Source of the DNA: a virus
Strand: one strand, 5' to 3'
IMG/VR virus record: IMGVR_UViG_3300033148_003376
Span: 1-64,000 of that record
Length of the DNA stretch: 64,000 bases
Shown: positions 1 to 64,000 of the stretch, piece after piece
Layout of the letters: each line of letters starts with the position of its first letter
How positions within the stretch are numbered: position 1 is the first letter of the stretch
Position numbers and translations under genes: made by a program
Notes under the pieces: generated by a model
Database searches by the model: none
What the model was told of the DNA's origin: nothing
Seen by the model: the letters and a program-made list of their open reading frames with translations, nothing else

Positions 1-1
1 C

Positions 2-94
2 AAACCGACCAAGGCGAGTGCCATGGCGATGCTCAGAGGATGGATCAGACGAAAGAACAGTCTTATAAAACACGCGTCTAACCTGACGAGGTGA
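2..94 (+). CDS. C-terminal end of an upstream gene (partial, frame uncertain)
   Basis: The frame starting at base 2 is open from the window edge and closes with TGA at 92-94, four bases before the next start codon. Its tail is basic. A second frame starting at base 1 is also open, to TAA at 79-81, so the true frame is not certain. It is too short to assign a function. Confidence 0.3.
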   Translation, partial: KPTKASAMAMLRGWIRRKNSLIKHASNLTR

Positions 95-97
95 AAC

Positions 98-964
98 ATG
101 TTCTCAGAACGTGGTGTACTTGACCCAAAAGACTTCAAATCTCTCGAAGAAGATCGAGACCAGATCAAACTCTACCTTGACGAATTTGTTAGGATCTCGA
201 ACAAACTCAATGATCTGACTCGTCCGTATGACTTCCGTTTTACCAGTCAGATGAAGGAAATCGCGAACTATCCAGACGCTAAGAGGGTATCTGATTACAT
301 CAAAGCAGCCATGCACGGTGTTGATGTCGGAATGTGGACCCAAGCCATCAATACGAGTGGAATAGACCAACTCGTTACGTGTAAATCTCTCGACAAAATG
401 CGAGAACAGATCAAAGAACAAGCTCCTCCATTTTCGGCAGACATGGCCGATGTCTTCGTCGAAGATCTAATCGGTAAAGCCGATGGAATCTCTCGTGGTG
501 CTGTGAAGGAAGTCCTGGAGACCATCACACAGACGATTTTCACTCGTGGTGGTAGCAATGCATCCTATCGGAACAACGACGAGCACCGTTCGTCCTATCG
601 TATCGAGAAGAGTTTTCGGTTCTCCCATTTCCGATGTGGCGTCGGTGAGTACGGACCTAACAGGTTCTGTCACTACTATGACGAGAAAGAGTTCTCCTTC
701 TTCAACGATCTCGAAATGGTATGCTTTGCAGTCAACAACCGACCCAAGCCAGAATATCCAGATCGATTCGGCGATGAGGTTAAAAAAGGAATCAATGTCC
801 ATAGTGCCAAGGAGCTTCGACTGGAGTATAAAACAGACTATTTCAAAGTGAAAATCTTCAAGAACGGCAACGTGAAGATAGATTTCGTTGATGAGAAGAC
901 GTTGAACACGATTAACGCGTGGGGAGCTGATCATAGCTCCATAGCGTCGAGTTTGTTCGGGTAA
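98..964 (+). CDS. DUF4942-like phage protein
   Basis: The 288-residue protein starts at an ATG preceded by GAGGTGAAAC. The C-terminal third carries a block like the end of DUF4942 proteins: a phrase reading FKNGNVKIDF followed by a short Asn/Leu-rich tail. In that family it reads roughly FKNGNxHxxF and is often found beside or fused to adenine methyltransferases. The N-terminal half is helical and charged. No catalytic motif is visible, so the biochemical role is unknown. It lies upstream of, and outside, the first promoter-driven operon. The family call rests on a remembered C-terminal pattern only. Confidence 0.5.
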   Translation: MFSERGVLDPKDFKSLEEDRDQIKLYLDEFVRISNKLNDLTRPYDFRFTSQMKEIANYPDAKRVSDYIKAAMHGVDVGMWTQAINTSGIDQLVTCKSLDKMREQIKEQAPPFSADMADVFVEDLIGKADGISRGAVKEVLETITQTIFTRGGSNASYRNNDEHRSSYRIEKSFRFSHFRCGVGEYGPNRFCHYYDEKEFSFFNDLEMVCFAVNNRPKPEYPDRFGDEVKKGINVHSAKELRLEYKTDYFKVKIFKNGNVKIDFVDEKTLNTINAWGADHSSIASSLFG

Positions 965-1050
965 GAGAGTCTTAGTATTGACCTTCGTTAGAACTCCTAG
1001 AAAGCCTTCTCAGAACGTCTTACAACGGCGATTTTCTTTCTCGATTATCC

Positions 1051-1079
1051 TTGACAAGCACACCATAGTTTGTTATACT
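1051..1079 (+). promoter_or_regulatory. Strong sigma70-type promoter, copy 1 of a repeated family
   Basis: TTGACA at 1051-1056 and TATACT at 1074-1079 are separated by 17 bases. The spacer contains an imperfect inverted repeat (ACAAGC with GTTTGT). Downstream of the -10, AAAGAGTGGTCAGGG is shared with other copies at 3704, 4669, 5596, 19983, 20532 and 21474. It drives the 1125-2430 gene run. Confidence 0.9.
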
Positions 1080-1124
1080 TAAAGAGTGGTCAGGGTTTTG
1101 AGTCTTTTTTCGGGAGAACCTGTT

Positions 1125-1346
1125 ATGTTTGCAAGTTTCAATGAGCAAGGAAACAAAGAATGTCATGAGACTCTCTACGAAGCCTGTAGAGACATCGTCG
1201 GGGTACCCAATGGTCTTGCCATGGCTCTTCAGAGTCTCAGGTCCCACACGCGTCTCGTCGCGTTCTGGTGCAGTTGGGAAAACAAGATCAAAGTTGGGTT
1301 CCAGGCAAGTGAATACGAACGTCAACTGATCAAAGAATGGTTCTAG
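1125..1346 (+). CDS. Small hypothetical protein, first gene of promoter-1 operon
   Basis: The 73-residue protein is not recognised. The ATG at 1125 is chosen because GGGAGA lies seven bases upstream; an in-frame upstream start at 1086 would fall at the transcription start itself. The protein is soluble-looking with a Trp-rich centre. It heads a run of five short genes that ends at an IS element. Confidence 0.7.
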   Translation: MFASFNEQGNKECHETLYEACRDIVGVPNGLAMALQSLRSHTRLVAFWCSWENKIKVGFQASEYERQLIKEWF

Positions 1347-1356
1347 GAGATCTACG

Positions 1357-1656
1357 ATGATGAACGTCAAATGTCAAACCAGGAAAATCATGGTCGTATC
1401 GCCAGCCAGTGGCAATTACGTAAATGGTACTGAGTACACGTTCGAGTATCGCGGGGAAGTTGTTCTCGCTGAGACCGCGTATGGTCACGAGTACGACGCG
1501 TCCACTGGGAAAGACAAGTACGAACGGATCATCCGAAGTAGTCGGTGTGGATACCTCGGAACGAACAAAGAGGTAGCGTGTCGGGTTGTCAAGAGAATCA
1601 TCGATGAAATGCTGAACAAAGAATCCCAAGAGTGTCGATGTCGTTGCAATTCGTAA
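1357..1656 (+). CDS. Small Cys-containing hypothetical protein
   Basis: The 99-residue protein is not recognised. AGGAGA sits six bases before the ATG; a second ATG follows immediately, so the start may be 1357 or 1360. The C-terminus ends in a CRCRC cluster, and another Cys lies near residue 80, so metal binding is possible. It is 10 bases downstream of the previous gene in the same operon. Confidence 0.7.
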   Translation: MMNVKCQTRKIMVVSPASGNYVNGTEYTFEYRGEVVLAETAYGHEYDASTGKDKYERIIRSSRCGYLGTNKEVACRVVKRIIDEMLNKESQECRCRCNS

Positions 1657-1666
1657 AGAGGTTATC

Positions 1667-1903
1667 ATGGAATGTCCGGTAGAAAAGAAGAAGGAATATT
1701 ACAGGGGTTTACTGAAAGACTGTGTCAAAGCCGGGATCATGGGAAAAATAGTCGATCGGTATTATGTGGTCTACAAAGCAGTCAAGTCGACGGAGAAAGC
1801 CAAACTTTTGACGAAGACTATCTTCCAGCTAACCGAAGTCGGTCACGAGACGGTAGGAGTCACTGCAGATCGTGAAGGAATGCCTCAGTTTTTCATAGAC
1901 TAA
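1667..1903 (+). CDS. Small hypothetical protein
   Basis: The 78-residue protein starts at an ATG five bases after GAGG. It is lysine-rich in its first half and mixed alpha/beta in appearance. No family is recognised. It is the third gene of the promoter-1 operon. Confidence 0.7.
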   Translation: MECPVEKKKEYYRGLLKDCVKAGIMGKIVDRYYVVYKAVKSTEKAKLLTKTIFQLTEVGHETVGVTADREGMPQFFID

Positions 1904-1918
1904 TACAAGGAAGTCATC

Positions 1919-2107
1919 ATGCTCGGTCCCAGGATCAATAACACCTATAAGTCTTTCTCTCCTGAGAAAGCCGAACAGGTTGCCGCTGAGTTGAACGCAG
2001 TCGAAGATGACGACTGGACCTACGTGGTCCGTCACGATCCCAAAGGCACCGGATATTCTTTCATCGAAGTCTACGATGAAGATGGTTATCTCATTGGCAA
2101 ATGGTAA
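1919..2107 (+). CDS. Small hypothetical protein
   Basis: The 62-residue acidic protein follows AAGGAAG. A beta-rich C-terminus with an EVYDEDG turn looks like a small folded domain. No family is recognised. It is the fourth gene of the promoter-1 operon. Confidence 0.65.
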   Translation: MLGPRINNTYKSFSPEKAEQVAAELNAVEDDDWTYVVRHDPKGTGYSFIEVYDEDGYLIGKW

Positions 2108-2118
2108 GGAGAATTGCC

Positions 2119-2430
2119 ATGCAAAGGACTCTCAAGAAAGATCTGAAGCTGAAAAGCGGTGAGACGATATCTAAGGGTACGCTCGTAAATATTTCGTTCT
2201 CTGACTATCTCGTTGTCCTGGAGACTGAATCTGGTAGAACGATCAGGATCAAAGCGTCGGGTGCGTACCGATATCTTCGAGGGTTCGACAAGCCACCGAC
2301 CATGCCTGAACTCGAACGTATGCTCAACGACGCGATTTGTGAGACAGTCACTGGAGAGACTCAGATTGAACCCGACGGATATGGTCTGGACGGATCCCCG
2401 GCTTGGCCGATCGCACTGGGAATCATTTGA
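2119..2430 (+). CDS. Hypothetical protein with conserved phage C-terminal tail
   Basis: The 103-residue protein starts at 2119, seven bases after AAGGAG; an upstream in-frame ATG at 2101 overlaps the previous stop and has no SD. The final residues (about EPDGYGLDGSPAW then a hydrophobic end) resemble a tail I recall from many small phage proteins, so the gene appears intact although an IS element begins at its stop codon. The N-terminal part is beta-rich and basic. Function unknown. Confidence 0.7.
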   Translation: MQRTLKKDLKLKSGETISKGTLVNISFSDYLVVLETESGRTIRIKASGAYRYLRGFDKPPTMPELERMLNDAICETVTGETQIEPDGYGLDGSPAWPIALGII

Positions 2431-3650
2431 CATACTCCCATGACTAAAGTCATGAGATTCCGGGTTCAAACAAGAGTTGCCAACAAAGTTGGTCTTATAC
2501 TCTCTAGTCCGAGAGAAGATGCCCCTTCTCTTTTCAAATTCATTCCAGCGTTCTGATCCCGGTCGTGCTTTGTTTGGCACCCCTGACATGTCCAAATACA
2601 GTCTCTCAATGAAAGATTCTCGTTTATCCATCCACAGTAAGAACACGTCTTCGAAGATGGATAAAATTGATCTGCTTGCCAAAGTGTAGAACCGAGTTTG
2701 TTGCACATGTGTTGTAGAATCAAAACAAAGTCCGAGAAGCCAAGATCTGATATTTTTCTTCCCCACAGCTTTTTCATAGCACCGATATTCAAAGTTTCGA
2801 TGCAGATCACGTCGAAATCAAGCGCAAGTCGTCGAGTCAATTTGAAATGAAAATCTCGTCTTTGATTGACGATCTTTCGGTGAACTCTTGCAAAACTCAA
2901 GACAGCCTTTCGTCTGTTGTTCGATCCTTTCTTTTTGGATGATACTATTTTACTGGCTACTTTTACCCTATTTGACCCGATTTTGAAAAACTGTGGAGAT
3001 CGTATTTTTTCCCCTGTGCTAGACGTGAGAAATGTCTTGAGACCAAAATCAAACCCCTCAATTTTACCTGTAGAAGTTCGTTCAATCTTTGGTTTCTCTA
3101 CCCTGTCACAAGAGAAAAACAGATAAACATCTCCTAAAGTATCTCGTTTGATAGTCACCGTCTTAATTTTACCCTCTATTTCACGAGACTTCGAATATTT
3201 ATAAACCCTATTTCCAATGCGGATCTTATTATCATCTAGTAACTTGTATCCGCACTGTTTCAGAGTAAAGGATTTGTATTTGGACTTTTTCTTGAAAGAT
3301 GGTGGACGGTACCGTTTTTCACATCTTTTTAAACTTTTGAAAAATAAACGATAAGCACGGTCAACTCGTTCCACAATGTCTTGAATTGTTTGAGATCCTA
3401 AATCGTTCCAATACCGAAATCGCTTTATCTTTTTGTAACGGGTAAAATGTTTTTGAATTTCATACTTAGACGGGTACTTTCCAAACAATCTGTAATATGT
3501 TTTATGTAGGGCAATGAGATGGTTATAAATAGAAGATGCAAGGTTTATCTGTCGATGTAAACCTTTTATACTTTTTGACTTATAAAGTTTAAATTTAAAA
3601 GACTTTCTCATCTACTCTTTTGACCATTTATGTATTTTTCAACGATCTTT
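2428..3650 (-). mobile_element. IS605/IS1341-type solo-TnpB element
   Basis: One full-length tnpB lies on the minus strand. Its right end holds a perfect hairpin, CATGACT-AA-AGTCATG at about 2439-2454, just beyond the tnpB stop and next to the stop codon of the preceding gene. This hairpin is typical of IS200/IS605 right ends and of the RNA made from that end. No tnpA is present. The left end was not resolved; 3650 is a guess between the tnpB start and the promoter at 3704. Confidence 0.7.
2466..3611 (-). CDS. tnpB: TnpB, RNA-guided nuclease of IS605/IS1341 type
   Basis: The 381-residue protein has the full TnpB layout: N-terminal WED/REC-like helical region, then RuvC-like motifs with Asp188 (GFDFG), Glu272 (CIETLNI) and the DRDQNA motif at 350-355. 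A zinc ribbon lies between the last two (CSYC at 323-326, CQGC at 342-345). All three acidic residues are present, so nuclease activity is expected. Known TnpB proteins cut DNA guided by RNA from the element's right end and help keep the element in place. Its A/T-rich, Lys-rich codon style differs from the neighbours and points to transfer. Confidence 0.9.
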   Translation of the reverse strand: MRKSFKFKLYKSKSIKGLHRQINLASSIYNHLIALHKTYYRLFGKYPSKYEIQKHFTRYKKIKRFRYWNDLGSQTIQDIVERVDRAYRLFFKSLKRCEKRYRPPSFKKKSKYKSFTLKQCGYKLLDDNKIRIGNRVYKYSKSREIEGKIKTVTIKRDTLGDVYLFFSCDRVEKPKIERTSTGKIEGFDFGLKTFLTSSTGEKIRSPQFFKIGSNRVKVASKIVSSKKKGSNNRRKAVLSFARVHRKIVNQRRDFHFKLTRRLALDFDVICIETLNIGAMKKLWGRKISDLGFSDFVLILQHMCNKLGSTLWQADQFYPSSKTCSYCGWINENLSLRDCIWTCQGCQTKHDRDQNAGMNLKREGASSLGLESIRPTLLATLV

Positions 3651-3703
3651 TGCGATAATAGTCGTGTATCATGATAAATAATTTTACACAATAGATATTA
3701 TCC

Positions 3704-3732
3704 TTGACAAACACATTATAGTTTGTTATACT
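3704..3732 (+). promoter_or_regulatory. Sigma70-type promoter, copy 2
   Basis: TTGACA at 3704-3709 and TATACT at 3727-3732 have a 17-base spacer with ACAAAC/TTTGT half-sites. AAAGAGTGGTCA follows. It restarts transcription for 3779-4641 immediately downstream of the TnpB element. Confidence 0.9.
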
Positions 3733-3778
3733 TAAAGAGTGGTCAAGGGTTTGAGTCTTTTCTTCAGGGGGGAATCAA

Positions 3779-3997
3779 ATGGAACACTCAAATCTACTCA
3801 AACGAGTGAAACAACAGTGGGAAGAAACGGCCAAGGAAACTATCGAGGTCGAGCAAATCAAAGGTGCAATCTATGGATTCGGCACTGAATTGGCTGTTCT
3901 TCGAATCGAACACGGGTACAGAGGGTCAAATCCCGAGAAAGTCAGAGCTGGATACAGCGAGAACATGAAATCGTGGTATTTCGTACTCGAAATCTGA
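3779..3997 (+). CDS. Small hypothetical protein
   Basis: The 72-residue protein starts after a strong AGGGGGGAA SD and is the first gene behind promoter copy 2. It has a charged helical N-terminus and a beta-like C-terminus. No family is recognised. Confidence 0.7.
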   Translation: MEHSNLLKRVKQQWEETAKETIEVEQIKGAIYGFGTELAVLRIEHGYRGSNPEKVRAGYSENMKSWYFVLEI

Positions 3998-4009
3998 AAG
4001 GAACTTCCA

Positions 4010-4312
4010 ATGAAGCGTGTATTCGTGAAGGGTGGTCGAAAAGGTACCGTAGTCGAGGTCACTAGTACGTTTACCGACAGCAAAGGTGTGAAACATATTG
4101 TATTGTCCAACCCTGAAACCGGTCATGACGTATGCCGAGTAACGAAAGAGGAATTCGAGGAATACTTGGAACCGGTCGATAAAAATCTGAAAAATGCTCA
4201 AAAAATCCTCATGGAGCTGTGCAATCCAGAGCGTCTTATCGATCCACCGATATGGCCTTGTGTCGACGAGAAAATGGATTGTCCATTTTATCCATGTAAA
4301 TACGTGGGGTAA
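4010..4312 (+). CDS. Small hypothetical protein with Cys-rich C-terminus
   Basis: The 100-residue protein follows AAAGGA. The N-terminal 60 residues look like a small beta-barrel (VFVKGGRKGTVVEV), and the C-terminus has four Cys around two Pro-rich turns, possibly a metal site. No family is recognised. Confidence 0.7.
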   Translation: MKRVFVKGGRKGTVVEVTSTFTDSKGVKHIVLSNPETGHDVCRVTKEEFEEYLEPVDKNLKNAQKILMELCNPERLIDPPIWPCVDEKMDCPFYPCKYVG

Positions 4313-4317
4313 ACACC

Positions 4318-4641
4318 ATGTCTGAAATACTCTGGTCAATGGGACACGAACCAATCTATCGCGAGATGCTCTCCAAGGACTTTCACTTCATCAAAGAGTA
4401 CCAGTTCTGGGGTCATTGTCCGACTTATAAGAATGACAAGGGAGAACTTCGCTTCGTCGAGAGAGTAGCTTACGAAGACAAATCAGTTCTCGAAGTTATG
4501 GACTGGCCACAGATGAGAGAACATCTCGCCGAGTATTGGGAACCAAGGACACAAGAGGAACTTCAATGGTATTACCTGAATATCGAGAAGAACTTCGGAT
4601 ACAACAAAGACTATATGAAACTCCAAAAATCTCCTCAGTAA
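4318..4641 (+). CDS. Small hypothetical protein
   Basis: The 107-residue protein starts five bases after the preceding stop with a weak GGGGT-type SD. It is rich in Trp, Tyr and Glu and looks soluble and globular. No family is recognised. It is the last gene before promoter copy 3. Confidence 0.7.
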   Translation: MSEILWSMGHEPIYREMLSKDFHFIKEYQFWGHCPTYKNDKGELRFVERVAYEDKSVLEVMDWPQMREHLAEYWEPRTQEELQWYYLNIEKNFGYNKDYMKLQKSPQ

Positions 4642-4668
4642 ACTCTTGTCGATTTCTCCTTATTATCC

Positions 4669-4697
4669 TTGACAAACACACCATAGTTTGTTATACT
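4669..4697 (+). promoter_or_regulatory. Sigma70-type promoter, copy 3
   Basis: TTGACA at 4669-4674, 17-base spacer, TATACT at 4692-4697. The spacer carries the perfect half-sites ACAAAC and GTTTGT separated by 8 bases. A second inverted repeat, AAAGAGTG/CACTCTTT (4699-4706 and 4718-4725), spans the start site. Confidence 0.9.
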
Positions 4698-4738
4698 TAA
4701 AGAGTGGTCAGGGTTTTCACTCTTTCTCGGAGATTCCC

Positions 4739-5092
4739 ATGAAACTCGTAACAAAAGAACTCGAAAACAAAACCCCAACTCTCTATGAGCAAGACGGGAA
4801 AGGCGAAGAAGCTATCGTCTATTTCAAACTCTTCGCCCCGTGGACCAGTTGGACATGGTATGTCACCGAATACGATCCAGGTCAGAGGCTTTGTTTCGGT
4901 CTCGTCGTGGGACAGGAAACCGAACTGGGATATTTCAGTCTCGAAGAGCTGGAGTCGGTCAATGGTCCTTTCGGTCTCAAGATAGAACGAGATCTGTATT
5001 TCTCGCCGACGAGTCTCGGTGAATGTCGTGCTCTGCATGAGCCGAAGAGGGAACCTGAATTGACTACGGAAGAAGCCGCGTTCAACGCGTGA
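4739..5092 (+). CDS. DUF2958 family protein
   Basis: The 117-residue protein matches the DUF2958 pattern along its length: an N-terminal LVTKELENKTPTLYEQ phrase, then KLFAPWTSWTWYVTEYD, FGLVVGQETELGYFSLEEL, and a C-terminal IERDLYF block. The family is common on plasmids and phages and its function is not established. The ATG at 4739 follows CGGAGA. It is the only gene between promoter copy 3 and the next coupled pair. Confidence 0.85.
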   Translation: MKLVTKELENKTPTLYEQDGKGEEAIVYFKLFAPWTSWTWYVTEYDPGQRLCFGLVVGQETELGYFSLEELESVNGPFGLKIERDLYFSPTSLGECRALHEPKREPELTTEEAAFNA

Positions 5093-5126
5093 AACGAGGA
5101 GTAATGACAAAAAAGGAGAATAAGAA

Positions 5127-5393
5127 ATGGCAATTCTCAACACAAAAGGTCAAATGGTGGATATTACAGTCACAACGACTCTCGGTGAGACATTTACCGA
5201 AGCAGATACGATTACATTGGCCAGACTGATCATGAAAAGATTCGGTCATAACGATGTCACCGCAGCCGAAGCATGGCAACGTCTGTTACAAAATAACATT
5301 TCGCTCGAAGATTTTCAGTCTTTGGTTCAAGGTGTTCGAGTCTCGAAGGATTGGAACCCTGTCAAAGATTGTTATGAAGTAGCGAAGAAATGA
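5127..5393 (+). CDS. Small hypothetical protein
   Basis: The 88-residue protein starts after AAAAGGAGAATAAG. The sequence is mostly helical in its second half, with no Cys. No family is recognised. It overlaps the next gene by ATGA and so is probably translated with it. Confidence 0.7.
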   Translation: MAILNTKGQMVDITVTTTLGETFTEADTITLARLIMKRFGHNDVTAAEAWQRLLQNNISLEDFQSLVQGVRVSKDWNPVKDCYEVAKK

Positions 5394-5599
5394 GTGAATC
5401 TGATTACACCTGTAACAAATGCAAGGAACTAACAGCGAAATTAAATACGTTTCGTCATGTAGAGAATCCCATAAACTGTGCGTTATGTGCATTTGAGTGT
5501 CGTGGTAAATGTACACTGTATGACCTCAATATCCTTGAGTTCGATAAGGTTCACAAAAGGTGTAAATTACGCTCTATTTTCATAGTCGAAAAACCTTGA
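5390..5599 (+). CDS. Small Cys-rich, probable zinc-binding protein
   Basis: The 69-residue protein has seven Cys, including CNKC near residue 8 and CALC near residue 31, a spacing that fits a zinc ribbon or treble clef. It overlaps the preceding gene (ATGA). Its last codons run into the -35 of promoter copy 4. Function unknown. Confidence 0.7.
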   Translation: MSESDYTCNKCKELTAKLNTFRHVENPINCALCAFECRGKCTLYDLNILEFDKVHKRCKLRSIFIVEKP

Positions 5600-5624
5600 C
5601 AAACACACTCTAATTTGTTATACT
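5596..5624 (+). promoter_or_regulatory. Sigma70-type promoter, copy 4
   Basis: TTGACA at 5596-5601, 17-base spacer, TATACT at 5619-5624; ACAAAC/ATTTGT half-sites. The -35 overlaps the stop codon of the upstream gene. Confidence 0.9.
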
Positions 5625-5663
5625 TAAAGAGTGGTCAGGATTTGTATCAAGGAAAGGTATCAA

Positions 5664-6602
5664 ATGAACACCGACATTCTCGAAACAAACAATCTTGTCA
5701 TCGAAGAAACGATGACTACACCAACGCGACCGGGTAAGTCTCCACGTCCAGTATGGGTAGTGTCCGGTTCAACAAGACTTTTCGAAGAATTGTTCAGAGA
5801 TCTCGGTGGTCGAAAGTTTCGTGGGAACTGGTCGTTCTGGGAGGATCCTACTGAAGATATCGTTGAGCGAATCGACGAGAAGCAATCGATTGGAGAGTCA
5901 ATCGAGAGTCAAAACGAGAGGAAACTGGAGAAAGCCAGCCGTTTTGAAGGTTACGCTGAAAACGCCGAAACCAGGTCGAAATCTGCATTCGGATCCGCTG
6001 ACAGGATCGCGGGTGGAATTCCTATGGGCCAACCGATTCTCGTAGGACATCATTCAGAGAAGAGAGCACGTCGAGATCAAGAGAAGATCGTCAATGGTAT
6101 GAACAAAGGCTGTGAAGAACAGAAGAAATCTGAGCACTACACAGGTAGAGCATTTGATCTTCGTCGACAAGCCGAGTCGGGAAAGAATCTCAGACAGATC
6201 CAAAACCAGATAGAAAAATATCAAAAAGAAGCCAATCAGTACAAAAGATGTCTCAACGGTCAATACTATGCCTATTCTGAACCCTCGGAGATCTCCCCGG
6301 AGACACATGAGAAATACACGAAATTACTCGAAGAGTCTCAAGGGTACCTGGACTATTGGCAAGAGCAGAAACGACTCAAAGAGGAAACCCTGACTGCGTC
6401 AGGACGAAAGATAGCAACCTCCGAGTCAGTCAAAAAAGGAATGTGGGTGGAAGCCAGCGTGTGGGGCTGGAACGAAGTCATCCGAGTCAACAAGAAGTCG
6501 GTCTCGGTCAGACGGTACTGGCACGAACAGGATACCGAAGGACATAGCCAGACGGTCAGATACTCCGACATCACCGATTTCAGGGAGAAAAAGGAACTAT
6601 GA
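5664..6602 (+). CDS. DUF3560 domain protein
   Basis: The 312-residue protein contains the DUF3560 signature: a helical lead-in with repeated Ala/Arg heptads, then a phrase reading IPMGQPILVGHHSEKRARRD near residue 130, then a long coiled-coil region. The last 60 residues form a small beta domain (KGMWVEASVWGWNEVIRVNK) that may bind nucleic acid. DUF3560 proteins occur on plasmids and phages; activity unknown. The ATG at 5664 follows AAGGAAAGG and lies about 33 bases past the start site of promoter copy 4. The residues before the domain are an extra N-terminal extension. Confidence 0.85.
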   Translation: MNTDILETNNLVIEETMTTPTRPGKSPRPVWVVSGSTRLFEELFRDLGGRKFRGNWSFWEDPTEDIVERIDEKQSIGESIESQNERKLEKASRFEGYAENAETRSKSAFGSADRIAGGIPMGQPILVGHHSEKRARRDQEKIVNGMNKGCEEQKKSEHYTGRAFDLRRQAESGKNLRQIQNQIEKYQKEANQYKRCLNGQYYAYSEPSEISPETHEKYTKLLEESQGYLDYWQEQKRLKEETLTASGRKIATSESVKKGMWVEASVWGWNEVIRVNKKSVSVRRYWHEQDTEGHSQTVRYSDITDFREKKEL

Positions 6603-6850
6603 GCAAGCATTCACTATCACCCTGGCAAACACTTGAGTTTGGAGTTCTTTCGAAGGACGGTAGACTCATAGCTACCATGACGACATCGCTTTCGCTACCT
6701 TCTACCGAGTCTCGAATGAGAGCAGATCAGACACTAATGACAACAGCCCCGGAGCTAGCGTGGGCGGTCGAGATGTTACTCAATCATCCGGATAGCCAAC
6801 GCACAAAGGATCAAGCGAAAGCGATCCTGAAAAGGGCAAAGGGAACGTAA
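6599..6850 (+). CDS. Small phage protein of the APELAWAVE type
   Basis: The 83-residue protein overlaps the preceding stop by ATGA. It resembles a widespread group of short phage proteins of the form 'ADxxLMxxAPELLxALExLL': here RADQTLMTTAPELAWAVEML near the middle. Their function is unknown. Confidence 0.7.
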   Translation: MSKHSLSPWQTLEFGVLSKDGRLIATMTTSLSLPSTESRMRADQTLMTTAPELAWAVEMLLNHPDSQRTKDQAKAILKRAKGT

Positions 6851-6851
6851 A

Positions 6852-7151
6852 ATGAGTAAATCAAATCCAGATTCCAGACAGATCACTGAATATGAAATAC
6901 TCATGCTCCGTCGTCTGAAAGATATTAATCTCAGTGAATTTGAACAGAAAATGGTTGACACCCTATGTGCCTGGGTTCAGCGATACGGGGGTGAAACTAA
7001 AATTACGAATAAACAAGGTAAACTTTTGAAAGGATTCTATGCTAAGTGGCAAATCGTCAACGACTGGACAATCGACGAGAAAATCATCAAGTGTCCTAAT
7101 TGTGACACCTTGATGAATGCAATCGGGGACGAAATCGTAAAAGGAGAATGA
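6852..7151 (+). CDS. Small hypothetical protein with one CxxC
   Basis: The 99-residue protein is helical, with a CPNC pair near the C-terminus that could be half of a zinc site. It starts one base after the previous stop. No family is recognised. Confidence 0.7.
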   Translation: MSKSNPDSRQITEYEILMLRRLKDINLSEFEQKMVDTLCAWVQRYGGETKITNKQGKLLKGFYAKWQIVNDWTIDEKIIKCPNCDTLMNAIGDEIVKGE

Positions 7152-7152
7152 A

Positions 7153-7431
7153 ATGATGACGAAGTTCAATTTCGAGAAATTCGTCCAAGAAAGAAGTAAG
7201 ACGCCACATGAGTATTTTCATGAAATCGTTGGTCGATTCATTCTCGAAATTGAACATGATGATCATATTAATGAGGTTTTCAAAGAGATTGACACCGTGG
7301 TATTCAAGTTGGTTGACAAACAAATTGAAAGTCTTCAGAACGAGATCAAAGAGCTAAAAATGAAACTTCGACGCACTCAGAGTCAGGCGCGTGGTTATGG
7401 GATGGCTTTGAGTGCTAGAAAAAGGAAATAA
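7153..7431 (+). CDS. Small coiled-coil protein
   Basis: The 92-residue protein follows AAGGAGAATGAA; ATG codons at 7153 and 7156 are both possible starts. The region about 50-75 is a heptad-patterned charged coiled coil, and the C-terminus is basic (SARKRK). No family is recognised. Confidence 0.7.
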   Translation: MMTKFNFEKFVQERSKTPHEYFHEIVGRFILEIEHDDHINEVFKEIDTVVFKLVDKQIESLQNEIKELKMKLRRTQSQARGYGMALSARKRK

Positions 7432-7445
7432 ACCAAGGAGTTTTT

Positions 7446-8117
7446 ATGTCAATACGTGATGAATCTGAATGGGAAAGACACGAGAGTTACGGGATGCTTC
7501 GTTTCAGTCGGATCACAGGTAGTAGTTCAAGACTATTCGGATCCTCGATCAACCACGGATTCTCGATAGAATTTCAGCTTTTCCCAGGAAGGGTTAACCG
7601 ATCTCATCACGAAAACATGTATTCGCGGGACGGTATGAAACCAATCGCGGTTGCTCGTATGAGTCCTGCTCAATTTGCGACTCTTCTTACCAGCATGGAA
7701 GCAAGTGAGGGAGTTCCCGTAACGATCACTCGGGTTGGCGGTAAAGCAATGGAACCACCACCATTCAGGGATGAAAATGCCCAGACCGTTGCCGAATTCG
7801 AAGAACGTATGGACGAAGTTCTTGGGAAAATCAACTCGGTTAAAGACGAGGTCATCAAGATCCTCGATGAGAGGAAACTTCCGAAGGGTTTCAAGGAAAG
7901 AGTTCTTTCCAAGATCGAAGATATCATGACCGAGATGCGATACAACTTACCATTCGTTGGTGAGCAGTTCCAACGGACAGTTGAGAAGACAGTCATCGAG
8001 GCAAAAGCAGAGGTCGATTCGTTCATCACTGCAGCAATTCAAAAAACCGGAATCGCGGCACTGAGGAAGAAAGATCGCGTTATGCTTCCGACTATCGATA
8101 TAGGAGACGACGACTAA
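7446..8117 (+). CDS. Phage hypothetical protein with C-terminal coiled coil
   Basis: The 223-residue protein has an N-terminal beta domain (residues 1-110) containing the phrase MSPAQFATLLTSMEASEGVP, a form I recall from several phage proteins of unknown function. A long helical region follows (110-205). It starts after AAGGAG at the end of a run of coupled genes. Confidence 0.75.
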   Translation: MSIRDESEWERHESYGMLRFSRITGSSSRLFGSSINHGFSIEFQLFPGRVNRSHHENMYSRDGMKPIAVARMSPAQFATLLTSMEASEGVPVTITRVGGKAMEPPPFRDENAQTVAEFEERMDEVLGKINSVKDEVIKILDERKLPKGFKERVLSKIEDIMTEMRYNLPFVGEQFQRTVEKTVIEAKAEVDSFITAAIQKTGIAALRKKDRVMLPTIDIGDDD

Positions 8118-8166
8118 ATCTAAGAAATCAGGCGTTGTCAGGACATTATCACAAGGAGAAATTACC

Positions 8167-8535
8167 ATGGGGGATACCTACAAGAAGGTTATGAAACAAC
8201 TTACACCAGAACAACGTCGAGTGATTGGTATATCGTCTACACCACGCCGTAAAACCGATATTAAGACCAAGTTCATCGAACAGTTCGAGACCTTTCAAAA
8301 TGTCGGCATGTACGAGAAATCTACTCTGAGCCAAAGAAAACCATCGTGTTTCAACGGAACGACTAAAGTCAAACGCTATCGGATCACGATCGAAGAGATC
8401 ATCGAACCCATCGAGGTCTATCAAGAACGTCTTCAGAAGCTCTATGACGATCCAAAGACGGGACACTCGGATGATCGGACATCGATCAAAAGAACAGCCA
8501 AGGAACTCGGGTGTAAACTGAAAAACAGTTACTAG
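8167..8535 (+). CDS. Hypothetical basic protein
   Basis: The 122-residue protein starts after ACAAGGAGAAATTACC. It is Lys/Arg-rich with a helical N-terminus and a C-terminal segment (SIKRTAKELGCK) that could be a short HTH-like helix pair, although no family match is clear. Confidence 0.65.
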   Translation: MGDTYKKVMKQLTPEQRRVIGISSTPRRKTDIKTKFIEQFETFQNVGMYEKSTLSQRKPSCFNGTTKVKRYRITIEEIIEPIEVYQERLQKLYDDPKTGHSDDRTSIKRTAKELGCKLKNSY

Positions 8536-8551
8536 GAAAGAGTGAATATCT

Positions 8552-8842
8552 ATGAAGCAAGAACTCATCTGGATTCCACCAGCTCGTGATACCGGCGCGA
8601 TGGCGAAACGTGTACCTCCAATTCCATATGACGGACCTGTCCCGGATCGGCTCTGGACTCTCTATCTCCATTGCAATGAAAATGAAAAACCGGAACTTCC
8701 ATACAAGCCAGTCCATCATCAAAACGCGTTCATTGAAGACATGGTCCACGATTGGAACGTCCGGAATGGACATCTACGGTATTTCAGTCGAGCTATGGAA
8801 GGTGAATGCTGGGTCTTGATGGAGTTCAAAGAGAAGAAATGA
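8552..8842 (+). CDS. Small hypothetical protein
   Basis: The 96-residue protein starts after GGAAAGAG. It is rich in Pro, His and Trp and has no recognisable motif. It ends 13 bases before the -35 of the regulator promoter. Confidence 0.65.
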   Translation: MKQELIWIPPARDTGAMAKRVPPIPYDGPVPDRLWTLYLHCNENEKPELPYKPVHHQNAFIEDMVHDWNVRNGHLRYFSRAMEGECWVLMEFKEKK

Positions 8843-8855
8843 AATAATATAAATG

Positions 8856-8884
8856 TTGACATGCAAACCAGAGTTTGTTATAAT
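8856..8884 (+). promoter_or_regulatory. Consensus promoter with embedded palindrome, upstream of HTH regulator
   Basis: TTGACA at 8856-8861 and TATAAT at 8879-8884 with a 17-base spacer match the sigma70 consensus exactly. The spacer holds the palindrome CAAAC-CAGA-GTTTG (8864-8877), closely related to the half-sites in the eight other repeated promoters. This suggests the downstream regulator or a relative controls its own synthesis. Confidence 0.9.
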
Positions 8885-8914
8885 TAATGAAACACTCTAC
8901 CATCGGAGGGGAAA

Positions 8915-9319
8915 GTGGGAAAACTGGACGATCGCGACGTTAAAAAAGCTGTAAGGATGTACAAAAAAGGACATTCGTGTGCTGACATCGGAAAATCGTT
9001 CGAAGTAACCGATACAACGATTTGGCTTAGAATCAAAGACCTTGTCGAGATGAGACCGAACTCGGCTCCACATAACATAGAATCATTGAAGAAAAATCCA
9101 ATCCGCGACTTTCTCGAAGAACGTGGTATCAAACAAGAAATACTCGCCGACGAGATTGAAATGAGTCCGATGGCTATAAACAGTATCATTACCGGACGAT
9201 CGACGAACGTCAGACTTGCTACCTTGATCAAGATCAAAGAATCGATCGGGTGTTCATATGATGAGCTGATCGAATATCTTCGGAAATTCCTCGACGAAAA
9301 GGTGAAGAAATCGGCATGA
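8915..9319 (+). CDS. Double-HTH transcriptional regulator (candidate phage repressor)
   Basis: The 134-residue protein begins with GTG after a strong GGAGGGG SD. Residues 5-45 look like a recombinase/transposase-type HTH (ADIGKSFEVTDTTIWLRI). Residues 65-125 look like a Cro/CI-type HTH (IKQEILADEIEMSPMAINSI). The second half is clearly related to the shorter regulator at 10249. Location behind a consensus promoter with a palindrome in the spacer fits an autoregulated DNA-binding regulator. Which operators it binds is inferred, not shown. Confidence 0.75.
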   Translation: MGKLDDRDVKKAVRMYKKGHSCADIGKSFEVTDTTIWLRIKDLVEMRPNSAPHNIESLKKNPIRDFLEERGIKQEILADEIEMSPMAINSIITGRSTNVRLATLIKIKESIGCSYDELIEYLRKFLDEKVKKSA

Positions 9320-9322
9320 GTC

Positions 9323-9556
9323 TTATACAGTCTGAATGTTTTTAAGAAATCCCTTGAGCTTCTTGACCTCATCGTTTGAAAGAGTCGTGTCTACCTCTAC
9401 ACAAACCTCAAATGGTATCTGACATATATTGTCACCGAAAAGGAGTCTCGCGACGTTGACGATACGAGTCTCTACGACATCTGACACATCGCGATTGAGA
9501 AGTTGCTTCAGATTGGACGTGAGTTTTTCTATGACCTGTTGTTGAAGTTCGTTCAT
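9323..9556 (-). CDS. Small helical hypothetical protein
   Basis: The 77-residue protein follows AAAGGAAACTAAT on the minus strand. It is mostly helical with one hydrophobic strand. It is one of two minus-strand genes enclosed between the two HTH genes on the plus strand, forming a small regulatory-looking locus. Function unknown. Confidence 0.65.
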   Translation of the reverse strand: MNELQQQVIEKLTSNLKQLLNRDVSDVVETRIVNVARLLFGDNICQIPFEVCVEVDTTLSNDEVKKLKGFLKNIQTV

Positions 9557-9568
9557 ATTAGTTTCCTT

Positions 9569-10186
9569 TCAAAATGGAGTCGTAGGATCATGCGATATAC
9601 CATGTTGAACCAAAGCACTTCGTTGTCTTTCAGTCAATATAAGTGAATCAAATTCGCCAACCGTTTCCAAGATCCCAAATACCATTTCACTATATGAATC
9701 CGGTACATATGAATCACATCGTATAATTTCCCTGATTTCACGAACAAGACTTGCATCGTCCAATGCTTTCCAGTTGCCATCGAAATTAGAAGAATAATCA
9801 GTTGAGGTATTTGACATCCTCGCGACTGTCGCCGGTTTCTCATCTTGTTTCAGTTTACCTGCGAATAGAAGATTTTGAGACGGGATCAAGACCTCACCGT
9901 ATTTGGTCCATTCGGTAAAAACTTCGGATTCTGGGATCTCGATGAGTTTGCTTACAAACTCACGTCGAAGACCAGATATCGATACGAAATAAGGATTCAT
10001 GAGAACATCGACGTGTTCAGCGAGGAGCTTCTCAGTGTTACCATCTTTGGTCTTGATTGTAACATGCCAGAGATCAGTGGATTTCACGTATTGCTCCGTT
10101 TTTGTAGCAGTTGTTCGATTTGGAATTTTGAAGAAATCTTCTCCCGTGGTCTTGGTACGGTATTTTCCCCGGACTGTCAAGGACAA
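9569..10186 (-). CDS. Hypothetical protein, divergent from HTH gene, probable TTG start
   Basis: The protein is about 205 residues. No ATG or GTG lies near the N-terminus of the open frame, and an in-frame stop lies just upstream at 10202-10204. The best start is therefore the TTG at 10186, without a clear SD. The N-terminal 90 residues are beta-rich and the rest helical and acidic. The first codons overlap the region used as promoter by the divergent HTH gene at 10249. No family is recognised. Confidence 0.6.
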   Translation of the reverse strand: MSLTVRGKYRTKTTGEDFFKIPNRTTATKTEQYVKSTDLWHVTIKTKDGNTEKLLAEHVDVLMNPYFVSISGLRREFVSKLIEIPESEVFTEWTKYGEVLIPSQNLLFAGKLKQDEKPATVARMSNTSTDYSSNFDGNWKALDDASLVREIREIIRCDSYVPDSYSEMVFGILETVGEFDSLILTERQRSALVQHGISHDPTTPF

Positions 10187-10194
10187 TTTAGCCG

Positions 10195-10223
10195 TTGACG
10201 CCTATGCGGGTTCGTGCTATCCA
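10195..10223 (+). promoter_or_regulatory. Probable promoter of second HTH gene
   Basis: TTGACG at 10195-10200 and a TATCCA -10 at 10218-10223, preceded by a TGC extended -10, are 17 bases apart. The site lies 26 bases before the GTG of the HTH gene and differs from the repeated promoter family. Confidence 0.5.
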
Positions 10224-10248
10224 ATACATTCATCGGAGGACATCTGTC

Positions 10249-10473
10249 GTGAAAAATCCCATCAAGACTTGGCTCAAGTCCAACCGCGAGATATCACAAG
10301 AAAACCTTGCTGCAGCCTGTGGGACTACTCTGTCGAAGATCAATCGTCTGTGTAATGACCGAGAGACCAATCTCGGGGTCGTCATGCTCAGGAAAATCTG
10401 GACAACTACCGGAATCAAGTTGGAATCGTTGGTCAATTATTTCGCAGATGTGACTGAACGACGGGAGAAGTAA
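10249..10473 (+). CDS. XRE/Cro-type HTH regulator
   Basis: The 74-residue protein starts at GTG 10249, ten bases after GGAGGA. It is essentially a single Cro/CI-type HTH domain (ISQENLAAACGTTLSKINRL), with the same lead-in (KNPIKTWL against KNPIRDFL) and the same C-terminal LESLVNYF/YDELIEYL block as the second half of the regulator at 8915. The two are paralogues. Small size and an isolated promoter fit a Cro-like counter-regulator, which is inference. Confidence 0.75.
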   Translation: MKNPIKTWLKSNREISQENLAAACGTTLSKINRLCNDRETNLGVVMLRKIWTTTGIKLESLVNYFADVTERREK

Positions 10474-10474
10474 C

Positions 10475-11233
10475 ATGGGATTCATCCGGAAAAAGAAGAA
10501 GCCAGAACAGTCCGACAGGGTCAACCGCAAGAAGAAACCGGAACAGTCCGACAGGGTCGATCGTAAAAAAGAACCCATCGAGAGGAAGACCACATCGAAG
10601 AAACCGAACCCCAAGTGGAAGAAGAAACCGCGTAAGCCACCTCGGATGAAACCCTGTCCCGGGTGTTATACCGATAAGGAAAAGAAGTTCCATCCTGGAG
10701 TTTGCAAGGTCTGCAAAGGTACTGGTGAAACCAGGATTATCCAATCTCGAAATAAAGGTGCAAATTTCGAACGAATTATTGCCAAGACGTTGACTACTTG
10801 GACGGGTACAACTATTGCGAGGAGTCCCGCTTCCGGAGGAAGGTCAAAAAAATCAGGTGATATCACACCGAAAGATCCCAAAGAGATGGTCCGTCATCCG
10901 TTTGGTTGGGAAATGAAGAATAACGAGACGTGGTCTCTCCCGTCACTCTTCGAATCTTCTGAACTTCCAAAAACATTCGCATCCTACTGGAAACAATGTA
11001 CCGAAGACGCTGCAAGAGGCGGAAAGATCCCACTCCTCGTCTTCACACAAAATAACCTTCCGATCTTCATCATGATGGAGAGAAAAACGTTCATTGATAC
11101 AAGACTGAAAAGGTATGTCATAGAGAATGATTTGTCTTACATGAAAATAGGATTGCTCAGAGTGACTCTGTTCAAACATCTCCTCGCGATCCCGTATAAG
11201 AATGTATTGGAGTTGATCGGAGACCAACGATGA
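10475..11233 (+). CDS. PD-(D/E)XK nuclease, Holliday-junction-resolvase-like
   Basis: The 252-residue protein has a Lys-rich N-terminal tail with a tandem repeat (KKKPEQSDRV twice) and a zinc knuckle at about 61-81 (CPGC, CKVC). A nuclease core follows: NKGANFERIIAK, then RSPASGGRSKKSGDI, then a strand ending WEMKNNE. Glu, Asp and the E-x-K pair fit the PD-(D/E)XK fold used by archaeal-type Hjc resolvases and some phage resolvases. It may cut recombination or packaging branch points. The ATG follows the HTH stop by one base, so the two are cotranscribed. Confidence 0.65.
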   Translation: MGFIRKKKKPEQSDRVNRKKKPEQSDRVDRKKEPIERKTTSKKPNPKWKKKPRKPPRMKPCPGCYTDKEKKFHPGVCKVCKGTGETRIIQSRNKGANFERIIAKTLTTWTGTTIARSPASGGRSKKSGDITPKDPKEMVRHPFGWEMKNNETWSLPSLFESSELPKTFASYWKQCTEDAARGGKIPLLVFTQNNLPIFIMMERKTFIDTRLKRYVIENDLSYMKIGLLRVTLFKHLLAIPYKNVLELIGDQR

Positions 11234-11670
11234 TACATGATTACGCATTATTTGCACTCATAGGCATTGGTATTATCGCTGCGGTCAGTGTGTTGTACTT
11301 CATTGTAAAGGCGATGAGAGTGGGAACAATAGACGAAGACTCAGCCGCGATCGTCGAGATGATAGAAACCTTCCCAGAAGACTGGGTGATTATCGATGAT
11401 CCCGTCTGCGGAAGTCCATGGAAAATCTATAACCCGAAGATGAAGATAAAACTCCATGTTTCAGATGGTCCATACGATATCAGGAATGAAACCAGTGTCA
11501 GAGTCAATCTCACGTTTGCCGGAAAGCGGGTAATCTGGAGAGCGTTTTGTGGCTTGGTGGATAAGAAGTGGCCAAGTCTCGCAGATCAACATCAAGAGTA
11601 CATCGAAAACAAGCTCGTCGAATTGAACGCGACACTCGCCAAAATGAAGGAAGAAGAAGCAAATGAATAA
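11230..11670 (+). CDS. Membrane-anchored hypothetical protein
   Basis: The 146-residue protein begins with a single hydrophobic helix (residues 6-27) followed by a soluble domain of about 110 residues and an acidic tail. It is probably anchored in the inner membrane. The ATG overlaps the nuclease stop (ATGA). No family is recognised. Confidence 0.7.
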   Translation: MIHDYALFALIGIGIIAAVSVLYFIVKAMRVGTIDEDSAAIVEMIETFPEDWVIIDDPVCGSPWKIYNPKMKIKLHVSDGPYDIRNETSVRVNLTFAGKRVIWRAFCGLVDKKWPSLADQHQEYIENKLVELNATLAKMKEEEANE

Positions 11671-12082
11671 AAAACTCGTCAACCCTGCCAAACTGATAGG
11701 GATCAATCGACTCAACGAGACCGACTGTCCATCTTTCTCGGAAGACGATTTCATCATAGAATCAAATCCGACGCCGGAAGACATTGATTGCGCCGAAAAG
11801 GAAGGGAAGATCGTCCTGTGTTGTCGTCCATTTCCGAAAGACCTCGACGAGATCAATGCTAGTCTTGCTAATGTCACAGCTCTCAATCAAGCATGGCTTA
11901 TTGGATTTCTCGAAGGAAGAAACCTCAAACGATCGTCCTATATGATCGTGTACCTGCATGACGAGAAGTTCGAAAGTGAGAAAGTCGCCGAGGTCCTCAT
12001 CAAGCATGTTCTAGATGGCGAAAAAAGAGATCTCACCAAAGAAGCGACGAATTTGTTGCTCTGTACGACCAACGTTTACTGA
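11663..12082 (+). CDS. Hypothetical protein
   Basis: The 139-residue acidic soluble protein overlaps the previous gene by eight bases. A central Leu/Ile-rich segment and several Cys are visible, but there is no recognisable motif. Confidence 0.65.
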   Translation: MNKKLVNPAKLIGINRLNETDCPSFSEDDFIIESNPTPEDIDCAEKEGKIVLCCRPFPKDLDEINASLANVTALNQAWLIGFLEGRNLKRSSYMIVYLHDEKFESEKVAEVLIKHVLDGEKRDLTKEATNLLLCTTNVY

Positions 12083-12100
12083 TTCGAACCGGAGATATCG

Positions 12101-12316
12101 ATGGAACAAAGACTTCTTGAAAAAGGAGACGTGGTCCAATTGACACGCGAAGACGGGTTCTTTGGATGCTTCATGGTAGTAACAAAACCAAAATCATTTG
12201 GCGCACAAGGGTATGTCCTGATGCCTACCAAGAACGAGTTACCTTCGCAAGTGTTCTACAGAGCGTCATGGGACAATATGGAATACATCGGAAAATCTGT
12301 AATCATCGAAGACTAA
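12101..12316 (+). CDS. Small beta-rich hypothetical protein
   Basis: The 71-residue protein follows GGAGATATCG. Alternating hydrophobic residues suggest a small beta-barrel (GDVVQLTREDGFFGCFMVV), as in KOW- or SH3-like folds. No family is assigned. Confidence 0.65.
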   Translation: MEQRLLEKGDVVQLTREDGFFGCFMVVTKPKSFGAQGYVLMPTKNELPSQVFYRASWDNMEYIGKSVIIED

Positions 12317-12345
12317 AGAAAAATCTAATTTAAAGTGAGGTCATT

Positions 12346-12726
12346 TTGGTAGTCAGATATTCAATGAAAAAAGCAGTTCGTGCGTTCTGTACCGAGTGTA
12401 TCTACGATCCGAATAACGGTGGGATGAGAAATGTCTCGGAATGTCCATCCACGTCATGTCCGCTCTGGGGATTTCGACCACTTTCGAAACTGTCTCCAGA
12501 GAAAGCGTACGACTTTGAAGGGTTTTCGATATTCGAAGGAAACATCGTCAGGGGTAAATGGGTCGAGTATGAAATGACAGACAAAGAGCGCGAGTCTCTC
12601 AAGCGTCGTCGTGAACATGGCGCAGAAGCGATCAAAGCTGCTATTGCCGCCAAGAACGCTAACGCGGAAAAAATTGGTGACGAATTGGCGGACGTCGACG
12701 ACGATGAAGCTGATTACGATTTTTGA
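12346..12726 (+). CDS. Cys-rich phage protein with acidic tail
   Basis: The product is 126 residues if the TTG at 12346 is used, which has GAGG five bases upstream. The ATG at 12364 lacks an SD but matches the usual start of this group. The N-terminus has five Cys in the pattern CTEC-x-YDP...CPSTSCPLWGFRP, a phage zinc-binding motif I recall from several genomes. The C-terminus is highly acidic. Function unknown. Confidence 0.7.
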   Translation: MVVRYSMKKAVRAFCTECIYDPNNGGMRNVSECPSTSCPLWGFRPLSKLSPEKAYDFEGFSIFEGNIVRGKWVEYEMTDKERESLKRRREHGAEAIKAAIAAKNANAEKIGDELADVDDDEADYDF

Positions 12727-12739
12727 AAAGGATACGATC

Positions 12740-13222
12740 ATGGGACTGTACTGCAACATGGGAACCAAGCCCGAAAACCTACGAGTCAAGACAACGGGCA
12801 AGGATTATCCGATCCAGATCGGCGAATATGAAATTTCCTGGGAAGACTTTGGAGAAATCGTCAAGTACGTCCTGACCAACACTGCCTTGGAACCGGACGA
12901 CCCGAGAATTAAGCTTGTCGATGAGATCAAGAGAATGGAAATCCGAGAAGGCACAAGTCCCTTTATAGGCCAACAACGATTTGAGATCACCTCGACCAAG
13001 GAGAACCGACCTCTAGTCGTCGCCAAAGGAAGCGTAGTCGAAGACGAAGTTGAACTGTGGCTAGAGAATGGTTTCTATGTCTGGTACGTCTATGACTCTC
13101 TGGTATATGAGAAATGGTTGACTGCCGACTTTCCTCCTGCCAAAACCAAAGAGGAAGCTCTGGAGTGGATAAAGCGTAAATTTCCACAGTACGTGGATGT
13201 CAGCCTCTCTAAAAGGAAGTAA
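12740..13222 (+). CDS. Hypothetical protein
   Basis: The 160-residue protein starts at 12740 after AAAAGGA. It is soluble and mixed alpha/beta with a Trp/Tyr-rich C-terminal third. No family is recognised. Longer in-frame starts upstream lie inside the preceding gene. Confidence 0.7.
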   Translation: MGLYCNMGTKPENLRVKTTGKDYPIQIGEYEISWEDFGEIVKYVLTNTALEPDDPRIKLVDEIKRMEIREGTSPFIGQQRFEITSTKENRPLVVAKGSVVEDEVELWLENGFYVWYVYDSLVYEKWLTADFPPAKTKEEALEWIKRKFPQYVDVSLSKRK

Positions 13223-13226
13223 TCTC

Positions 13227-13484
13227 ATGTGGACCATGCGGCTCAAATGGTGGTGGAACAAGGACAAATGTCCATGTTGTGGGACTTACCCACGTGGGAT
13301 CTGTGAGTGTTATGAGCTGGTAAGAGCAGGTAGTATCATCAAGGAAGGTATGGTTCTCGCACCGTACATGCCATTACAAGTCACAGAAACGAAACCGTTT
13401 CCAGAAAATCCTGGGTTCTGGTGGAGAATCAAGTTCCGCTGGCACGTCTTCTGGGTCACGAAAGTAAGGAGAGAGGAATGGTAA
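13227..13484 (+). CDS. Small zinc-finger-like protein
   Basis: The 85-residue protein follows AAAAGGAAG. It begins with a Trp-rich basic stretch and then CPCC...CEC, a compact four-Cys cluster likely to bind zinc. A Trp-rich C-terminus (WWRIKFRWHVFW) could contact membrane or nucleic acid. No family is recognised. Confidence 0.7.
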   Translation: MWTMRLKWWWNKDKCPCCGTYPRGICECYELVRAGSIIKEGMVLAPYMPLQVTETKPFPENPGFWWRIKFRWHVFWVTKVRREEW

Positions 13485-13768
13485 TGTCAGATCTCATAGC
13501 AAAGCAAGACATCGTCGGTGGGGGCAAACGTCATCTATCCCATTTCGTCCTGGAAGTTGGCAACAACGGTTGTGGTCCAGAGTCAACAGAACACTTCTTG
13601 GAAGACCTAAAGAAAGCTCATAACAAGGCAAAAAAGACATCCGACTGTATCTCGATGTCGTACGCGGGACTCTATGACGTCCTCGTGTATCCGAGCGGAG
13701 TATTTTCGTTGATTCCGACCAATCTGGAAAAGTTCGAGATCCCGGGCGTCAATGAAAACACTGTATAG
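13478..13768 (+). CDS. Hypothetical protein
   Basis: The 96-residue protein has two candidate starts: ATG 13478, six bases after AAGGAG, and ATG 13484, which overlaps the previous stop (TAATG). It has a helical middle and a beta C-terminus with no motif recognised. Confidence 0.65.
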   Translation: MVMSDLIAKQDIVGGGKRHLSHFVLEVGNNGCGPESTEHFLEDLKKAHNKAKKTSDCISMSYAGLYDVLVYPSGVFSLIPTNLEKFEIPGVNENTV

Positions 13769-13788
13769 AAGATAACAAGGAGAAACCA

Positions 13789-14238
13789 ATGAACGAACCA
13801 AATGTTACTACAAGTTGTCCTGTGTGCGGTGGTCATTTATTGGGTGATGGATACACAGATGTGGTGCATTGTGAAAGAGTCGATTTGACTGGTCCTTCTT
13901 ATTGCTTCGAACCGGACGCTGGACCAATCCATTGCGGTCACAGAGTAGTGACTGTCTGTGACAAGTGTTTTAATGCGTCTTGCTGGCATGGGGAATTGAT
14001 GTGTGAGGAATCTCGCAGTGCAGGAACTGTGGAAAAGACTGTAGGCTGGTTAATGGAAAATAGCACCGAAGACCCGAGTTGGTATTCTGTCGAGAAATGT
14101 ATGCTTGTAACGGGTCAAGAACCTGAGTATCGAACAAAGTCATACGGTATACGTAAGCGATTTGGAATGACTGCCGAGGATGAAATTGTCAAGGATCTCG
14201 TTGCTGAGATTAACCGGTCTTCCAAGGAGGAAAGTTGA
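13789..14238 (+). CDS. Multi-zinc Cys/His-rich phage protein
   Basis: The 149-residue protein has CPVC near residue 10, then C and H residues around YCFEPDAGPIHCGH, then CDKC and further Cys. At least two zinc sites are likely in the first 75 residues; the remainder is helical. Similar zinc-rich proteins are common in large phages but their role is not known. The SD is AAGGAGAAACCA. Confidence 0.7.
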   Translation: MNEPNVTTSCPVCGGHLLGDGYTDVVHCERVDLTGPSYCFEPDAGPIHCGHRVVTVCDKCFNASCWHGELMCEESRSAGTVEKTVGWLMENSTEDPSWYSVEKCMLVTGQEPEYRTKSYGIRKRFGMTAEDEIVKDLVAEINRSSKEES

Positions 14239-14239
14239 T

Positions 14240-14314
14240 TTGAATAGCTATGGTGTAGGACGACTACAAGGTCTCCAAGACGCAATAGACGTGTTGAAAG
14301 GATTCAAGAAATGA
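14240..14314 (+). CDS. Tiny coupled peptide gene (24 residues)
   Basis: A TTG at 14240 lies nine bases after a perfect AAGGAGG. The frame runs 24 codons to a TGA at 14312-14314 that overlaps the ATG of the next gene (ATGA at 14311-14314). Codon choice matches the neighbours. The peptide is mostly helical (RLQGLQDAIDVLKGF). It may act as a leader that couples translation to 14311. Confidence 0.45.
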   Translation: MNSYGVGRLQGLQDAIDVLKGFKK

Positions 14315-14601
14315 TACCAGACGCAGTAGGAATATTGATTTCAGAAAAAACCGGAAAATTTCATCCTATTTTGTTCAGGATTAGTCCACCACCTAGCGGA
14401 GGTCCAGACGGAACTCACAGACTCAAAAGTATAGGTCATCATACAGAAGGCTTCATGACAAAAGAAGAAGCAATTGCGGATATAGACACAAACGAGAAAA
14501 TCAAAGACGTTCATCGCATGGAAGAAGATCTCCTCTGGCAAAAGGAAGAATCACCAGCCGTGGTATGCTACGTAGACCACGATTTCAACATATTGTTTTG
14601 A
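14311..14601 (+). CDS. Hypothetical protein
   Basis: The 96-residue protein appears to be translated by coupling from the tiny upstream frame, since no SD of its own is strong. A central segment (GFMTKEEAIADIDTNEKI) is helical, with beta strands at both ends. No family is recognised. Confidence 0.65.
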   Translation: MIPDAVGILISEKTGKFHPILFRISPPPSGGPDGTHRLKSIGHHTEGFMTKEEAIADIDTNEKIKDVHRMEEDLLWQKEESPAVVCYVDHDFNILF

Positions 14602-14609
14602 GGATTCAA

Positions 14610-14840
14610 ATGAACGAGATCAAGAAAGAACACATCACCGAATTCAAACGTTGTACAACAATGCTTGACAACCTGATAAAAAAGATCCGATCGTACCACC
14701 CAAATATCGAATACTATGTTGCCGATGGAGAAATAAATCTAATGAAAGGACCTTCTCACACAGGACCCAGAGACATAAAATGTCCAGAGAATGTGATCCG
14801 TAGTGTCAAGATATCGTACATGGACTGTGGTGCTTGGTGA
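14610..14840 (+). CDS. Small hypothetical protein
   Basis: The 76-residue protein starts after GAGGATTCAA. It has a basic helical first half and a beta-like second half. No family is recognised. Confidence 0.65.
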   Translation: MNEIKKEHITEFKRCTTMLDNLIKKIRSYHPNIEYYVADGEINLMKGPSHTGPRDIKCPENVIRSVKISYMDCGAW

Positions 14841-14856
14841 AGCAGAGGATGTTTGA

Positions 14857-15345
14857 ATGACTATCATCGCACATGAAGACGCGAAACGAATGGCTGCACA
14901 ACTCGGTTCACATCTGCATTTAGAGCTTGGTCGTAGGAGCGGTAAGACAAGTGGAATTATCCTCGGTCTCATCTCGGATCTCGTGACTTGTAAATGCAAG
15001 TCAATCACGTTTTCTTACGGACTCATGGATCGTTACAACCTTGGTCTCTTCAAAACCATTACAGAAAAACTCGGACTTGTCGGATTCAAATATACTAAAC
15101 ATCAGATTTGTATCGAAATCAAATACGTCTATAAAGGTCTTCAGGATCCAGACAACGAGGAATACTGGAAGACTCTCGGAGAAGCGTTGGCGGAAAACAT
15201 GTCGTCGTCCAAGCGGGTTAAAGAGTTGGAAGCGTTCTGTATTGATCACGGTCTTTGTCCGAAGTGTATGACTGTAAAAAGAGCTACAAATGAAGAAAGT
15301 ACATGTAAATGCGACAAGGATCGAAAGACGAATGAAAGCTCATGA
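14857..15345 (+). CDS. Hypothetical protein with C-terminal Cys cluster
   Basis: The 162-residue protein follows GAGGATGTTTGA. A segment LGRRSGKTSGIIL near residue 25 resembles a Walker A in outline (GRRSGKT), but no Walker B is evident, so it is not called an ATPase. The C-terminus has CPKC and CKC, a likely zinc site. Confidence 0.65.
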   Translation: MTIIAHEDAKRMAAQLGSHLHLELGRRSGKTSGIILGLISDLVTCKCKSITFSYGLMDRYNLGLFKTITEKLGLVGFKYTKHQICIEIKYVYKGLQDPDNEEYWKTLGEALAENMSSSKRVKELEAFCIDHGLCPKCMTVKRATNEESTCKCDKDRKTNESS

Positions 15346-15557
15346 GATTCTCGGGTAAGGCTAAAATGCTACCAGAAATTGGAAAACTAATAATACTCAA
15401 AGGGAACCATCCATATTCAGGTAAAACTGCGGTGGTAAAAGAGCATAAATTTCGTATCCTTTCGGGTACGATGGGTGCCTTGATCCAATTAAATGAATTC
15501 AAACATGAATGCTTTGTGTTTGATGAGTCAGATTGGGAATATAAATATGTACGATGA
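15342..15557 (+). CDS. Small beta-rich hypothetical protein
   Basis: The product is up to 71 residues. The ATG at 15342 overlaps the preceding stop (ATGA); ATG 15366 follows an AAGG and is an alternative. The phrase GKLIILKGNHPYSGKTAVVK looks like a KOW/SH3-type barrel. No family is assigned. Confidence 0.6.
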   Translation: MRFSGKAKMLPEIGKLIILKGNHPYSGKTAVVKEHKFRILSGTMGALIQLNEFKHECFVFDESDWEYKYVR

Positions 15558-15684
15558 ACCGGCTGGAAAAGTTCTTCTAATTGCTTGGTCTGGTGGATGT
15601 GACAGCACTTATCTTCTGAAGTGTTGGTCTAGGTACGCCAATGTTGAACGTCCATTGATTATTGAAGGAAATCGAATATATTGA
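15547..15684 (+). pseudogene. Truncated PP-loop (ATP-pyrophosphatase) fragment
   Basis: The 45-codon frame reads VLLIAWSGGCDSTYLL, the N-terminal strand and PP-loop (SGGxDS) of ATP-pyrophosphatases such as QueC, PAPS reductases or tRNA thiolation enzymes. It then stops after about 20 more residues. Complete enzymes of this class exceed 200 residues, so this is a remnant or an unusual minimal peptide. No continuation is visible in the next genes. It overlaps the previous gene by 11 bases. Confidence 0.55.
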
Positions 15685-15725
15685 TTCGAAACCGCGTAGC
15701 TTGACGGATCCAAAGGAAGTGACCA

Positions 15726-16091
15726 ATGACGATGAGACGAAGGATGTTCAGAGAAATCAAGACCACGTGGACAGCGTTACCATATGAACATCGTGGTCAT
15801 TTCAAATTGATCAAGAGCGGTCATCGTCGAAATGAGGTCGGTTGTGTACATTCATCGAATCAGGAATGGTCTCCATTAACTTTCTTAAATTTTCCTATCC
15901 CTGTCAGCATCGTTATTGACTTCGGATGGACATGTCTATGTAGACACGAGAACTCAAACAAGGTCAGGATGACTCGAACCGTGATTCCGCGATGTGTCAA
16001 ATGTCATACCCATATGGGAGTCAGAATCAAACTTGGAAAACCAGATTCTAATACCTCGATAACATCGATCGATATAAAACCGTTTAAATAG
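15726..16091 (+). CDS. Hypothetical protein with possible zinc ribbon
   Basis: The 121-residue protein starts after AAAGGAAGTGACC. The N-terminus is basic, and the second half has CLC and CVKC pairs about 27 residues apart, fitting a zinc ribbon. No family is recognised. Confidence 0.65.
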   Translation: MTMRRRMFREIKTTWTALPYEHRGHFKLIKSGHRRNEVGCVHSSNQEWSPLTFLNFPIPVSIVIDFGWTCLCRHENSNKVRMTRTVIPRCVKCHTHMGVRIKLGKPDSNTSITSIDIKPFK

Positions 16092-16099
16092 GATCAAAC

Positions 16100-16684
16100 A
16101 TGGCCGAATTTCCTCTGATCACACCACGTCTAGGTGGTCTCACTGTCATCCAGGAAAGCGACGTATACCCTCTTCACGGCGACGACATGATGCTGGTAGT
16201 GTGTCGAGAACTCTACGAGCTGATCAAGGAGTACGATGACGTCAGTGAGGCATTCAAGGAGTTCAACCGACGTAAGGACGAGAAAATCAAGAATATGATG
16301 GAACAAATAGACAAGACATTCAATCCGGAAAATGGACGAGTGTTTAATCCAGGGTTTGGACTCTCGCTCGTTGATCTTATTCCATCTACGAAACCACTTG
16401 GAAACACCGTAGACAATCTTCCCATGACAACCCACAATGTCGTCAAAGCCGTATCCATGGGTGTTCAGAGAGACGACAGGGTATACATCGCCGATCCTAT
16501 CATGGTAGGAGTTCATTGTCAGTGCGGACGTCTAATTCCAACTCCACCATACGGTCAAAAGATCGTAATGTGTAAATACTGTAGTACCGTATACGGATAT
16601 GTTGGTGAAGGAGAAAACTGGAAGCCGATGACGAAGGAAATGTTTGCTAAACTGACGGGAAAGGATGTCTACGATGACACGTGA
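16100..16684 (+). CDS. Hypothetical protein with zinc ribbon
   Basis: The 194-residue protein has a coiled-coil segment near 55-75, a Pro-rich linker, and a C-terminal four-Cys ribbon (CQCG...CKYC) about residues 145-166. It resembles small zinc-ribbon adaptors, but no family is identified. The start follows AGGATCAAAC. Confidence 0.7.
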   Translation: MAEFPLITPRLGGLTVIQESDVYPLHGDDMMLVVCRELYELIKEYDDVSEAFKEFNRRKDEKIKNMMEQIDKTFNPENGRVFNPGFGLSLVDLIPSTKPLGNTVDNLPMTTHNVVKAVSMGVQRDDRVYIADPIMVGVHCQCGRLIPTPPYGQKIVMCKYCSTVYGYVGEGENWKPMTKEMFAKLTGKDVYDDT

Positions 16685-16856
16685 AATGAACACATATCTT
16701 TTCAGCATGGAAAAGCTCACTGAAGGTGGATACATCGTCCCGGCGCACGACATAGAAGATGCCAAATATTTTCTTTACAAGTGGTTCCAAAAAATGAACC
16801 AGGGTCAAAGAGATCCGACGTGGGCAAGTGATGTCAATAACCGAGAAGCTTCATGA
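16674..16856 (+). CDS. Small hypothetical protein
   Basis: The 60-residue protein overlaps the end of the previous gene. Starts at 16665, 16674 and 16686 are all in frame; 16674 has the best-spaced AAAGGA. It is aromatic-rich (YFLYKWFQKM). Function unknown. Confidence 0.55.
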   Translation: MTREMNTYLFSMEKLTEGGYIVPAHDIEDAKYFLYKWFQKMNQGQRDPTWASDVNNREAS

Positions 16857-17340
16857 ACCGACGTTCGCGTTCGAGAAGTTTGATCTCAAGATCGACCTCG
16901 ATGGAGACGTGGTATCTATCGACGACGCGATACCAGCAAAGTTCTACATCATCACCAGTTCTCGTCGACCGATAGAATCTATACCAAGAAATATCCTCGA
17001 CAAAGCACTTCAAGATGCGTCCGATCGCTGTAGAGAAAAACGACTCCTTATCCACATGAGACGCATATCGTATACTCCGATGCTATCAGACGTAGCCGGA
17101 TTAGTCAGTAGAATCTATGAAGTCACATCGATAATAGGAGAATCTCGAAATTTCAAAGCTGATATCACGATCCTTGACACTCCTGATGGCGAAAGTCTCA
17201 GAGTGATGAAAAGAGCGGGTACCAAATTCGAATTACACGCGCTATTTCAAGAGTACAATGACAAAAATGGTGAACTAGAAAAACTCGAAATCAAAGAGTT
17301 ACGTGTCTTGCGAATAGAGGAAAACAATAATGACGTATGA
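16831..17340 (+). CDS. Hypothetical protein
   Basis: The 169-residue protein is soluble with an alternating alpha/beta pattern. It overlaps the gene before by 26 bases and the one after by 11, consistent with coupled translation. No motif is recognised. Confidence 0.65.
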   Translation: MSITEKLHEPTFAFEKFDLKIDLDGDVVSIDDAIPAKFYIITSSRRPIESIPRNILDKALQDASDRCREKRLLIHMRRISYTPMLSDVAGLVSRIYEVTSIIGESRNFKADITILDTPDGESLRVMKRAGTKFELHALFQEYNDKNGELEKLEIKELRVLRIEENNNDV

Positions 17341-17608
17341 GATTGTATCCAATGAAGAACGGGTTCAACGATTCAGAAGATGGAGACAGTATGTCAAGAA
17401 ATTCCCTCGTCGGTATAAGATCGAATTGTTCAGGTGTGGAGACCGAGTATTTGCAGCATTGTTGGAGAAAATCAGAGATTCCCTGTTCTGGCAAGACCCT
17501 CGATATCACACTGTGCTCAGGACAAATTGTGGAACAATGGTGGACTGGTCCATAGTGGAACACCTTCCACCGTGGAATATGCATAACGGAAACAGCGAAT
17601 TTTACTGA
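17330..17608 (+). CDS. Small basic hypothetical protein
   Basis: The 92-residue protein follows GAGGAAAACAATA inside the end of the preceding gene. It is Arg-rich at the N-terminus and Trp-rich at the C-terminus. No family is recognised. Confidence 0.65.
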   Translation: MTYEIVSNEERVQRFRRWRQYVKKFPRRYKIELFRCGDRVFAALLEKIRDSLFWQDPRYHTVLRTNCGTMVDWSIVEHLPPWNMHNGNSEFY

Positions 17609-17625
17609 ATTTGGAGAAACATGGC

Positions 17626-17883
17626 ATGACCGAAAAAGACCAAGTCGAACATCCGTCGCATTACAATAAAGGAATAGAGGTATGGGACTTCACCACAAGT
17701 CATAATATGGGATTTCTCGATGGAAATATTGTGAAATACATATCAAGATTTCGTCACAAGAACGGTCTCCAAGATCTCTACAAAGCGAGACAATATCTTG
17801 ACAAACTCATAGAGGTAGAAGAGACGAGGATCGGAGAAAACCTCATCGCACAAAACAATGAAAGTGAAAAAGGAACACCATGA
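17626..17883 (+). CDS. DUF3310 family protein
   Basis: The 85-residue protein matches DUF3310 throughout: HPSHYNKGIEVWDF at the start, GNIVKYISRFRHKNGLQDLYKA in the middle, and a closing helix with YLDKLIEVEE. The family is very common in phages and is sometimes annotated as a nucleotide kinase-like protein, without firm biochemical support that I know of. The ATG follows GGAG at a nine-base spacing. Confidence 0.9.
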   Translation: MTEKDQVEHPSHYNKGIEVWDFTTSHNMGFLDGNIVKYISRFRHKNGLQDLYKARQYLDKLIEVEETRIGENLIAQNNESEKGTP

Positions 17884-18317
17884 CAAAGATGAGTCTCGTT
17901 CTTGAACTCAAGGTTGAAGATCGACACGATCATACTGAAGTCGTTTACGTTCCAATCGGTTGGACAGACGATACAAGGAAACGAAGATACGAATTCTACG
18001 CCACTCCTTCGGATGTCGTCATCAATGGATCCGTTCTAAATCGTTATAAACTTTTACCACTCAAATTCGTCAGACCTCCACAAGAAATCGAACGAAACAG
18101 AGTCGAATTTGCCGATGGAGCCTTTCAGACTTCGGAGAAGAAACCAGAACTAAATATCGACATTCTCGTATGGGACTCCAAATACGAACGCGAAGCAATC
18201 GGTCAACTAATCCAAAGTGGCGAGCATTCATGGTGGGGTTGTACGGATGAAGACGGAGAAGGCTTCAACTGCGCTTTGTTTGAAGAACGGATCATCATGT
18301 GGAAACCTGTAGAGTAA
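17880..18317 (+). CDS. Hypothetical protein, last gene of the early plus-strand block
   Basis: The 145-residue protein overlaps DUF3310 by ATGA. It is beta-rich with a Trp-rich C-terminal third. No family is recognised. Transcription probably ends at the stem-loop 55 bases downstream. Confidence 0.65.
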   Translation: MTKMSLVLELKVEDRHDHTEVVYVPIGWTDDTRKRRYEFYATPSDVVINGSVLNRYKLLPLKFVRPPQEIERNRVEFADGAFQTSEKKPELNIDILVWDSKYEREAIGQLIQSGEHSWWGCTDEDGEGFNCALFEERIIMWKPVE

Positions 18318-18371
18318 TACCCTGGCACAGATCTTGAACGAATATCCCTCAGAGAAATCATGTGGTGGGAT

Positions 18372-18399
18372 ATGGTGTCGGACTGATCACCGACACCAT
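18372..18399. terminator. Stem-loop between convergent genes
   Basis: A perfect 10-bp stem, ATGGTGTCGG with CCGACACCAT, encloses an 8-base loop, placed between the ends of convergent genes at 18317 and 18406. No T-run follows on either strand, so it may need Rho or act as an mRNA end-protecting hairpin. Confidence 0.6.
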
Positions 18400-18405
18400 C
18401 TCAAT

Positions 18406-18969
18406 TCAGCTCTCCTGACAGATCTTCAGAATCCGTTTCAATTGGTCCTTGGTGAGAGATCCGGTTGACTCGACGTAGAAATCGTCATCTCCTTTGGACT
18501 TGATCTTGATGTCGTTCATGTGGAATTCGACATAGGATATACACGTATATGCATGATAACATTTGAACTCAGATACGATTCGTTTTTTCAGCTTCTCGGT
18601 CTCCAGACGACATCGTTCCGTTTTATCTCGTGCTTTCTTATCAGCAACCGATTCTGCCAACAAATGCTCGAATGCATCATGGAACTTTTTTGCCACATTC
18701 TTTGTCTCGAAAGTGCCCCATGTCCGAATACTGGGATACGAGTACGAAAACTTCAGCCGGTATCCGGTCCAGTTGAAAAGGTCGCCAGTCTGATTCCACA
18801 TGATATACCGATCGATCCCTTCCCGGTGAATGGAGGATTGATTGAATCTGGATTTGTTACTGACTTCGTACAGCTTCTTTCCGGCGATCTTGTTCATCTC
18901 AGCACAGAGTTTGTCCCAGTTCGACTTGTCCTCGACGATCTCCCGGATCTTTCCCTCGCTCTCTCGCAT
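18406..18969 (-). CDS. Hypothetical protein
   Basis: The 187-residue basic protein has a helical centre (residues 90-130) between beta-rich ends. It is the last gene of the minus-strand operon led by promoter 19983. No family is recognised. Confidence 0.65.
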   Translation of the reverse strand: MRESEGKIREIVEDKSNWDKLCAEMNKIAGKKLYEVSNKSRFNQSSIHREGIDRYIMWNQTGDLFNWTGYRLKFSYSYPSIRTWGTFETKNVAKKFHDAFEHLLAESVADKKARDKTERCRLETEKLKKRIVSEFKCYHAYTCISYVEFHMNDIKIKSKGDDDFYVESTGSLTKDQLKRILKICQES

Positions 18970-18972
18970 TTT

Positions 18973-19257
18973 TCACTCCTTGGATTCTTTCGACAACGAG
19001 ACGCCGACCGTTGGACCATGATTCACGAGTTTCTCGACGACTTGTTGCATGGAAAAATAATTCCTTCCCATGTCTCCCAAACAGAAATACTTTTGAAGCC
19101 ATGTCACGATCTCACGTGGGTTCTTTGTCATACCGATCTGGAAACCCTGTTGTTCGAAGATCTTCATCAGATCTTCGGGTCCGATGTCATTCCAACAATA
19201 CGACTCGACCCATCCTTCGATAAGCTCTTTCAAAGTCAACTTCTCTTCTTCACTCAT
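18973..19257 (-). CDS. Small hypothetical protein
   Basis: The 94-residue protein has its ATG overlapping the stop of the 33-residue gene upstream (ATGA). It is acidic, with an internal SD-like AAAGGAGG supplied by that upstream gene. No family is recognised. Confidence 0.65.
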   Translation of the reverse strand: MSEEEKLTLKELIEGWVESYCWNDIGPEDLMKIFEQQGFQIGMTKNPREIVTWLQKYFCLGDMGRNYFSMQQVVEKLVNHGPTVGVSLSKESKE

Positions 19258-19355
19258 GTCAATCCTCCTTTGGGTATAGTACTTAGTTTACCTTTGTACT
19301 GACGACGTACCTCAGTCTTGATTGCCTCGGTTAGTTCTCGTTTGTTCAGTCGCAT
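19254..19355 (-). CDS. 33-residue coupled gene
   Basis: A 33-codon frame with GAGGAGAATATG at its start and a TGA overlapping the next ATG is well supported by position. The peptide is basic and helical (ELTEAIKTEVRRQYKGK). It fills the gap between 19257 and 19367 and supplies the ribosome binding site of the next gene. Function unknown. Confidence 0.65.
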   Translation of the reverse strand: MRLNKRELTEAIKTEVRRQYKGKLSTIPKGGLT

Positions 19356-19366
19356 ATTCTCCTCGA

Positions 19367-19639
19367 TCATGCCGCCACCAGCCATTCTCTCGCAGTCTTA
19401 CGAGCCTCTTTCGCCGCAGTGTCACCACAGTTGTCATCCATGTACCCAGGCGCGTCGAAAATTTTACGTCGGATCGAGATACCTTCGGCACACTCTTTGA
19501 CGACATAGCGTCGTTGATTCATTGCAGAATTCAATACCTCATGAACAACGACAGTCGTGTACCAGAAAACTCTACCGGTACGAGGATCTTTGAAATCGCG
19601 GTTTGAACGACCTTTGAAGATAGTGTTGACGTTGACCAT
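19367..19639 (-). CDS. Small hypothetical protein
   Basis: The 90-residue protein starts at 19639 after AAAGGACAATAACG; upstream in-frame ATGs lie inside the previous gene. It is basic with Cys near the C-terminus. No family is recognised. Confidence 0.65.
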   Translation of the reverse strand: MVNVNTIFKGRSNRDFKDPRTGRVFWYTTVVVHEVLNSAMNQRRYVVKECAEGISIRRKIFDAPGYMDDNCGDTAAKEARKTAREWLVAA

Positions 19640-19641
19640 CG

Positions 19642-19911
19642 TTATTGTCCTTTCACGACTTGGCGAGCCTCTTTGTCGTATCTTCCAGGGAGTGTCGAGA
19701 CGATGACCGTATTCATTCCGTAGGTCTTGTAAGCCCAAAGATGTGCTTCATAGAGTACATCACAGTCTGTTTCCTGTTCTGGATCGTATTCGAACTCGAA
19801 CCCATCGAGAAAGAGTTCATTGAGAGTCATCTGCGGAATCATGAACCAACGACTGTATTGGTTCCACACTGGCGATTCTTTGAAAATTTGGATTCTCTCT
19901 TTTAACGCCAT
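19642..19911 (-). CDS. Small hypothetical protein, first gene of minus-strand operon
   Basis: The 89-residue protein follows GGGAGATTCGTC and lies directly behind promoter 19983. It is acidic in the middle (EFEYDPEQETDCD). No family is recognised. Confidence 0.65.
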   Translation of the reverse strand: MALKERIQIFKESPVWNQYSRWFMIPQMTLNELFLDGFEFEYDPEQETDCDVLYEAHLWAYKTYGMNTVIVSTLPGRYDKEARQVVKGQ

Positions 19912-19954
19912 GACGAATCTCCCGAGAAAGAGTGAAAACCCTGACCACTCTTTA

Positions 19955-19983
19955 AGTATAACAAACTATGGTGTGTTTGTCAA
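19955..19983 (-). promoter_or_regulatory. Sigma70-type promoter, minus-strand copy
   Basis: On the minus strand, TTGACA at 19983-19978 and TATACT at 19960-19955 have 17 bases between, and the half-sites ACAAAC/GTTTGT are perfect. The downstream repeat AAAGAGTG/CACTCTTT (19953-19946 and 19934-19927) is also perfect, as at 4699-4725. Confidence 0.9.
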
Positions 19984-20019
19984 GGGAAATCAGAGTGAAA
20001 TTAATGATTTGATTGGTGG

Positions 20020-20223
20020 TTATGATTGGAGTTCCTTTTTTTCCTGTTTGATTATTTCGTGTACTGCTGATCTGAAGGCGATAGCGTACGCCATGCTTTC
20101 CAGCATTTCTCTCCATACCTCATCGTTTGGATATTCTTTCAGCAATCTATCGTGTTCTCTCTCATATTTCAGGGCGGCTTTTATTAAATTGTTTTTTACT
20201 CGTTTTAACAAGCCTGTTTTCAT
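20020..20223 (-). CDS. Small helical protein
   Basis: The 67-residue basic protein is almost entirely helical, preceded by GAGAGGGGATACGAG. It is the second gene behind promoter 20532. No family is recognised. Confidence 0.6.
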   Translation of the reverse strand: MKTGLLKRVKNNLIKAALKYEREHDRLLKEYPNDEVWREMLESMAYAIAFRSAVHEIIKQEKKELQS

Positions 20224-20243
20224 CTCGTATCCCCTCTCTCACC

Positions 20244-20468
20244 TCAACGTTTGCTATACTCGATAAAATAGCTGAAATCATAATCGTCGTATGTTGTGTA
20301 CAAAACGTCAAAATTGCTTTCGACAATAATTTTCATGTCTTCATGGCTATAGGCAGCATAGGTAACACCAATTCCAGCATTAAATATTTGCCATGTATAT
20401 ACAGCAGTAGAGGCTTCGCCTTCTTCTTTGAGCAGCTTTTTCAGATATTCAACAACCTTCTTTTCCAT
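20244..20468 (-). CDS. Small hypothetical protein
   Basis: The 74-residue protein starts at 20468 after CGGGAGAAACG. It is an alpha/beta mixture rich in Tyr and Asp at the C-terminus. It is the first gene behind promoter 20532. No family is recognised. Confidence 0.65.
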   Translation of the reverse strand: MEKKVVEYLKKLLKEEGEASTAVYTWQIFNAGIGVTYAAYSHEDMKIIVESNFDVLYTTYDDYDFSYFIEYSKR

Positions 20469-20503
20469 CGTTTCTCCCGATGTTTCTCCCTGACCACTCT
20501 TTA

Positions 20504-20532
20504 AGTATAACAAACTATGGTGTGTTTGTCAA
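20504..20532 (-). promoter_or_regulatory. Sigma70-type promoter, minus-strand copy
   Basis: TTGACA at 20532-20527 and TATACT at 20509-20504 are 17 bases apart on the minus strand, with perfect ACAAAC/GTTTGT half-sites and the AAAGAGTGGTCAGGG element downstream. Confidence 0.9.
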
Positions 20533-20540
20533 GGATTATG

Positions 20541-20762
20541 TTACATCTGGATCGAATAGGATCCGTAGAGTGAAATCGAATCGTTCCCGGGTTGGTGTCC
20601 GTCTGATTTGCGGAATCTCCCATATCCCTCGACATAGTAATAAAGCTTGGTTTCTCTGGAAATTCTACGAGTCAGTGTTCTGTTCAACAACCCGTTGTAG
20701 AGTGTTACCGCGTCACCAGCCTTTTTCTCTTTTATGACGACTCTCCAGCCAGGTTGTGTCGG
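20541..20762 (-). pseudogene. In-frame continuation after TGA of the 57-residue gene
   Basis: Directly after the TGA of the 57-codon gene, the same frame stays open for 73 codons to TAA at 20543-20541. It has no ATG, GTG or SD of its own near the start. The translated sequence is protein-like (VVIKEKKAGDAVTLYNGLL, later LYYYVEGYGRF). Either the gene is one 131-residue protein interrupted by a nonsense codon, or the TGA is read through, or the second half starts at an unusual codon. Confidence 0.5.
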
Positions 20763-20936
20763 TCAATACCCCTTATAACAGGTCTTTACCTTTGGAGCGT
20801 TTCTCCGTTCAATGATTCCGTCAAGCCGCTCTACTTCGTTTGCAGCCCACAGTAAGAGCGCTTTTGTTTCTCCTGAAAATTGATTAGCAAACTCTCTCAA
20901 CGAAACGACCTTTTCTCGCTTTTCTCCTGTTAGCAT
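20763..20936 (-). CDS. 57-residue hypothetical protein ending at TGA in a longer frame
   Basis: The ATG at 20936 follows GGGGAGGATGGTT on the minus strand. The protein is helical and charged (LREFANQFSGETKALLLWAA). It ends at TGA 20765-20763, but the frame continues open beyond it. No family is recognised. Confidence 0.65.
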   Translation of the reverse strand: MLTGEKREKVVSLREFANQFSGETKALLLWAANEVERLDGIIERRNAPKVKTCYKGY

Positions 20937-20991
20937 AACCATCCTCCCCTTTGTATATTTTTGAAAGCGTTGGTTTCGGAAGATGTTTTCA

Positions 20992-21273
20992 TCACTTGCT
21001 CACTTTCAGCCAAATCAATCTGAATTGGGCCATGTTCATGATTATCGTTGCCATCTCATTAGGAGAGAACGTATGACTCTGACGCAAATTCCCTTTGTAC
21101 AGATCCCACCGTTTTCCAGGACGAACTCCCTTGCCGTCTTCGAGATCATATTGGAACTTCGACTCGTGAACCCACCAACCACGAGGAAGAAGCGAAGCCA
21201 GTTCGACGAGGAGTTTTATCGTCACCCGTTTCCGAGCGGAAAGCTTTTTCTTCATTTTGCCGAGCTTCGACAT
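20992..21273 (-). CDS. Small basic hypothetical protein
   Basis: The 93-residue protein follows GAGGATAATC. The N-terminus is very basic and the middle is Trp-rich. It is the second gene behind promoter 21474. No family is recognised. Confidence 0.65.
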   Translation of the reverse strand: MSKLGKMKKKLSARKRVTIKLLVELASLLPRGWWVHESKFQYDLEDGKGVRPGKRWDLYKGNLRQSHTFSPNEMATIIMNMAQFRLIWLKVSK

Positions 21274-21275
21274 GA

Positions 21276-21407
21276 TTATCCTCGATGAACCATTTCAATC
21301 CTGGGTTTGACACATTGGACAGACACCTGAGAGTTCCTGACAAAATGACTGGGGTTGAGAACCGCGGCAACAAAAACGACAACCAACATGATTTTGAGAG
21401 TCTTCAT
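21276..21407 (-). CDS. 43-residue peptide with N-terminal hydrophobic signal
   Basis: A 43-codon frame starts at 21407 after CGGAGAAACA and ends two bases before the next ATG. Residues 5-17 (KIMLVVVFVAAVL) after MKTL form a signal-like or membrane segment. It is the first gene behind promoter 21474 and so probably strongly expressed early. Function unknown. Confidence 0.6.
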   Translation of the reverse strand: MKTLKIMLVVVFVAAVLNPSHFVRNSQVSVQCVKPRIEMVHRG

Positions 21408-21445
21408 TGTTTCTCCGAGGAAGTGAGAACCCTGACCACTCTTTA

Positions 21446-21474
21446 AGTATAACAAATTAGAGTGTGTTTGTCAA
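21446..21474 (-). promoter_or_regulatory. Sigma70-type promoter, minus-strand copy
   Basis: TTGACA at 21474-21469 and TATACT at 21451-21446 are 17 bases apart on the minus strand. Half-sites are ACAAAC and ATTTGT. It borders the tandem repeats at 21477. Confidence 0.9.
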
Positions 21475-21476
21475 GG

Positions 21477-21547
21477 ATATTTCGTGTAAACTCGAGAATA
21501 TTTCATATGAAGTCGGTCATATTTCATAGTCTCTCATGATATCTTCC
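21477..21547. repeat. Tandem ATATTTCAT repeats with about 21-bp period
   Basis: ATATTTCGT at 21477, ATATTTCAT at 21498 and ATATTTCAT at 21519 are spaced exactly 21 bases apart. A degenerate fourth unit, ATATCTTCC, is at 21539. They lie between divergent promoters, so they are probably binding sites for a regulator or an initiator, with successive sites on the same face of the helix. Confidence 0.65.
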
Positions 21548-21598
21548 TACTAAGTCCACACTTTTACCCACTAAATAACGGTACCCTCGTATTAGTCC

Positions 21599-21627
21599 TT
21601 GATTTCTTCTTACGAACACTGTATAAT
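21599..21627 (+). promoter_or_regulatory. Promoter of the 21636-25128 cluster
   Basis: TTGATT at 21599-21604, 17-base spacer, TATAAT at 21622-21627. It differs from the repeated early promoter family. The predicted start site falls one or two bases before the ATG at 21636. Confidence 0.65.
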
Positions 21628-21635
21628 TTCATACA

Positions 21636-22076
21636 ATGACAAAAATCGTCCTAAACATACTGACATCTGTACACGAGGTACGAAAAGTCTGTCGTAATGG
21701 CTGGGAATCAAAGGCTGTACTGAAAGACGTCGAAAACACCTCGTCAGAAAGACGAATCCTCGACATCGACAAGTGTGCGATCGACGCACGAGAAGTCTAC
21801 GCGGTGTCTCATTCAAAGGAAAACCTCGAATCGAAACACAGTCAGGTCTATGCCTTATTCAGTCTTCATTTTAACTCCGGACCCGTTGTCAAATTCTGGG
21901 TCATCGGAAAGAACCGGTCCACGAACGTCTACAAAAAATTATTGGAACATGTTGGAAACCCCTCTACACAAAGGTTCTGTAAAATCAATCAAGATGAACA
22001 CAAACGCGCAATCATACGGACAAACCGTCGTCTCATCGTTGTGTCATATGACATTAACAACGCAGATTTGGAATAA
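21636..22076 (+). CDS. Hypothetical protein, possibly from leaderless mRNA
   Basis: The 146-residue protein has no SD, and the -10 box ends only eight bases before its ATG, so the transcript would be nearly leaderless. It is basic and mixed alpha/beta. No family is recognised. It heads the cluster that contains the sigma-like and hypermodification-domain proteins. Confidence 0.6.
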   Translation: MTKIVLNILTSVHEVRKVCRNGWESKAVLKDVENTSSERRILDIDKCAIDAREVYAVSHSKENLESKHSQVYALFSLHFNSGPVVKFWVIGKNRSTNVYKKLLEHVGNPSTQRFCKINQDEHKRAIIRTNRRLIVVSYDINNADLE

Positions 22077-22130
22077 TTCAAAATTTGTGATATGAAGAGA
22101 TCTCAACAATCACCGACGGAGGGATGGTTT

Positions 22131-22598
22131 ATGCTAGATGTCGCCAAAATGATTTTCGATTACGCCAAAACTGAAACGTGTATGTCAGGAATTGGAACCA
22201 GATTTCTCGACGCAGCGCATGAAGAACTCCAACCAAATTTACAACGCAAGACTGACAAACTTCAACACACTGCAGATCAGATACGAGATCTCAAAGTAGC
22301 AGAAGACGCCGACGATATCGCGTGGATTGACTCGGATGCGTGGTACTCGTTATCTATGACTTTGAAAGCTGCAATCATCAGGTTCATTGATCCGTTTCGT
22401 CTCGGTGGGAACACTTACTTTCGTTTCTCTGATTTTCTTGAAAATGAGAACAAGCATAATATCACCGCAAAGCAAGAGATGCCAGTCTCTATTGTCAAGA
22501 CTGCAACAGCATACAGGTTTTCGACAGTGTCATTCAAACCTCGTCGTGGTATTCCAATCAGCGGACGCGTCTGTCAAGTATTTGGAGGAACCGCGTGA
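22131..22598 (+). CDS. Hypothetical protein
   Basis: The 155-residue protein starts at 22131, seven bases after GGAGGG; an upstream in-frame ATG at 22092 lacks an SD. It has a helical N-terminal half and a basic beta-like C-terminus. The stop overlaps the GTG of the next gene. Confidence 0.65.
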   Translation: MLDVAKMIFDYAKTETCMSGIGTRFLDAAHEELQPNLQRKTDKLQHTADQIRDLKVAEDADDIAWIDSDAWYSLSMTLKAAIIRFIDPFRLGGNTYFRFSDFLENENKHNITAKQEMPVSIVKTATAYRFSTVSFKPRRGIPISGRVCQVFGGTA

Positions 22599-22837
22599 TC
22601 GTCCAACCCTCTGATATATTCAAATTACTACGAATAAAAGATGAGGATGAGGCAAAGAAGATTCTCACGAATGCATATAATTTGCTGTTGTATCTACAGC
22701 CTGGAGATCAGCTTCAAGTGCCCAGTGCAGATTTCGAAAAGATCTCTCATGATCTATTGTATCTGAAGCCGCACATTAAGCTGGACCAAACACTTAACAC
22801 GCTCGAAAAGAGTCGGATCATCAACTTGGTTCTATGA
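22595..22837 (+). CDS. Small helical hypothetical protein, GTG start
   Basis: The 80-residue protein begins at GTG 22595 after TTGGAGG, overlapping the previous stop (GTGA), and its own stop overlaps the next ATG (ATGA). It is Leu-rich and helical. Tight coupling suggests it works with its neighbours. Confidence 0.65.
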   Translation: MIVQPSDIFKLLRIKDEDEAKKILTNAYNLLLYLQPGDQLQVPSADFEKISHDLLYLKPHIKLDQTLNTLEKSRIINLVL

Positions 22838-24072
22838 AACAATACGCATACGATTTAAAAAATCTCGAAGACGAGTTGTCGAAGAGCTACGCTGGATTTG
22901 TCGAATCAAATGACGACGGGACCAGGACCAGTCTGTTCGATAGTATTCAAGATCTCGCGATAGCGATCCTAAAAGTCGGAAAATATCGCAACACAGATCT
23001 TGATAAAGATCAGATGTCGTATGACTACGCGTGTTCTTTATTCGAACGCATCGTTAGTGGAGACTGGATTCCCGAAATCCGAAGTGATAGATTCCCATGG
23101 CAAAAATACGTATCGAAAAACATCTTGGATACCATACATCCAAAAAAATCAAAAACCGACTCGGTCAATGAGCTTGTAAGTGATCTCGAATACATTCTCA
23201 ACACAACAAGTGCATCGATCTTCGATTCCATACCAGAAACACCGGATCAAAACCTCAAACGACAAGACCTTGCATATGCTCTGTATGATGCGATCAAGAT
23301 ACACTATTCAGACAAAGAAATACGAAGACTCTTTGGCATCAGTATCGATCTTGTGTTAGACAAAAACAAATGGACTATGCTCAAGAATTATCCACAAGAC
23401 ATTAAAGATTTCGTCATCGTACTCGTGTGCATGGCCAAGCGATTAATATTAGATAACAACATCAATCGAGGTAGAGATATCCACCGTGGAGATCTTTCAA
23501 AGATCATGTCGAGTGTGACTCGTTCGTCTATTTTCCTATCAGCGATCGTAAATCCGAACCGACGTAAATTCGTACAGAAAGAATTATTACTCGCACTCGA
23601 TCTCGCATCGATCTACAGATTGGCTTACGCTTTAGGTGGAAAACTCATACGCATTCCGTCTATAGACATGCTCGACACGCTTGTGGGTACGTCTGTTATT
23701 CTCGCCAAGCGTATTCTTGAAGGCAAGAAATTAGACCGGAATACACGTCAGAAGGTAAGCAGAGACTACGGTATCATTTTCAGACAAGAGCCAAACCTGA
23801 CTATCCAGGAATTTTGCTCAAAAGCGATCGAAGTCTATGAGACGTTCCAAACCGCTGAAGATATCAAGCCTATCATGGATTCGATTCTGAAATCTGCTAA
23901 ATCCCTTGAGATAGCAGCGTCAAAAATCTGTGAAAATCCAGAAATGGAAGGCTACAGAGAAATACTATCAGACTATTCTACGGTGATTGAGTCACTCCTT
24001 AGAGTGGGAGCGTCGATCGAAATAATCCATCAAAAGATCCAGAAAAAGGCTTTCAATGAACAGCAAGATTAA
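22834..24072 (+). CDS. Putative phage sigma-like transcription factor
   Basis: The 412-residue protein is largely helical. Residues 55-104 resemble sigma70 region 2: DYACSLFERIVSGDWIP, then RFPWQKYVSKNILDTIHPK, where sigma factors have AxxLFxKI...F..W...I..N...D..R. Around 260-315, LGGKLIRIPSIDML followed by a helix and AKRILEGKKL resembles the GGxxIyIP block of Mor-type activators. Together these suggest a DNA-binding transcription factor for middle or late genes. The match is by eye and some conserved residues are missing. It is coupled to both neighbours. Confidence 0.4.
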   Translation: MKQYAYDLKNLEDELSKSYAGFVESNDDGTRTSLFDSIQDLAIAILKVGKYRNTDLDKDQMSYDYACSLFERIVSGDWIPEIRSDRFPWQKYVSKNILDTIHPKKSKTDSVNELVSDLEYILNTTSASIFDSIPETPDQNLKRQDLAYALYDAIKIHYSDKEIRRLFGISIDLVLDKNKWTMLKNYPQDIKDFVIVLVCMAKRLILDNNINRGRDIHRGDLSKIMSSVTRSSIFLSAIVNPNRRKFVQKELLLALDLASIYRLAYALGGKLIRIPSIDMLDTLVGTSVILAKRILEGKKLDRNTRQKVSRDYGIIFRQEPNLTIQEFCSKAIEVYETFQTAEDIKPIMDSILKSAKSLEIAASKICENPEMEGYREILSDYSTVIESLLRVGASIEIIHQKIQKKAFNEQQD

Positions 24073-24937
24073 CGACAAGATTTTTGATTTTTACAGGTTC
24101 GCCTTTGAACGACAATCAATATGGCACAGACGAAATGTGGAAAAAATGACATATCCCTGGACAAACGATGAGATCCTACAGCGATATCAAATATGCAATG
24201 TCTTCAGACAGCTAGATAAAGGCACTCAGTATATTATCAATAAGGTCTTGAAACAGAACATCGACAATGAATCGAAGATCTTCAATGCGATCATTTATAG
24301 ACTGTTCAACCTACATGGACTATTCGAGCACATCTTTTACGGTCTCGTCAATCCAAAGACATACACGTTTATACATTACGAGAAAGAACTAGAAGAGAAA
24401 AAGAAAAAAGGACAACAGCTATTTCACTGTGCTTACCTCGTGAATCAACACCCATACAATCGTTTCTATAGACCTCGTGAGAAGCACATTCAGATCCTAC
24501 TCATACTCGAATATGTTACACGAGGTCTCAAAGGACTTGCAGAGTACATATCCAAGTCAAATCCCACCGACTGTATCAAAGGATTGACGTCTGTTCCAAA
24601 GATCGGCGACTTCCTCGGTGGTCAAATTCTTCTCGACCTATCATATGCCGGAATTCCACCGTTCAACGACGATTTTTGTATCGTCGGTCCAGGTGCAACA
24701 TATTCATTACAATTCATGTTCGATACGACTACTATAGTTCAGGGGAAATTACAGGAATTATGTAAACGTGTATGTGAAGAACAAACATGTCTCGCTGACA
24801 TTGGAAACTGGAATGAGATCGTACCAGGCGAGTTCGATCAATTGAGTCTTGGAAATATCGAACATTCTCTTGGAGCGTACAGTAGATATCTCAAACTCAA
24901 GACGGGTACAGGGAAAGGACGACGTTACAAAAGATGA
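24056..24937 (+). CDS. HMUDK/TPPase helical-domain protein (thymine hypermodification)
   Basis: The 293-residue protein starts inside the end of the sigma-like gene. Residues 13-60 carry FAFERQSIWHRR, YPWTNDEILQRY and CNVFRQLDKGTQYI. This is the pattern of the helical domain (related to DNA glycosylases) found in 5-hydroxymethyl-dUMP DNA kinases and alpha-glutamyl/putrescinyl thymine pyrophosphorylases of phages with hypermodified thymine. A helix-hairpin-helix-like stretch (LTSVPKIGDFLGGQILLDL, near 177) and a glycine-rich loop IVGPGA follow. No P-loop kinase domain is fused. Expected role: acting on modified thymine in phage DNA. The family assignment rests on several remembered motifs in the right order; substrate is unknown. 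Confidence 0.65.
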   Translation: MNSKINDKIFDFYRFAFERQSIWHRRNVEKMTYPWTNDEILQRYQICNVFRQLDKGTQYIINKVLKQNIDNESKIFNAIIYRLFNLHGLFEHIFYGLVNPKTYTFIHYEKELEEKKKKGQQLFHCAYLVNQHPYNRFYRPREKHIQILLILEYVTRGLKGLAEYISKSNPTDCIKGLTSVPKIGDFLGGQILLDLSYAGIPPFNDDFCIVGPGATYSLQFMFDTTTIVQGKLQELCKRVCEEQTCLADIGNWNEIVPGEFDQLSLGNIEHSLGAYSRYLKLKTGTGKGRRYKR

Positions 24938-25128
24938 AACGACAAGTGGTCCTATTTGATAACGAGATACAAAGCAGAAAACGCTTACTCGCGTTCATAC
25001 GGTTTCTATGTCTTGTATTACCTGTGTGTGTGTTCGTGTTGTCATTTCATATGAATAGCGTCGAGATGATAATTGTGTTTGCAGTTGTTACTTTCCAAAA
25101 CCTACTTGTTTTGAAATACATGAAGTGA
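24934..25128 (+). CDS. Small membrane protein
   Basis: The 64-residue protein has a basic N-terminus and two hydrophobic helices (about 19-38 and 43-60) joined by a short loop. It is coupled by ATGA to the hypermodification gene. A two-helix hairpin this small resembles small phage inner-membrane proteins; function unknown. Confidence 0.65.
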   Translation: MKRQVVLFDNEIQSRKRLLAFIRFLCLVLPVCVFVLSFHMNSVEMIIVFAVVTFQNLLVLKYMK

Positions 25129-25162
25129 CATATCAGACTTTGAATTTTTGGAGAATTGTCAT

Positions 25163-25468
25163 ATGGATTCTATCGAAGAAATAACAGCACAGGCAATGGG
25201 ACTTGTAACGGCTGAGACAAAAAGCGCTGAATTGCTCAACATCGAAGTTGTGCGCGAGTTGAACGAAGATCTCGGATTCGATAGCATTAACGATCTTAAA
25301 TGGTACAAAACAAAAGTCGGTATCGCTGTTGTATCGATGAATGCAGACGACATAGATAACATCAGGATCGCACGAATCGAATGGGATGAGGTGGTACGTG
25401 TCGATCTCCCGAGATTCAGATTGTACATCTCGGTATTTGAGTGTCAAAACTTCCTTGACATAGAATAG
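25163..25468 (+). CDS. Small acidic hypothetical protein
   Basis: The 101-residue protein starts at 25163 after TTGGAGAATTGTC; an in-frame ATG at 25148 precedes the SD. It is acidic, mixed alpha/beta, with no motif recognised. It is the last gene before the IS607-type element. Confidence 0.65.
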   Translation: MDSIEEITAQAMGLVTAETKSAELLNIEVVRELNEDLGFDSINDLKWYKTKVGIAVVSMNADDIDNIRIARIEWDEVVRVDLPRFRLYISVFECQNFLDIE

Positions 25469-25553
25469 GGATTGGCAATTCATTCGACAACGCATCCTAA
25501 AAAGTATTTGGTGACAGCGGGATACGTGGAGTAATGTCCTGTTAACATAATAC

Positions 25554-25581
25554 TTGACAAATATTATCAAATCGTTATATA
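25554..25581 (+). promoter_or_regulatory. Promoter of the IS607-type tnpA
   Basis: TTGACA at 25554-25559 and TATATA at 25576-25581, spaced by 16 bases, lie 20 bases before the tnpA start. The sequence around them differs from the phage's own repeated promoters. Confidence 0.6.
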
Positions 25582-25600
25582 TCCTAACAAGAGGTAGATA

Positions 25601-26191
25601 ATGGCATTCGTCACCACGAAAGTCGCATCAGAGAAACTCGGTGTACATTCCAATACCCTTAGACTATGGGATAAACTCGGGAAGATCAAAACGATCCGGA
25701 CACCGGGTAATAACAGATTGTACGATCTGAGTTCTTTGGAATCCACCCAGAAGAAAAAGATCATCTATATCCGTGTCAGTTCAAGGAACCAAAAAGATGA
25801 CCTGCGAAATCAGATTGAATACGTTAGAAAACGATATCCAAATCACGAGTATATCGAAGACATTGGCTCCGGTCTCAACTTCAAACGTAAAGGACTTAAA
25901 GTCCTATTGGAATCAATCATGTCTGGAGATGTCGAAGAAGTGGTCGTCGCTCACAAAGACAGATTGTGTCGATTTGGATTTGAACTCATTGAACAGATTG
26001 CAAGTCAATACAATACAAGAATCGTGGTACTCAGCGAGAGTAAACTCTCTCCTCAAGAAGAAATCGTTCAAGACCTTCTTTCCATCATCCATGTTTTCTC
26101 CTGTAGGCTTTATGGTCTCAGAAGATACAGTCGTGAGATCAAAGAAGATAAAAATTTATCCAAAAAAGGAAAATCAAAGTCTTCTAAATAG
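25601..26191 (+). CDS. tnpA: IS607-family serine recombinase TnpA
   Basis: The 196-residue protein has an N-terminal MerR-like HTH (residues 5-45: VASEKLGVHSNTLRLWDKLG) and then a serine recombinase domain starting IIYIRVSSRNQ with catalytic Ser60. Later come EDIGSGLNFKRKGLK and VVVAHKDRLCRFGFEL, characteristic of IS607 TnpA. The length is typical. The SD is AGAGGTAG. All key parts are present, so the element may still be mobile. Confidence 0.9.
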   Translation: MAFVTTKVASEKLGVHSNTLRLWDKLGKIKTIRTPGNNRLYDLSSLESTQKKKIIYIRVSSRNQKDDLRNQIEYVRKRYPNHEYIEDIGSGLNFKRKGLKVLLESIMSGDVEEVVVAHKDRLCRFGFELIEQIASQYNTRIVVLSESKLSPQEEIVQDLLSIIHVFSCRLYGLRRYSREIKEDKNLSKKGKSKSSK

Positions 26192-27212
26192 GTATCTGGG
26201 ACTATCCCGCTATTGGTTCAATCAAGCGATTGAATATCTGAGACAACCAGACACAAAGGCGTATCTTCCAGAGGTGAGAAAGATTCAAAAGAACGAACAT
26301 CCTATTTGGGCACTTGACTGTCCACAACGCGTCCGTGAACACGCAATAAGCGATGCATGTAAAGCTGTGAAGAATGCAAAATCAAAATATCATTCTGGAA
26401 ACGGGTTTCAAAGAGTATCATTTCGTTCAAAAAAGAATCCAAGTCAGTATTTTGGTTTTGATCTCGTAAGTCTTAATGATAGTTTCATTTTCAAACAAAA
26501 GAAATACAAAGGAGAATTCTATGCATCAGAATCATTCAGACATGAGTTAGAGGGAATAAGAATCAAAAGAGAAAACGGAAGATGGTTTCTTATCATTCCA
26601 CAAAGACGACATATCAAAGTACCTGAGAACCAAAGACTGAAGTATGTCGCACTCGATCCAGGGATAAGAACTTTCACGTCATTTTTCTCTCCAGAAGTCT
26701 TTGGTAAAATAGGCGAAAGCGACTTCAGACAAATCTTCAGACTCTGTCTTTCGATGGATCGCTTGATTTCGAAGACGAGTAAGGTGCGGTGTAAGACTAG
26801 ACGCAGAATGAAAAAGGCGTTGCAACGAATCCGATGGAGAATCAGAAATCTAATAGACGAACTTCACCGAAAGACAGCGCATTTCCTTGTTACTCGCTTC
26901 GATGTCGTTTTCATACCGACATTTGAGACGTCTGAAATGGTCACAACACTGAGGTCCAAGACAGCAAGGAGCATGCTCAATTTTGCTCATTACAGATTCA
27001 AACAGTTCCTGAAGACAAAGGGCGAAGAATACTCGTGTGAAGTCGTTGAAGTCAGTGAAGCCTATACATCAAGGACGTGTTCGTTTTGTGGAAAGGTACA
27101 CAATATTGGTAGCAAGAAAACTCTTCGCTGTCGATGTGGTGTATCGGTGGATCGAGATCTCAACGGCGCACGTGGTATTTTACTACGTGCTTTGATGGTT
27201 ACATCCCATTAG
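26091..27212 (+). CDS. tnpB: TnpB, RNA-guided nuclease of IS607 type
   Basis: The 373-residue protein starts inside tnpA; ATG 26091 or 26112 is most likely, since the open frame further upstream lies wholly within tnpA and is not TnpB-like. RuvC motifs are intact: Asp in VALDPGIRTF, Glu in FIPTFETSEM, and VDRDLNGARG at the end. A zinc ribbon (CSFCG...CRCG) lies in between. It is only distantly similar to the TnpB at 2466, so the phage carries two independently acquired TnpB systems. Confidence 0.9.
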   Translation: MFSPVGFMVSEDTVVRSKKIKIYPKKENQSLLNRYLGLSRYWFNQAIEYLRQPDTKAYLPEVRKIQKNEHPIWALDCPQRVREHAISDACKAVKNAKSKYHSGNGFQRVSFRSKKNPSQYFGFDLVSLNDSFIFKQKKYKGEFYASESFRHELEGIRIKRENGRWFLIIPQRRHIKVPENQRLKYVALDPGIRTFTSFFSPEVFGKIGESDFRQIFRLCLSMDRLISKTSKVRCKTRRRMKKALQRIRWRIRNLIDELHRKTAHFLVTRFDVVFIPTFETSEMVTTLRSKTARSMLNFAHYRFKQFLKTKGEEYSCEVVEVSEAYTSRTCSFCGKVHNIGSKKTLRCRCGVSVDRDLNGARGILLRALMVTSH

Positions 27213-27303
27213 TTTTTGGTTAATGGCATTTGTTAACATTAGTTAGCAGAAAGGTAACAGAACTGAGGCAAGAACTAGAACGTCAACACGGAGGAAAAGA
27301 AAG

Positions 27304-27750
27304 ATGCAACCAACAGCAGTCGGGAAAAGAATCGAACAAGTCTTGAAGACCAACAAGGAATTCATGAGCGGGTACCAAATCTATGACCAACTTCCTGGTC
27401 CCATGAAGAAATCGATGCTGAGTGCATGTAAAGGAAGTCACGAGAAACTCGGCGTCATCGTCAACAAACACGCTCGTAATCTCAAGACGGTGTGGTCACA
27501 ACGCATGGCCAACGGGAATGTTTGCTACGTCATCGACAACGAGATCGTGAAACCGAGTGGACCCGTCGTGATTTACCGGTACGAGAAGAAGAGTACCGTC
27601 AAAAAGCCTGTTAAAACGAGTCCTGTTCGTCGAGGTAAACCACCGAAAGCAGAGACGGTCGCCAAGAAAACCGCCAAAAAGACACCTGCTCGTCGAGGTC
27701 GTCCAGCGAAGAAAAAGACAGCAGTCAAAAGACCGGTCACCAAGAAGTGA
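27304..27750 (+). CDS. Basic DNA-binding protein with AT-hook-like tail
   Basis: The 148-residue protein starts after CGGAGGAAAAGAAAG. Residues 1-90 look like a small winged-helix-type domain (FMSGYQIYDQLPGPMKKSML). Residues 92-148 are a Lys/Arg/Pro-rich tail with RRGKPPK and RRGRPAKKK, the AT-hook pattern, like bacterial H1-like or nucleoid proteins. It could bind phage or host DNA and is followed by a stem-loop terminator, so it is probably a single-gene unit. Confidence 0.65.
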   Translation: MQPTAVGKRIEQVLKTNKEFMSGYQIYDQLPGPMKKSMLSACKGSHEKLGVIVNKHARNLKTVWSQRMANGNVCYVIDNEIVKPSGPVVIYRYEKKSTVKKPVKTSPVRRGKPPKAETVAKKTAKKTPARRGRPAKKKTAVKRPVTKK

Positions 27751-27789
27751 TTCGAATGTTATGGCAATTAGGCCATGACTGATCCCCCG

Positions 27790-27825
27790 GGGAGGTGACA
27801 ATGATGGTACATGTCACCTCCCTTT
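27790..27825 (+). terminator. Stem-loop terminator
   Basis: A perfect 11-bp stem, GGGAGGTGACA with TGTCACCTCCC, encloses an 11-base loop and is followed by TTT. It sits 40 bases after the AT-hook gene. The T-run is short, so termination may be partial. Confidence 0.65.
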
Positions 27826-27840
27826 AAAATAGGAAATACT

Positions 27841-28347
27841 ATGGAAAAACTGACAATCAAAGACTATGAAGATCTGGGAACTCCTGAAGATATCGGAAAG
27901 GCACTCGACGATGCAACCAAGGCTATTGAATGTTGGTCTGAAGGATTTGATCAGATTAAAGATATCCAACCTCGATCACCTGACGAAAAACGAATACTCC
28001 AGGAAATAATAGATATACTCTACAGTTGTCCACCCCAAGACGCATTGGACGATCTCAGTGTAGTCAAGAATATAAAAAAGAAACAATCACATCTGAAACC
28101 AAAACGCGAAATTGTGTCTACACATCGGTGTACAGACATGGGTTTGTCGTTCAAATATATTCCAGATGATAATATATTCTCCAAAACGTGTCCGTTATGT
28201 ACGGAAGATTTTCAGAAAGAACAAGATGTCCAGTGTACTGGAACTCCATTTCAAGGAGTCTCACATGAAGGTGAACCCGAGATTCATTTTGAAGTAAATC
28301 TTGTTCATCGCACATGTCGTATCGAACATGACAAAAATTCTAAATAA
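27841..28347 (+). CDS. Hypothetical protein with possible zinc site
   Basis: The 168-residue protein starts at 27841 after AGGAAATACT; the in-frame ATG at 27811 lies inside the terminator stem. The N-terminal half is acidic and helical. The second half has HRC, CPLC and a later HRTC, a possible zinc ribbon. No family is recognised. Confidence 0.65.
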   Translation: MEKLTIKDYEDLGTPEDIGKALDDATKAIECWSEGFDQIKDIQPRSPDEKRILQEIIDILYSCPPQDALDDLSVVKNIKKKQSHLKPKREIVSTHRCTDMGLSFKYIPDDNIFSKTCPLCTEDFQKEQDVQCTGTPFQGVSHEGEPEIHFEVNLVHRTCRIEHDKNSK

Positions 28348-28440
28348 ATCGAGTCTTTTGATATTATGAAAAGTTTGTTGAATTTTCCATGTAATTGTAA
28401 TACTGTTAAAGGTGAACTACAACACCGAGGAGAAATTACC

Positions 28441-28785
28441 ATGGGAATCGCAAACGACGTCATGGAAAGTGTGAAATCTGCACAGAAGATAAATGAGTCA
28501 GAGGACTATCTTGTCACCTTCGGAAAAGACGGTAAAGATGAGACCAAGATTTTCGACTCGTCGTCGGCTGCAGACAAGCTTGTCATGAAGCTCATGAAAG
28601 ACAAAGACCAGTATGATATCATCCTCAGTTACCTCGACGATTCTGGTGAGATCGACGGTAAGATTCACCACGCGACAAAAGCCGAAGTGGATAGACGGAT
28701 GAAGAAGAATCCCAAGTCCGACGTCACCAAAGCGATAACGAAGACAGTCGAGACAGGGAAACCACAAACCTATTGGCTGGCCTGA
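28441..28785 (+). CDS. Protein with capsid-targeting-like N-terminus
   Basis: The 114-residue protein starts at 28441 after GAGGAGAAATTACC. Its first residues (MGIANDVMESVKSAQKINE then SED) resemble those of late proteins at 62635, 61191 and 62315 and end in I-N-E before Ser, a T4-prohead-protease-like site. After that comes a small beta domain and a basic helix. It may be an internal head protein encoded away from the late block. Confidence 0.6.
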   Translation: MGIANDVMESVKSAQKINESEDYLVTFGKDGKDETKIFDSSSAADKLVMKLMKDKDQYDIILSYLDDSGEIDGKIHHATKAEVDRRMKKNPKSDVTKAITKTVETGKPQTYWLA

Positions 28786-28786
28786 T

Positions 28787-29095
28787 ATGCCATTTATCAG
28801 AAAATCGAAGATCATGAAGGTACAGGGTGGATACCGATTCGACTTCAAATCCGGTAACCGTCTTGTCATTCCTAAAGATTTCAAGGTCATCTACTATTCT
28901 TTCTTGTATCGCAGTTGCGAACCCGTTCCCATGATGTTTAGATCGAACGACAAGACAAATCGAAAGATCTGCGATGGAATGCTCTTCAACAAAGGTGATC
29001 GTGTAGAGCTTTGCTTTCCTGACGGTGGTACCGGTGAAGCACATGTGGTCTTTGCGTCTCATACAACCCGGTCCAAATCAAAATCCACTTCTTGA
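28787..29095 (+). CDS. Small basic hypothetical protein
   Basis: The 102-residue beta-rich protein with a Lys/Ser tail begins one base after the previous stop. No family is recognised. About 145 bases without a gene follow it. Confidence 0.6.
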   Translation: MPFIRKSKIMKVQGGYRFDFKSGNRLVIPKDFKVIYYSFLYRSCEPVPMMFRSNDKTNRKICDGMLFNKGDRVELCFPDGGTGEAHVVFASHTTRSKSKSTS

Positions 29096-29242
29096 CAGTC
29101 TGTGCTACCTGTGCTAGTAATACAAATACCGGTAGTGGTGGCATTGTACGGAGCAACCCTAGCTGACAGGTCTCCCGATGGCTTCAATTCCACTGGGAGG
29201 AGATTAGACCTTCCTCGAAACAATTCCATGGAGTATCTATTT

Positions 29243-29539
29243 ATGACACGACCAAAGAAGACTGAAGACCTCGAATATATTCGTCGAGGATTTGACATCA
29301 GAGAAGATCTTTACGCGGATTTTCGTAAAGCTGCGATAGATGCTCAAATGTATCCGAAGGACTGGCTCGCGGAAGCCATCAGGGAGAAACTAGATAAAAC
29401 CATTCATCACAAGGACTGTGGAACTGCATATAGAGGATGTCATCCGACTCTTTGTCCAAAAGACCAATACGAAAAAACTGGTAAGTGGCGAACACTGGAA
29501 CAATTAGAAGTACAAGAGAAATTACAAAGGAAATCATAA
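29243..29539 (+). CDS. Small protein, possible ribbon-helix-helix type
   Basis: The 98-residue protein starts at ATG 29243, nine bases after GGAG; an in-frame ATG at 29228 has no SD. The segment RRGFDIREDLYADFRKAAID has the strand-then-two-helix outline of Arc-like RHH proteins. The C-terminus holds two Cys and is charged. The identity is tentative. Confidence 0.55.
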   Translation: MTRPKKTEDLEYIRRGFDIREDLYADFRKAAIDAQMYPKDWLAEAIREKLDKTIHHKDCGTAYRGCHPTLCPKDQYEKTGKWRTLEQLEVQEKLQRKS

Positions 29540-30861
29540 TGTCCAATGACACCACAGATTCACTCGTGTATGCACTCGAAGTATGGGGAGTAAAAACATT
29601 GGAAAAGAGCAATAGAACCACTGCATATCAAACGGCAAAAAACATAGCAACAAAAGCCCGTAAGGAAGAAATGAGAAGACTCAACAATCTTCTCGATCTT
29701 CTTCCAGAACATTATCAAAAACTCCGTAGTGCTGTCACCGAAGACACTCAACTCGTCATCGATGAGATCCGACCGATCATCGAAAAACATGTAAAAACTC
29801 TCATCGATCGACTTTCCGATGTGGATCTTGGTCTCGATCGAAGTCTTCTGTTTGATATATTCAAATATCTTCTCGTCTCCAGTGTTCAACACGAGGTTCA
29901 AAACCCTGCCACGATCGGAATTAGTTTCGTAAAAAGAGACGATCCTGGAGAGAACTTGCTCGATATTTTTAAGTACCTTGGTGCATCGTGTGCAAACCTG
30001 AATCTTCCGAAGAAAGGTCTCATGGCGGGAATACCAGAGAAACAAGCATACTCTATTGTAGACGAATACATGGATCCAGATACATTCGAGAGATACTGTA
30101 TCACGTGGAAGCATGTCACATCAGAATACAAAATCGCGAGATATTACGACTTCGCACGAGAGATACCTGAAAAGGTGCAAGATATGATCGTGAAAGGAAT
30201 GAAGATGAACGGTCAAAAGCTCGTCCTCGATGCGAGTGAAAGTGATGTGAAATGCATTCCGTTTACTATGAAACTGAAACGTCTCAAAGCGTTCGACTTC
30301 TATAAACCTCGTGGATTCGAACTCGCCGACAAAGTAATGATCACGGATCCAAAGAACAATGCATGGTTCGTACTCAAAGACAAGACAAATGAAATCCCTA
30401 CACCGGAATCTCCATGGCTTCACGAAGCACCAGGATACTACGTCGCATCATACTCCAAGTTCATCCAACACACTCCCCATGAACAGGAAAACGCCTTACA
30501 TTTCGTACGCGCCAGTGGTGCAAAAATCATCCTCGAAGCAAACTTGGATGATATCCTACCACGCTTCCGAGCGAGGAAAATAAAGGATCTCAACGAAAGT
30601 CATTTCAGGTCGTCAGGAGTCTTCGAACTCGTAGACACTGTCATCTACCAAATTCCAGTGAGTAGAAGATACGTCGTACTCAAACACAAATATCTAACCT
30701 TCAAATATGTACGAAAGCCAAATGGAGATCCGGTCATTTACTCGTCGTATGACGATGTCTTTGCTGGAACTCCATTCCAGATCAGTACCGAATCAGATCG
30801 TACATGCGAATGTCAAGCTTTCACCGGAAAATCTGAAAGAGTTCAAGACTTTGAGAGTTGA
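29539..30861 (+). CDS. Large hypothetical protein
   Basis: The 440-residue protein overlaps the previous stop (TAATG) with AAAGGAAATC as SD. The first 120 residues are helical and charged; the middle and C-terminal parts are mixed and hydrophilic with no Cys pairs except CEC near the end. No known motif is visible. It heads a coupled group with the NADAR and ThyX-like genes. Confidence 0.65.
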   Translation: MSNDTTDSLVYALEVWGVKTLEKSNRTTAYQTAKNIATKARKEEMRRLNNLLDLLPEHYQKLRSAVTEDTQLVIDEIRPIIEKHVKTLIDRLSDVDLGLDRSLLFDIFKYLLVSSVQHEVQNPATIGISFVKRDDPGENLLDIFKYLGASCANLNLPKKGLMAGIPEKQAYSIVDEYMDPDTFERYCITWKHVTSEYKIARYYDFAREIPEKVQDMIVKGMKMNGQKLVLDASESDVKCIPFTMKLKRLKAFDFYKPRGFELADKVMITDPKNNAWFVLKDKTNEIPTPESPWLHEAPGYYVASYSKFIQHTPHEQENALHFVRASGAKIILEANLDDILPRFRARKIKDLNESHFRSSGVFELVDTVIYQIPVSRRYVVLKHKYLTFKYVRKPNGDPVIYSSYDDVFAGTPFQISTESDRTCECQAFTGKSERVQDFES

Positions 30862-30873
30862 AAAGGAATACAC

Positions 30874-31308
30874 ATGAAGACTATCGAACAATTCAAAGAC
30901 GAATATTTCTTCTTGAGTAATTTCTATCCGTTTCCCGTCGTTTATAACGGTGTAGAATACCCTACATCCGAACATGCGTTTCAAACCGCGAAGGTACACG
31001 ATCCGTCTGAGAAGATATGGATCAAAGGTGCTCCAACACCAGGAAAAGCAAAATATCGTGGTAGAGGAGTGACTCTAAGAGAAGACTGGGAAGATGTCAA
31101 AGTCGAGATCATGAAAAACGTCATCCTCGCCAAGTTCTCTAATGAGGATCTCAAGAAGGCTCTCCTCGATACAGGAGATACCGTTCTCGTTGAAGGGAAT
31201 ACCTGGAAGGATACGTATTGGGGTGTGAGTCTGAAGACTGGACGGGGAAAGAACGTGCTCGGGATAATCCTCATGGCTGTAAGAGAGTATTACAAGGAAA
31301 ATGGATGA
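30874..31308 (+). CDS. NADAR-domain protein (YbiA-like, ADP-ribose removal)
   Basis: The 144-residue protein is a complete NADAR domain: FFLSNFYPFPVVYNGVEYPT and SEHAFQTAK at 12-40, then NVILAKFS, a conserved Trp motif (EGNTWKDTYWG) and GKNVLGIILMAVRE at the end. The family cleaves N-glycosidic bonds. YbiA/RibX members act on riboflavin intermediates, while several phage and DarTG-linked members remove ADP-ribose from nucleic acid. In a phage, removing a host defence mark from DNA is an attractive role, but this is inference. It is cotranscribed with the ThyX-like gene. Confidence 0.9.
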   Translation: MKTIEQFKDEYFFLSNFYPFPVVYNGVEYPTSEHAFQTAKVHDPSEKIWIKGAPTPGKAKYRGRGVTLREDWEDVKVEIMKNVILAKFSNEDLKKALLDTGDTVLVEGNTWKDTYWGVSLKTGRGKNVLGIILMAVREYYKENG

Positions 31309-31529
31309 AAAAGACGTATGAAATACATACGGATGACGTGATACTTGCATCCACACAGGTTGCTGTGGGCACACTTTGTCATACAATACAACAAGTAACA
31401 AAAAATTCTGCTCGACTCCCATATCCAGATGCGTGGGAATCAATACAAACTATGGCAGACAAGTTGAAACACGATATTTGTGAACTCGTAGAACTCACTA
31501 AGTCATCAAAGGAGATAACTCTAAGATGA
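31305..31529 (+). CDS. Small helical protein
   Basis: The 74-residue protein overlaps both neighbours by ATGA and is mostly helical. It sits between NADAR and ThyX-like genes and is probably translated with them. No family is recognised. Confidence 0.65.
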   Translation: MKKTYEIHTDDVILASTQVAVGTLCHTIQQVTKNSARLPYPDAWESIQTMADKLKHDICELVELTKSSKEITLR

Positions 31530-32764
31530 AATTCGACAACGACGATAAACGGATCCTGAATCAGTTCTTCACGTCATCTGACGAGAGGGATACTATCTAT
31601 GCGGCGAAAGAAACCCTTCCGTCAAGTATTCTCGCTGGTCTCATCGGGAAAGCCTCACGCGCGAAAGAGACCTTCCGTGAAATCTTCTTGAAAGAATACA
31701 TGAAAACGAATTGCAATCTTCATGTCGACATAGATCACGGTCTCTCAAGTACCCTCCAAATCATGAAAGACGACTCTCTCAATTTCCTCGACAAGTGGAA
31801 GAACCACAACTCCCTTCGAGACGTTCCCCACGTCGCTGTGTTCTGTGACGATCTTTCGATATTACAAACGAAGGTCTGGGAACATGAACCGGTCGCAGAA
31901 TACCAGGAAAAGTCTACCAGGTATCGCCCATTCAAAGCAGACAACGTCTACCTTCCAGGTGTATCGGATACCCTTCTCGATCGTATTGGTCCTCTACAGG
32001 ACGATCTCGTGACGCTCTACAACGAGATCTACGAAGCTACAAAGAAACGAGATGTCGCGAGATATCTTCTCCCGGTAGGCTCACGAACCGCGATGGTCTG
32101 TTTCGCGTCGATGAGATCGTTGGAAAGGATTGTCGGTAGGATGTACGACTATCCGACGATGGAATCCCAAGCCATGGCCATGGCCATCGAGGGACACATT
32201 CAACAAGTTCTTCCGACGTTCAAAGCTCTTCGGGGCGTCGAAGACTACTCGTTCTTGAACTCTCCTGTAATACACTTCGTAGGTCAAGGACCCCAGTGTC
32301 AAGTAGCAGATGTTATCAAGATGGAAAATGCCGAAGTCTACCAGATACTAGGTATGATCGACATTGGAGCACATCGAGATGTCCAACGACACCGGAGTTT
32401 GATCCAGGATCTACCCGACTATCGAGCGTTCTACGGATACGACAAGCTCATCTTCGACTTCATACCGATCATGTTGCAGACGAGATACCGAGACTGTATG
32501 GAACGCGGGATCATTCTCTTCCATGATGTTTACAAGGAACTATGGGATAACAAGATAGAACGCATCGGTGAAAGTCAATACTGTGCTCTCCTCGGTCACA
32601 TGACGAGATTCCGACTCATCACCGACCTGAACCGATGGAACTACGCTCATGATCTCCGCACGGGATCACCAAACCAAAATGCGACAAGTGAGAAAACGGT
32701 CCATATCAGCTATTCAACGTGGTTCCATCGCGCTCAACGACAAATAGAGGCTCTCCATGTGTAA
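31526..32764 (+). CDS. ThyX-like flavin-dependent nucleotide C5-modifying protein
   Basis: The 412-residue protein shows ThyX features spread over two halves, as in the long ThyX-like family: EKSTRY at 128-133, ARYLLPVGSRTAM at 178-190, and the RDVQRHRS block at 284-291 containing the RHR of the ThyX motif. Classic ThyX is about 220-250 residues, so this is a long form. The usual activity is FAD-dependent methylation of dUMP; phage relatives could make 5-hydroxymethyl-dUMP, which would fit the hypermodification gene at 24056. Activity is inferred. Coupled by ATGA to the gene before. Confidence 0.7.
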   Translation: MKFDNDDKRILNQFFTSSDERDTIYAAKETLPSSILAGLIGKASRAKETFREIFLKEYMKTNCNLHVDIDHGLSSTLQIMKDDSLNFLDKWKNHNSLRDVPHVAVFCDDLSILQTKVWEHEPVAEYQEKSTRYRPFKADNVYLPGVSDTLLDRIGPLQDDLVTLYNEIYEATKKRDVARYLLPVGSRTAMVCFASMRSLERIVGRMYDYPTMESQAMAMAIEGHIQQVLPTFKALRGVEDYSFLNSPVIHFVGQGPQCQVADVIKMENAEVYQILGMIDIGAHRDVQRHRSLIQDLPDYRAFYGYDKLIFDFIPIMLQTRYRDCMERGIILFHDVYKELWDNKIERIGESQYCALLGHMTRFRLITDLNRWNYAHDLRTGSPNQNATSEKTVHISYSTWFHRAQRQIEALHV

Positions 32765-32990
32765 TCCGCGAAGCAAACTGACCGAGAACCAACTGATTGT
32801 TCTTGATGTCATCATGGTTCTCAAGCGTGGATTCAATCCTACTGATATTATCGACAAGACATCTCTCGACAAAAGCCAGGTCCATGCAGTGATACGGTCG
32901 TTCATTCTCAAAAGAATCATCGTCAAGATGAAACCAGGTGTGTACAACTCGCGAGTCTCTAAATGGATACATGAAAACGGGGGATATTAA
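32757..32990 (+). CDS. Small winged-helix-like protein
   Basis: The 77-residue protein overlaps the ThyX-like gene by eight bases. The order helix, helix (NPTDIIDKTSLDKSQVHAVI), helix, beta-wing (IVKMKPGVYNSRV) matches a MarR/ArsR-like winged helix. It may be a small DNA-binding regulator. Confidence 0.6.
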   Translation: MCNPRSKLTENQLIVLDVIMVLKRGFNPTDIIDKTSLDKSQVHAVIRSFILKRIIVKMKPGVYNSRVSKWIHENGGY

Positions 32991-33047
32991 ACCAAGGATG
33001 AAACCGAGACGATGGATTGAACAAATTCAGATCGACGGAGATGATCA

Positions 33048-33629
33048 ATGAATGTTACAAAGCTCCCTACCTCGACGATCGACGTCCAGATGATAGAGCT
33101 GAAAAAAGACTTCGAACGCTACCGTGCATCATCGGAAGCGAATCAGGCTATCATCAACATCACCGAGACTCTTTTTTCTCGTGTGGAAAACATCGAGAAG
33201 AAAACAATCGGAACCGTCGGTGCATGTGAGGACCATCGGAATGCAACTCTTGATACGTTCATGAAAAGTGGTGGTAAGATGTGTCCGGTGTGTCTGTTCC
33301 ACGAGAATCTCGATCTCAAGAAATTCGTCGTCGATTCCAGTGTGCCGAGAGAAGCGAGCGAAGATGGGATCTCGAAGTGGTATGAAAAGGCTCTTTCGAT
33401 CGCCAATAGCATGAAAAGGGCAATACCGAAGAGACAAAAAGAAACCAAGTACCTCGTTATCTATGATGTAGAAGACATCACAAGAGCTGTCTACAACGTC
33501 GCGTGTGTCGTTGCTAAGAACGTCAAAGACGCAACAGAGAAGGCATCAAAGATGCTCAGAAGGGAACCGGAATTTCTGAAAGTATTTGCGTTTGCCACTA
33601 TCGCAGACGGATGGAAATATTACATATAA
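33048..33629 (+). CDS. Hypothetical protein with CxxC
   Basis: The 193-residue protein follows CGGAGATGATCA. The N-terminal 70 residues are helical with C and H residues, and CPVC near 79 may complete a zinc site. The C-terminal third is helical. No family is recognised. Confidence 0.65.
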   Translation: MNVTKLPTSTIDVQMIELKKDFERYRASSEANQAIINITETLFSRVENIEKKTIGTVGACEDHRNATLDTFMKSGGKMCPVCLFHENLDLKKFVVDSSVPREASEDGISKWYEKALSIANSMKRAIPKRQKETKYLVIYDVEDITRAVYNVACVVAKNVKDATEKASKMLRREPEFLKVFAFATIADGWKYYI

Positions 33630-33641
33630 GGATACCAAGCT

Positions 33642-33782
33642 ATGAACACTCTAAAAGAAGTTTGGAAAATCACGTCTTGGTCTGATTTCGTGCCAATTGC
33701 AGTAGGTCTTGGTGGCATGACATTCGCTTATTTTTGTGTAGTGTATCTAAGGCCAATTGTTTGCAATCTATGTTGTTTGTGA
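33642..33782 (+). CDS. 46-residue membrane peptide
   Basis: A 46-codon frame starts at 33642 after AAGGATACCAAGC. Residues 16-38 form one transmembrane helix and the C-terminus is Cys-rich (CNLCCL). Codon use is more T-rich than in the surrounding phage genes, like the following three genes. Confidence 0.55.
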   Translation: MNTLKEVWKITSWSDFVPIAVGLGGMTFAYFCVVYLRPIVCNLCCL

Positions 33783-33817
33783 ACACGTAATGAAATAATA
33801 GCGAGTACGGAGGGGAT

Positions 33818-34018
33818 ATGATCAAAGTGGAAAATACTGTCAAAGTCTACGATAAAAACGGCGTCTCGTGCGGCAATGAAGACGAGGTTATTCGGGTGCT
33901 CTCGGATTGGAATGACCCTGATATGGTGACAATTTCTTTCGGTAAGGAAAAGCGTGGTGTCCGCAGGAAAGATATCGAGGCGGCTATCCAAAACGCCTGT
34001 AACACCGCAAGATACTAA
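33818..34018 (+). CDS. Small hypothetical protein
   Basis: The 66-residue protein follows a strong GGAGGGG SD. It is a compact beta-alpha protein with a basic middle (FGKEKRGVRRKDI). It belongs to the compositionally distinct stretch 33642-35698. No family is recognised. Confidence 0.65.
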   Translation: MIKVENTVKVYDKNGVSCGNEDEVIRVLSDWNDPDMVTISFGKEKRGVRRKDIEAAIQNACNTARY

Positions 34019-34199
34019 TCGTAACCTGATTATCTGGTTATATCGCTCCGCTGTATAGCTTGATATTGCGCTTTGGTCAAATTCGAATGGTTTTTAGCAG
34101 CACTATAACTTGTTGTTTTGTTTCGTAATGCAGAAAACCTTTAAGTTTTTCTTGTTATTTGTCGAGTAGTATTATATGAGACAAACAACGGAGGGGAAA

Positions 34200-35087
34200 A
34201 TGGATCGAAAAGAACTGATAAAGCTACAAGCCATGCCTCTCGAAGACAAAATAGCACTGGCACAGGATCGCATAATGCAATGGCACAACCACTACAACGG
34301 TCAGGTGTACATTGCATTTTCGGGTGGTAAAGATTCAACGGTACTCCTACATCTGGTAAGACAAATATACCCGGAAATACCTGCTGTTTTTTATGATACT
34401 GGTTTGGAATTTCCAGAGATCCGCGCCTTCGTTAAAACAATTAGTAATGTAGTTTGGTTAAAGCCTACCATGACATTCAAGCAAGTGATCGAGAGTAAGG
34501 GTTGGCCAATAATATCGAAAAATGTAGCAATGGCCATTTCTAGATATCGCAATACTAAAGACCCAATCCAAAGACAGCTTAGACTACACGGCGGAATTAA
34601 CCCTACTAGTGGCAAGGTGCAAACGACTGGAGTGATCCCTAAGAAATATCACTACTTAATACACGCACCATTTAAAATAGGCGAAGGCTGTTGTGATGTT
34701 ATGAAAAAAGCATTGCGGAAAAGATACGAGAAAAGCACTAATAGAAAATCACTAGTCGGAACAATGGCGGCTGATAGTTCTGGCAGGAGAACGAGATATC
34801 TATCACTTGGGTGCAATGCCTTCGATGCTAAACAACCACGATCTGCTCCGCTATCTGTTTTCTTAAACCAGGATATATGGCAATATATTACAAAATTTGG
34901 CGTTCAATTCTGTGACATCTATACCAAGGGATACGATAATACAGGCTGTGTCTTCTGCTTATTCGGAATCGTGCAAGACCCTGATAGGGCCGACAGGCTG
35001 AAAAAAACGCACCCAAAACTACATAGCTATTGTATGGAAAAGTTGGGCATGGCCGAAGTAATCGAATGGATCAAGAGAGGTATGTAA
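34200..35087 (+). CDS. PAPS-reductase-like PP-loop protein with Fe-S cysteines
   Basis: The 295-residue protein starts at ATG 34200 after GAGGGG. Residues 36-50 are the PP-loop (YIAFSGGKDSTVLL), followed by FYDTGLEFPE, as in PAPS/APS reductases and DndC. A Cys-Cys pair (GEGCCDVMKK) is followed 84 residues later by a CxxC (TGCVFC); this CC-X80-CxxC spacing is the [4Fe-4S] motif of APS reductases. The role could be sulfur transfer to DNA, RNA or sulfate assimilation. It is coupled to a recombinase, and its codon use differs from the flanking phage genes, suggesting recent acquisition. Confidence 0.75.
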   Translation: MDRKELIKLQAMPLEDKIALAQDRIMQWHNHYNGQVYIAFSGGKDSTVLLHLVRQIYPEIPAVFYDTGLEFPEIRAFVKTISNVVWLKPTMTFKQVIESKGWPIISKNVAMAISRYRNTKDPIQRQLRLHGGINPTSGKVQTTGVIPKKYHYLIHAPFKIGEGCCDVMKKALRKRYEKSTNRKSLVGTMAADSSGRRTRYLSLGCNAFDAKQPRSAPLSVFLNQDIWQYITKFGVQFCDIYTKGYDNTGCVFCLFGIVQDPDRADRLKKTHPKLHSYCMEKLGMAEVIEWIKRGM

Positions 35088-35698
35088 TGCCAAGAAAAAC
35101 AACCAAGACCCTAGATAAGCTTCGCTCAAATAAAATCGTCCACGACGATAAAGTTTGCACGACGAATAAATATTACGACGACGAGACTCTTCAGCAGATC
35201 CTCGATGTCATCAAGTCACTCAAGAAAACCAAACCAGAGATGTATTTCTTTTACATGATCCTTGTCTACACTGGTGCTCGTCGTTCTGAGGTTTGCCTTG
35301 TGAAGCGTGGAGACCTTCAGAATGGCTATGTAACCATGGATTCAAATAAAGGCGGCAACCGTCGCTCTGTGCCCCTTCCGAAACGATTCTATAAAGAGGT
35401 ATTTGAGTGGTCCCGTGACAAGGATTGGCTATTCAAGCATACGCCTTGGTGGTATTCCCGGTTCATGCGGAAGTTGATACCCCCATCGAAGAATGATGTC
35501 AAGATGCCCTTACATGCCATTCGCCATTCCATGGCAATGAGGCTTCTTAAACGAACGGGAAACATTTTCCTTGTCAAGTTGTTCCTCGGTCACAAGTCTT
35601 TGACTTCGACACTGATTTATATTGATGCCTTGGAGACAAAAGACTTTGAGAAAGATTTGAAAGAGATATTCAAGCAACAGCTTGATAAGATTGAGTGA
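35087..35698 (+). CDS. Minimal tyrosine recombinase
   Basis: The 203-residue protein starts at ATG 35087 overlapping the preceding stop (TAATG). All catalytic residues are visible: Arg64 (TGARRSE), Lys88, His143 and Arg146 (HAIRHS), His169 (LGHKS) and Tyr178. The arm-binding and most of the core-binding domains of normal integrases are missing, so it is shorter than phage integrases (usually 320-400 residues). Possible roles are dimer resolution, integration of the local island, or inversion. No clear attachment site was found. Confidence 0.8.
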   Translation: MPRKTTKTLDKLRSNKIVHDDKVCTTNKYYDDETLQQILDVIKSLKKTKPEMYFFYMILVYTGARRSEVCLVKRGDLQNGYVTMDSNKGGNRRSVPLPKRFYKEVFEWSRDKDWLFKHTPWWYSRFMRKLIPPSKNDVKMPLHAIRHSMAMRLLKRTGNIFLVKLFLGHKSLTSTLIYIDALETKDFEKDLKEIFKQQLDKIE

Positions 35699-35741
35699 CA
35701 ACAGCAAAGCCTGAGAGGAAAGAATAGAAGGAGACTACTAA

Positions 35742-36245
35742 ATGGCGTTCAGAATAGATTTCGACACCGAACATAAGATTGTATGGAAACACCGACATCT
35801 CACTGATGAGAGTCTTCTATCATTCTATCATCAAGTAAACGTTGTCAAAGCGTTTAAAACACGAGCGATCCTTGGTGACAAAATCTCTGGTGCCGTTCTT
35901 TGCGCGGTTCAGTGTGAATACAGCGATGGAACCACGTCTCCATGCTTCATGGCATACGTGGGGGATACCAGGTCTCCTTTCGGTGGGTACACGTATGTAA
36001 TTTCGGATCCATACGATTTCTTGGTAAGAAATTCTATGGAAGGGATCATCGCACACGACAAATTCGGAAAGTCGTGGACCATCCCACCGAGAGAAGTCAA
36101 GAAAGTTGTACCAAAAATATTCGTAGCTCTCGGTATAAACAACATTAAAATCCCCATGAAACTCTCTAAGCCAGTCGAGCATGTAACTGTCAAACTGAAA
36201 GTCCAGAAAGGTATCAAAGCAATCTTCGTCAATATAAAGACATAG
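35742..36245 (+). CDS. Hypothetical protein
   Basis: The 167-residue protein follows GAAGGAGACTACTAA. It is beta-rich, with no motif recognised. Codon use returns to the phage norm here, marking the right edge of the distinct island. Confidence 0.65.
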   Translation: MAFRIDFDTEHKIVWKHRHLTDESLLSFYHQVNVVKAFKTRAILGDKISGAVLCAVQCEYSDGTTSPCFMAYVGDTRSPFGGYTYVISDPYDFLVRNSMEGIIAHDKFGKSWTIPPREVKKVVPKIFVALGINNIKIPMKLSKPVEHVTVKLKVQKGIKAIFVNIKT

Positions 36246-36280
36246 AATTGTGACGTCGGGAATAGGCTCGACTAGCGATA

Positions 36281-36323
36281 CGTGTTCGACGTAGTAGCTC
36301 ATCGGCATACTACGTCGGACGCG
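36281..36323. other. Large imperfect hairpin
   Basis: CGTGTTCGACGTAGTA (36281-36296) pairs with TACTACGTCGGACGCG (36308-36323) with two G-T pairs, giving 16 pairs around an 11-base loop. No T-run follows. It lies in a 140-base gap between genes, 583 bases after the recombinase stop. It could be an RNA structure, a terminator needing Rho, or a recombination or replication site. Confidence 0.6.
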
Positions 36324-36385
36324 CTCTATGAGGAGAAATCAACAAAGCGTTTGAGAAGATCATCAATCTCCCAGGAGATGGTAAC

Positions 36386-36664
36386 ATGAATCAACCGAAA
36401 ATATACATCCAAGTGTGTGGAATGACCTTCACTTCTACCGACTATGGTCTCGATCCTGATACAGGAGACTTCGTTGTTACATCTGATAGAACAGGGCACG
36501 TTTATAGATTCACAAATCCCAGGATCACAGGGATTGATCCTGGTATCAAATCTACAAAAGACGTAGAGATCGAAGAAATCAAGGACTTCGAGATGGAAAT
36601 CATACCTGATATTGAAGGATGTTCGATGTCAAGAGATGTGAAAATCAGATTCGATGGAGATTGA
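36386..36664 (+). CDS. Small beta-rich hypothetical protein
   Basis: The 92-residue acidic protein follows AGGAGATGGTAAC. No family is recognised. One base separates it from the next gene. Confidence 0.65.
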   Translation: MNQPKIYIQVCGMTFTSTDYGLDPDTGDFVVTSDRTGHVYRFTNPRITGIDPGIKSTKDVEIEEIKDFEMEIIPDIEGCSMSRDVKIRFDGD

Positions 36665-36665
36665 T

Positions 36666-36896
36666 ATGAAATACCATGTCTTCTATATTGCTCATTCTAT
36701 CGGTGCAATTGAAATAGAAACATTCTCAGAAAAGGAAAAGATGGAGCAGTGGATCTCTGATTATTTGGAAAACAAAAAGGGTTCCATCGTAGATATCATC
36801 TACGGTCGAAGGATCTCGGTCAAACCGACCCAGGTCAAGACGAAATACATCGTCGACAACGACAATAACGAGGATGGTCATTGCGTGGGAGAATAA
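36666..36896 (+). CDS. Small hypothetical protein
   Basis: The 76-residue protein starts at 36666 after GGAGATTGAT. It is alpha/beta with an acidic C-terminus. No family is recognised. Confidence 0.65.
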   Translation: MKYHVFYIAHSIGAIEIETFSEKEKMEQWISDYLENKKGSIVDIIYGRRISVKPTQVKTKYIVDNDNNEDGHCVGE

Positions 36897-36897
36897 C

Positions 36898-37104
36898 ATG
36901 AAAGACATGATCGTCACATTTACCTATACCAACTGGCGTAGCATGACGTCGAAACGGAGAGTCTCTCCAAGCGAGATTGTATTCCAATCAACGAAATGGC
37001 ATCCAGAGAAACAGTGGTTACTCTCTGCATACGATCATAATAAGGAAGCCGATCGCTGGTTCGCAATGAAAGACATCAAAGACTGGACACCGGAGGACAA
37101 ATGA
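36898..37104 (+). CDS. WYL-like small phage protein
   Basis: The 68-residue protein starts at 36898 after GGGAGAATAAC. The pattern FTYTNWRSMTSKRRVSP, then WHPEKQWLLSAYD, then RWFAMKDIKDW is that of short WYL-like proteins found in phages, related to ligand-binding WYL domains. It is cotranscribed with the endolysin by overlap (ATGA). Function unknown. Confidence 0.7.
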   Translation: MKDMIVTFTYTNWRSMTSKRRVSPSEIVFQSTKWHPEKQWLLSAYDHNKEADRWFAMKDIKDWTPEDK

Positions 37105-37934
37105 ACTCAGTATTTGATAGAGCATTCGAGAAAATCATCGTCACTGAAGGCGGGTATGTCAATAATCCTTTCGATAAAGGATCCGAGACTCGCTATGGTG
37201 TCACCAAGAAAGTCGCCAAGAAACATGGGTACACCGATGATATGAAGGACTTGCCTATTGGTCTCACCAAGTACATTTATAGACATGATTACTGGGACAA
37301 GATGAACCTTGATCGAGTCGTCAATCCCAACTGGGAAGGTTCCGAAGACATCGCACACGAACTCTTCGACTCTGGCGTCAATGTGGGTCCTGGTCTTGCA
37401 TCGAAATGGTTCCAGCGAGCACTAAATCTGCTCAACCGAGACGAAAGAGACTACTCCGATCTCGTCGTTGACGGAGACATAGGAAATTACACCATCAAAA
37501 CGTACAGTAAAGATATGCCTCATAATGCCCTAAGTCTTTACAAGATCTTGAACCTATTCCAAGGAGCCCATTACCTCAGTCTCGCAGAGAAAGACCATTC
37601 TCAGGAGATCTTCATCCGAGGATGGCTCAAAAGAGTCATGGTGAGATCGAGATCGGTGCCGATGATTCCATTTCCAGATGGGTATACGATCGAAGGTGTG
37701 AGCGTCGATATGGATTTACTGGCAGGACGTTGTTTCCGATCTCCGTTTTGTTCGGTCAACGTGTCAGAAAAAAAGATCTCCGTCCAGATTCCAGAGGGAG
37801 ATCTTCTTGTCTTTGAGTCGTCGAATGTTACCAATCTGAGGATTTCAGGACCAAGAACCGCACCATCAAGGACAGTGAGAAATCATCCAGAAGCCTGTGA
37901 TTGTAAAACGTGTAAATTGATGAGGAGTCTCTAG
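37101..37934 (+). CDS. Endolysin, GH108-type N-acetylmuramidase with C-terminal extension
   Basis: The 277-residue protein starts after GGAGGACAA. Residues 12-36 read IIVTEGGYVNNPFDKGSE then TRYGVT, the GH108 signature, with catalytic Glu16. The following region to about 185 matches the usual domain, including the FDSGVNVGP and VDGDIGNYT blocks, the latter typical of the PG-binding part. The last 90 residues are an addition of beta character ending in a Cys cluster (CDCKTC). It cleaves peptidoglycan for lysis; no signal peptide is present, so a holin is needed. Confidence 0.85.
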   Translation: MNSVFDRAFEKIIVTEGGYVNNPFDKGSETRYGVTKKVAKKHGYTDDMKDLPIGLTKYIYRHDYWDKMNLDRVVNPNWEGSEDIAHELFDSGVNVGPGLASKWFQRALNLLNRDERDYSDLVVDGDIGNYTIKTYSKDMPHNALSLYKILNLFQGAHYLSLAEKDHSQEIFIRGWLKRVMVRSRSVPMIPFPDGYTIEGVSVDMDLLAGRCFRSPFCSVNVSEKKISVQIPEGDLLVFESSNVTNLRISGPRTAPSRTVRNHPEACDCKTCKLMRSL

Positions 37935-37946
37935 ATTACTTTCCCC

Positions 37947-37975
37947 TTGACAAACATACTTTATTTTGTTATACT
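37947..37975 (+). promoter_or_regulatory. Sigma70-type promoter, copy 5 on plus strand
   Basis: TTGACA at 37947-37952, 17-base spacer, TATACT at 37970-37975. Half-sites ACAAA/TTTGT are kept; downstream AAAGAGTAGAGTCAAG is a diverged version of the shared element. Confidence 0.9.
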
Positions 37976-38004
37976 TAAAGAGTAGAGTCAAGAGGGAGGA
38001 AATC

Positions 38005-38268
38005 ATGGCGGGTCAAAAAAGTGCAGAAACAAAGAGAATCGAGAAGTGTTACAGAAACACTCTGAGGTTCGAAAAGCTCTGGAGCGATTACATCGACGCT
38101 CTGACCGAGCTGAAAGAGGTAATGGAAACTCCGCTGTATGTAAGAAGGGGTCGTTTTGAGGTCGCGAATGGACATGTAGCACGGACTCGTCGAGGTATCC
38201 GAACCAGGATCGAAAAACTCAGGACAAGGCTGAATGAGAAATATGACATGAAGCTATCGGAGGAATGA
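38005..38268 (+). CDS. Small basic helical protein
   Basis: The 87-residue protein starts at 38005 after GGGAGGAAATC. It is Arg-rich and almost wholly helical, possibly nucleic-acid binding. No family is recognised. Confidence 0.65.
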   Translation: MAGQKSAETKRIEKCYRNTLRFEKLWSDYIDALTELKEVMETPLYVRRGRFEVANGHVARTRRGIRTRIEKLRTRLNEKYDMKLSEE

Positions 38269-38274
38269 GGAATC

Positions 38275-38961
38275 GTGGCGAGAAAAAAGAAGAAAGACGA
38301 CATCGTCATAATCAGTAGCGAGTGTACCTCGTTTGGAGATATCGAGCACTACACGAAAACAGTAAGACTGCACAAGTCACTAGGCTCTTTCTATCTCGAT
38401 CTCCCACCAGAAGCACAGAGCATCCTCAAAGAAACATATATCGATGACACGGAATTGAAAAGACTCGAACACAAATATCAACAGCGTCTTCATACATACG
38501 CCAACGCGACCCAAAAAGAACGAGAGGTTATCGTATATTGTCTACAGGCAGACCTTGACCACAAAACTGCATCAGATGCTGGATTTGGAAGTAAAGACGG
38601 AAACTCTTTGCATGAAGTAGATGGTGGCTGGCAAGAACCGGATTCGATGAAGTTGAGATTTGCTTACGCAGCAATGATCGAGACGTCTTGTTCAACCTGG
38701 GATCTGAACAAGTATCATCTGGACACGACCAAAAATAATCCTATACGATCATCACTGTGCATGGATCCAAGTGAAGTCTCGACAAGGGAACGACAAGACG
38801 GGTTCGTCGTCATTCCCTATAATGAACAAGTATTCCGGGGATTTCAAGAGATCGAGAAGAAGCTGAAGGAATTGATAGTCGGTCTGAAGATCTTGACAAA
38901 GGATCCGGATAGGCTACTTGAAGGGGTGCAGAAGTTACTCGGAGATAGTCAGAAACACTGA
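38275..38961 (+). CDS. Hypothetical protein, GTG start
   Basis: The 228-residue protein begins at GTG 38275 after GAGG. It has a basic N-terminus, a helical middle, and a C-terminal amphipathic region. No motif is recognised. It is the last plus-strand gene and meets the late operon tail-to-tail with 10 bases between stops. Confidence 0.65.
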   Translation: MARKKKKDDIVIISSECTSFGDIEHYTKTVRLHKSLGSFYLDLPPEAQSILKETYIDDTELKRLEHKYQQRLHTYANATQKEREVIVYCLQADLDHKTASDAGFGSKDGNSLHEVDGGWQEPDSMKLRFAYAAMIETSCSTWDLNKYHLDTTKNNPIRSSLCMDPSEVSTRERQDGFVVIPYNEQVFRGFQEIEKKLKELIVGLKILTKDPDRLLEGVQKLLGDSQKH

Positions 38962-38971
38962 AACGACGTCA

Positions 38972-39544
38972 TCAATCGATCACGTTCAATTCACTCTCGA
39001 CGAGAACAGGATCCCTGAACCCTGCAGGATGGGTACCGAAGTCAACATATCCACGAATATCCTGTTTCAGACCCAATCTCATGTATTCAGTATCAGTGTC
39101 AGGAAGAATTACCTGGACGAATCCTACGGCAAGAGGTTCGGTTCCTTCTACCTTCTTGTATGAATCGATCCCACCCGCGAGCGTTACCTGTGATGATGTC
39201 AATATTACAGACTCATCTGCAGCATCGCTCTCAGCAGTATTCGTCGGGTTTGCCGTATTCCACTCGTTCAAAACAGCGGTGATCGTCTTGATCCCATCGA
39301 ACTCAAGTACGATATCGTTTCCCGCCGCACCCGCAACAACAGCGGAAAACGTCACCTCTTCATAGAGACACTCAGCGGTTTCCGCTGCTATGGTAGAATC
39401 GTCGATGACTACCTTCCCGCTTTGCTTTGGAAACTCCAAAGTAATCTTGTCGGCTTCAGGAAGCCTTATATACGGGTCGCCGTTTGGACGACGCAATTTC
39501 AAGACAAATCTCTTGTCTGTACCTCGAACGATAGTAATTGGCAT
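38972..39544 (-). CDS. Late structural-type protein with shared DFDGIKT domain
   Basis: The 190-residue protein starts MPITIVRGTDKRF, like small virion beta proteins. Residues 62-125 hold a segment (AGNDIVLEFDGIKTITAVLN, then WNTANP and LAGG) that recurs in the gpI-like protein at 54258. This domain appears to be a mobile beta module in virion proteins. It is the last gene of the late operon. Confidence 0.65.
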   Translation of the reverse strand: MPITIVRGTDKRFVLKLRRPNGDPYIRLPEADKITLEFPKQSGKVVIDDSTIAAETAECLYEEVTFSAVVAGAAGNDIVLEFDGIKTITAVLNEWNTANPTNTAESDAADESVILTSSQVTLAGGIDSYKKVEGTEPLAVGFVQVILPDTDTEYMRLGLKQDIRGYVDFGTHPAGFRDPVLVESELNVID

Positions 39545-39576
39545 TATGACATTCCTTTTGACACGTCGTGATTTGT

Positions 39577-40113
39577 CTATGCTAACCCAGTGATATCTTC
39601 GTCCTCGATGGATCCGATGATAGTCTCCTCTAGCGAGTTTATGACACCGTGTACTTCCTCGTCGTCGAAGATAATACCTACGATCTCCTCGATGTCTTCT
39701 TCACGAGCAATGCCGATAACCGATTCATCGTCGACAATGCCTATAACGTTTTCAGAACAAAGCGAGATGAACGACGACGACTGTGCTTTCAGCTTTTCGA
39801 TCTCTTCGAGAATATGTGACGAAGCCGTATCATATCGATAAATATCTTCCCCGGCATTGTATGTGATATCTCGTTCCGTATACCCGGCGTCACGAAAGAT
39901 CTCATAAACAGCTCTGATCTCAAAGACGTCCGGAGGGAAAACAAGAGCTGACTCATGGAAATATGAATAAGTCCCATCTCCGTTTCCAGCCATGGGAATA
40001 GGATCTGGTTTCCAAAGGGATCCGTCCGGTGCTTTGAGACGTGCTCGAACAAACCTATTGGTTTCGAGATGGCCAAGAACGAGATGTAAAACGATTGGAT
40101 CCCCGGCTTGCAT
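39577..40113 (-). CDS. Late protein with acidic Ile-Gly repeats
   Basis: The 178-residue protein has an N-terminal beta domain (1-85), a short helix, and a C-terminal stretch where an 'IG-x-x-x-D/E-D/E' unit recurs about every 11 residues (VIGIVDDES, VIGIAREED, IVGIIFDDEE, IIGSIEDED). Such repeats are known from phage fibre-associated proteins and could fold as a beta-solenoid. Probably a virion component. Confidence 0.65.
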   Translation of the reverse strand: MQAGDPIVLHLVLGHLETNRFVRARLKAPDGSLWKPDPIPMAGNGDGTYSYFHESALVFPPDVFEIRAVYEIFRDAGYTERDITYNAGEDIYRYDTASSHILEEIEKLKAQSSSFISLCSENVIGIVDDESVIGIAREEDIEEIVGIIFDDEEVHGVINSLEETIIGSIEDEDITGLA

Positions 40114-40809
40114 CTAGTTTTCCTCATGCCCTATCGTTCTCGCCTTTACTCGACAATTGTCATCTCCAACTGATCCGCTGACATTCAAACGGATTGTCGG
40201 ATCTATTCCATCTCCAGCGTCCGTGTCGATATGTCCTTGATAGCTGCAGCATTCGTGGAATGGTTCCACTCCTACGGCATAGACACCACCGATTGCCTTC
40301 CATTCATCGTTTAATTTTATCTCAATTTCAGCGCAGAGATTCTTGCCAGGTTCATTGATGTATCCATATAGGATGATATCCGTGATGTCTACGTGCTTAC
40401 CATCTGCCGGTGTCCATATATCCTTGATTTCTGCCTTATCGGTATTAGCTCCTTTAATCTCTGAATAATCCTTCCGGATATGAATGTTCGCGTACTTATT
40501 GGAGTCATGTGTAGGATTGTTAAAATTTCCAGGATTGTTCTTGTCTTCATAAAGTGGTTTACTTTCACGAACAATATTTCCTTTTAACCACTTGTCTCCC
40601 TCTGCAGGATCTGTCAAATCTTCGGTTCCATCGGTAATCAGTATCTTTGCCGGATTTGACCAAAGATGTTGATTCACCTTCGAGTTATTAGCGAATGCTT
40701 CGCGTTCGAATTCCGTTTGGATCGTATAGTATTCACCAGGCTGAATAACATGGGTTAAATAGTCGTCTTCTATCTCTTGTATATTTTTAACTTTGACCGT
40801 ATCGTTCAT
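40114..40809 (-). CDS. Late virion-type hypothetical protein
   Basis: The 231-residue beta-rich protein has many Asp/Asn and a C-terminal GDGIDPTIRLNVSG phrase; one Cys pair lies near 185. It ends one base before the next start, as expected within the late operon. No family is recognised. Confidence 0.65.
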   Translation of the reverse strand: MNDTVKVKNIQEIEDDYLTHVIQPGEYYTIQTEFEREAFANNSKVNQHLWSNPAKILITDGTEDLTDPAEGDKWLKGNIVRESKPLYEDKNNPGNFNNPTHDSNKYANIHIRKDYSEIKGANTDKAEIKDIWTPADGKHVDITDIILYGYINEPGKNLCAEIEIKLNDEWKAIGGVYAVGVEPFHECCSYQGHIDTDAGDGIDPTIRLNVSGSVGDDNCRVKARTIGHEEN

Positions 40810-40812
40810 CTG

Positions 40813-41637
40813 CTACCTTTTCGCTACAATTACTTTGATTTTCGTTTTAGCTGGTTTAAGTCCGCTTTTATATGTGATTCTACAACCTAAACCATCACCT
40901 GCATCAAGGCTGATATTGAGTTCTTTATTGAGATATCCACGATCCCCACTGATTACATCAGGAGCTGAATCACTGTCGTATATTAGAGTGATAGTATCAT
41001 CCATTTTAGCTTTATATATTCTAACTCTGAAAATTCCGGTTTTATGTCCAATGCTATTTGACCAGGCAAATCGTCTGAAGTATATGTCATAAGCTGTTGG
41101 CTCGTATACATCGTTAGATGCTACATTGAAAAAAGACTGTAAATAATCGTCCTGGATGTTATTGGACTGAGTACCGAATTCAAATGAATCGGTATCATTT
41201 TCAATGGCACCGGACTTGGCATACTCAATAGCATGTTGTGCGGTATTTGCTGGTAGTGGCCAACCAAGGTATGTGTTTTCAAAACCGATGATCTGGGTAC
41301 CAGCCCGGTAGTAGATCTCACCGTTACCACTGGTCGCATCGAGTATGGCTTCTTTGACTTTTAATATGAACCACGATTGGCCAGAACCGACGACTTCGTC
41401 AATCGTGTAAACCCCGGTAGCCACTCCAGTTGTGATTTTCAACCAATCCCATTCAGCGACTTGGGGAAGCTTGAAATCGACACTTGTAACGAACGTGACA
41501 GTCTTCGTCGCTGCTACAACAGATACTATGGTCAGTGATGGCTGAAATGGAGAATGAGCGAACCCTTGAGACCAGAGTTCGTCCTCGTCGACCATAGAAA
41601 GATCGGCCATGTCTTGTTTGTTGAGACGATTGACCAT
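40813..41637 (-). CDS. Late virion-type hypothetical protein
   Basis: The 274-residue protein is beta-rich with small-residue loops typical of fibre or decoration proteins; the C-terminus (LNISLDAGDGLGCRITYKSG) resembles the end of the previous protein, so the two may share a fold. It overlaps the next upstream gene by one base. Confidence 0.65.
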   Translation of the reverse strand: MVNRLNKQDMADLSMVDEDELWSQGFAHSPFQPSLTIVSVVAATKTVTFVTSVDFKLPQVAEWDWLKITTGVATGVYTIDEVVGSGQSWFILKVKEAILDATSGNGEIYYRAGTQIIGFENTYLGWPLPANTAQHAIEYAKSGAIENDTDSFEFGTQSNNIQDDYLQSFFNVASNDVYEPTAYDIYFRRFAWSNSIGHKTGIFRVRIYKAKMDDTITLIYDSDSAPDVISGDRGYLNKELNISLDAGDGLGCRITYKSGLKPAKTKIKVIVAKR

Positions 41638-42044
41638 TACTTCTTGGTGGTCCTTTTACACGGAGTGACCTTCTTCTTGGTCACCGGTTTCTTCGTCGGT
41701 GCTTTCTTCTGTGCTGTCAGACGATTCTTCTCAGCCTCGTACTTTTTCCGATCATCGCGCTCTTTGAGTTCCTTGTCGATGAAATTCTGAACAGCTCTTT
41801 GAACTTCGAGAGCTTGTGCGATGTAGACTTCACCTTTGGCAATGTTGAGTGCAAGTTGACGATTGGTATTTTCGAGTTTCACCGCAAAGGATCTGGCATA
41901 ACTTTCGAACACACAAATCGAACCGACATCGAGAACACCCAAATCCTTTGCTTTTTCGAGCGTCCGTTTGAGCGTTCCTATGTTCGCATTGAACTTGTAC
42001 AGGTCAAAACTCGGAACCGCTTGTGGTTGTCTTCCATCTGCCAT
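41637..42044 (-). CDS. Late protein with histone-like basic tail
   Basis: The 135-residue protein starts at 42044 after GGGAGATTAATGGC. Residues 1-100 are helical; 105-135 are Lys/Thr/Pro-rich (KKAPTKKPVTKKKV), similar to the tails at 27304 and 51311. It may contact DNA or act as a fibre accessory protein. No family is recognised. Confidence 0.65.
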   Translation of the reverse strand: MADGRQPQAVPSFDLYKFNANIGTLKRTLEKAKDLGVLDVGSICVFESYARSFAVKLENTNRQLALNIAKGEVYIAQALEVQRAVQNFIDKELKERDDRKKYEAEKNRLTAQKKAPTKKPVTKKKVTPCKRTTKK

Positions 42045-42096
42045 GCCATTAATCTCCCATCCAGCGGGTGGACCGAAGTCCACCCTATGTTACTTA

Positions 42097-43983
42097 TCAA
42101 GTGTCATCGTAAATGCGAAGAACAACGACTTCACCAGGATTGACTTGAGTCCAGAAACGAATCTGGGTATTGGACACTTCTTCATACTGTTGGTCATCGA
42201 GTACCGCACTCGTATCGTGAACCAAATCGCGACCACGGAGATCGACACTCATATGGAGACCGCGATATCCAGTATCCATCTTGTAGGTCGAGACGGACGG
42301 ATCAGAACCAGTGGCAAATGGAATCGTCCAGGCTGTTCCTTTGGGGATTGGAGTTCCTACCGGTACCACGTAGATGATCTTGGTCATGACCATTCCACCA
42401 GACGCTCGCTTGTCGAGTTCGTTGATGGAAGACGTGACTGTTTCACCATCGGTGACGACGTTGTTCTCGTCATACGTCAGATTTCCGATGATATCATTTA
42501 GGGCATTGAAAGCGTCTTCGGCTGTGTCAGGATCGTCCTTGAATGCGTAGAAATCGGTGGTATTGTTCCAATCCCAATCACCAGCGACTTCACCGTCTGC
42601 AACACCGAGCATCGACCACAGATGTTGCATCTCCTCGTGGGATTCGGCGTCACCCAAGACGCTTCCGATCCACTGACGACGACCATCGGCTTCGTCTCTC
42701 TCGATCCATTTGATTCGTTTTGGCAGAAGGAAGAAGATCGACGTCGGATCTGGATCGTCGCCGGTCATATCGAGAGTATAAGCGCCAGACGCGTCAAACA
42801 ACTTGACTTGAACGTCGGTACCTTCACCGAGAGCGGTATAGGTATAGACGATGCCTTCGACAACTCCGAAAAGCTGGAGAGTAGCATCGTTACCGGATGG
42901 AACCTGGAGTTCGACCTCGCTTGCTCCCGTGATGACTAGCTGTCCAGAAACATCGACTGCAGGTGTACCAGCGAGAGCCGCATTGATATTAGAAATCACG
43001 GTAGCAAGGGAATATGACCCACCGACACCAAGATCTCCCGTTACGTCGACCTCGACTGCGCCAGCGTCGTCGACATCTACCTTGATATTGTAATTGCTCG
43101 TATCGAGAGCGGCGAGGTTCAAACCCTTGCCATAGACAGCCGCGTAGGTCGAATCGGCACCGTCGATAAGCTTGCCAAAGACTACCGACCCGTTGGAACC
43201 GAGAAATTCTTCTTTGGAAACCATGTCGATGACATCGACTTTGACGTACTTATCAGCCGCGCCTTCATCGTGATAGGTATTTCCAGCCGATTCGAAGATG
43301 AGTAGACCGCGACGATCGGCCGCGTCCGCGTATCCAAGATCGCTTTTGACCTGGACAGTGCCATCTCCCTGTTTGACTGGGTAAGACGCTCCGTCGTTAT
43401 CGTAGATGACCGGCTGAAGATCGGTTTGGGTTCCGAGCCAGTTATCAGCCAGAACCTTGAGAGACAGCTTCTCGTTCTTGACTGAACCTGCGTCGGTATC
43501 AGCGGCGTCAAAACCACGCGGCATTGGTTGTGCCCAGATAGGAGACCCGTGAGTCGGATCAATGATCTCAGCAAGCTGGGTCATGACCAGATTTTCTTGG
43601 TCTTCCATGTTGGGTTCGTTATGGATTTTCCACGCGAGACCCGATTCACTTGCAGCGAGATCCGGAGAAATCGATACATTTGATGCATCAATCCAGCCGG
43701 TGATCTTGTAGAATCCGGCATTTCCGACACCTGACGTCGGGATGTAGATCCATTTTTGAACATGTGCTCGGGTGAATCCAGCCAGTGTAGTATCCCGGAA
43801 TTTACCGAGATCCGCACCGTCAGAACCGTTAGCGCCTGTCAGGATCGAAATCCCGACTTTTTCCGCGATGATAGCTTTTTCAGCTTCGGTGATATCATCC
43901 TTGTAATTGACGTTCGAAGAAACGTCTTCCCGCGGATTCACTCTGTTCGCAAGTTCTTCGGTGTGTACTCCTGAAAAAGCCAT
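42097..43983 (-). CDS. Tail fibre-type structural protein
   Basis: The 628-residue protein is rich in Gly, Ala, Asp and Val with many beta repeats. The middle (around 300-390) resembles flagellin-like or fibre modules (SYSLATVISNINAALAGTP). The C-terminal 100 residues form a separate beta domain with aromatic and charged loops. It is probably a virion fibre or neck protein exposed on the surface. Confidence 0.65.
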   Translation of the reverse strand: MAFSGVHTEELANRVNPREDVSSNVNYKDDITEAEKAIIAEKVGISILTGANGSDGADLGKFRDTTLAGFTRAHVQKWIYIPTSGVGNAGFYKITGWIDASNVSISPDLAASESGLAWKIHNEPNMEDQENLVMTQLAEIIDPTHGSPIWAQPMPRGFDAADTDAGSVKNEKLSLKVLADNWLGTQTDLQPVIYDNDGASYPVKQGDGTVQVKSDLGYADAADRRGLLIFESAGNTYHDEGAADKYVKVDVIDMVSKEEFLGSNGSVVFGKLIDGADSTYAAVYGKGLNLAALDTSNYNIKVDVDDAGAVEVDVTGDLGVGGSYSLATVISNINAALAGTPAVDVSGQLVITGASEVELQVPSGNDATLQLFGVVEGIVYTYTALGEGTDVQVKLFDASGAYTLDMTGDDPDPTSIFFLLPKRIKWIERDEADGRRQWIGSVLGDAESHEEMQHLWSMLGVADGEVAGDWDWNNTTDFYAFKDDPDTAEDAFNALNDIIGNLTYDENNVVTDGETVTSSINELDKRASGGMVMTKIIYVVPVGTPIPKGTAWTIPFATGSDPSVSTYKMDTGYRGLHMSVDLRGRDLVHDTSAVLDDQQYEEVSNTQIRFWTQVNPGEVVVLRIYDDT

Positions 43984-44005
43984 GACGATCCCCCGTCGAA
44001 GTGAT

Positions 44006-44284
44006 TTATACTCGTGTAAAGTTATTCATCCACAGAAAATCCTGTGGATATGGTGGTCTGTAGAAGTCTATCGCAGTGCCAGTTTTATCCGTATGGATTA
44101 CATCGAAATCGATACCATCATACATCTCTCGACCGTTTCGTATGATCATAGGACGAACATACTCAGCCGGATCGTAATAAAATGAAAATGGTGGCGTGAA
44201 CAGCGTGTTCGTTTCGTCCTTGTCCCCACTCAGTGGAACGTTGTTTAGGAGTGCGAACGCGCCAATTTTCTGTGCAACAGCCAA
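44006..44284 (-). CDS. Small late protein
   Basis: The 92-residue protein is aromatic-rich (FTPPFSFYYDPAEYVRP), soluble, and likely a minor virion protein or fibre partner. It lies 22 bases upstream of the fibre gene. No family is recognised. Confidence 0.65.
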   Translation of the reverse strand: MAVAQKIGAFALLNNVPLSGDKDETNTLFTPPFSFYYDPAEYVRPMIIRNGREMYDGIDFDVIHTDKTGTAIDFYRPPYPQDFLWMNNFTRV

Positions 44285-44287
44285 TGG

Positions 44288-44602
44288 TCATAAGCCTTTT
44301 GGTCTTTTCTTTTTGTTTTTGGAATTCTTTCGGATCTCGTCTATCTCGGAGACAGCTTCGTCGTGTCTGTCTTGGATCTCTTCGTTTGTTGTGACAGTCG
44401 ACGACTGGTCTTCTATCTTTTTTTCGTCGGTTTGTTTTTTGATGTAAGCTTTGTTTTGCTTGTATTTCAGGTATCCGAATACGAGGAAAAATAAACCTAC
44501 GATCCCAGCAATAACAACGCCTGACCATCCAGACGAAAATGTGTCTGACAATTTCCCGAGTACAGTTTCGAAATCTGTTCCATTCACAGTGCCCACTCCC
44601 AT
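44288..44602 (-). CDS. Single-TM protein with charged tail (lysis-type candidate)
   Basis: The 104-residue protein has one hydrophobic helix at about 27-46 followed by a highly charged helical tail ending in KNKKKRPKGL. The layout fits an inner-membrane spanin or holin-like protein. It overlaps the lipoprotein gene by 19 bases, as inner and outer spanin genes often do. Confidence 0.6.
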   Translation of the reverse strand: MGVGTVNGTDFETVLGKLSDTFSSGWSGVVIAGIVGLFFLVFGYLKYKQNKAYIKKQTDEKKIEDQSSTVTTNEEIQDRHDEAVSEIDEIRKNSKNKKKRPKGL

Positions 44603-45513
44603 GTACCTCGATCGTACGTACCGATGACGAGTCGTCCTTTGATAGTGATAAGTCGTAGTGTGTATTTTTCGTCTACTTTGAACTTTTTGAACGTCACCGA
44701 GTTCGTGATCGCGTAACGGCGATTGAGAACAACAATCGAAACAGCTTCATCACCGTAAACGGACAGACTGTCGTTTTCTATTTTTATATCTGGAATTGGG
44801 AGAGGGATGTAATCCTTATTGTACTTTGCGACCAATACAGTAAAGAGATGGTCGGCGTACACCGGAGAAATGACGACGCCTTCAAGAATACACGGCGTCA
44901 TTACTGTCTGAGAAACGACATCATTGATATCGACTTCAACGAAGCCTTCTTCAAGAGGATACTTTTCATTGTATGACTTCCCACATCCTCGGAAGTAAAC
45001 ATCTACCTCTCCATCACCACCGATTTTCATTTTAAGGAGTTTAGACAAGGTTCCGGGAGTCTTGAAAATGTCTCCGGTCCAATCGTCTCCTTCGTCAACT
45101 GCTTTGATGGTGATATGACCTTGCATCGAGCGAACGATGAGTTTACTCTTATGCTGCTTAGGCAACACTGGAGTCATCGTCACTGTGATAGTACAGCTTT
45201 TGTTGGCCTTGCCTTGCAATGGGATCTTGATGTACTGGGATCTTCGATAGTTCTTGAGAAAATCGACACTACAGGCTTTTGAGTAGGCTCTTAGTGTGCC
45301 CTTGTAATAGGCATAGACTGAGATCTTTACCTTTGAAAGATCCGATCCCGTCTCGACCTTGCATAAGGCAAGACCGTTTGAGATCTTGCCACATGCAGAG
45401 ATTTCGAGAGTAGGAAAATTCGCGTCAATGGATGAGATGACAGGATCGTCACTGAGACGTGCCAGACATCCATTGAACACGAGAAAAATGAGAACGGTCG
45501 TGAGTATTCTCAC
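44584..45513 (-). CDS. Probable outer-membrane lipoprotein
   Basis: The 309-residue protein starts at GTG 45513, which overlaps the stop of the previous gene (GTGA) and follows GGAGGAGACGAA. Residues 1-15 form a signal peptide ending in a lipobox (LVFNGC), so it is likely lipid-anchored. The rest is a large beta-rich domain with several Cys. It is much larger than known o-spanins, so an alternative is a surface lipoprotein that blocks superinfection. Function inferred from context. Confidence 0.65.
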   Translation of the reverse strand: MRILTTVLIFLVFNGCLARLSDDPVISSIDANFPTLEISACGKISNGLALCKVETGSDLSKVKISVYAYYKGTLRAYSKACSVDFLKNYRRSQYIKIPLQGKANKSCTITVTMTPVLPKQHKSKLIVRSMQGHITIKAVDEGDDWTGDIFKTPGTLSKLLKMKIGGDGEVDVYFRGCGKSYNEKYPLEEGFVEVDINDVVSQTVMTPCILEGVVISPVYADHLFTVLVAKYNKDYIPLPIPDIKIENDSLSVYGDEAVSIVVLNRRYAITNSVTFKKFKVDEKYTLRLITIKGRLVIGTYDRGTWEWAL

Positions 45514-45983
45514 TTCGTCTCCTCCGGTTTTTTGAGCCATTTACCAACCCAGTCGAGAAATCCGCCTACTTTCGGACCCACACCCGGGATCTCTTTGACG
45601 GCCTTGAAAAGCTGGTGAAGAGCCATGGCACCTACACCGGTTGTCATCGTAAGAATGACTGCATTTGCGGACCAGTCTGTGACACCGAGAAGCACAACAG
45701 CGAGTGAGAGTAATGCTGGGACTAGGAACTTGATGTACTTCGGGAATTTGTCCCAAAGGTATTTCCGAAAGAGACTGTTTTTGATGAGTCCGATGAAAAC
45801 GACGATGACTGCCGAGAGACCCGCTTGCCATCCGAGACTTTGCCAGGTATAGACAGCCTGGATAGATCCATCGAGAATCTCGTCGACAGGAAAACCCTGT
45901 TCTACTGTCTGTGCCAGAATTGTAATGGGTGTAAGGATTGCGACTATCACCAGAGTGAGAAGAGAGAAGAGTCTTGTTTTCAT
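45510..45983 (-). CDS. Holin-like multi-TM protein
   Basis: The 157-residue protein starts at 45983 after AGGAGGACATAC. A signal-like N-terminus (1-26, ending ITILAQT) is followed by three further hydrophobic segments (about 57-75, 85-108, 113-130) and a basic C-terminus with a glycine-rich loop. Size, topology and position next to the lipoprotein and TM gene suggest a holin, though no family motif is recognised. Confidence 0.6.
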   Translation of the reverse strand: MKTRLFSLLTLVIVAILTPITILAQTVEQGFPVDEILDGSIQAVYTWQSLGWQAGLSAVIVVFIGLIKNSLFRKYLWDKFPKYIKFLVPALLSLAVVLLGVTDWSANAVILTMTTGVGAMALHQLFKAVKEIPGVGPKVGGFLDWVGKWLKKPEETK

Positions 45984-46125
45984 GTATGTCCTCCTGGATA
46001 ATGTTTTCAAATTAACAATAAAACATAAAAATTTATTCTATGGTACGTCACCGAGTACCAGCCAAGACGTGAAGATGAATCCGATACCTGGTAATGTCGA
46101 AAAGTGTTATTTTTTTTTGTTTCTG

Positions 46126-47973
46126 CTAATCAGCCCACGCCATTTTGCCGGTTGCTTCACAATCCCCATATACCATGAACGATGTCAACGAGCCCCCAGA
46201 GAATCGTACAAATATTGTGCCCGCGCCATTATCGCAACGTGCCCTAACGAAAGCGTCGATATTAGTTGTGTTTTGCCCCGCAGTTACTGCCTGTCCGCCT
46301 TCATATCCACTAGCAAAAGTCGTTCCCGACATTACTAGTGTGAAGGTAGAAGTTGCTGTTAGTGTAAAACCTATTTGAAATTTGACCCACCAAATATCGC
46401 CAACTTTTTTATATGGTGTGAAAGTGCCTTTTGTAAGAGTAAACCCTGCATCATCAGAACACACTTCAAGCGTGGAATCATCAGATGGGCAATTTGCAGC
46501 AGCCCCACCATCAACAGCAATATAATCTTTTCTACCAAGCTCCGTATCCCTTGGATGGGAATTACCAATGAAACTGGGCAAAGCCATCGCATCAGGCCCT
46601 GGTCCAACCACGATATCAGCAAAATCAGAAGCATCAAAAGCACCTGCTCCCCAGTCTACACAAATTGTATCTGAGTCCAGCTTGACAATTGCTTTGTCTA
46701 GGAAGGCATCGGCAGCGGTCAATACCCCAATAAGAATACCTAAAGAATTATCCCAATATTCTATTCGGATTCCGGCAAAAGTAGGATCGATCGTTGTTGT
46801 AACGTCTGAGTAGCCTGCTTCGCAATCAGTCGTTCCACCTGCGCTTGTGACTCTGATCGTCTCGCTATTGGTTCCGGTTGCTACGCCGCTTGTGTTGCTT
46901 GTCCATCCTGTAATTGGGACGGTTGCCCAGCATTCTATAAAGTCAGTATTAGCCCATGTGAATGGTACTGTGGCACTTAAAAGCGTCGCTTTTTCATATG
47001 TCGTCTGATCTTCGAGGATCGTTACCCATAGACTGTTTGAATCGGCGTATTTGGTCTGCCCTATATAAGATGCTGTCCCAGTATCGCTAAGGTGACATTG
47101 ACCCTCTACGACTGTCGGAGTACCGGAGTATTTGGATGTGTCTATCGTATAGCCCGATGGTAAATCAAAAGTTAGTGCAGTGTCATCGGGGGCACCGCTT
47201 AGAGACACTCTGATTCTCAACTTCATCTCTTCGCCTACTCGATTCCAATATCCATCTACAGTTGTGTTTGCCGACCAAGTTGCTCCCGGTGTATAATTCG
47301 TCCAGTCCGAAGCATTGAAGGTCTTCACATTCGCCCACGACACGCTGTCTTCCGGCCTTTCGTCATACATGACAGACCAATTCGTAGTACCCACGGCAGT
47401 CCTGACAATACCTATCTTGACGTACCTCTCAGGATTCGGATTTCCCGATGTATTGAGCCATGCCACAAAATTGGTATCTTCGATTTGGTAACACGTTCGT
47501 TCAGAATCAGTCGTAGTGGTTTCCGTCAATCCGTGTGTATCGAAACCGAATCCATATCTGGAGTCTACAGCCAATGCGTCCAAAAACGTCACATCTCCTT
47601 GAGTAACACTTACATCGGTAGCAATATGTGCTTCAGTCGTACAAGGAGATGCATCGCAGGTGCAGAACAAGGTACCATTGTGGCGTTTCGTTCCACTTTT
47701 GACATTGACCACTGTGAGACTACCATACATTGGTTTGAACGATGAGTCGCCTGACGCGCCCCAAGAGGGAATCCCATATCCATCCGTGATGAGACATTGG
47801 CCAGCTTCTCCACCTTCGCTCGACGATCCCAAGGATATCTTGCCAAGTTTAAACAGTCCTTTTCCCCGCATGTTGATACTTCGTTTCATAGGAGCTGCAG
47901 TATTCGGAACAGCAACAGCCCCAGTCAGAAACGGTAGAAACATAAAAAGAATCAGAAATTTCATGTATTGCAT
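46126..47973 (-). CDS. Fibre-like protein with Sec signal peptide
   Basis: The 615-residue protein begins with a typical signal sequence (MKFLILFMFLPFLTGAVA from residue 4) after GGAGGTCATAA. The mature part is beta-rich: a Cys-containing region (CTCDASPC), a domain WTNYTPGATWSANTTVDGYW common in phage fibre proteins, and further Cys-rich modules. Phage fibres normally fold in the cytoplasm and lack signals. Its base composition is also more T-rich than that of neighbours, so it may be acquired. Confidence 0.7.
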   Translation of the reverse strand: MQYMKFLILFMFLPFLTGAVAVPNTAAPMKRSINMRGKGLFKLGKISLGSSSEGGEAGQCLITDGYGIPSWGASGDSSFKPMYGSLTVVNVKSGTKRHNGTLFCTCDASPCTTEAHIATDVSVTQGDVTFLDALAVDSRYGFGFDTHGLTETTTTDSERTCYQIEDTNFVAWLNTSGNPNPERYVKIGIVRTAVGTTNWSVMYDERPEDSVSWANVKTFNASDWTNYTPGATWSANTTVDGYWNRVGEEMKLRIRVSLSGAPDDTALTFDLPSGYTIDTSKYSGTPTVVEGQCHLSDTGTASYIGQTKYADSNSLWVTILEDQTTYEKATLLSATVPFTWANTDFIECWATVPITGWTSNTSGVATGTNSETIRVTSAGGTTDCEAGYSDVTTTIDPTFAGIRIEYWDNSLGILIGVLTAADAFLDKAIVKLDSDTICVDWGAGAFDASDFADIVVGPGPDAMALPSFIGNSHPRDTELGRKDYIAVDGGAAANCPSDDSTLEVCSDDAGFTLTKGTFTPYKKVGDIWWVKFQIGFTLTATSTFTLVMSGTTFASGYEGGQAVTAGQNTTNIDAFVRARCDNGAGTIFVRFSGGSLTSFMVYGDCEATGKMAWAD

Positions 47974-48030
47974 TTATGACCTCCAAAAGATTTGTATATA
48001 AATACCAAAAGAGACTCGGCTAAAGACTCT

Positions 48031-49092
48031 CTATTCTACCTCTTTTACCAATACACGGAAATTACCGTCTTCATTAACTTCTGTGTTGAGTCTAACAGTA
48101 TTCGCATCTGGCGCAGTTCTTCTGAATGTCTCCGTGACATCTTCGTAGTTGCCGTCTTTGTCGAGAATCCTGACAACCGACTTCTCAGCATTCAGATTTT
48201 TCTCGCTCGTGTCAATGTCTTTTTGAGACTGATTTGTAAACGTCACATCCCAATACCCCGACGCTTCACCAGCTTGAACTTCGAAAACCAAAACCCGAAG
48301 ATTCAGGGTTTCTGCATCTTCGGTCGCGAGTCTTACAGTATTCGCATCTGGTGCAGTCCGTTTGAATGTCTCCGTGATGTCTTCATAATTGTTATCGACG
48401 TCAAGAATGTGAGCAATACACTTCTGAGCGTTGATATTGTGTGCGCCAACGTTGACATCTTTTTGTGATTCAGCGGTGAACGTGACGAGATAAGAGTTCG
48501 AGAATACTCCCCCACCTCCACCCGCGCCACCGAATGGCAATACTTCGAGGTTGGCTTTCAACGGTGTCTCAAAATTCCATGTACCTGGGGTACCATCGTT
48601 TTCGAGTCCAATAACAACACGTGTTATCGCTCCAGTAGAGAACAAAGGATCTCCCGCCAATGCGAGTGTATCTCCTTCAGTACCCCAAACGACATACCAT
48701 TTTCCTCGTGGTGAGTCGCTTCGAAGTTCAAGACCCATCTTGACCCATTTCGACGCAGATATGGATTCTCCGAGTTCGGGATCTGCCGAGAAATCCTCGG
48801 TCGTATCTCCGTCTGCAATGTCGATCGTACTCTCTACAGGGTCGACATCGGTATTGGAGATCTGTGGCAAACGTAATTTTCTACGAGTCTGTGTACCACC
48901 GGATCCATTTGTTTCGAGTATCGAAACCGTTCCTGGACCTATTGTAATGACAGTATCCGAGAGTGATACCTGGATCGGTTCTCTGAATCTCGCGTTGAGA
49001 AGAGTGGTTTGATTGTCGAGGAGTTCATCCTCTCCTGATCCGATCTCATCACGTACTGCGTCGTCGTGTATTTGATTCAATTGGACTGTCAT
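48031..49092 (-). CDS. Fibre-associated protein with two C-terminal repeats
   Basis: The 353-residue protein ends in two tandem copies of a 65-70 residue module (SQKDVNVGAHNINAQKCIAH and SQKDIDTSEKNLNAEKSVVR, each followed by TAPDANTVRL). A Gly-rich hinge near 195 precedes them. The N-terminal half is a beta domain. It probably caps or links fibres. It overlaps the upstream gene by ATGA. Confidence 0.65.
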   Translation of the reverse strand: MTVQLNQIHDDAVRDEIGSGEDELLDNQTTLLNARFREPIQVSLSDTVITIGPGTVSILETNGSGGTQTRRKLRLPQISNTDVDPVESTIDIADGDTTEDFSADPELGESISASKWVKMGLELRSDSPRGKWYVVWGTEGDTLALAGDPLFSTGAITRVVIGLENDGTPGTWNFETPLKANLEVLPFGGAGGGGGVFSNSYLVTFTAESQKDVNVGAHNINAQKCIAHILDVDNNYEDITETFKRTAPDANTVRLATEDAETLNLRVLVFEVQAGEASGYWDVTFTNQSQKDIDTSEKNLNAEKSVVRILDKDGNYEDVTETFRRTAPDANTVRLNTEVNEDGNFRVLVKEVE

Positions 49093-49277
49093 TTAGTCAC
49101 CTTCTTTTTGGATCGTTTATGGTCACAATCCTTCGCGTTCAGAAAATATGCATGAAAGATCTCACAGAAATAGACTTTCTTTTTATTTTCGATGACGAAT
49201 GATAGAAACTTGCAGTCATCGCAGTTTTTGAGTTTTTTCTTATACTTACGTGGAGCTGTAGTGATAGTAATAGACAT
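49089..49277 (-). CDS. Small Cys-rich basic protein
   Basis: The 62-residue protein with CDDC, a later Cys and CDH makes a likely zinc finger; the ends are Lys-rich. The ATG at 49277 is preferred over a TTG at 49295. Small zinc proteins within late operons often aid assembly; function unknown. Confidence 0.6.
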   Translation of the reverse strand: MSITITTAPRKYKKKLKNCDDCKFLSFVIENKKKVYFCEIFHAYFLNAKDCDHKRSKKKVTK

Positions 49278-49304
49278 GTAAATTCTCGTGTGCAAGAAGT
49301 GAAT

Positions 49305-49625
49305 TTAGCTCTTCTTGATAAACCTGATTCGTCCATCTTTCGGTACTGCATTTGCAGCCTTGAATATAATTGTAGTCGCCGTTGCTGATACTTCATAGTC
49401 GAACTCAACGCCATCGTGTTGACCAGCCCCGTTGTATTCAACCTGGAGTTCATCTGTCGACGAATCATACGTTTCACCATTCGGGAGTGTAAACGTAAGG
49501 TGATCAGCCGAATATCCGGAACCAGATACACCAATTGCCGTCGTGACAAGAATGGTCTTGTCATAGTGGGTAATAGTGGTGAGAACCGCTGTAGGTATTC
49601 CATTGACTGTCTGTGTTACTTTCAT
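49305..49625 (-). CDS. Small beta-rich virion-type protein
   Basis: The 106-residue protein has beta strands and Gly/Ser loops, like a carbohydrate-binding or fibre-tip module. It lies downstream of the stem-loop at 49645-49680. No family is recognised. Confidence 0.65.
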   Translation of the reverse strand: MKVTQTVNGIPTAVLTTITHYDKTILVTTAIGVSGSGYSADHLTFTLPNGETYDSSTDELQVEYNGAGQHDGVEFDYEVSATATTIIFKAANAVPKDGRIRFIKKS

Positions 49626-49644
49626 GAAAATACCCTATTTACAT

Positions 49645-49680
49645 CCCGTCGGATCCCAGTTGTAATAGGGATCCGACGGG
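49645..49680. terminator. Perfect 13-bp stem-loop in the late operon
   Basis: CCCGTCGGATCCC and GGGATCCGACGGG pair around a 10-base loop, between fibre genes at 49713 and 49625. There is no T-run on the minus strand after the stem, so attenuation or RNA stabilisation is as likely as termination. Confidence 0.6.
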
Positions 49681-49712
49681 AACAATTGCAGTCAGAAAAC
49701 GTCTACGGAAGA

Positions 49713-51248
49713 TTACGCTGCAGCGTTGATTTCGACCAATTGCGGTTGCAAGATGACCTTGTCAAGAGCCGATGCGATCCCGAGCAGGTAGATAACCGAA
49801 CTCGCGGTAGTGGGAGCGGTCTTCGTTGCTTCACCAGTAGTCTCGGACACGTAAACCCTTTTCCCGAGATCGAAGTTTGCCGTTTTCGAAGGAGTGACTT
49901 CACCAGCAATCTGAACCAGACCGGATGCCTCGTCGGCAATGTTGGCTTTCACAACTCCGACGATACCTTCGCAGGTAGCGATCCCCGATGCATCACCCGC
50001 GATGATCTCGCCAGCTACCGTGATCGACAGTGCCACGACTGTATTTGCGTCCAGTTGACCACCCGTGTTGTTTGTGAAAGATACGGCTGCGGCTGCGTAG
50101 TTGTCTACATATGCTTTGACCGATTGCTGAGTCGGAACATGAGCATTGCTGTCGGAAGACATGTCGTCTTCGTCAATACCGGGAAGATGTTCGTTGGAAA
50201 CAAATCCAGTCAGACCGTCATGGGTCAATGCATCGACGTATGCCTTGACTGATTGCTGAGTCGGTACTTTGACGGCACTGTCGTCGTCCATACCGTCTTG
50301 ATCTACAGCGGGAAGATGCTCATTGCCGACAAACCCGGTGAGACCGTCATGGGTCAGTGCATCAACGTATGCTTTGACCGATTGTTGAGACGGTGCTTTC
50401 GAGTCGTCATTGTCGTCCATGGCATCTTGGTCGAGGAGCGTGAAATGCTTTGTGCCATCGCCGAGATGGGTATCGATCTGACTGTGGGTGTTGTCTCCTT
50501 TATTTGCCAGGTCGACGTGGTCGGTGACCGATACTGGGCGAAGTTCCCATGCAGGAGTGTCATCAACGTACAGAGCGTCCTTGTTGTCTGCGTCACTGTA
50601 TGCGACGTAACCTTCTACCGGTGTAACTGCTACCCAGGTGTCTGTTACGAATTCGACGATATCGCCAGCGCTGGCACCATCGTAATTCGCATGAGGTTCG
50701 CCACCATCTACGGACAGAATGTAACGATACCCATTGGTCTCATAACCAGCACCACCAGGTTCAGCCGTGTTGTCAGCGACGATGGCTCTGACTGCCGTTC
50801 TTCGACTGTAGCCGGTCGAAAGAGCGTTCAATTGAGTTTGGACCGCCGATGTTACACCATCCAAGTATCCCAGTTCGGTGTCGGTAACAGCCGTGGCAAC
50901 CGGGATACCATTGGCGTCAGACGCCAGCGCACGGTTTGCCGTGATAGCAGCCGCTTCGACAGTCGCACCACCACTTGATTTCATGACGCGGTTGTTGTTG
51001 AGTGCCGTTGACGAGTTTGTACCACCGTTGGCAACCGGCAAAACACCGGTAACTTCCGACGTCAACCCGATATCGCCCGATGTGAATTTCTTGTCAGCAT
51101 CGACCTTCAACGGCTTCGACGCAGTTACGCCAGCCGCGCCGATCTGGAAATTGTCAGCCTTGAGAAAATTCCCGGTTGCACTCAGGTCGACGGTTGACGG
51201 AATACCACTTGCTGGTATTACCCTTACTTTGGTAATCGTTTCTGCCAT
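49713..51248 (-). CDS. Tail fibre protein with tandem repeats
   Basis: The 511-residue protein contains phrases typical of phage tail fibres: LPVANGGTNSSTAL, ELGYLDGVTSAVQTQL, and three copies of a repeat of about 42 residues with PTQQSVKAYVDALTHDGLTG and NEHLP (about 270-395). The C-terminal part (AGEIIAGDASGIATCEGIVG) is another conserved fibre module. It likely forms a trimeric shaft. Confidence 0.85.
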   Translation of the reverse strand: MAETITKVRVIPASGIPSTVDLSATGNFLKADNFQIGAAGVTASKPLKVDADKKFTSGDIGLTSEVTGVLPVANGGTNSSTALNNNRVMKSSGGATVEAAAITANRALASDANGIPVATAVTDTELGYLDGVTSAVQTQLNALSTGYSRRTAVRAIVADNTAEPGGAGYETNGYRYILSVDGGEPHANYDGASAGDIVEFVTDTWVAVTPVEGYVAYSDADNKDALYVDDTPAWELRPVSVTDHVDLANKGDNTHSQIDTHLGDGTKHFTLLDQDAMDDNDDSKAPSQQSVKAYVDALTHDGLTGFVGNEHLPAVDQDGMDDDSAVKVPTQQSVKAYVDALTHDGLTGFVSNEHLPGIDEDDMSSDSNAHVPTQQSVKAYVDNYAAAAVSFTNNTGGQLDANTVVALSITVAGEIIAGDASGIATCEGIVGVVKANIADEASGLVQIAGEVTPSKTANFDLGKRVYVSETTGEATKTAPTTASSVIYLLGIASALDKVILQPQLVEINAAA

Positions 51249-51310
51249 GACTTAATTCCCCTTGTTCAATGTTGTTATTTGGTGGTAACTAACCTATATA
51301 AACAGATATT

Positions 51311-51655
51311 TCAGTCTGTGTTTTTGAAATGTCTGATGATGTGGTACGTCACAGATCCACCCAAGACCTTGTTGATGTCTTTCGAGACTTTTGTGAAATA
51401 CTTGTCAGATCGCTTGAGGATCGCTTGAATCTTCTCCTCGTCTTCCTTGGTGTGTATCCAAAGTGTATTATTGACGACTGTAGCTTTCTTTCCGTTTTTG
51501 GCACGTTCGACTAAAATCTTTTCTAGATCATCCTTGTTCGAAATTCCGTCGATCTTGCCCTTAGTCGGAACAGACTTTGCCACACGCATTTTCGATTGTG
51601 GTTTTTTGACAACTCGTTTTTTCGGTGTTTGTTTTTTGGATACACGTTTTGCCAT
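51311..51655 (-). CDS. Small protein with basic N-terminal tail
   Basis: The 114-residue protein starts at 51655 just after the stop of the fibre gene. Residues 1-40 are Lys/Arg-rich (KRVSKKQTPKKRVVKKP), followed by a compact alpha/beta domain. It resembles a histone-like tail fused to a small fold and may be a fibre assembly factor or DNA-binding protein. Confidence 0.6.
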   Translation of the reverse strand: MAKRVSKKQTPKKRVVKKPQSKMRVAKSVPTKGKIDGISNKDDLEKILVERAKNGKKATVVNNTLWIHTKEDEEKIQAILKRSDKYFTKVSKDINKVLGGSVTYHIIRHFKNTD

Positions 51656-51656
51656 G

Positions 51657-54245
51657 TTATGCAATTCCCCATGGTGAAATGTTCATGTTGAGACCGCCAT
51701 TTTCCCAGAACCCAGCGAACATTTGCCAGAATCCTGAACCACCACTTGGTGGTGAAATTGTCAATTTTCCAAGTTCAGCTCCGAGGTAAACCCACGTGTT
51801 ATCCGAAGGAACAGACCCTTCGATGAAATCGTCATCTTCAATGACACCCGCTGGAACAAATCCATTTGTCTGAAATGGAGTAAGCACTCCATGTTCTTTT
51901 GTTTCTCTGATAATACCTATGACACTGGCCTTGATTTGGGTTGTCCAGTCAGCATATGAAATTGCGGTACCAGAGATCTTTCTGATGAGACGTCCCTTTT
52001 TCATCTCACCACCGGAACCGTTCAATAGACGTCGATACGGTGAAATCCTGATAGCAGAATCTGGAGCATCTGCAGTCGTGTAATTCATCTCTCCATCATC
52101 AGATATCCAGATACCGTCTTTACCTGCAGTGATAGGATTCGACGATTGACGCGACATGATGACACCAGTCGGATCGAGAAGACCCGCGATCTCAAAGTCT
52201 CCATTGATCTTCATCAACTTCTCACCACCAGGACCATTGATCTCGATCGGTTCGCCAGATGCTATCGTAATGACTCTACCACCATCATACGCACTCTGAA
52301 GAGATCCTATAGAGCCACCAGGACCAACACCGGCTACCTGTTTGATCGAAGGAGCGATGACGAACTTGAGAATGGCACCAACCGGAACTATTTTCCGTGT
52401 CCGAATCTTGTTGACGTAGTCGTTCTCAGCACCGTCTTCTTCGAAATCCTGGTCAACAACGTTACCGTCTCCAGATATATCGAGATCAACACCAGGAGTA
52501 AGTCCAGTCGCAATCAGGAAGCCTTTGGAACCAGGTGTATTGCTCACACCACCGATGATATAGTGCTTCTCGTCTGATGCATCCTTATAGGTATACGTAG
52601 CTCTGACTTCTGATAAATTAGCTCCGTCGAGAAATGAAAGAAGACCGGTACCGGTGCTATATCCAGAAGGTGTGAACGCTCCTGCAATTGGGATCTCTGC
52701 TCGTTCAGCTTCGACACCGTTTTTCAAAACTTGGAGTTCAGCTCGACCATTTCGATAATTCTTGAGAGCGTCTGAATTTCGACTATCAAGAGGGATCGTG
52801 ATCAAATCACCTGGGTTGTACGGACTTGTTACTCTCTTTGGTTCTTCGTAGACCCACGTCCGCGTTATTTCCCTTCCATCAAACAGATAGACAGACTGTG
52901 CGGCGACAACACCGACGATATAGATTCTACCGTCAAGATGTCCAGCGGTATCAGGTTTGAGTGGAGCGGTATTTATTTTACCTTTCACGAGAGCCGAATT
53001 GGTTCTCATGACCCAGGCACCTTTGATCGTACTGAAAGCCGATAGATCAATAACAGAACCAAGACCGTCATCGACCGTAATCCTACCTTCGTACCCCTCG
53101 GATAAAACTGACGGTGTAACGTTGACAAGAACGGCAGTTTTCTTGAGCGTGTTTTCCGAGATCGTCAAGAGAGAAACGTTTGTCTTTTGGTTCACACCTT
53201 TGAATTCAATCGTGAACCCGCTCGTGAAATTACCAGATACATCAACAAGATCAATCGTTGTGAGATCTTCGAGTCGAGATTTCAGAGCATTGGCTGTAAT
53301 GTTGTACGTGAGAAGACCGGTCTCAGCTCCGAGAAAAGATACTTTCCAAGTACCCTCGTCTGGAACAGCGTCAAATGAGATCTTCTGTGTTTCATTTCCA
53401 CCGGCAGAAGGAGCACCATACACCCTACCAGCTATTTTCACGGAATCCTGATCGCCGATGATCAAATAATCATCGTTCGAGAAATCTGTGACATCGTCGA
53501 GCTTGACGATCCCTGTTCCATCACCATCGGCTATGAATCTATGCGAAGTATAAATATAGGAATAGAGGATGTCATCTTCGACGAGAGATCCGATAGAACC
53601 GGCTGGAAGTGTCGTTTTTCCGTAGAACGGAAGTAGGATCTCAAAGTCATTCGACCAGTCAAGTGTCGAATTGAGGTAATCAACAACCCCACCACCTTTG
53701 AGTCGTATTCCTAGTCTTTGCTTCAAGTAGTCATCGAAGTCGACAAGATCATCGAGTCGTCTTCTGAACTCAGGATGTGCAACCGGATCCAAATTGTGTG
53801 CTGAGATCTCACCAGCCTGTGTGTATTTCCAATCGAACAGTTCTTCGAGGACTACGTTAGTAATGGCTATTTGGTATCTGAGTGATACAGATCCGTCTGG
53901 ATTGTATTGAACCGAGTCGACATCCGGATGGTAAATCGCGAGCAGAAACTCTACATTCAAAGAGTCTCGTGCGTAAATACAGACTTCTTCAATCTTCTTG
54001 ACATCGACTGATTGTCCAGAGGGAATACGACAGATCATCTCTTGGGTGTGTTCGTCGATAGATGATTTGCCTGAGATCGGAGCCTTGAACCACTGGTCCA
54101 CGTTTGGTGCCGTTCGGGTCGGATCAAACGCACCTTTCGTGGTCGATACCCCGAAATCGGTTGGGAAGATCTTCCAACCTTCATTGGATTGAGCATCTTG
54201 GCACTTTAACAATCCTAGATTGGTCAATGTACCTATTGTGGCCAT
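51657..54245 (-). CDS. Large tail fibre protein, baseplate-proximal
   Basis: The 862-residue protein follows the gpI-like gene, where P2-like and T4-like phages encode the fibre that attaches to the baseplate. The N-terminus (TLTNLGLLKCQDAQSNEGW, then ISGKSSIDEHTQ) resembles phage tail-collar fibre N-termini. One copy of the repeat found four times in the gpJ-like protein lies at about 285-370 (ISFDAVPDEGTWKVSFLGAE). The C-terminus is a beta domain with Gly/Pro/Trp. Confidence 0.75.
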   Translation of the reverse strand: MATIGTLTNLGLLKCQDAQSNEGWKIFPTDFGVSTTKGAFDPTRTAPNVDQWFKAPISGKSSIDEHTQEMICRIPSGQSVDVKKIEEVCIYARDSLNVEFLLAIYHPDVDSVQYNPDGSVSLRYQIAITNVVLEELFDWKYTQAGEISAHNLDPVAHPEFRRRLDDLVDFDDYLKQRLGIRLKGGGVVDYLNSTLDWSNDFEILLPFYGKTTLPAGSIGSLVEDDILYSYIYTSHRFIADGDGTGIVKLDDVTDFSNDDYLIIGDQDSVKIAGRVYGAPSAGGNETQKISFDAVPDEGTWKVSFLGAETGLLTYNITANALKSRLEDLTTIDLVDVSGNFTSGFTIEFKGVNQKTNVSLLTISENTLKKTAVLVNVTPSVLSEGYEGRITVDDGLGSVIDLSAFSTIKGAWVMRTNSALVKGKINTAPLKPDTAGHLDGRIYIVGVVAAQSVYLFDGREITRTWVYEEPKRVTSPYNPGDLITIPLDSRNSDALKNYRNGRAELQVLKNGVEAERAEIPIAGAFTPSGYSTGTGLLSFLDGANLSEVRATYTYKDASDEKHYIIGGVSNTPGSKGFLIATGLTPGVDLDISGDGNVVDQDFEEDGAENDYVNKIRTRKIVPVGAILKFVIAPSIKQVAGVGPGGSIGSLQSAYDGGRVITIASGEPIEINGPGGEKLMKINGDFEIAGLLDPTGVIMSRQSSNPITAGKDGIWISDDGEMNYTTADAPDSAIRISPYRRLLNGSGGEMKKGRLIRKISGTAISYADWTTQIKASVIGIIRETKEHGVLTPFQTNGFVPAGVIEDDDFIEGSVPSDNTWVYLGAELGKLTISPPSGGSGFWQMFAGFWENGGLNMNISPWGIA

Positions 54246-54257
54246 CGTCTCACCATC

Positions 54258-55058
54258 CTACAACGTACCAACCGCGATGCCACCGCTAAACGAATAATCG
54301 GTGAATCCGGCTGCAATGATGTTCGTTTCAAAACTCGCCTCATATTGTAAATCGAGAGCATCGAGTCTCGGGAAGATATAGTGTTTGATAAAAATCTGGA
54401 GTTTAGTCAGAGTCTCGATCGGATTGGGAACAAGAGATTCATTCATATTAATTTCCATATCGAATGTCTGAAGCTCTGCCTCGTTCCCTCCGGACAGTCT
54501 CACCGACGCGATCGACGATACAAGACTGTCATCCCCAGCGTCGTGAACCACTCTTAGATATGGATTTGCTGTATTCCAATCATCCACAATCTGTGCGATG
54601 GTCTTGATCCCGTCGAAATCAAGTACGATCGAATCTCCGATTCCCCCAACATCGACAGCTTCGTATGTCACACCCTCGTGGGTCGCACGAGATTTTTGGT
54701 CAATCGACTCCCACCATTCGGTGATATTGAACTCGAACCCGAGGATTTTCAAAACCAGCTCAAGACCGTCTCGATGACTTTTGAGAAAATGCACAAGGTT
54801 CAAGATCGAGTGCATGATGTCATATTCAACGTTCGTCAGAGTATCGATTACATTTTTGATGTATCCATAACCCGACTCGATGATGACTTCATCAATAACA
54901 CGAGTTCTAACGAACTCAGGACCATGGTATTTGTATTTTACATCCTTGAGTTCTTCCTCTGACTTGTCGATCACATAGTCGAGCATCTCAGCCAGCTTTA
55001 TGTAAAGCGACCGTTCTCTCAGCTTTTCAGGAATGAGTTCAAGGGAGTTGAAACCCAC
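54258..55058 (-). CDS. Tail protein I-like (P2 gpI) with inserted beta domain
   Basis: The 266-residue protein begins LELIPEKLRERSLYIKLAEM, with a following helical region matching P2 gpI-type baseplate proteins. Residues about 127-192 are an inserted domain (GDSIVLDFDGIKTIAQIVDD, WNTANP, LSGG) shared with the protein at 38972. It overlaps the gpJ-like stop. It is expected to join the wedge to the fibre. Confidence 0.75.
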   Translation of the reverse strand: MGFNSLELIPEKLRERSLYIKLAEMLDYVIDKSEEELKDVKYKYHGPEFVRTRVIDEVIIESGYGYIKNVIDTLTNVEYDIMHSILNLVHFLKSHRDGLELVLKILGFEFNITEWWESIDQKSRATHEGVTYEAVDVGGIGDSIVLDFDGIKTIAQIVDDWNTANPYLRVVHDAGDDSLVSSIASVRLSGGNEAELQTFDMEINMNESLVPNPIETLTKLQIFIKHYIFPRLDALDLQYEASFETNIIAAGFTDYSFSGGIAVGTL

Positions 55059-58000
55059 TATGTCTCCACGGAAATATTCTGTTCAATATTATAGTATTCG
55101 TTGAATCCCAGTCTATCAGGAGATTTCTCCGGGTCTTTCGCGGCCCATTCTACATTTCCGTCTCTCACGGTGTCGTTCTCGACAGACGGCCATGTTGGTT
55201 CACTGTCTGATATGTTCCCGAGAAAATTCATACACTGAAACATGAGAGTCTCTGTCCCAGACTCTACCGGATCTGTAGCAAGAACGTATTCAGACAGTCT
55301 ATACCGTGTCCCAGGTTGCCACGCGGCCGGATCACCACTCTTTTCGACAGCAATCCAAACGATATCTTTGTCGTAGACAGTCTCGTCTTCGGTCGTTGGC
55401 CATATAGGTTCTGGATCTATGGCGTCTTGGGTTGTCGAGGGTGTAATCGTAACATCGCCCACGCCGATGTCTTTGAGATTGGATGCCAGTGGTTCACCTT
55501 TGGTTTCTTCAGTAATCGTAAGAGTAATAGGAGCAGAACTTGCAGCAAGTGTACTGGCAGATACAGTCATCTCAGGTACGTTCGCGAGAGCAAGAGCACT
55601 TTGGAATGCAAACGTAAACCCAGCCGAATAGTCTCCACTTACCACTATATCACCAGCACCGACACCAGTGAGAGCTTCAAGAGCTGATTGTACCGCTGCA
55701 GCATTGTCGTTGAATGCGATATCAGCAGTTTCTTCACTGTCGAATGTGAGTCTCCAAACACCGCTGTCTGGAACATAATCGAATTCGACTTTTTGCTCTT
55801 CATCCTGTCCTGCGTCAACCGGACGTCCGTCCGTGTCTGTCGTGATGACAATCGCAACCTGTTGACCATCAGGAAGCCATTGACCCGGGTTGAGAGGATC
55901 TGGGATCTTTTGATCGTAGAGACTATTGTAAGCAACGGTCATCTGAGGTACATCGATAAGCGCAAGCGCTCCTTGAAATGTGACCTCGAAACCCGACGCC
56001 TGACCAATCGTGCCTGTTACGACAACGTTTCCTGCGCCTATGTTCGGGAGAGCTTCGAGTGCAGCTTGTACCTGTGCAAACGTCGCATCATATCCAAGAA
56101 GGACTGTTGTCTTCGTGTCGTATGTGACACTCCATTGACCAATGACAGGATCGAGGGAAAACCCGATATCCTGAACTTCATTTGCACCAGCGTCCGCTGC
56201 ACGTCCTTCGGTCGTTGTACTCGGTGTTGCTGTTACGGGAGTCGCAGAAACGAGAGTATTGGCCGAGTCAATTAGGAGTACAACATCCAGTTTAATGTTC
56301 ACGCCTTTGAACGTGATCGTGAAATCTGGCCACGCGCCAGTGACTTCGATCTCATCGATATTCGAAAGAGCTTCGAGAGCAATCTTGAGATCGTCTGCAA
56401 GGATGTTGAACGCGAGTGTCCCGGTTTCCTGTCCATCGAAAGTCAGCTTCCAGTTACCTGCGTCAGGAGTAAGATCTGCAGATATGGATTGGATCTCGTT
56501 GATACCTTCATCTGTGAATTCCATTTCCGGTTGGGTCTTGTTCGCATCGTCTCCTTCAAACTCGACGAGAAACCCAATCTCAGGACCAGGTAAAACACTC
56601 ACAACAACATCCGAAAGAGTATTGAGAGATCTCAATGCACTTTGGACGTCTGCGTCTGTAGCATCCCATGCAAGGTTCGAAGTCTTCTCATCACCGAAAT
56701 GAATTCTCCACGTACCACTCGCGGGTAAAACGTCAAAAACAATCTTCTGGATCTCAAGAGATGTGTTGGAATAGAGTTTTTGATCGATCATCCGGTACAT
56801 GAATCGATTGTCCACCGATGGCATGGCGAGATCATTGAGAGCATAGTCAGTATCAGCAACCCATGCACCCGGGAACGGTAAAGCCTTCTTTTCACAACGC
56901 CATACCACGTTGTTGTCTTCGATAATCTCACCGACTTGGAGTGGCCATGTAGGTTCAACGAGACCTGATTTTCTGAACACTCTTGTAAGTCTGAACACGA
57001 AATCAGACGATATCGTCTTGGGTACGACATAGGATCCTTGTTCCTTCCAGATCTCTTCTTCCCATCTGTCTCCATGGATCTGGATTCGAGTTGTCTTGAT
57101 ATACGCAAGAGCCTCTATTGCTGTTTCTAAATCTGTGAGATCGATCGTCTTTTCAAGGGTAAGCTCAAACGGATCGAGATCGATTGTCTTTTCGATATCA
57201 ACGCTATCCGTGCCTTCAGAAATAATAGACTCGATGTCGTTTTCAGGATTACCACCAGCCTGGAGAAGCTTGATCGCGATGTCGAGTGTAACTGGGTTTC
57301 TAATGGGATGTGTTATCGTCGGAGGAGCAAGACCCATCGTCCGTCTTGAGAGCAGATCATTCAATATCGAATCTATTTCGTTTCCGAGAGTCGCAACCCT
57401 GACGGTAAAACCAGTGTTGATATCCTCAGACGTACCAGCACCGACTCCGAATTCCGTGTCGTAAACAGTAACGATCTTGCCACTGATGTAGACATCAAAA
57501 TCTCCAACTGTGTCGAGCTTCGTCTTGACCGCTGCAGCAACCGTTTCCGCGACGTCATCTTTCGAGATCGTAACTTCGAGACCAATCTTTCCAGAAATGT
57601 TGGGGTCCGATCCTGTTCCATCTACATTGATCCAAAGGTAATAGTTGTTGAGTGTTGAATAAAGGTATAGGTATTTGTTTTGTAAACTCTCGTTGTCGTC
57701 GTGCTTTGACGTAATCTCGATTACTTGGAGAGTCTCACCGAACAGAGCCATATCCTCTCTAGAATACGTCAATTCGATGACTGCAGGAGAGATGTCTCTC
57801 CAGTTTGTGTCGGCGATAATAGTCCGAAGGAATTTGAAGACCTTGGCGTAGTCTTCACGCGCTTCGACCAATTTTTGAGTCTCATGGAAAAGAGGAGCAT
57901 TGACCTTGATCTCTTTGATAGTCTCGGGACGAGTATATGCATTGTCCACTTCATATGTGTTCAGTGTGCCATAGATGAAGTTGATGTCAGACTGGGAATA

Positions 58001-58711
58001 CTCGATGTCTTTGAGTTCGAGGTATTCGATCTTGAGAACATCTCCGACTGCATATCGGACCTTGGCATCGGAGTCATTCATATAGATGACATCGACCGCT
58101 CCATTTACATTCGAAACAACTGCGAATTTATCCTCATTCAAATCTCTGATACGATCGGATATCTCGACTTCGACATCGTTCAAAAGAACTCTGACGTCAT
58201 TCGAGACCTTGTCTTGAGTGTAACGAAAGATGTCCGGATCTTCTGTATCGACTGTTTTCTCTTCGCTTCTCAGATCCCCCGCAGCCGCGAGAATTGTTGT
58301 CTGAACACCCGCGTTGACAGTCGTGTCTTCGAGAGCAATAAGATCTTTGTCTTTGAGAACACCGATGATCGAGTATCGTGTGATGGTACCCGTGATGTTT
58401 GGTGTAATAGTGAGTCTGAGATGAACATTGCTACCTCGGAAGACAGAATAACCGAGAAATTGTCCACCCGCAGTCACCGAGCTTCGCGCACGTGCGTAGG
58501 TCCAAAATGCTTCACGACGACTGATAATATTGTTGTAAGACAACAATGCTGAAAGACCGGCGACAATTTCGATTTTGGTCTGTCCGGTAGACGACGCAAA
58601 GAAATCGGCCCATCTCGCAAAATCAGGTTTGGACTGAACGAACCCGGTCACATCAGATTTAGCACCCGACTGTGATACGGTCGTTGGATCTATTATGAAT
58701 GTTTCAGTCAT
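55058..58711 (-). CDS. Baseplate J-like wedge protein (gpJ/gp6) with four inserted repeats
   Basis: The 1217-residue protein occupies the gpJ position between gp25-like and gpI-like genes, and residues 1-590 have the gpJ/gp6 style, including RSSVTAGGQFLGYSVFRGSN. Residues 652-735, 738-830, 845-930 and 970-1060 are four copies of an 85-90 residue beta module (pattern PDxGxWxLTFDxxET...VQxALEAL...VxVSG...FxxALA). Three EPxWP-type modules flank them. Normal gpJ proteins are 300-500 residues, so the additions more than double its size. Confidence 0.8.
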   Translation of the reverse strand: MTETFIIDPTTVSQSGAKSDVTGFVQSKPDFARWADFFASSTGQTKIEIVAGLSALLSYNNIISRREAFWTYARARSSVTAGGQFLGYSVFRGSNVHLRLTITPNITGTITRYSIIGVLKDKDLIALEDTTVNAGVQTTILAAAGDLRSEEKTVDTEDPDIFRYTQDKVSNDVRVLLNDVEVEISDRIRDLNEDKFAVVSNVNGAVDVIYMNDSDAKVRYAVGDVLKIEYLELKDIEYSQSDINFIYGTLNTYEVDNAYTRPETIKEIKVNAPLFHETQKLVEAREDYAKVFKFLRTIIADTNWRDISPAVIELTYSREDMALFGETLQVIEITSKHDDNESLQNKYLYLYSTLNNYYLWINVDGTGSDPNISGKIGLEVTISKDDVAETVAAAVKTKLDTVGDFDVYISGKIVTVYDTEFGVGAGTSEDINTGFTVRVATLGNEIDSILNDLLSRRTMGLAPPTITHPIRNPVTLDIAIKLLQAGGNPENDIESIISEGTDSVDIEKTIDLDPFELTLEKTIDLTDLETAIEALAYIKTTRIQIHGDRWEEEIWKEQGSYVVPKTISSDFVFRLTRVFRKSGLVEPTWPLQVGEIIEDNNVVWRCEKKALPFPGAWVADTDYALNDLAMPSVDNRFMYRMIDQKLYSNTSLEIQKIVFDVLPASGTWRIHFGDEKTSNLAWDATDADVQSALRSLNTLSDVVVSVLPGPEIGFLVEFEGDDANKTQPEMEFTDEGINEIQSISADLTPDAGNWKLTFDGQETGTLAFNILADDLKIALEALSNIDEIEVTGAWPDFTITFKGVNIKLDVVLLIDSANTLVSATPVTATPSTTTEGRAADAGANEVQDIGFSLDPVIGQWSVTYDTKTTVLLGYDATFAQVQAALEALPNIGAGNVVVTGTIGQASGFEVTFQGALALIDVPQMTVAYNSLYDQKIPDPLNPGQWLPDGQQVAIVITTDTDGRPVDAGQDEEQKVEFDYVPDSGVWRLTFDSEETADIAFNDNAAAVQSALEALTGVGAGDIVVSGDYSAGFTFAFQSALALANVPEMTVSASTLAASSAPITLTITEETKGEPLASNLKDIGVGDVTITPSTTQDAIDPEPIWPTTEDETVYDKDIVWIAVEKSGDPAAWQPGTRYRLSEYVLATDPVESGTETLMFQCMNFLGNISDSEPTWPSVENDTVRDGNVEWAAKDPEKSPDRLGFNEYYNIEQNISVET

Positions 58712-58717
58712 AAGATA

Positions 58718-59086
58718 TCACTTTGTTATTGACGTCCTGTATTCAAACTTCTGATCTTCAACACCCTGTATTTCGAAGACAAGATAGAGATCAAATTCAT
58801 GATCGTCCAGGTTTGGTGTTATGACCGTGAGTCTGTCATCGATTATGACTCGTCTTTCCCATCTCTCTACCATCGCAGTTACCGCTCTGAAAACAGACAG
58901 CGCGGAATCCTCACTCATCATTTCAAAGATTTCGTCTTCGAGGAAATTTCCGAAATTGACATTGAAAAGACGCTCACCTACAAGTGTCTCGAAAATATTA
59001 TCAAGAGACTGATACACAGCCTCTACCTTTGTAAGTAGAGCCTTGTCTTCTGGTGTGTACGAGTTGACATCACTGTAGATAGTCAT
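58718..59086 (-). CDS. gp25-like baseplate wedge protein
   Basis: The 122-residue protein has the gp25/gpW signature (GERLFNVNFGNFLEDEIFEM) and a C-terminal beta strand pair. gp25 proteins form the core of the baseplate wedge beside gpJ. The start overlaps the stop of the preceding gene (ATGA). Confidence 0.8.
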   Translation of the reverse strand: MTIYSDVNSYTPEDKALLTKVEAVYQSLDNIFETLVGERLFNVNFGNFLEDEIFEMMSEDSALSVFRAVTAMVERWERRVIIDDRLTVITPNLDDHEFDLYLVFEIQGVEDQKFEYRTSITK

Positions 59087-60264
59087 ACAAAAAATGCCTT
59101 AAATGCTCGTAACGCGTTCATCGCATACTCTTCTACTTCGACTCGTGCAGTTAACGTCGCTCGCCATCTGTCTTCGGCGTCTTGTCTGGCTTGTTCGTTG
59201 TCGTAGCTTTCTCCCGCCAAAATCTCCTCTATGGCGTCTTCGATACCCGCTGTACCAAGTGTACCAGCCACGAAGAGGATCATCGCAGTGTACTTATTAT
59301 CAACGAGATCCGACATTGCATCATCTCTAAGAGACTCCTTGATATACTCAGTACCACCTGTAGATTCGGGGATATCCAGAACATAAATACCAGTCGCGTT
59401 GAGTGCAGCTTTGAACTGGTCCACGAGTTCTTGGAAATCTTTGACTATATCGTTGAGTGCTTCGACTTTCTTTTCGATGATTTCGATAAGTGCAATGACC
59501 GGATCTTCAGCTTGTAAAAATCCTTTCAACATGGCGAGCACTTTTAATAACAGCTTTCTGGTGTCGTCGATAAGTGGAATCGATTTGAGTGTGAATCCTA
59601 TCCAATCTGGATTGGTTGATATGGGTCGAAGAGACCCACCGGTCTCCAGGTTTGCCATCCTCAATAATCTATTGAGAAGGTCTAAAAACTCTTGGTATCC
59701 AAAAACACTCGTAAGACCTTCAAGAATAGTCGCAAATGGTCCAACGCCCGGAGCCGTTACCATGATACCGAATCCAGTCACATTCGACGAACTCGTAAAC
59801 ACTGGTCTATTGAGATCTCCACTATCTCCGAAAGAATCGATCGCCTTGTTGATCGTCTCACCTGGTGTCAGAGTCGGAATTCCGAACTCGTCATATTGTA
59901 TTGGAGCACCTGTAAACGCTGCAGCACTCAGGTTGTAAATGTCGTCCATGTTTTCAGCGTCGAAAAGAGAGATGTCTCCGGTACTGGCAACGTTGGGTTG
60001 TAGGTTGAACGGTTGAACTACGATAGCGTGAACACCCGTACTGAAAAGATCGATAATAAGCTTTTCAAGCTCATCAATCAACGCACCAAGAAGCGCTTTA
60101 AACGGGTCAGTCGCTCCCTTGTACAAAGCTTTGGCTATCCCTAGAGCTGTCGAGACGATGTCGAGAGCCGTCGAAACTTTGCCAGCAAATGTACTAACTC
60201 CGGTCAGAAATTGATTGATCTCGTCCGGTACCTTGGGTATGAGATCTGTCTTCGTCCAGGACAA
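59083..60264 (-). CDS. Late baseplate-associated helical protein, probable TTG start
   Basis: About 393 residues if TTG 60264 is used (giving SWTKTDLIPKVPDEINQFLT). An earlier TTG at 60300 lies within the 60-residue gene whose codon use is clearly real. The protein is largely helical with a Gly/Pro-rich middle; no family is recognised. Position between spike and gp25 suggests a baseplate or tail-tube partner. Confidence 0.65.
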   Translation of the reverse strand: MSWTKTDLIPKVPDEINQFLTGVSTFAGKVSTALDIVSTALGIAKALYKGATDPFKALLGALIDELEKLIIDLFSTGVHAIVVQPFNLQPNVASTGDISLFDAENMDDIYNLSAAAFTGAPIQYDEFGIPTLTPGETINKAIDSFGDSGDLNRPVFTSSSNVTGFGIMVTAPGVGPFATILEGLTSVFGYQEFLDLLNRLLRMANLETGGSLRPISTNPDWIGFTLKSIPLIDDTRKLLLKVLAMLKGFLQAEDPVIALIEIIEKKVEALNDIVKDFQELVDQFKAALNATGIYVLDIPESTGGTEYIKESLRDDAMSDLVDNKYTAMILFVAGTLGTAGIEDAIEEILAGESYDNEQARQDAEDRWRATLTARVEVEEYAMNALRAFKAFFV

Positions 60265-60376
60265 ACTTGATAGTCCTCGCTTTGTGTTCGAGCATGACAA
60301 CCTCTCGTTCCAAAACGCGTGTGAGATTGTTCATGATATTGTCCAAATTCTTGAACGTGGGTTTTTGCCATGGCAT
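60194..60376 (-). CDS. 60-residue overlapped gene
   Basis: The start at 60376 overlaps the preceding gene's stop (TAATG). Its codon choice is typical for the phage (GTC, CTC, GAC, ATC), and it overlaps the start of the following gene by 71 bases. The peptide is helical and charged. Function unknown. Confidence 0.6.
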   Translation of the reverse strand: MPWQKPTFKNLDNIMNNLTRVLEREVVMLEHKARTIKFVLDEDRSHTQGTGRDQSISDRS

Positions 60377-60972
60377 TACGATACAGTTCCTTGGCCTTTG
60401 CCGGTAGCTGGTGCAGGTGGTTGAATCGGTGTTCCCGCGATGACAACATTTCCGGATGCTTTTCTGAATGCTTGACCTACTCCTTGTGCCATCGCGTTCG
60501 AAAGCTTCGGGAGGTTTTCACCGACAAGAGTCTTTGAAACACCTTGCGATGTGATGTTTCCCTCAATTTCTATCGGTGTGACTGGAATTGATCCCACGTC
60601 TATGACACCAGCTCCTACAGCTACCAGTGGATGTGATGATGTAAGAGTCACTTGTGCAAGTTCCAATTCAAGTGCATCGGCATATGCCGAGATGATCTTT
60701 GGGGTATTTTCACCGACAAGTCCTTTGAGTACCGCATTGGCCAAGATGGTCGTTTTCAGCTCTGCTGCAGTGATGCCTATGATTCCAAGTCCAGTACCGA
60801 CTCCAGGTCCACCACTACCACTATCTGTCGTCGTAAATGGTTTCCCCACGATGCTCATGATTGTTCCGGTAGAACATGCTCCGGTGAGCTTCGGCATATC
60901 GGGACCGACGATCGCCTTTGATGTAAGATTGGCGATCATGACCTGATTCATTCGGAAATCGAGGATCGGCAT
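60376..60972 (-). CDS. Late protein with three internal repeats
   Basis: The 198-residue protein contains three copies of a motif of about 30 residues: LTSKAIVGPDMPKLTGACST, VLKGLVGENTPKIISAYADA and VSKTLVGENLPKLSNAMAQG. Gly/Pro/Thr-rich linkers separate them. The lack of Cys and low complexity fit a virion protein. No family is recognised. Confidence 0.65.
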   Translation of the reverse strand: MPILDFRMNQVMIANLTSKAIVGPDMPKLTGACSTGTIMSIVGKPFTTTDSGSGGPGVGTGLGIIGITAAELKTTILANAVLKGLVGENTPKIISAYADALELELAQVTLTSSHPLVAVGAGVIDVGSIPVTPIEIEGNITSQGVSKTLVGENLPKLSNAMAQGVGQAFRKASGNVVIAGTPIQPPAPATGKGQGTVS

Positions 60973-60981
60973 GACTCGTCA

Positions 60982-61191
60982 TTACAGTGAGTTGTAAAAT
61001 TTTGTCGCAGCATCATCCAATGTTTTGAACAAGGAATCTGCCTTTTTCTGTTTGTCTTTTGACGCTTTCTTGATCATGGCTTTTGCCAACTTGGTGAACT
61101 CGTCCCATGCGGCTGATAGTTCGTCAAACGAATTGTCTTCCGCCTCATTCAATTTCTTGACTCTTTCCAGAAAATCTTTTGCTTTACTCAT
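60982..61191 (-). CDS. Small helical protein with capsid-targeting-like leader
   Basis: The 69-residue protein starts at 61191, overlapping the previous stop (ATGA). The leader MSKAKDFLERVKKLNE is followed by AED: an amphipathic helix ending in L-N-E before Ala, as cleaved by T4-type prohead proteases. The remainder is a helical, Lys/Asp-rich peptide. It may be an internal head or scaffold-like protein. Confidence 0.6.
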   Translation of the reverse strand: MSKAKDFLERVKKLNEAEDNSFDELSAAWDEFTKLAKAMIKKASKDKQKKADSLFKTLDDAATKFYNSL

Positions 61192-61574
61192 CGCTCTGAC
61201 TCCTTGTTGAATGCTTCCATGACCGTGAAAAGATGTTCTGCAGGACCCTCGATATAATCTGTATAACACTTCGTACAGTATGCTCTTGTAATAGACTCGA
61301 TTCCTATATCGAGGTTCACTATGATTGCAGGTTCTTCCGAATACTTCTTGAGATCCGTTGGAATGTGATTGATCTTGCCGTCAAACGGTGATTGCTGTCT
61401 CACCGTCATAATGTGAACGATCTCGTACGGCACATCGACGAACTCACGAGGATCAATATCAGGATCGAAATCCGGGTTCGGAACCCTCTTCATCTTCGTC
61501 TCGGTGACAGGTTCACCGGGAGGATAGAGCTTCAGAATCTTCTTACATGCTGCACATTTTCGAGGTGTTGCCAC
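61188..61574 (-). CDS. Late zinc-binding protein
   Basis: The 128-residue protein has CAAC near the N-terminus and CTKC near 100, likely one zinc ribbon closing the fold, with a Pro-rich middle. It overlaps its downstream neighbour. No family is recognised. Confidence 0.65.
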   Translation of the reverse strand: MATPRKCAACKKILKLYPPGEPVTETKMKRVPNPDFDPDIDPREFVDVPYEIVHIMTVRQQSPFDGKINHIPTDLKKYSEEPAIIVNLDIGIESITRAYCTKCYTDYIEGPAEHLFTVMEAFNKESER

Positions 61575-61586
61575 GGGTCCTCACAC

Positions 61587-62315
61587 TCAGGTACGTTTTC
61601 GTTTTTCCAGTTCGGATTTGATCCATTTTTTCGCAATCGGATTGGTGGTCGATTTCCTGGCAAACTTGGCGACTTCTTTCCAGACCATGGCAAGAACTTT
61701 GTCATCGCTCGTCTTTGGATCACTGTTATCCACGACGATGAAGTTCTTGCCAAAGAGATTCTGAAACTTACCAATGTTGTTTTGAACATCGTTCCATGCT
61801 TTGGTTATTGCTTCCACACGGACTGTTCTTCCACCTCTTTCACCTCTTTGTTTATTCCGTTCAATTGCAACATCCAGTGACGTATTTACGAAGATCATGA
61901 ACGCATCATAGCCAAGTTCCTCGAAGTTCAATTTCTGACCCTTGATCTTGTTGTAATCTTTGGCAGTTCCATCAATGAGTAGACCCAAGCGACCGTTGAG
62001 ATACTGTTTCAGTTTTGACCCAGTCAATGTCTTGGCTTTTTTTCTAATCTCTTGTGATTTTTCGAACTCCTCTTTAGAAAGCTTTGTGAAGTCGAGAGAA
62101 AGACCAGCCCGGGTCAAAAATAATTCAACCAAATCATCGGAATTCACCGCTCTAAAGCCGTGTCCACCTGTTGTATGTTTGCCGACGAAACCTTTACCGG
62201 ATCCCCCGCCCCCAGCCATGAACACGGCTTTGAAGATAGAAGGATCATACACACCCTCATTGATAAGGACTGCCTGTCGCACTCGTTCTAAAACCTGTGC
62301 CGCTCTTGATGTCAT
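61587..62315 (-). CDS. P-loop nucleotide kinase (zeta-toxin-like) with packaging-type leader
   Basis: The 242-residue protein has a P-loop at about 32-44 (MAGGGGSGKGFVGKHT) followed by a DD motif (VNSDDLVELFL) and later FVNTSLDVAIERNKQRGERGGR, the layout of zeta-toxin-like and small-molecule kinases. The first 25 residues form an amphipathic leader ending in I-N-E before Gly, like the candidate capsid-targeting leaders nearby. Possible substrates are nucleotides or modified DNA bases. It sits among baseplate genes, unusual for an early enzyme. Confidence 0.7.
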   Translation of the reverse strand: MTSRAAQVLERVRQAVLINEGVYDPSIFKAVFMAGGGGSGKGFVGKHTTGGHGFRAVNSDDLVELFLTRAGLSLDFTKLSKEEFEKSQEIRKKAKTLTGSKLKQYLNGRLGLLIDGTAKDYNKIKGQKLNFEELGYDAFMIFVNTSLDVAIERNKQRGERGGRTVRVEAITKAWNDVQNNIGKFQNLFGKNFIVVDNSDPKTSDDKVLAMVWKEVAKFARKSTTNPIAKKWIKSELEKRKRT

Positions 62316-62362
62316 GGAAATATCCTCGTGGTAAATTTTGTATTTGAACGTAATGAATTATC

Positions 62363-62635
62363 TCAGGTTTCTATGTGCTTCTTGCCATCGATTGTGACAC
62401 GGACATCCCCTTCATCCGTAAGATCGTTGAAGGCGTCTACAACCTTCTTGATTATCTTGTCGTCGACTGGTTTTCCAACGTCGTACGTACTATACGAAAT
62501 CCATTTATTATTCATAGCTATGAAGACTTCGATTTTACTTCCAGGCTTCACAGTCTTCTTGATGGATGTGGCCAGATCTTCTTTTGCTTCATTTGCCTTC
62601 TTGATCACGTCCAAAAATTCTTTTGCGATACCCAT
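62363..62635 (-). CDS. Small late protein with capsid-targeting-like leader
   Basis: The 90-residue protein begins MGIAKEFLDVIKKANE then AKED, matching the leader pattern of 28441 (MGIANDVMESVKSAQ) and 61191. The rest is a small beta domain (KIEVFIAMNNKWISYSTYD). It is preceded by AAGGAGAGAATCTC. Suggested role: internal virion protein. Confidence 0.6.
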   Translation of the reverse strand: MGIAKEFLDVIKKANEAKEDLATSIKKTVKPGSKIEVFIAMNNKWISYSTYDVGKPVDDKIIKKVVDAFNDLTDEGDVRVTIDGKKHIET

Positions 62636-62680
62636 GAGATTCTCTCCTTAAAATAAACATCTGTTTACATGTTATTCGTC

Positions 62681-63637
62681 TTATCCTATTTGTACCGTTG
62701 GAACACCAATCTTAGGTTTTCCCGATGTCAAATCTTCGATCGGATCGCTAAACGTTGAGATACCAAATCCACCCAAAACCTTATTGAGACTCACAATAAG
62801 ACCCCTGATATCGTACGGTCCAACAAGAGCCGTTTTCTCTACCGGTCCAGTTATCACAGTCTGTGTGAGTCCAAGACCAATCGTTTCAGTTTTTTTCAAC
62901 GCCACAAGACTGGTCTTCTGTCCACCTACTGACTCGCCCCGGTTTCCCGTCGTCGATTCTGATAGACTTCCACCCGTAGATCTTTGCACTCCACCAAGAA
63001 CCTCTTCCAAAAGACCACCTGATACCTCGGTCGTCTTGTTACCGACAGTCTCGATAAGCTCATCGACAGTCACTCGTTTGATATCTCCGGTGTCTTCCTG
63101 TTCTCCAGCTTGGTTGGTGGTTATTTTTCCCGTCTCGAAATCCAGGATGAGTGAAGTCTTTCCGTCCGCCGACTGGAAATTGAGTTTACGAGGTCCTTTA
63201 ATGGTAACAGACCCATCAGACTCAACCTGAAAACCAAATCCACTTGGGTGAAGATACTCGCTGATCTTCTTGGCCTTGTTCGTAGTGAATTGTTGTCCTT
63301 GTTCGTCTCTTGATCCATACGTGTTCGGATAATCCTCGTTCACGGGACCTGTCTGAGTAAGAGTCGATTCCCACGAACCAATGTAGAACCCGCTGTAAAT
63401 GTCTCCGTATGGAAAGATGATCTCAATTTCACTTCCGAGACTTGGGATCTTTACATCATTCGAAGTACGTCGAGGATAGATCCACGGGAGTTTGTCAATA
63501 GTACCTGCGAGTCTGCCAGCGATCACAGCTTTGACACGACGAAGTCTATCGGGATCGTCGTTGTTCATCACGACACCACGATGAGGTTTGGACAGACCTT
63601 CGGAAGGTTTCAAAAAATCATTTGCTTTGATAAGCAT
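62681..63637 (-). CDS. Baseplate spike protein, gp5/gpV-like
   Basis: The 318-residue protein has an N-terminal OB-fold region with RGVVMNNDDPDRLRRVKAVI, PWIYPRR and LGSEIEIIFPYGDIYSGFYI, the pattern of T4 gp5 / phage gpV OB domains. A beta-helical C-terminus with Thr/Gly repeats (TTEVSGGLLEEVLGGVQRST) forms the membrane-piercing spike. No lysozyme domain is inserted, unlike T4 gp5. It overlaps the hub fragment by one base. Confidence 0.8.
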   Translation of the reverse strand: MLIKANDFLKPSEGLSKPHRGVVMNNDDPDRLRRVKAVIAGRLAGTIDKLPWIYPRRTSNDVKIPSLGSEIEIIFPYGDIYSGFYIGSWESTLTQTGPVNEDYPNTYGSRDEQGQQFTTNKAKKISEYLHPSGFGFQVESDGSVTIKGPRKLNFQSADGKTSLILDFETGKITTNQAGEQEDTGDIKRVTVDELIETVGNKTTEVSGGLLEEVLGGVQRSTGGSLSESTTGNRGESVGGQKTSLVALKKTETIGLGLTQTVITGPVEKTALVGPYDIRGLIVSLNKVLGGFGISTFSDPIEDLTSGKPKIGVPTVQIG

Positions 63638-64000
63638 CAGATGTGTTGTCCCCTTACCTCGTTGAGTGATTCCCTACACATCTCAACAACCGTAGCAACC
63701 TGGTTCTTTTGGGTCGTCCGCGCTACTTTCGTTACATAGTAGAGACCCGTTGCAAACTCTGAAGAAGCTGTCGTATTTCCAAGTCCAGGATCCTTGAACA
63801 TCACAAGATCGAGTATCTTTACCGGTTTGAATACACCTTGGAAACTCGTTGTTACCTTCAAAGCACCGAAACTTATGAGCCTCGTGAGATTATTATAAAA
63901 CGCGTTCCAGTAGTTCTCATGGAGATTCTCGTTCCTAGTATTGATACCAAGGAAATGGTTACCCATTTCACTTCGCTTGGCTATCTTCGACGCCAGTGCG
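63637..64000 (-). CDS. Baseplate hub protein C-terminal part (partial)
   Basis: The frame is open through the right window edge, so only the C-terminal 120 residues are seen; an internal ATG at 63966 is not necessarily the start. The visible part is beta-rich (LKVTTSFQGVFKPVKILDLV, then GLYYVTKVARTTQKNQ), as in tail hub proteins of the gpD/gp27 type, which directly precede the spike gene. Identity is inferred from gene order. Confidence 0.6.
   Translation of the reverse strand, partial: ALASKIAKRSEMGNHFLGINTRNENLHENYWNAFYNNLTRLISFGALKVTTSFQGVFKPVKILDLVMFKDPGLGNTTASSEFATGLYYVTKVARTTQKNQVATVVEMCRESLNEVRGQHI

Follow-up and report, generated by a model that had tools for sequence, protein, structure and literature searches.

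A divergent stand-alone HMUDK_hel-family protein with a degenerate C-terminal motif on a contig of an uncultivated tailed phage

The stretch of viral DNA analyzed here (the window; 64,000 nucleotides) comprises positions 1 to 64,000 of the IMG/VR record IMGVR_UViG_3300033148_003376. It contains an uninterrupted open reading frame, from an ATG to a stop codon (both included in the coordinates of Table 1), for a protein that we call the hel protein. Using hmmscan, we found a single Pfam family for this protein, the helical domain of 5-hydroxymethyl-dU (5-hmdU) DNA kinases (PF18723, HMUDK_hel; E=4.7e-47); the score is 161 bits compared to a cut-off of 25, and residues 11-284 correspond to positions 6-277 of the 281 in the profile. 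PHROG 2396 (phrog_2396), for which PHROG gives no function, matched as well (E=1.8e-38), whereas searches of NCBIfam and PADLOC yielded no match; membership of a known anti-phage defence family was rejected for P0001, which has no PADLOC match. A preliminary description of this DNA had recognized the helical domain of 5-hmdU DNA kinases at this locus and had proposed a search with the HMUDK_hel profile. Given the Pfam match, that observation is correct, far beyond chance; the predicted fold agrees, and membership of the family is secure. The same description had extended the likeness to thymine pyrophosphorylases (ADDT / aGPT-Pplase2), and this extension was not borne out, as the protein has no sequence match to PF18724. 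The coding score of the hel gene is typical of its neighbours, and its codon-position composition resembles that of the neighbouring gene.

Table 1. Features of the hel locus and other elements of the contig (window positions unless stated otherwise)
Feature	Position	Strand	Evidence or remark
HMUDK_hel-family protein, 293 aa, stand-alone helical domain	24056..24937	+	PF18723, phrog_2396, AF2, Foldseek
Block 1, R19..I22...PWT36	24110..24163	+	(near-)invariant in A4 alignment; DNA pattern unique in window
Block 2, N48-x-x-R51-x-x-D54	24197..24217	+	invariant in A4 alignment
Hairpin and next helix, L177..F186..D194	24584..24637	+	helix-hairpin-helix glycosylase-like by fold; F186, D194 invariant
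G211-P212-G213 loop (VGPGA of the preliminary description)	24686..24694	+	G213 invariant; G211, P212 >=90%
Degenerate C-terminal motif GAYSRY, compared to CE-x-x-K-Y of relatives	24872..24889	+	alignment, 113 relatives
Upstream gene, 412 aa	22834..24072	+	overlaps hel start by 17 bases; no relative found
ThyX-like (PF02511 Thy1) protein, 412 aa	31526..32764	+	Pfam E=9.3e-14
Zeta_toxin/AAA_33 P-loop kinase P0002	61587..62315	-	only small one found on contig; in virion-gene cluster
IS607-type element (serine transposase and TnpB)	25601-27212	+	between hel and ThyX-like genes
Second, separate TnpB	2466-3611	-	OrfB_IS605 / Cas12f1-like TNB
NADAR domain protein	30874-31308	+	PF08719 2.5e-30; TIGR02464 above cut-off
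PAPS-reductase-like protein	34176-35087	+	also matches parts of PADLOC BrxP and SspD
Intein splicing domain in a 667-aa structural-region protein	L002:11032-13035 (contig 74531-76534, beyond the window)

The conservation values of the blocks were obtained from an alignment of 98 sequences (A4). All core blocks of PF18723 that were looked for (R..I, PWT, N..R..D, R, F..D and GPG) are present in the hel protein, and the conserved blocks and VGPGA loop described earlier were thus recovered along with the hairpin. At the DNA level, a degenerate pattern of blocks 1 and 2 matched once in the window, compared to zero matches expected from shuffled sequences. When 113 relatives were aligned, conservation of at least 80% was seen in 32 columns, of which the hel protein keeps 25; the retained residues include R19, P34-W35-T36, N48, R51, D54, R82 (also a core residue), A126, F186, D194 and G211-P212-G213.

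The C-terminal motif CE-x-x-K-Y is lost, which the preliminary description had overlooked. Among the 113 relatives, every sequence that covers the motif has its C, E and K (100% conservation), whereas the hel protein has G273, A274 and R277 instead and retains the Tyr alone (G-A-x-x-R-Y). The relatives were gathered by the pattern of blocks 1 and 2 and therefore were not chosen for CE..K, although the sample is not exhaustive. It should be noted that this motif criterion was derived in the present analysis rather than taken from a published definition of the family. A frameshift was rejected as the cause of the loss because the residues past the motif still align in frame with the relatives. 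Further departures are the replacements of F46 by I and of G217 by S; a pattern search detected no relatives with I46. The best identity to the relatives compared is 28%, searches of viral and genome contigs by peptide pattern found no near relatives, and in the tree the hel protein is a long-branch singleton, with a branch of 2.0 that is among the longest. The window protein is a new, divergent member of the known HMUDK_hel family, and because CE..K is universal elsewhere, its loss here provides a natural test of CE..K function.

The AlphaFold2 (AF2) model of the hel protein, built with 97 relatives in the alignment, is confident (pLDDT 87.5, pTM 0.85). Its best viral match by Foldseek among the predicted models of BFVD is the 5-hmdU DNA kinase of SP10 (E 6.8e-10, TMq 0.80), followed by HMUDK_hel proteins of phiRSL1, phiW-14 and a Nodularia phage, with an amino acid:DNA transferase further down. 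In the kinases of SP10 and Goe26, PF18748 is fused to PF18723; the helical half aligns by fold with the hel protein, whereas the latter lacks the kinase half and the P-loop. Only weak matches were obtained in the PDB. They are led by helix-hairpin-helix 8-oxoguanine DNA glycosylases (not significant, E >=0.1 and TMq ~0.4, with no sequence homology detected) and include the 5-PmdU glycinyltransferase PUGT of PaMx11 (gp46, 8z2n), a transferase of the ADDT / aGPT-Pplase2 type (TMq 0.40-0.44); a family profile search found no solved structures by sequence. The glycosylase-like fold of the model would support a base-binding or base-flipping role.

Searching GenBank phages with the hel protein (tblastn), we found 263 records, all at low identity, e.g., Bacillus SBSphiC, Goe26, PaMx11, Lysinibacillus LysYB1 and ackermannviruses; the relatives in PaMx11, LysYB1, Goe26, TSW001 and Se_EM4 fall into PF18723 according to Pfam. 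With the PF18723 (aGPT-Pplase1) proteins of PaMx11 (gp50), M6, ViI-like phages and phiW-14, the hel protein shares the full-length match, the fold, PWT, N..R..D, the hairpin with its D, and GPG, and, like its counterparts in PaMx11, LysYB1 and ackermannviruses, it stands alone; it differs from these relatives in the lost CE..K, the low identity and the absence of a visible family kinase gene on its contig. Kinase and ThyA-family genes lie alongside hel in PaMx11, LysYB1 and Goe26. The LysYB1 kinase is a separate gene directly upstream of hel, and in PaMx11 the hel gene adjoins genes for a thymidylate synthase homologue and a small P-loop protein with a match to AAA_33 and a weak one to PF18748. 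Published cassettes of the M6 type combine hel (aGPT-Pplase1) with aGPT-Pplase2, a nucleotide kinase and a pyrimidine hydroxymethylase, and hypermodified thymines have been measured in the DNA of M6 (PMC9476957, PMC6449724).

The same association was observed in uncultivated viruses. A tighter degenerate pattern recovered PaMx11 alone, and a looser PWT..N..R..D pattern recovered at least 120 IMG/VR contigs, nearly all of which encode a hel relative according to a profile search. In a survey of the flanks of 128 hel loci, GenBank phages included, a ThyA-family gene was found in 78 and a recognisable kinase in 46; a P-loop protein of 110-420 aa lies within 3 kb of hel in 57 loci, and most of these are directly adjoining kinases of ~200 aa. 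Whole-record searches of 50 hel-carrying IMG/VR records detected PF00303 (ThyA family), which does not tell hydroxymethylases apart from ordinary thymidylate synthases, in 38 and PF18748 in 14. Where the distance between hel and a ThyA-family gene was measured, it was at most 6 kb for 31 of 37 pairs, compared to ~8.5 expected under random placement. Among the matches listed, the relatives from 119 IMG/VR contigs usually have a thymidylate-synthase-family gene next to them, and often a P-loop kinase. The hel domain is thus widespread in uncultivated viruses and closely tracks thymidylate-synthase-family genes. A clade of viral hel proteins (L030, L115, L118, L110, L108 and relatives) mostly has a ThyA-family neighbour but lacks a P-loop kinase within 3 kb; this suggests that the hel domain often works without an adjoining kinase gene. 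Taken together, the profile match, the resemblance of the model and the ThyA-family and kinase neighbours of the relatives indicate that the tie of the hel family to thymine hypermodification is real. The family is not restricted to self-protection of phages: a recent survey of defence systems reports that the domains validated in anti-phage systems of bacteria include a 5-hydroxymethyluracil kinase and a thymidylate synthase, and it predicts aGPT-Pplase as a defence domain (PMC13092281).

The record is a viral contig of 103,593 bp from an uncultivated tailed phage, with terminase, T4-type portal, gp23-like capsid and sheath proteins; the capsid protein is closest (39%) to those of Rhizobium phages of 154-207 kb. 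Since no DNA polymerase, helicase, primase or other replication gene was found among the called genes, the contig is probably an incomplete fragment. Over the whole of this probable fragment, there was no match to the 5-hmdU kinase PF18748 (either fused to hel or next to it), to the amino acid:DNA transferase PF18724, or to a ThyA-type hydroxymethylase (PF00303), in place of which the contig carries the ThyX-like gene; no radical-SAM or PLP enzyme appeared among the Pfam matches of the called genes. The protein encoded upstream of hel has no Pfam match above the cut-off and no PHROG; tblastn against phages gave nothing at E<=0.1, and a peptide-pattern search of IMG/VR found no relative; with neither a P-loop nor a homologue, it was rejected as a hidden kinase. 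A weak candidate for a kinase partner is P0002, which shares 47% identity with proteins from Pelagibacter phage HTVC008M and Methylophilales phage Melnitz and also has relatives in Agrobacterium phages. As a dedicated 5-hmdU kinase, however, it falls short of PF18748 and sits among virion genes.

The most likely reading, which we hold with modest confidence, is that the hel protein is a DNA-binding, base-presenting accessory in hypermodification derived from 5-hmdU, with the kinase encoded off the contig. Under this model, the hel protein is a helical module of the 5-hmdU DNA kinase family that stands alone and is putatively akin by fold to helix-hairpin-helix DNA glycosylases. It would grip DNA and offer 5-hydroxymethyluracil bases to a P-loop kinase encoded separately; phosphorylation of the 5-hydroxymethyl group would then initiate the hypermodification of thymidine by which the phage DNA is protected. 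Genes for the kinase and the later enzymes would lie in the unsequenced rest of the genome, and the 5-hmdU precursor would be supplied by a hydroxymethylase not seen here or, with less certainty, by the ThyX-like enzyme. This role is favored by the genetic linkage between the family and the pathway and by a core that has been kept on a long branch. The PF18723 match, the confident model, the kinase and ThyA neighbours of the relatives, the M6 cassettes and the intact reading frame were counted in its favor, whereas the loss of CE..K, the absence of pathway genes on 103.6 kb, the long branch and the upstream gene without a known family were counted against it; our confidence is lowered by the lack of partners and by the loss of the motif. 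The biochemical role of this copy is predicted from its family, and modified thymine in the DNA of this phage, which the preliminary description had considered probable, may likewise be present: the proposal is plausible through the family and is weakened by the lack of a kinase, transferase and ThyA-type enzyme on the probable fragment and by the lost motif. If true, thymine hypermodification would extend to a phage lineage with a T4-like capsid, beyond Ackermannviridae and the SP10-like and M6-like phages, which would affect how the phage DNA is restricted and sequenced.

The main rival, a serious one that we regard as less likely, is that the hel protein is a diverged, catalytically altered paralogue, repurposed or inactive, that has kept the DNA-binding and base-flipping core and not the original reaction; such a protein could recognize or bind bases that are modified or damaged, or have a regulatory function, in a phage without hypermodified thymine. 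The loss of CE..K, the changes at F46 and G217, the long branch, the contig devoid of pathway enzymes and the weak fold likeness to base-flipping glycosylases are all consistent with this explanation. Conversely, 14 (near-)invariant core residues have been retained despite the great length of the branch, which favors the ancestral binding role, and the loss of CE..K need not abolish activity.

Another alternative concerns the source of the precursor. The preliminary description had stated that no other feature of the window accounts for the domain, which is wrong in part given the ThyX-family gene, located 6.6 kb downstream of hel on the same strand. The encoded protein scores below the TIGR02170 cut-off. 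When its N-terminal half was aligned to ThyX of T. maritima, EHE was found in place of the canonical RHR of the RHR-x7-S motif; the C-terminal half (180 aa) has no detectable homology. A second ThyX domain in this half, considered because of an RHR there, was rejected, with no Pfam match and a profile score inside the range of shuffled sequences. AF2 without an alignment was uninformative (pLDDT 35), and distant relatives occur in Vibrio mediterranei jumbo phages. In a full pathway of this kind, the ThyX-like protein, rather than a ThyA-type enzyme, would make 5-hydroxymethyl-dUMP, and the kinase would be P0002 or an unseen gene. We consider this improbable. The shared strand and the distance, the change of the flavin/dUMP motif RHR to EHE, which may reflect changed chemistry, and the presence of a Thy1-family gene in two of the 50 hel-carrying viral records, neither of which has a ThyA-family gene, are compatible with it. 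However, 6.6 kb is unremarkable on a contig of 103.6 kb (~1 in 7 by chance, by our own estimate), the ThyX-like protein may just produce dTMP or have no activity, and the virion-gene cluster that contains P0002, a protein short of PF18748, is conserved across unrelated phages. A system of altered layout, in which hel without CE..K would act with the upstream 412-aa protein, and 5-hydroxymethyl-dUMP would be supplied by the motif-changed ThyX-family enzyme, not by a ThyA-type enzyme as in most relatives, appears about as improbable. Least probable of all is a decaying remnant from a hypermodifying ancestor, the function being gone, for which the lost universal residues and partners and the mobile DNA insertions in the contig (the IS607-type element and the second TnpB) would speak, and against which stand the intact reading frame, the neighbour-like coding score and codon-position composition, and the preserved core motifs.

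Several other elements were noted on the contig (Table 1). The TnpB of the IS607-type element has relatives in Moorena, Prochloron, SAR202 and Allochromatium; a host assignment from this element was rejected, as the relatives, from cyanobacteria, SAR202, other MAGs and Allochromatium, are mostly at 30-45% identity (up to 56% in short segments). The NADAR protein is possibly a counter-defence gene, acting as an ADP-ribosyl-guanine or nucleotide N-glycosidase. A PAPS-reductase-like protein is encoded further downstream, and an intein splicing domain is found beyond the window, in a protein of the structural region.
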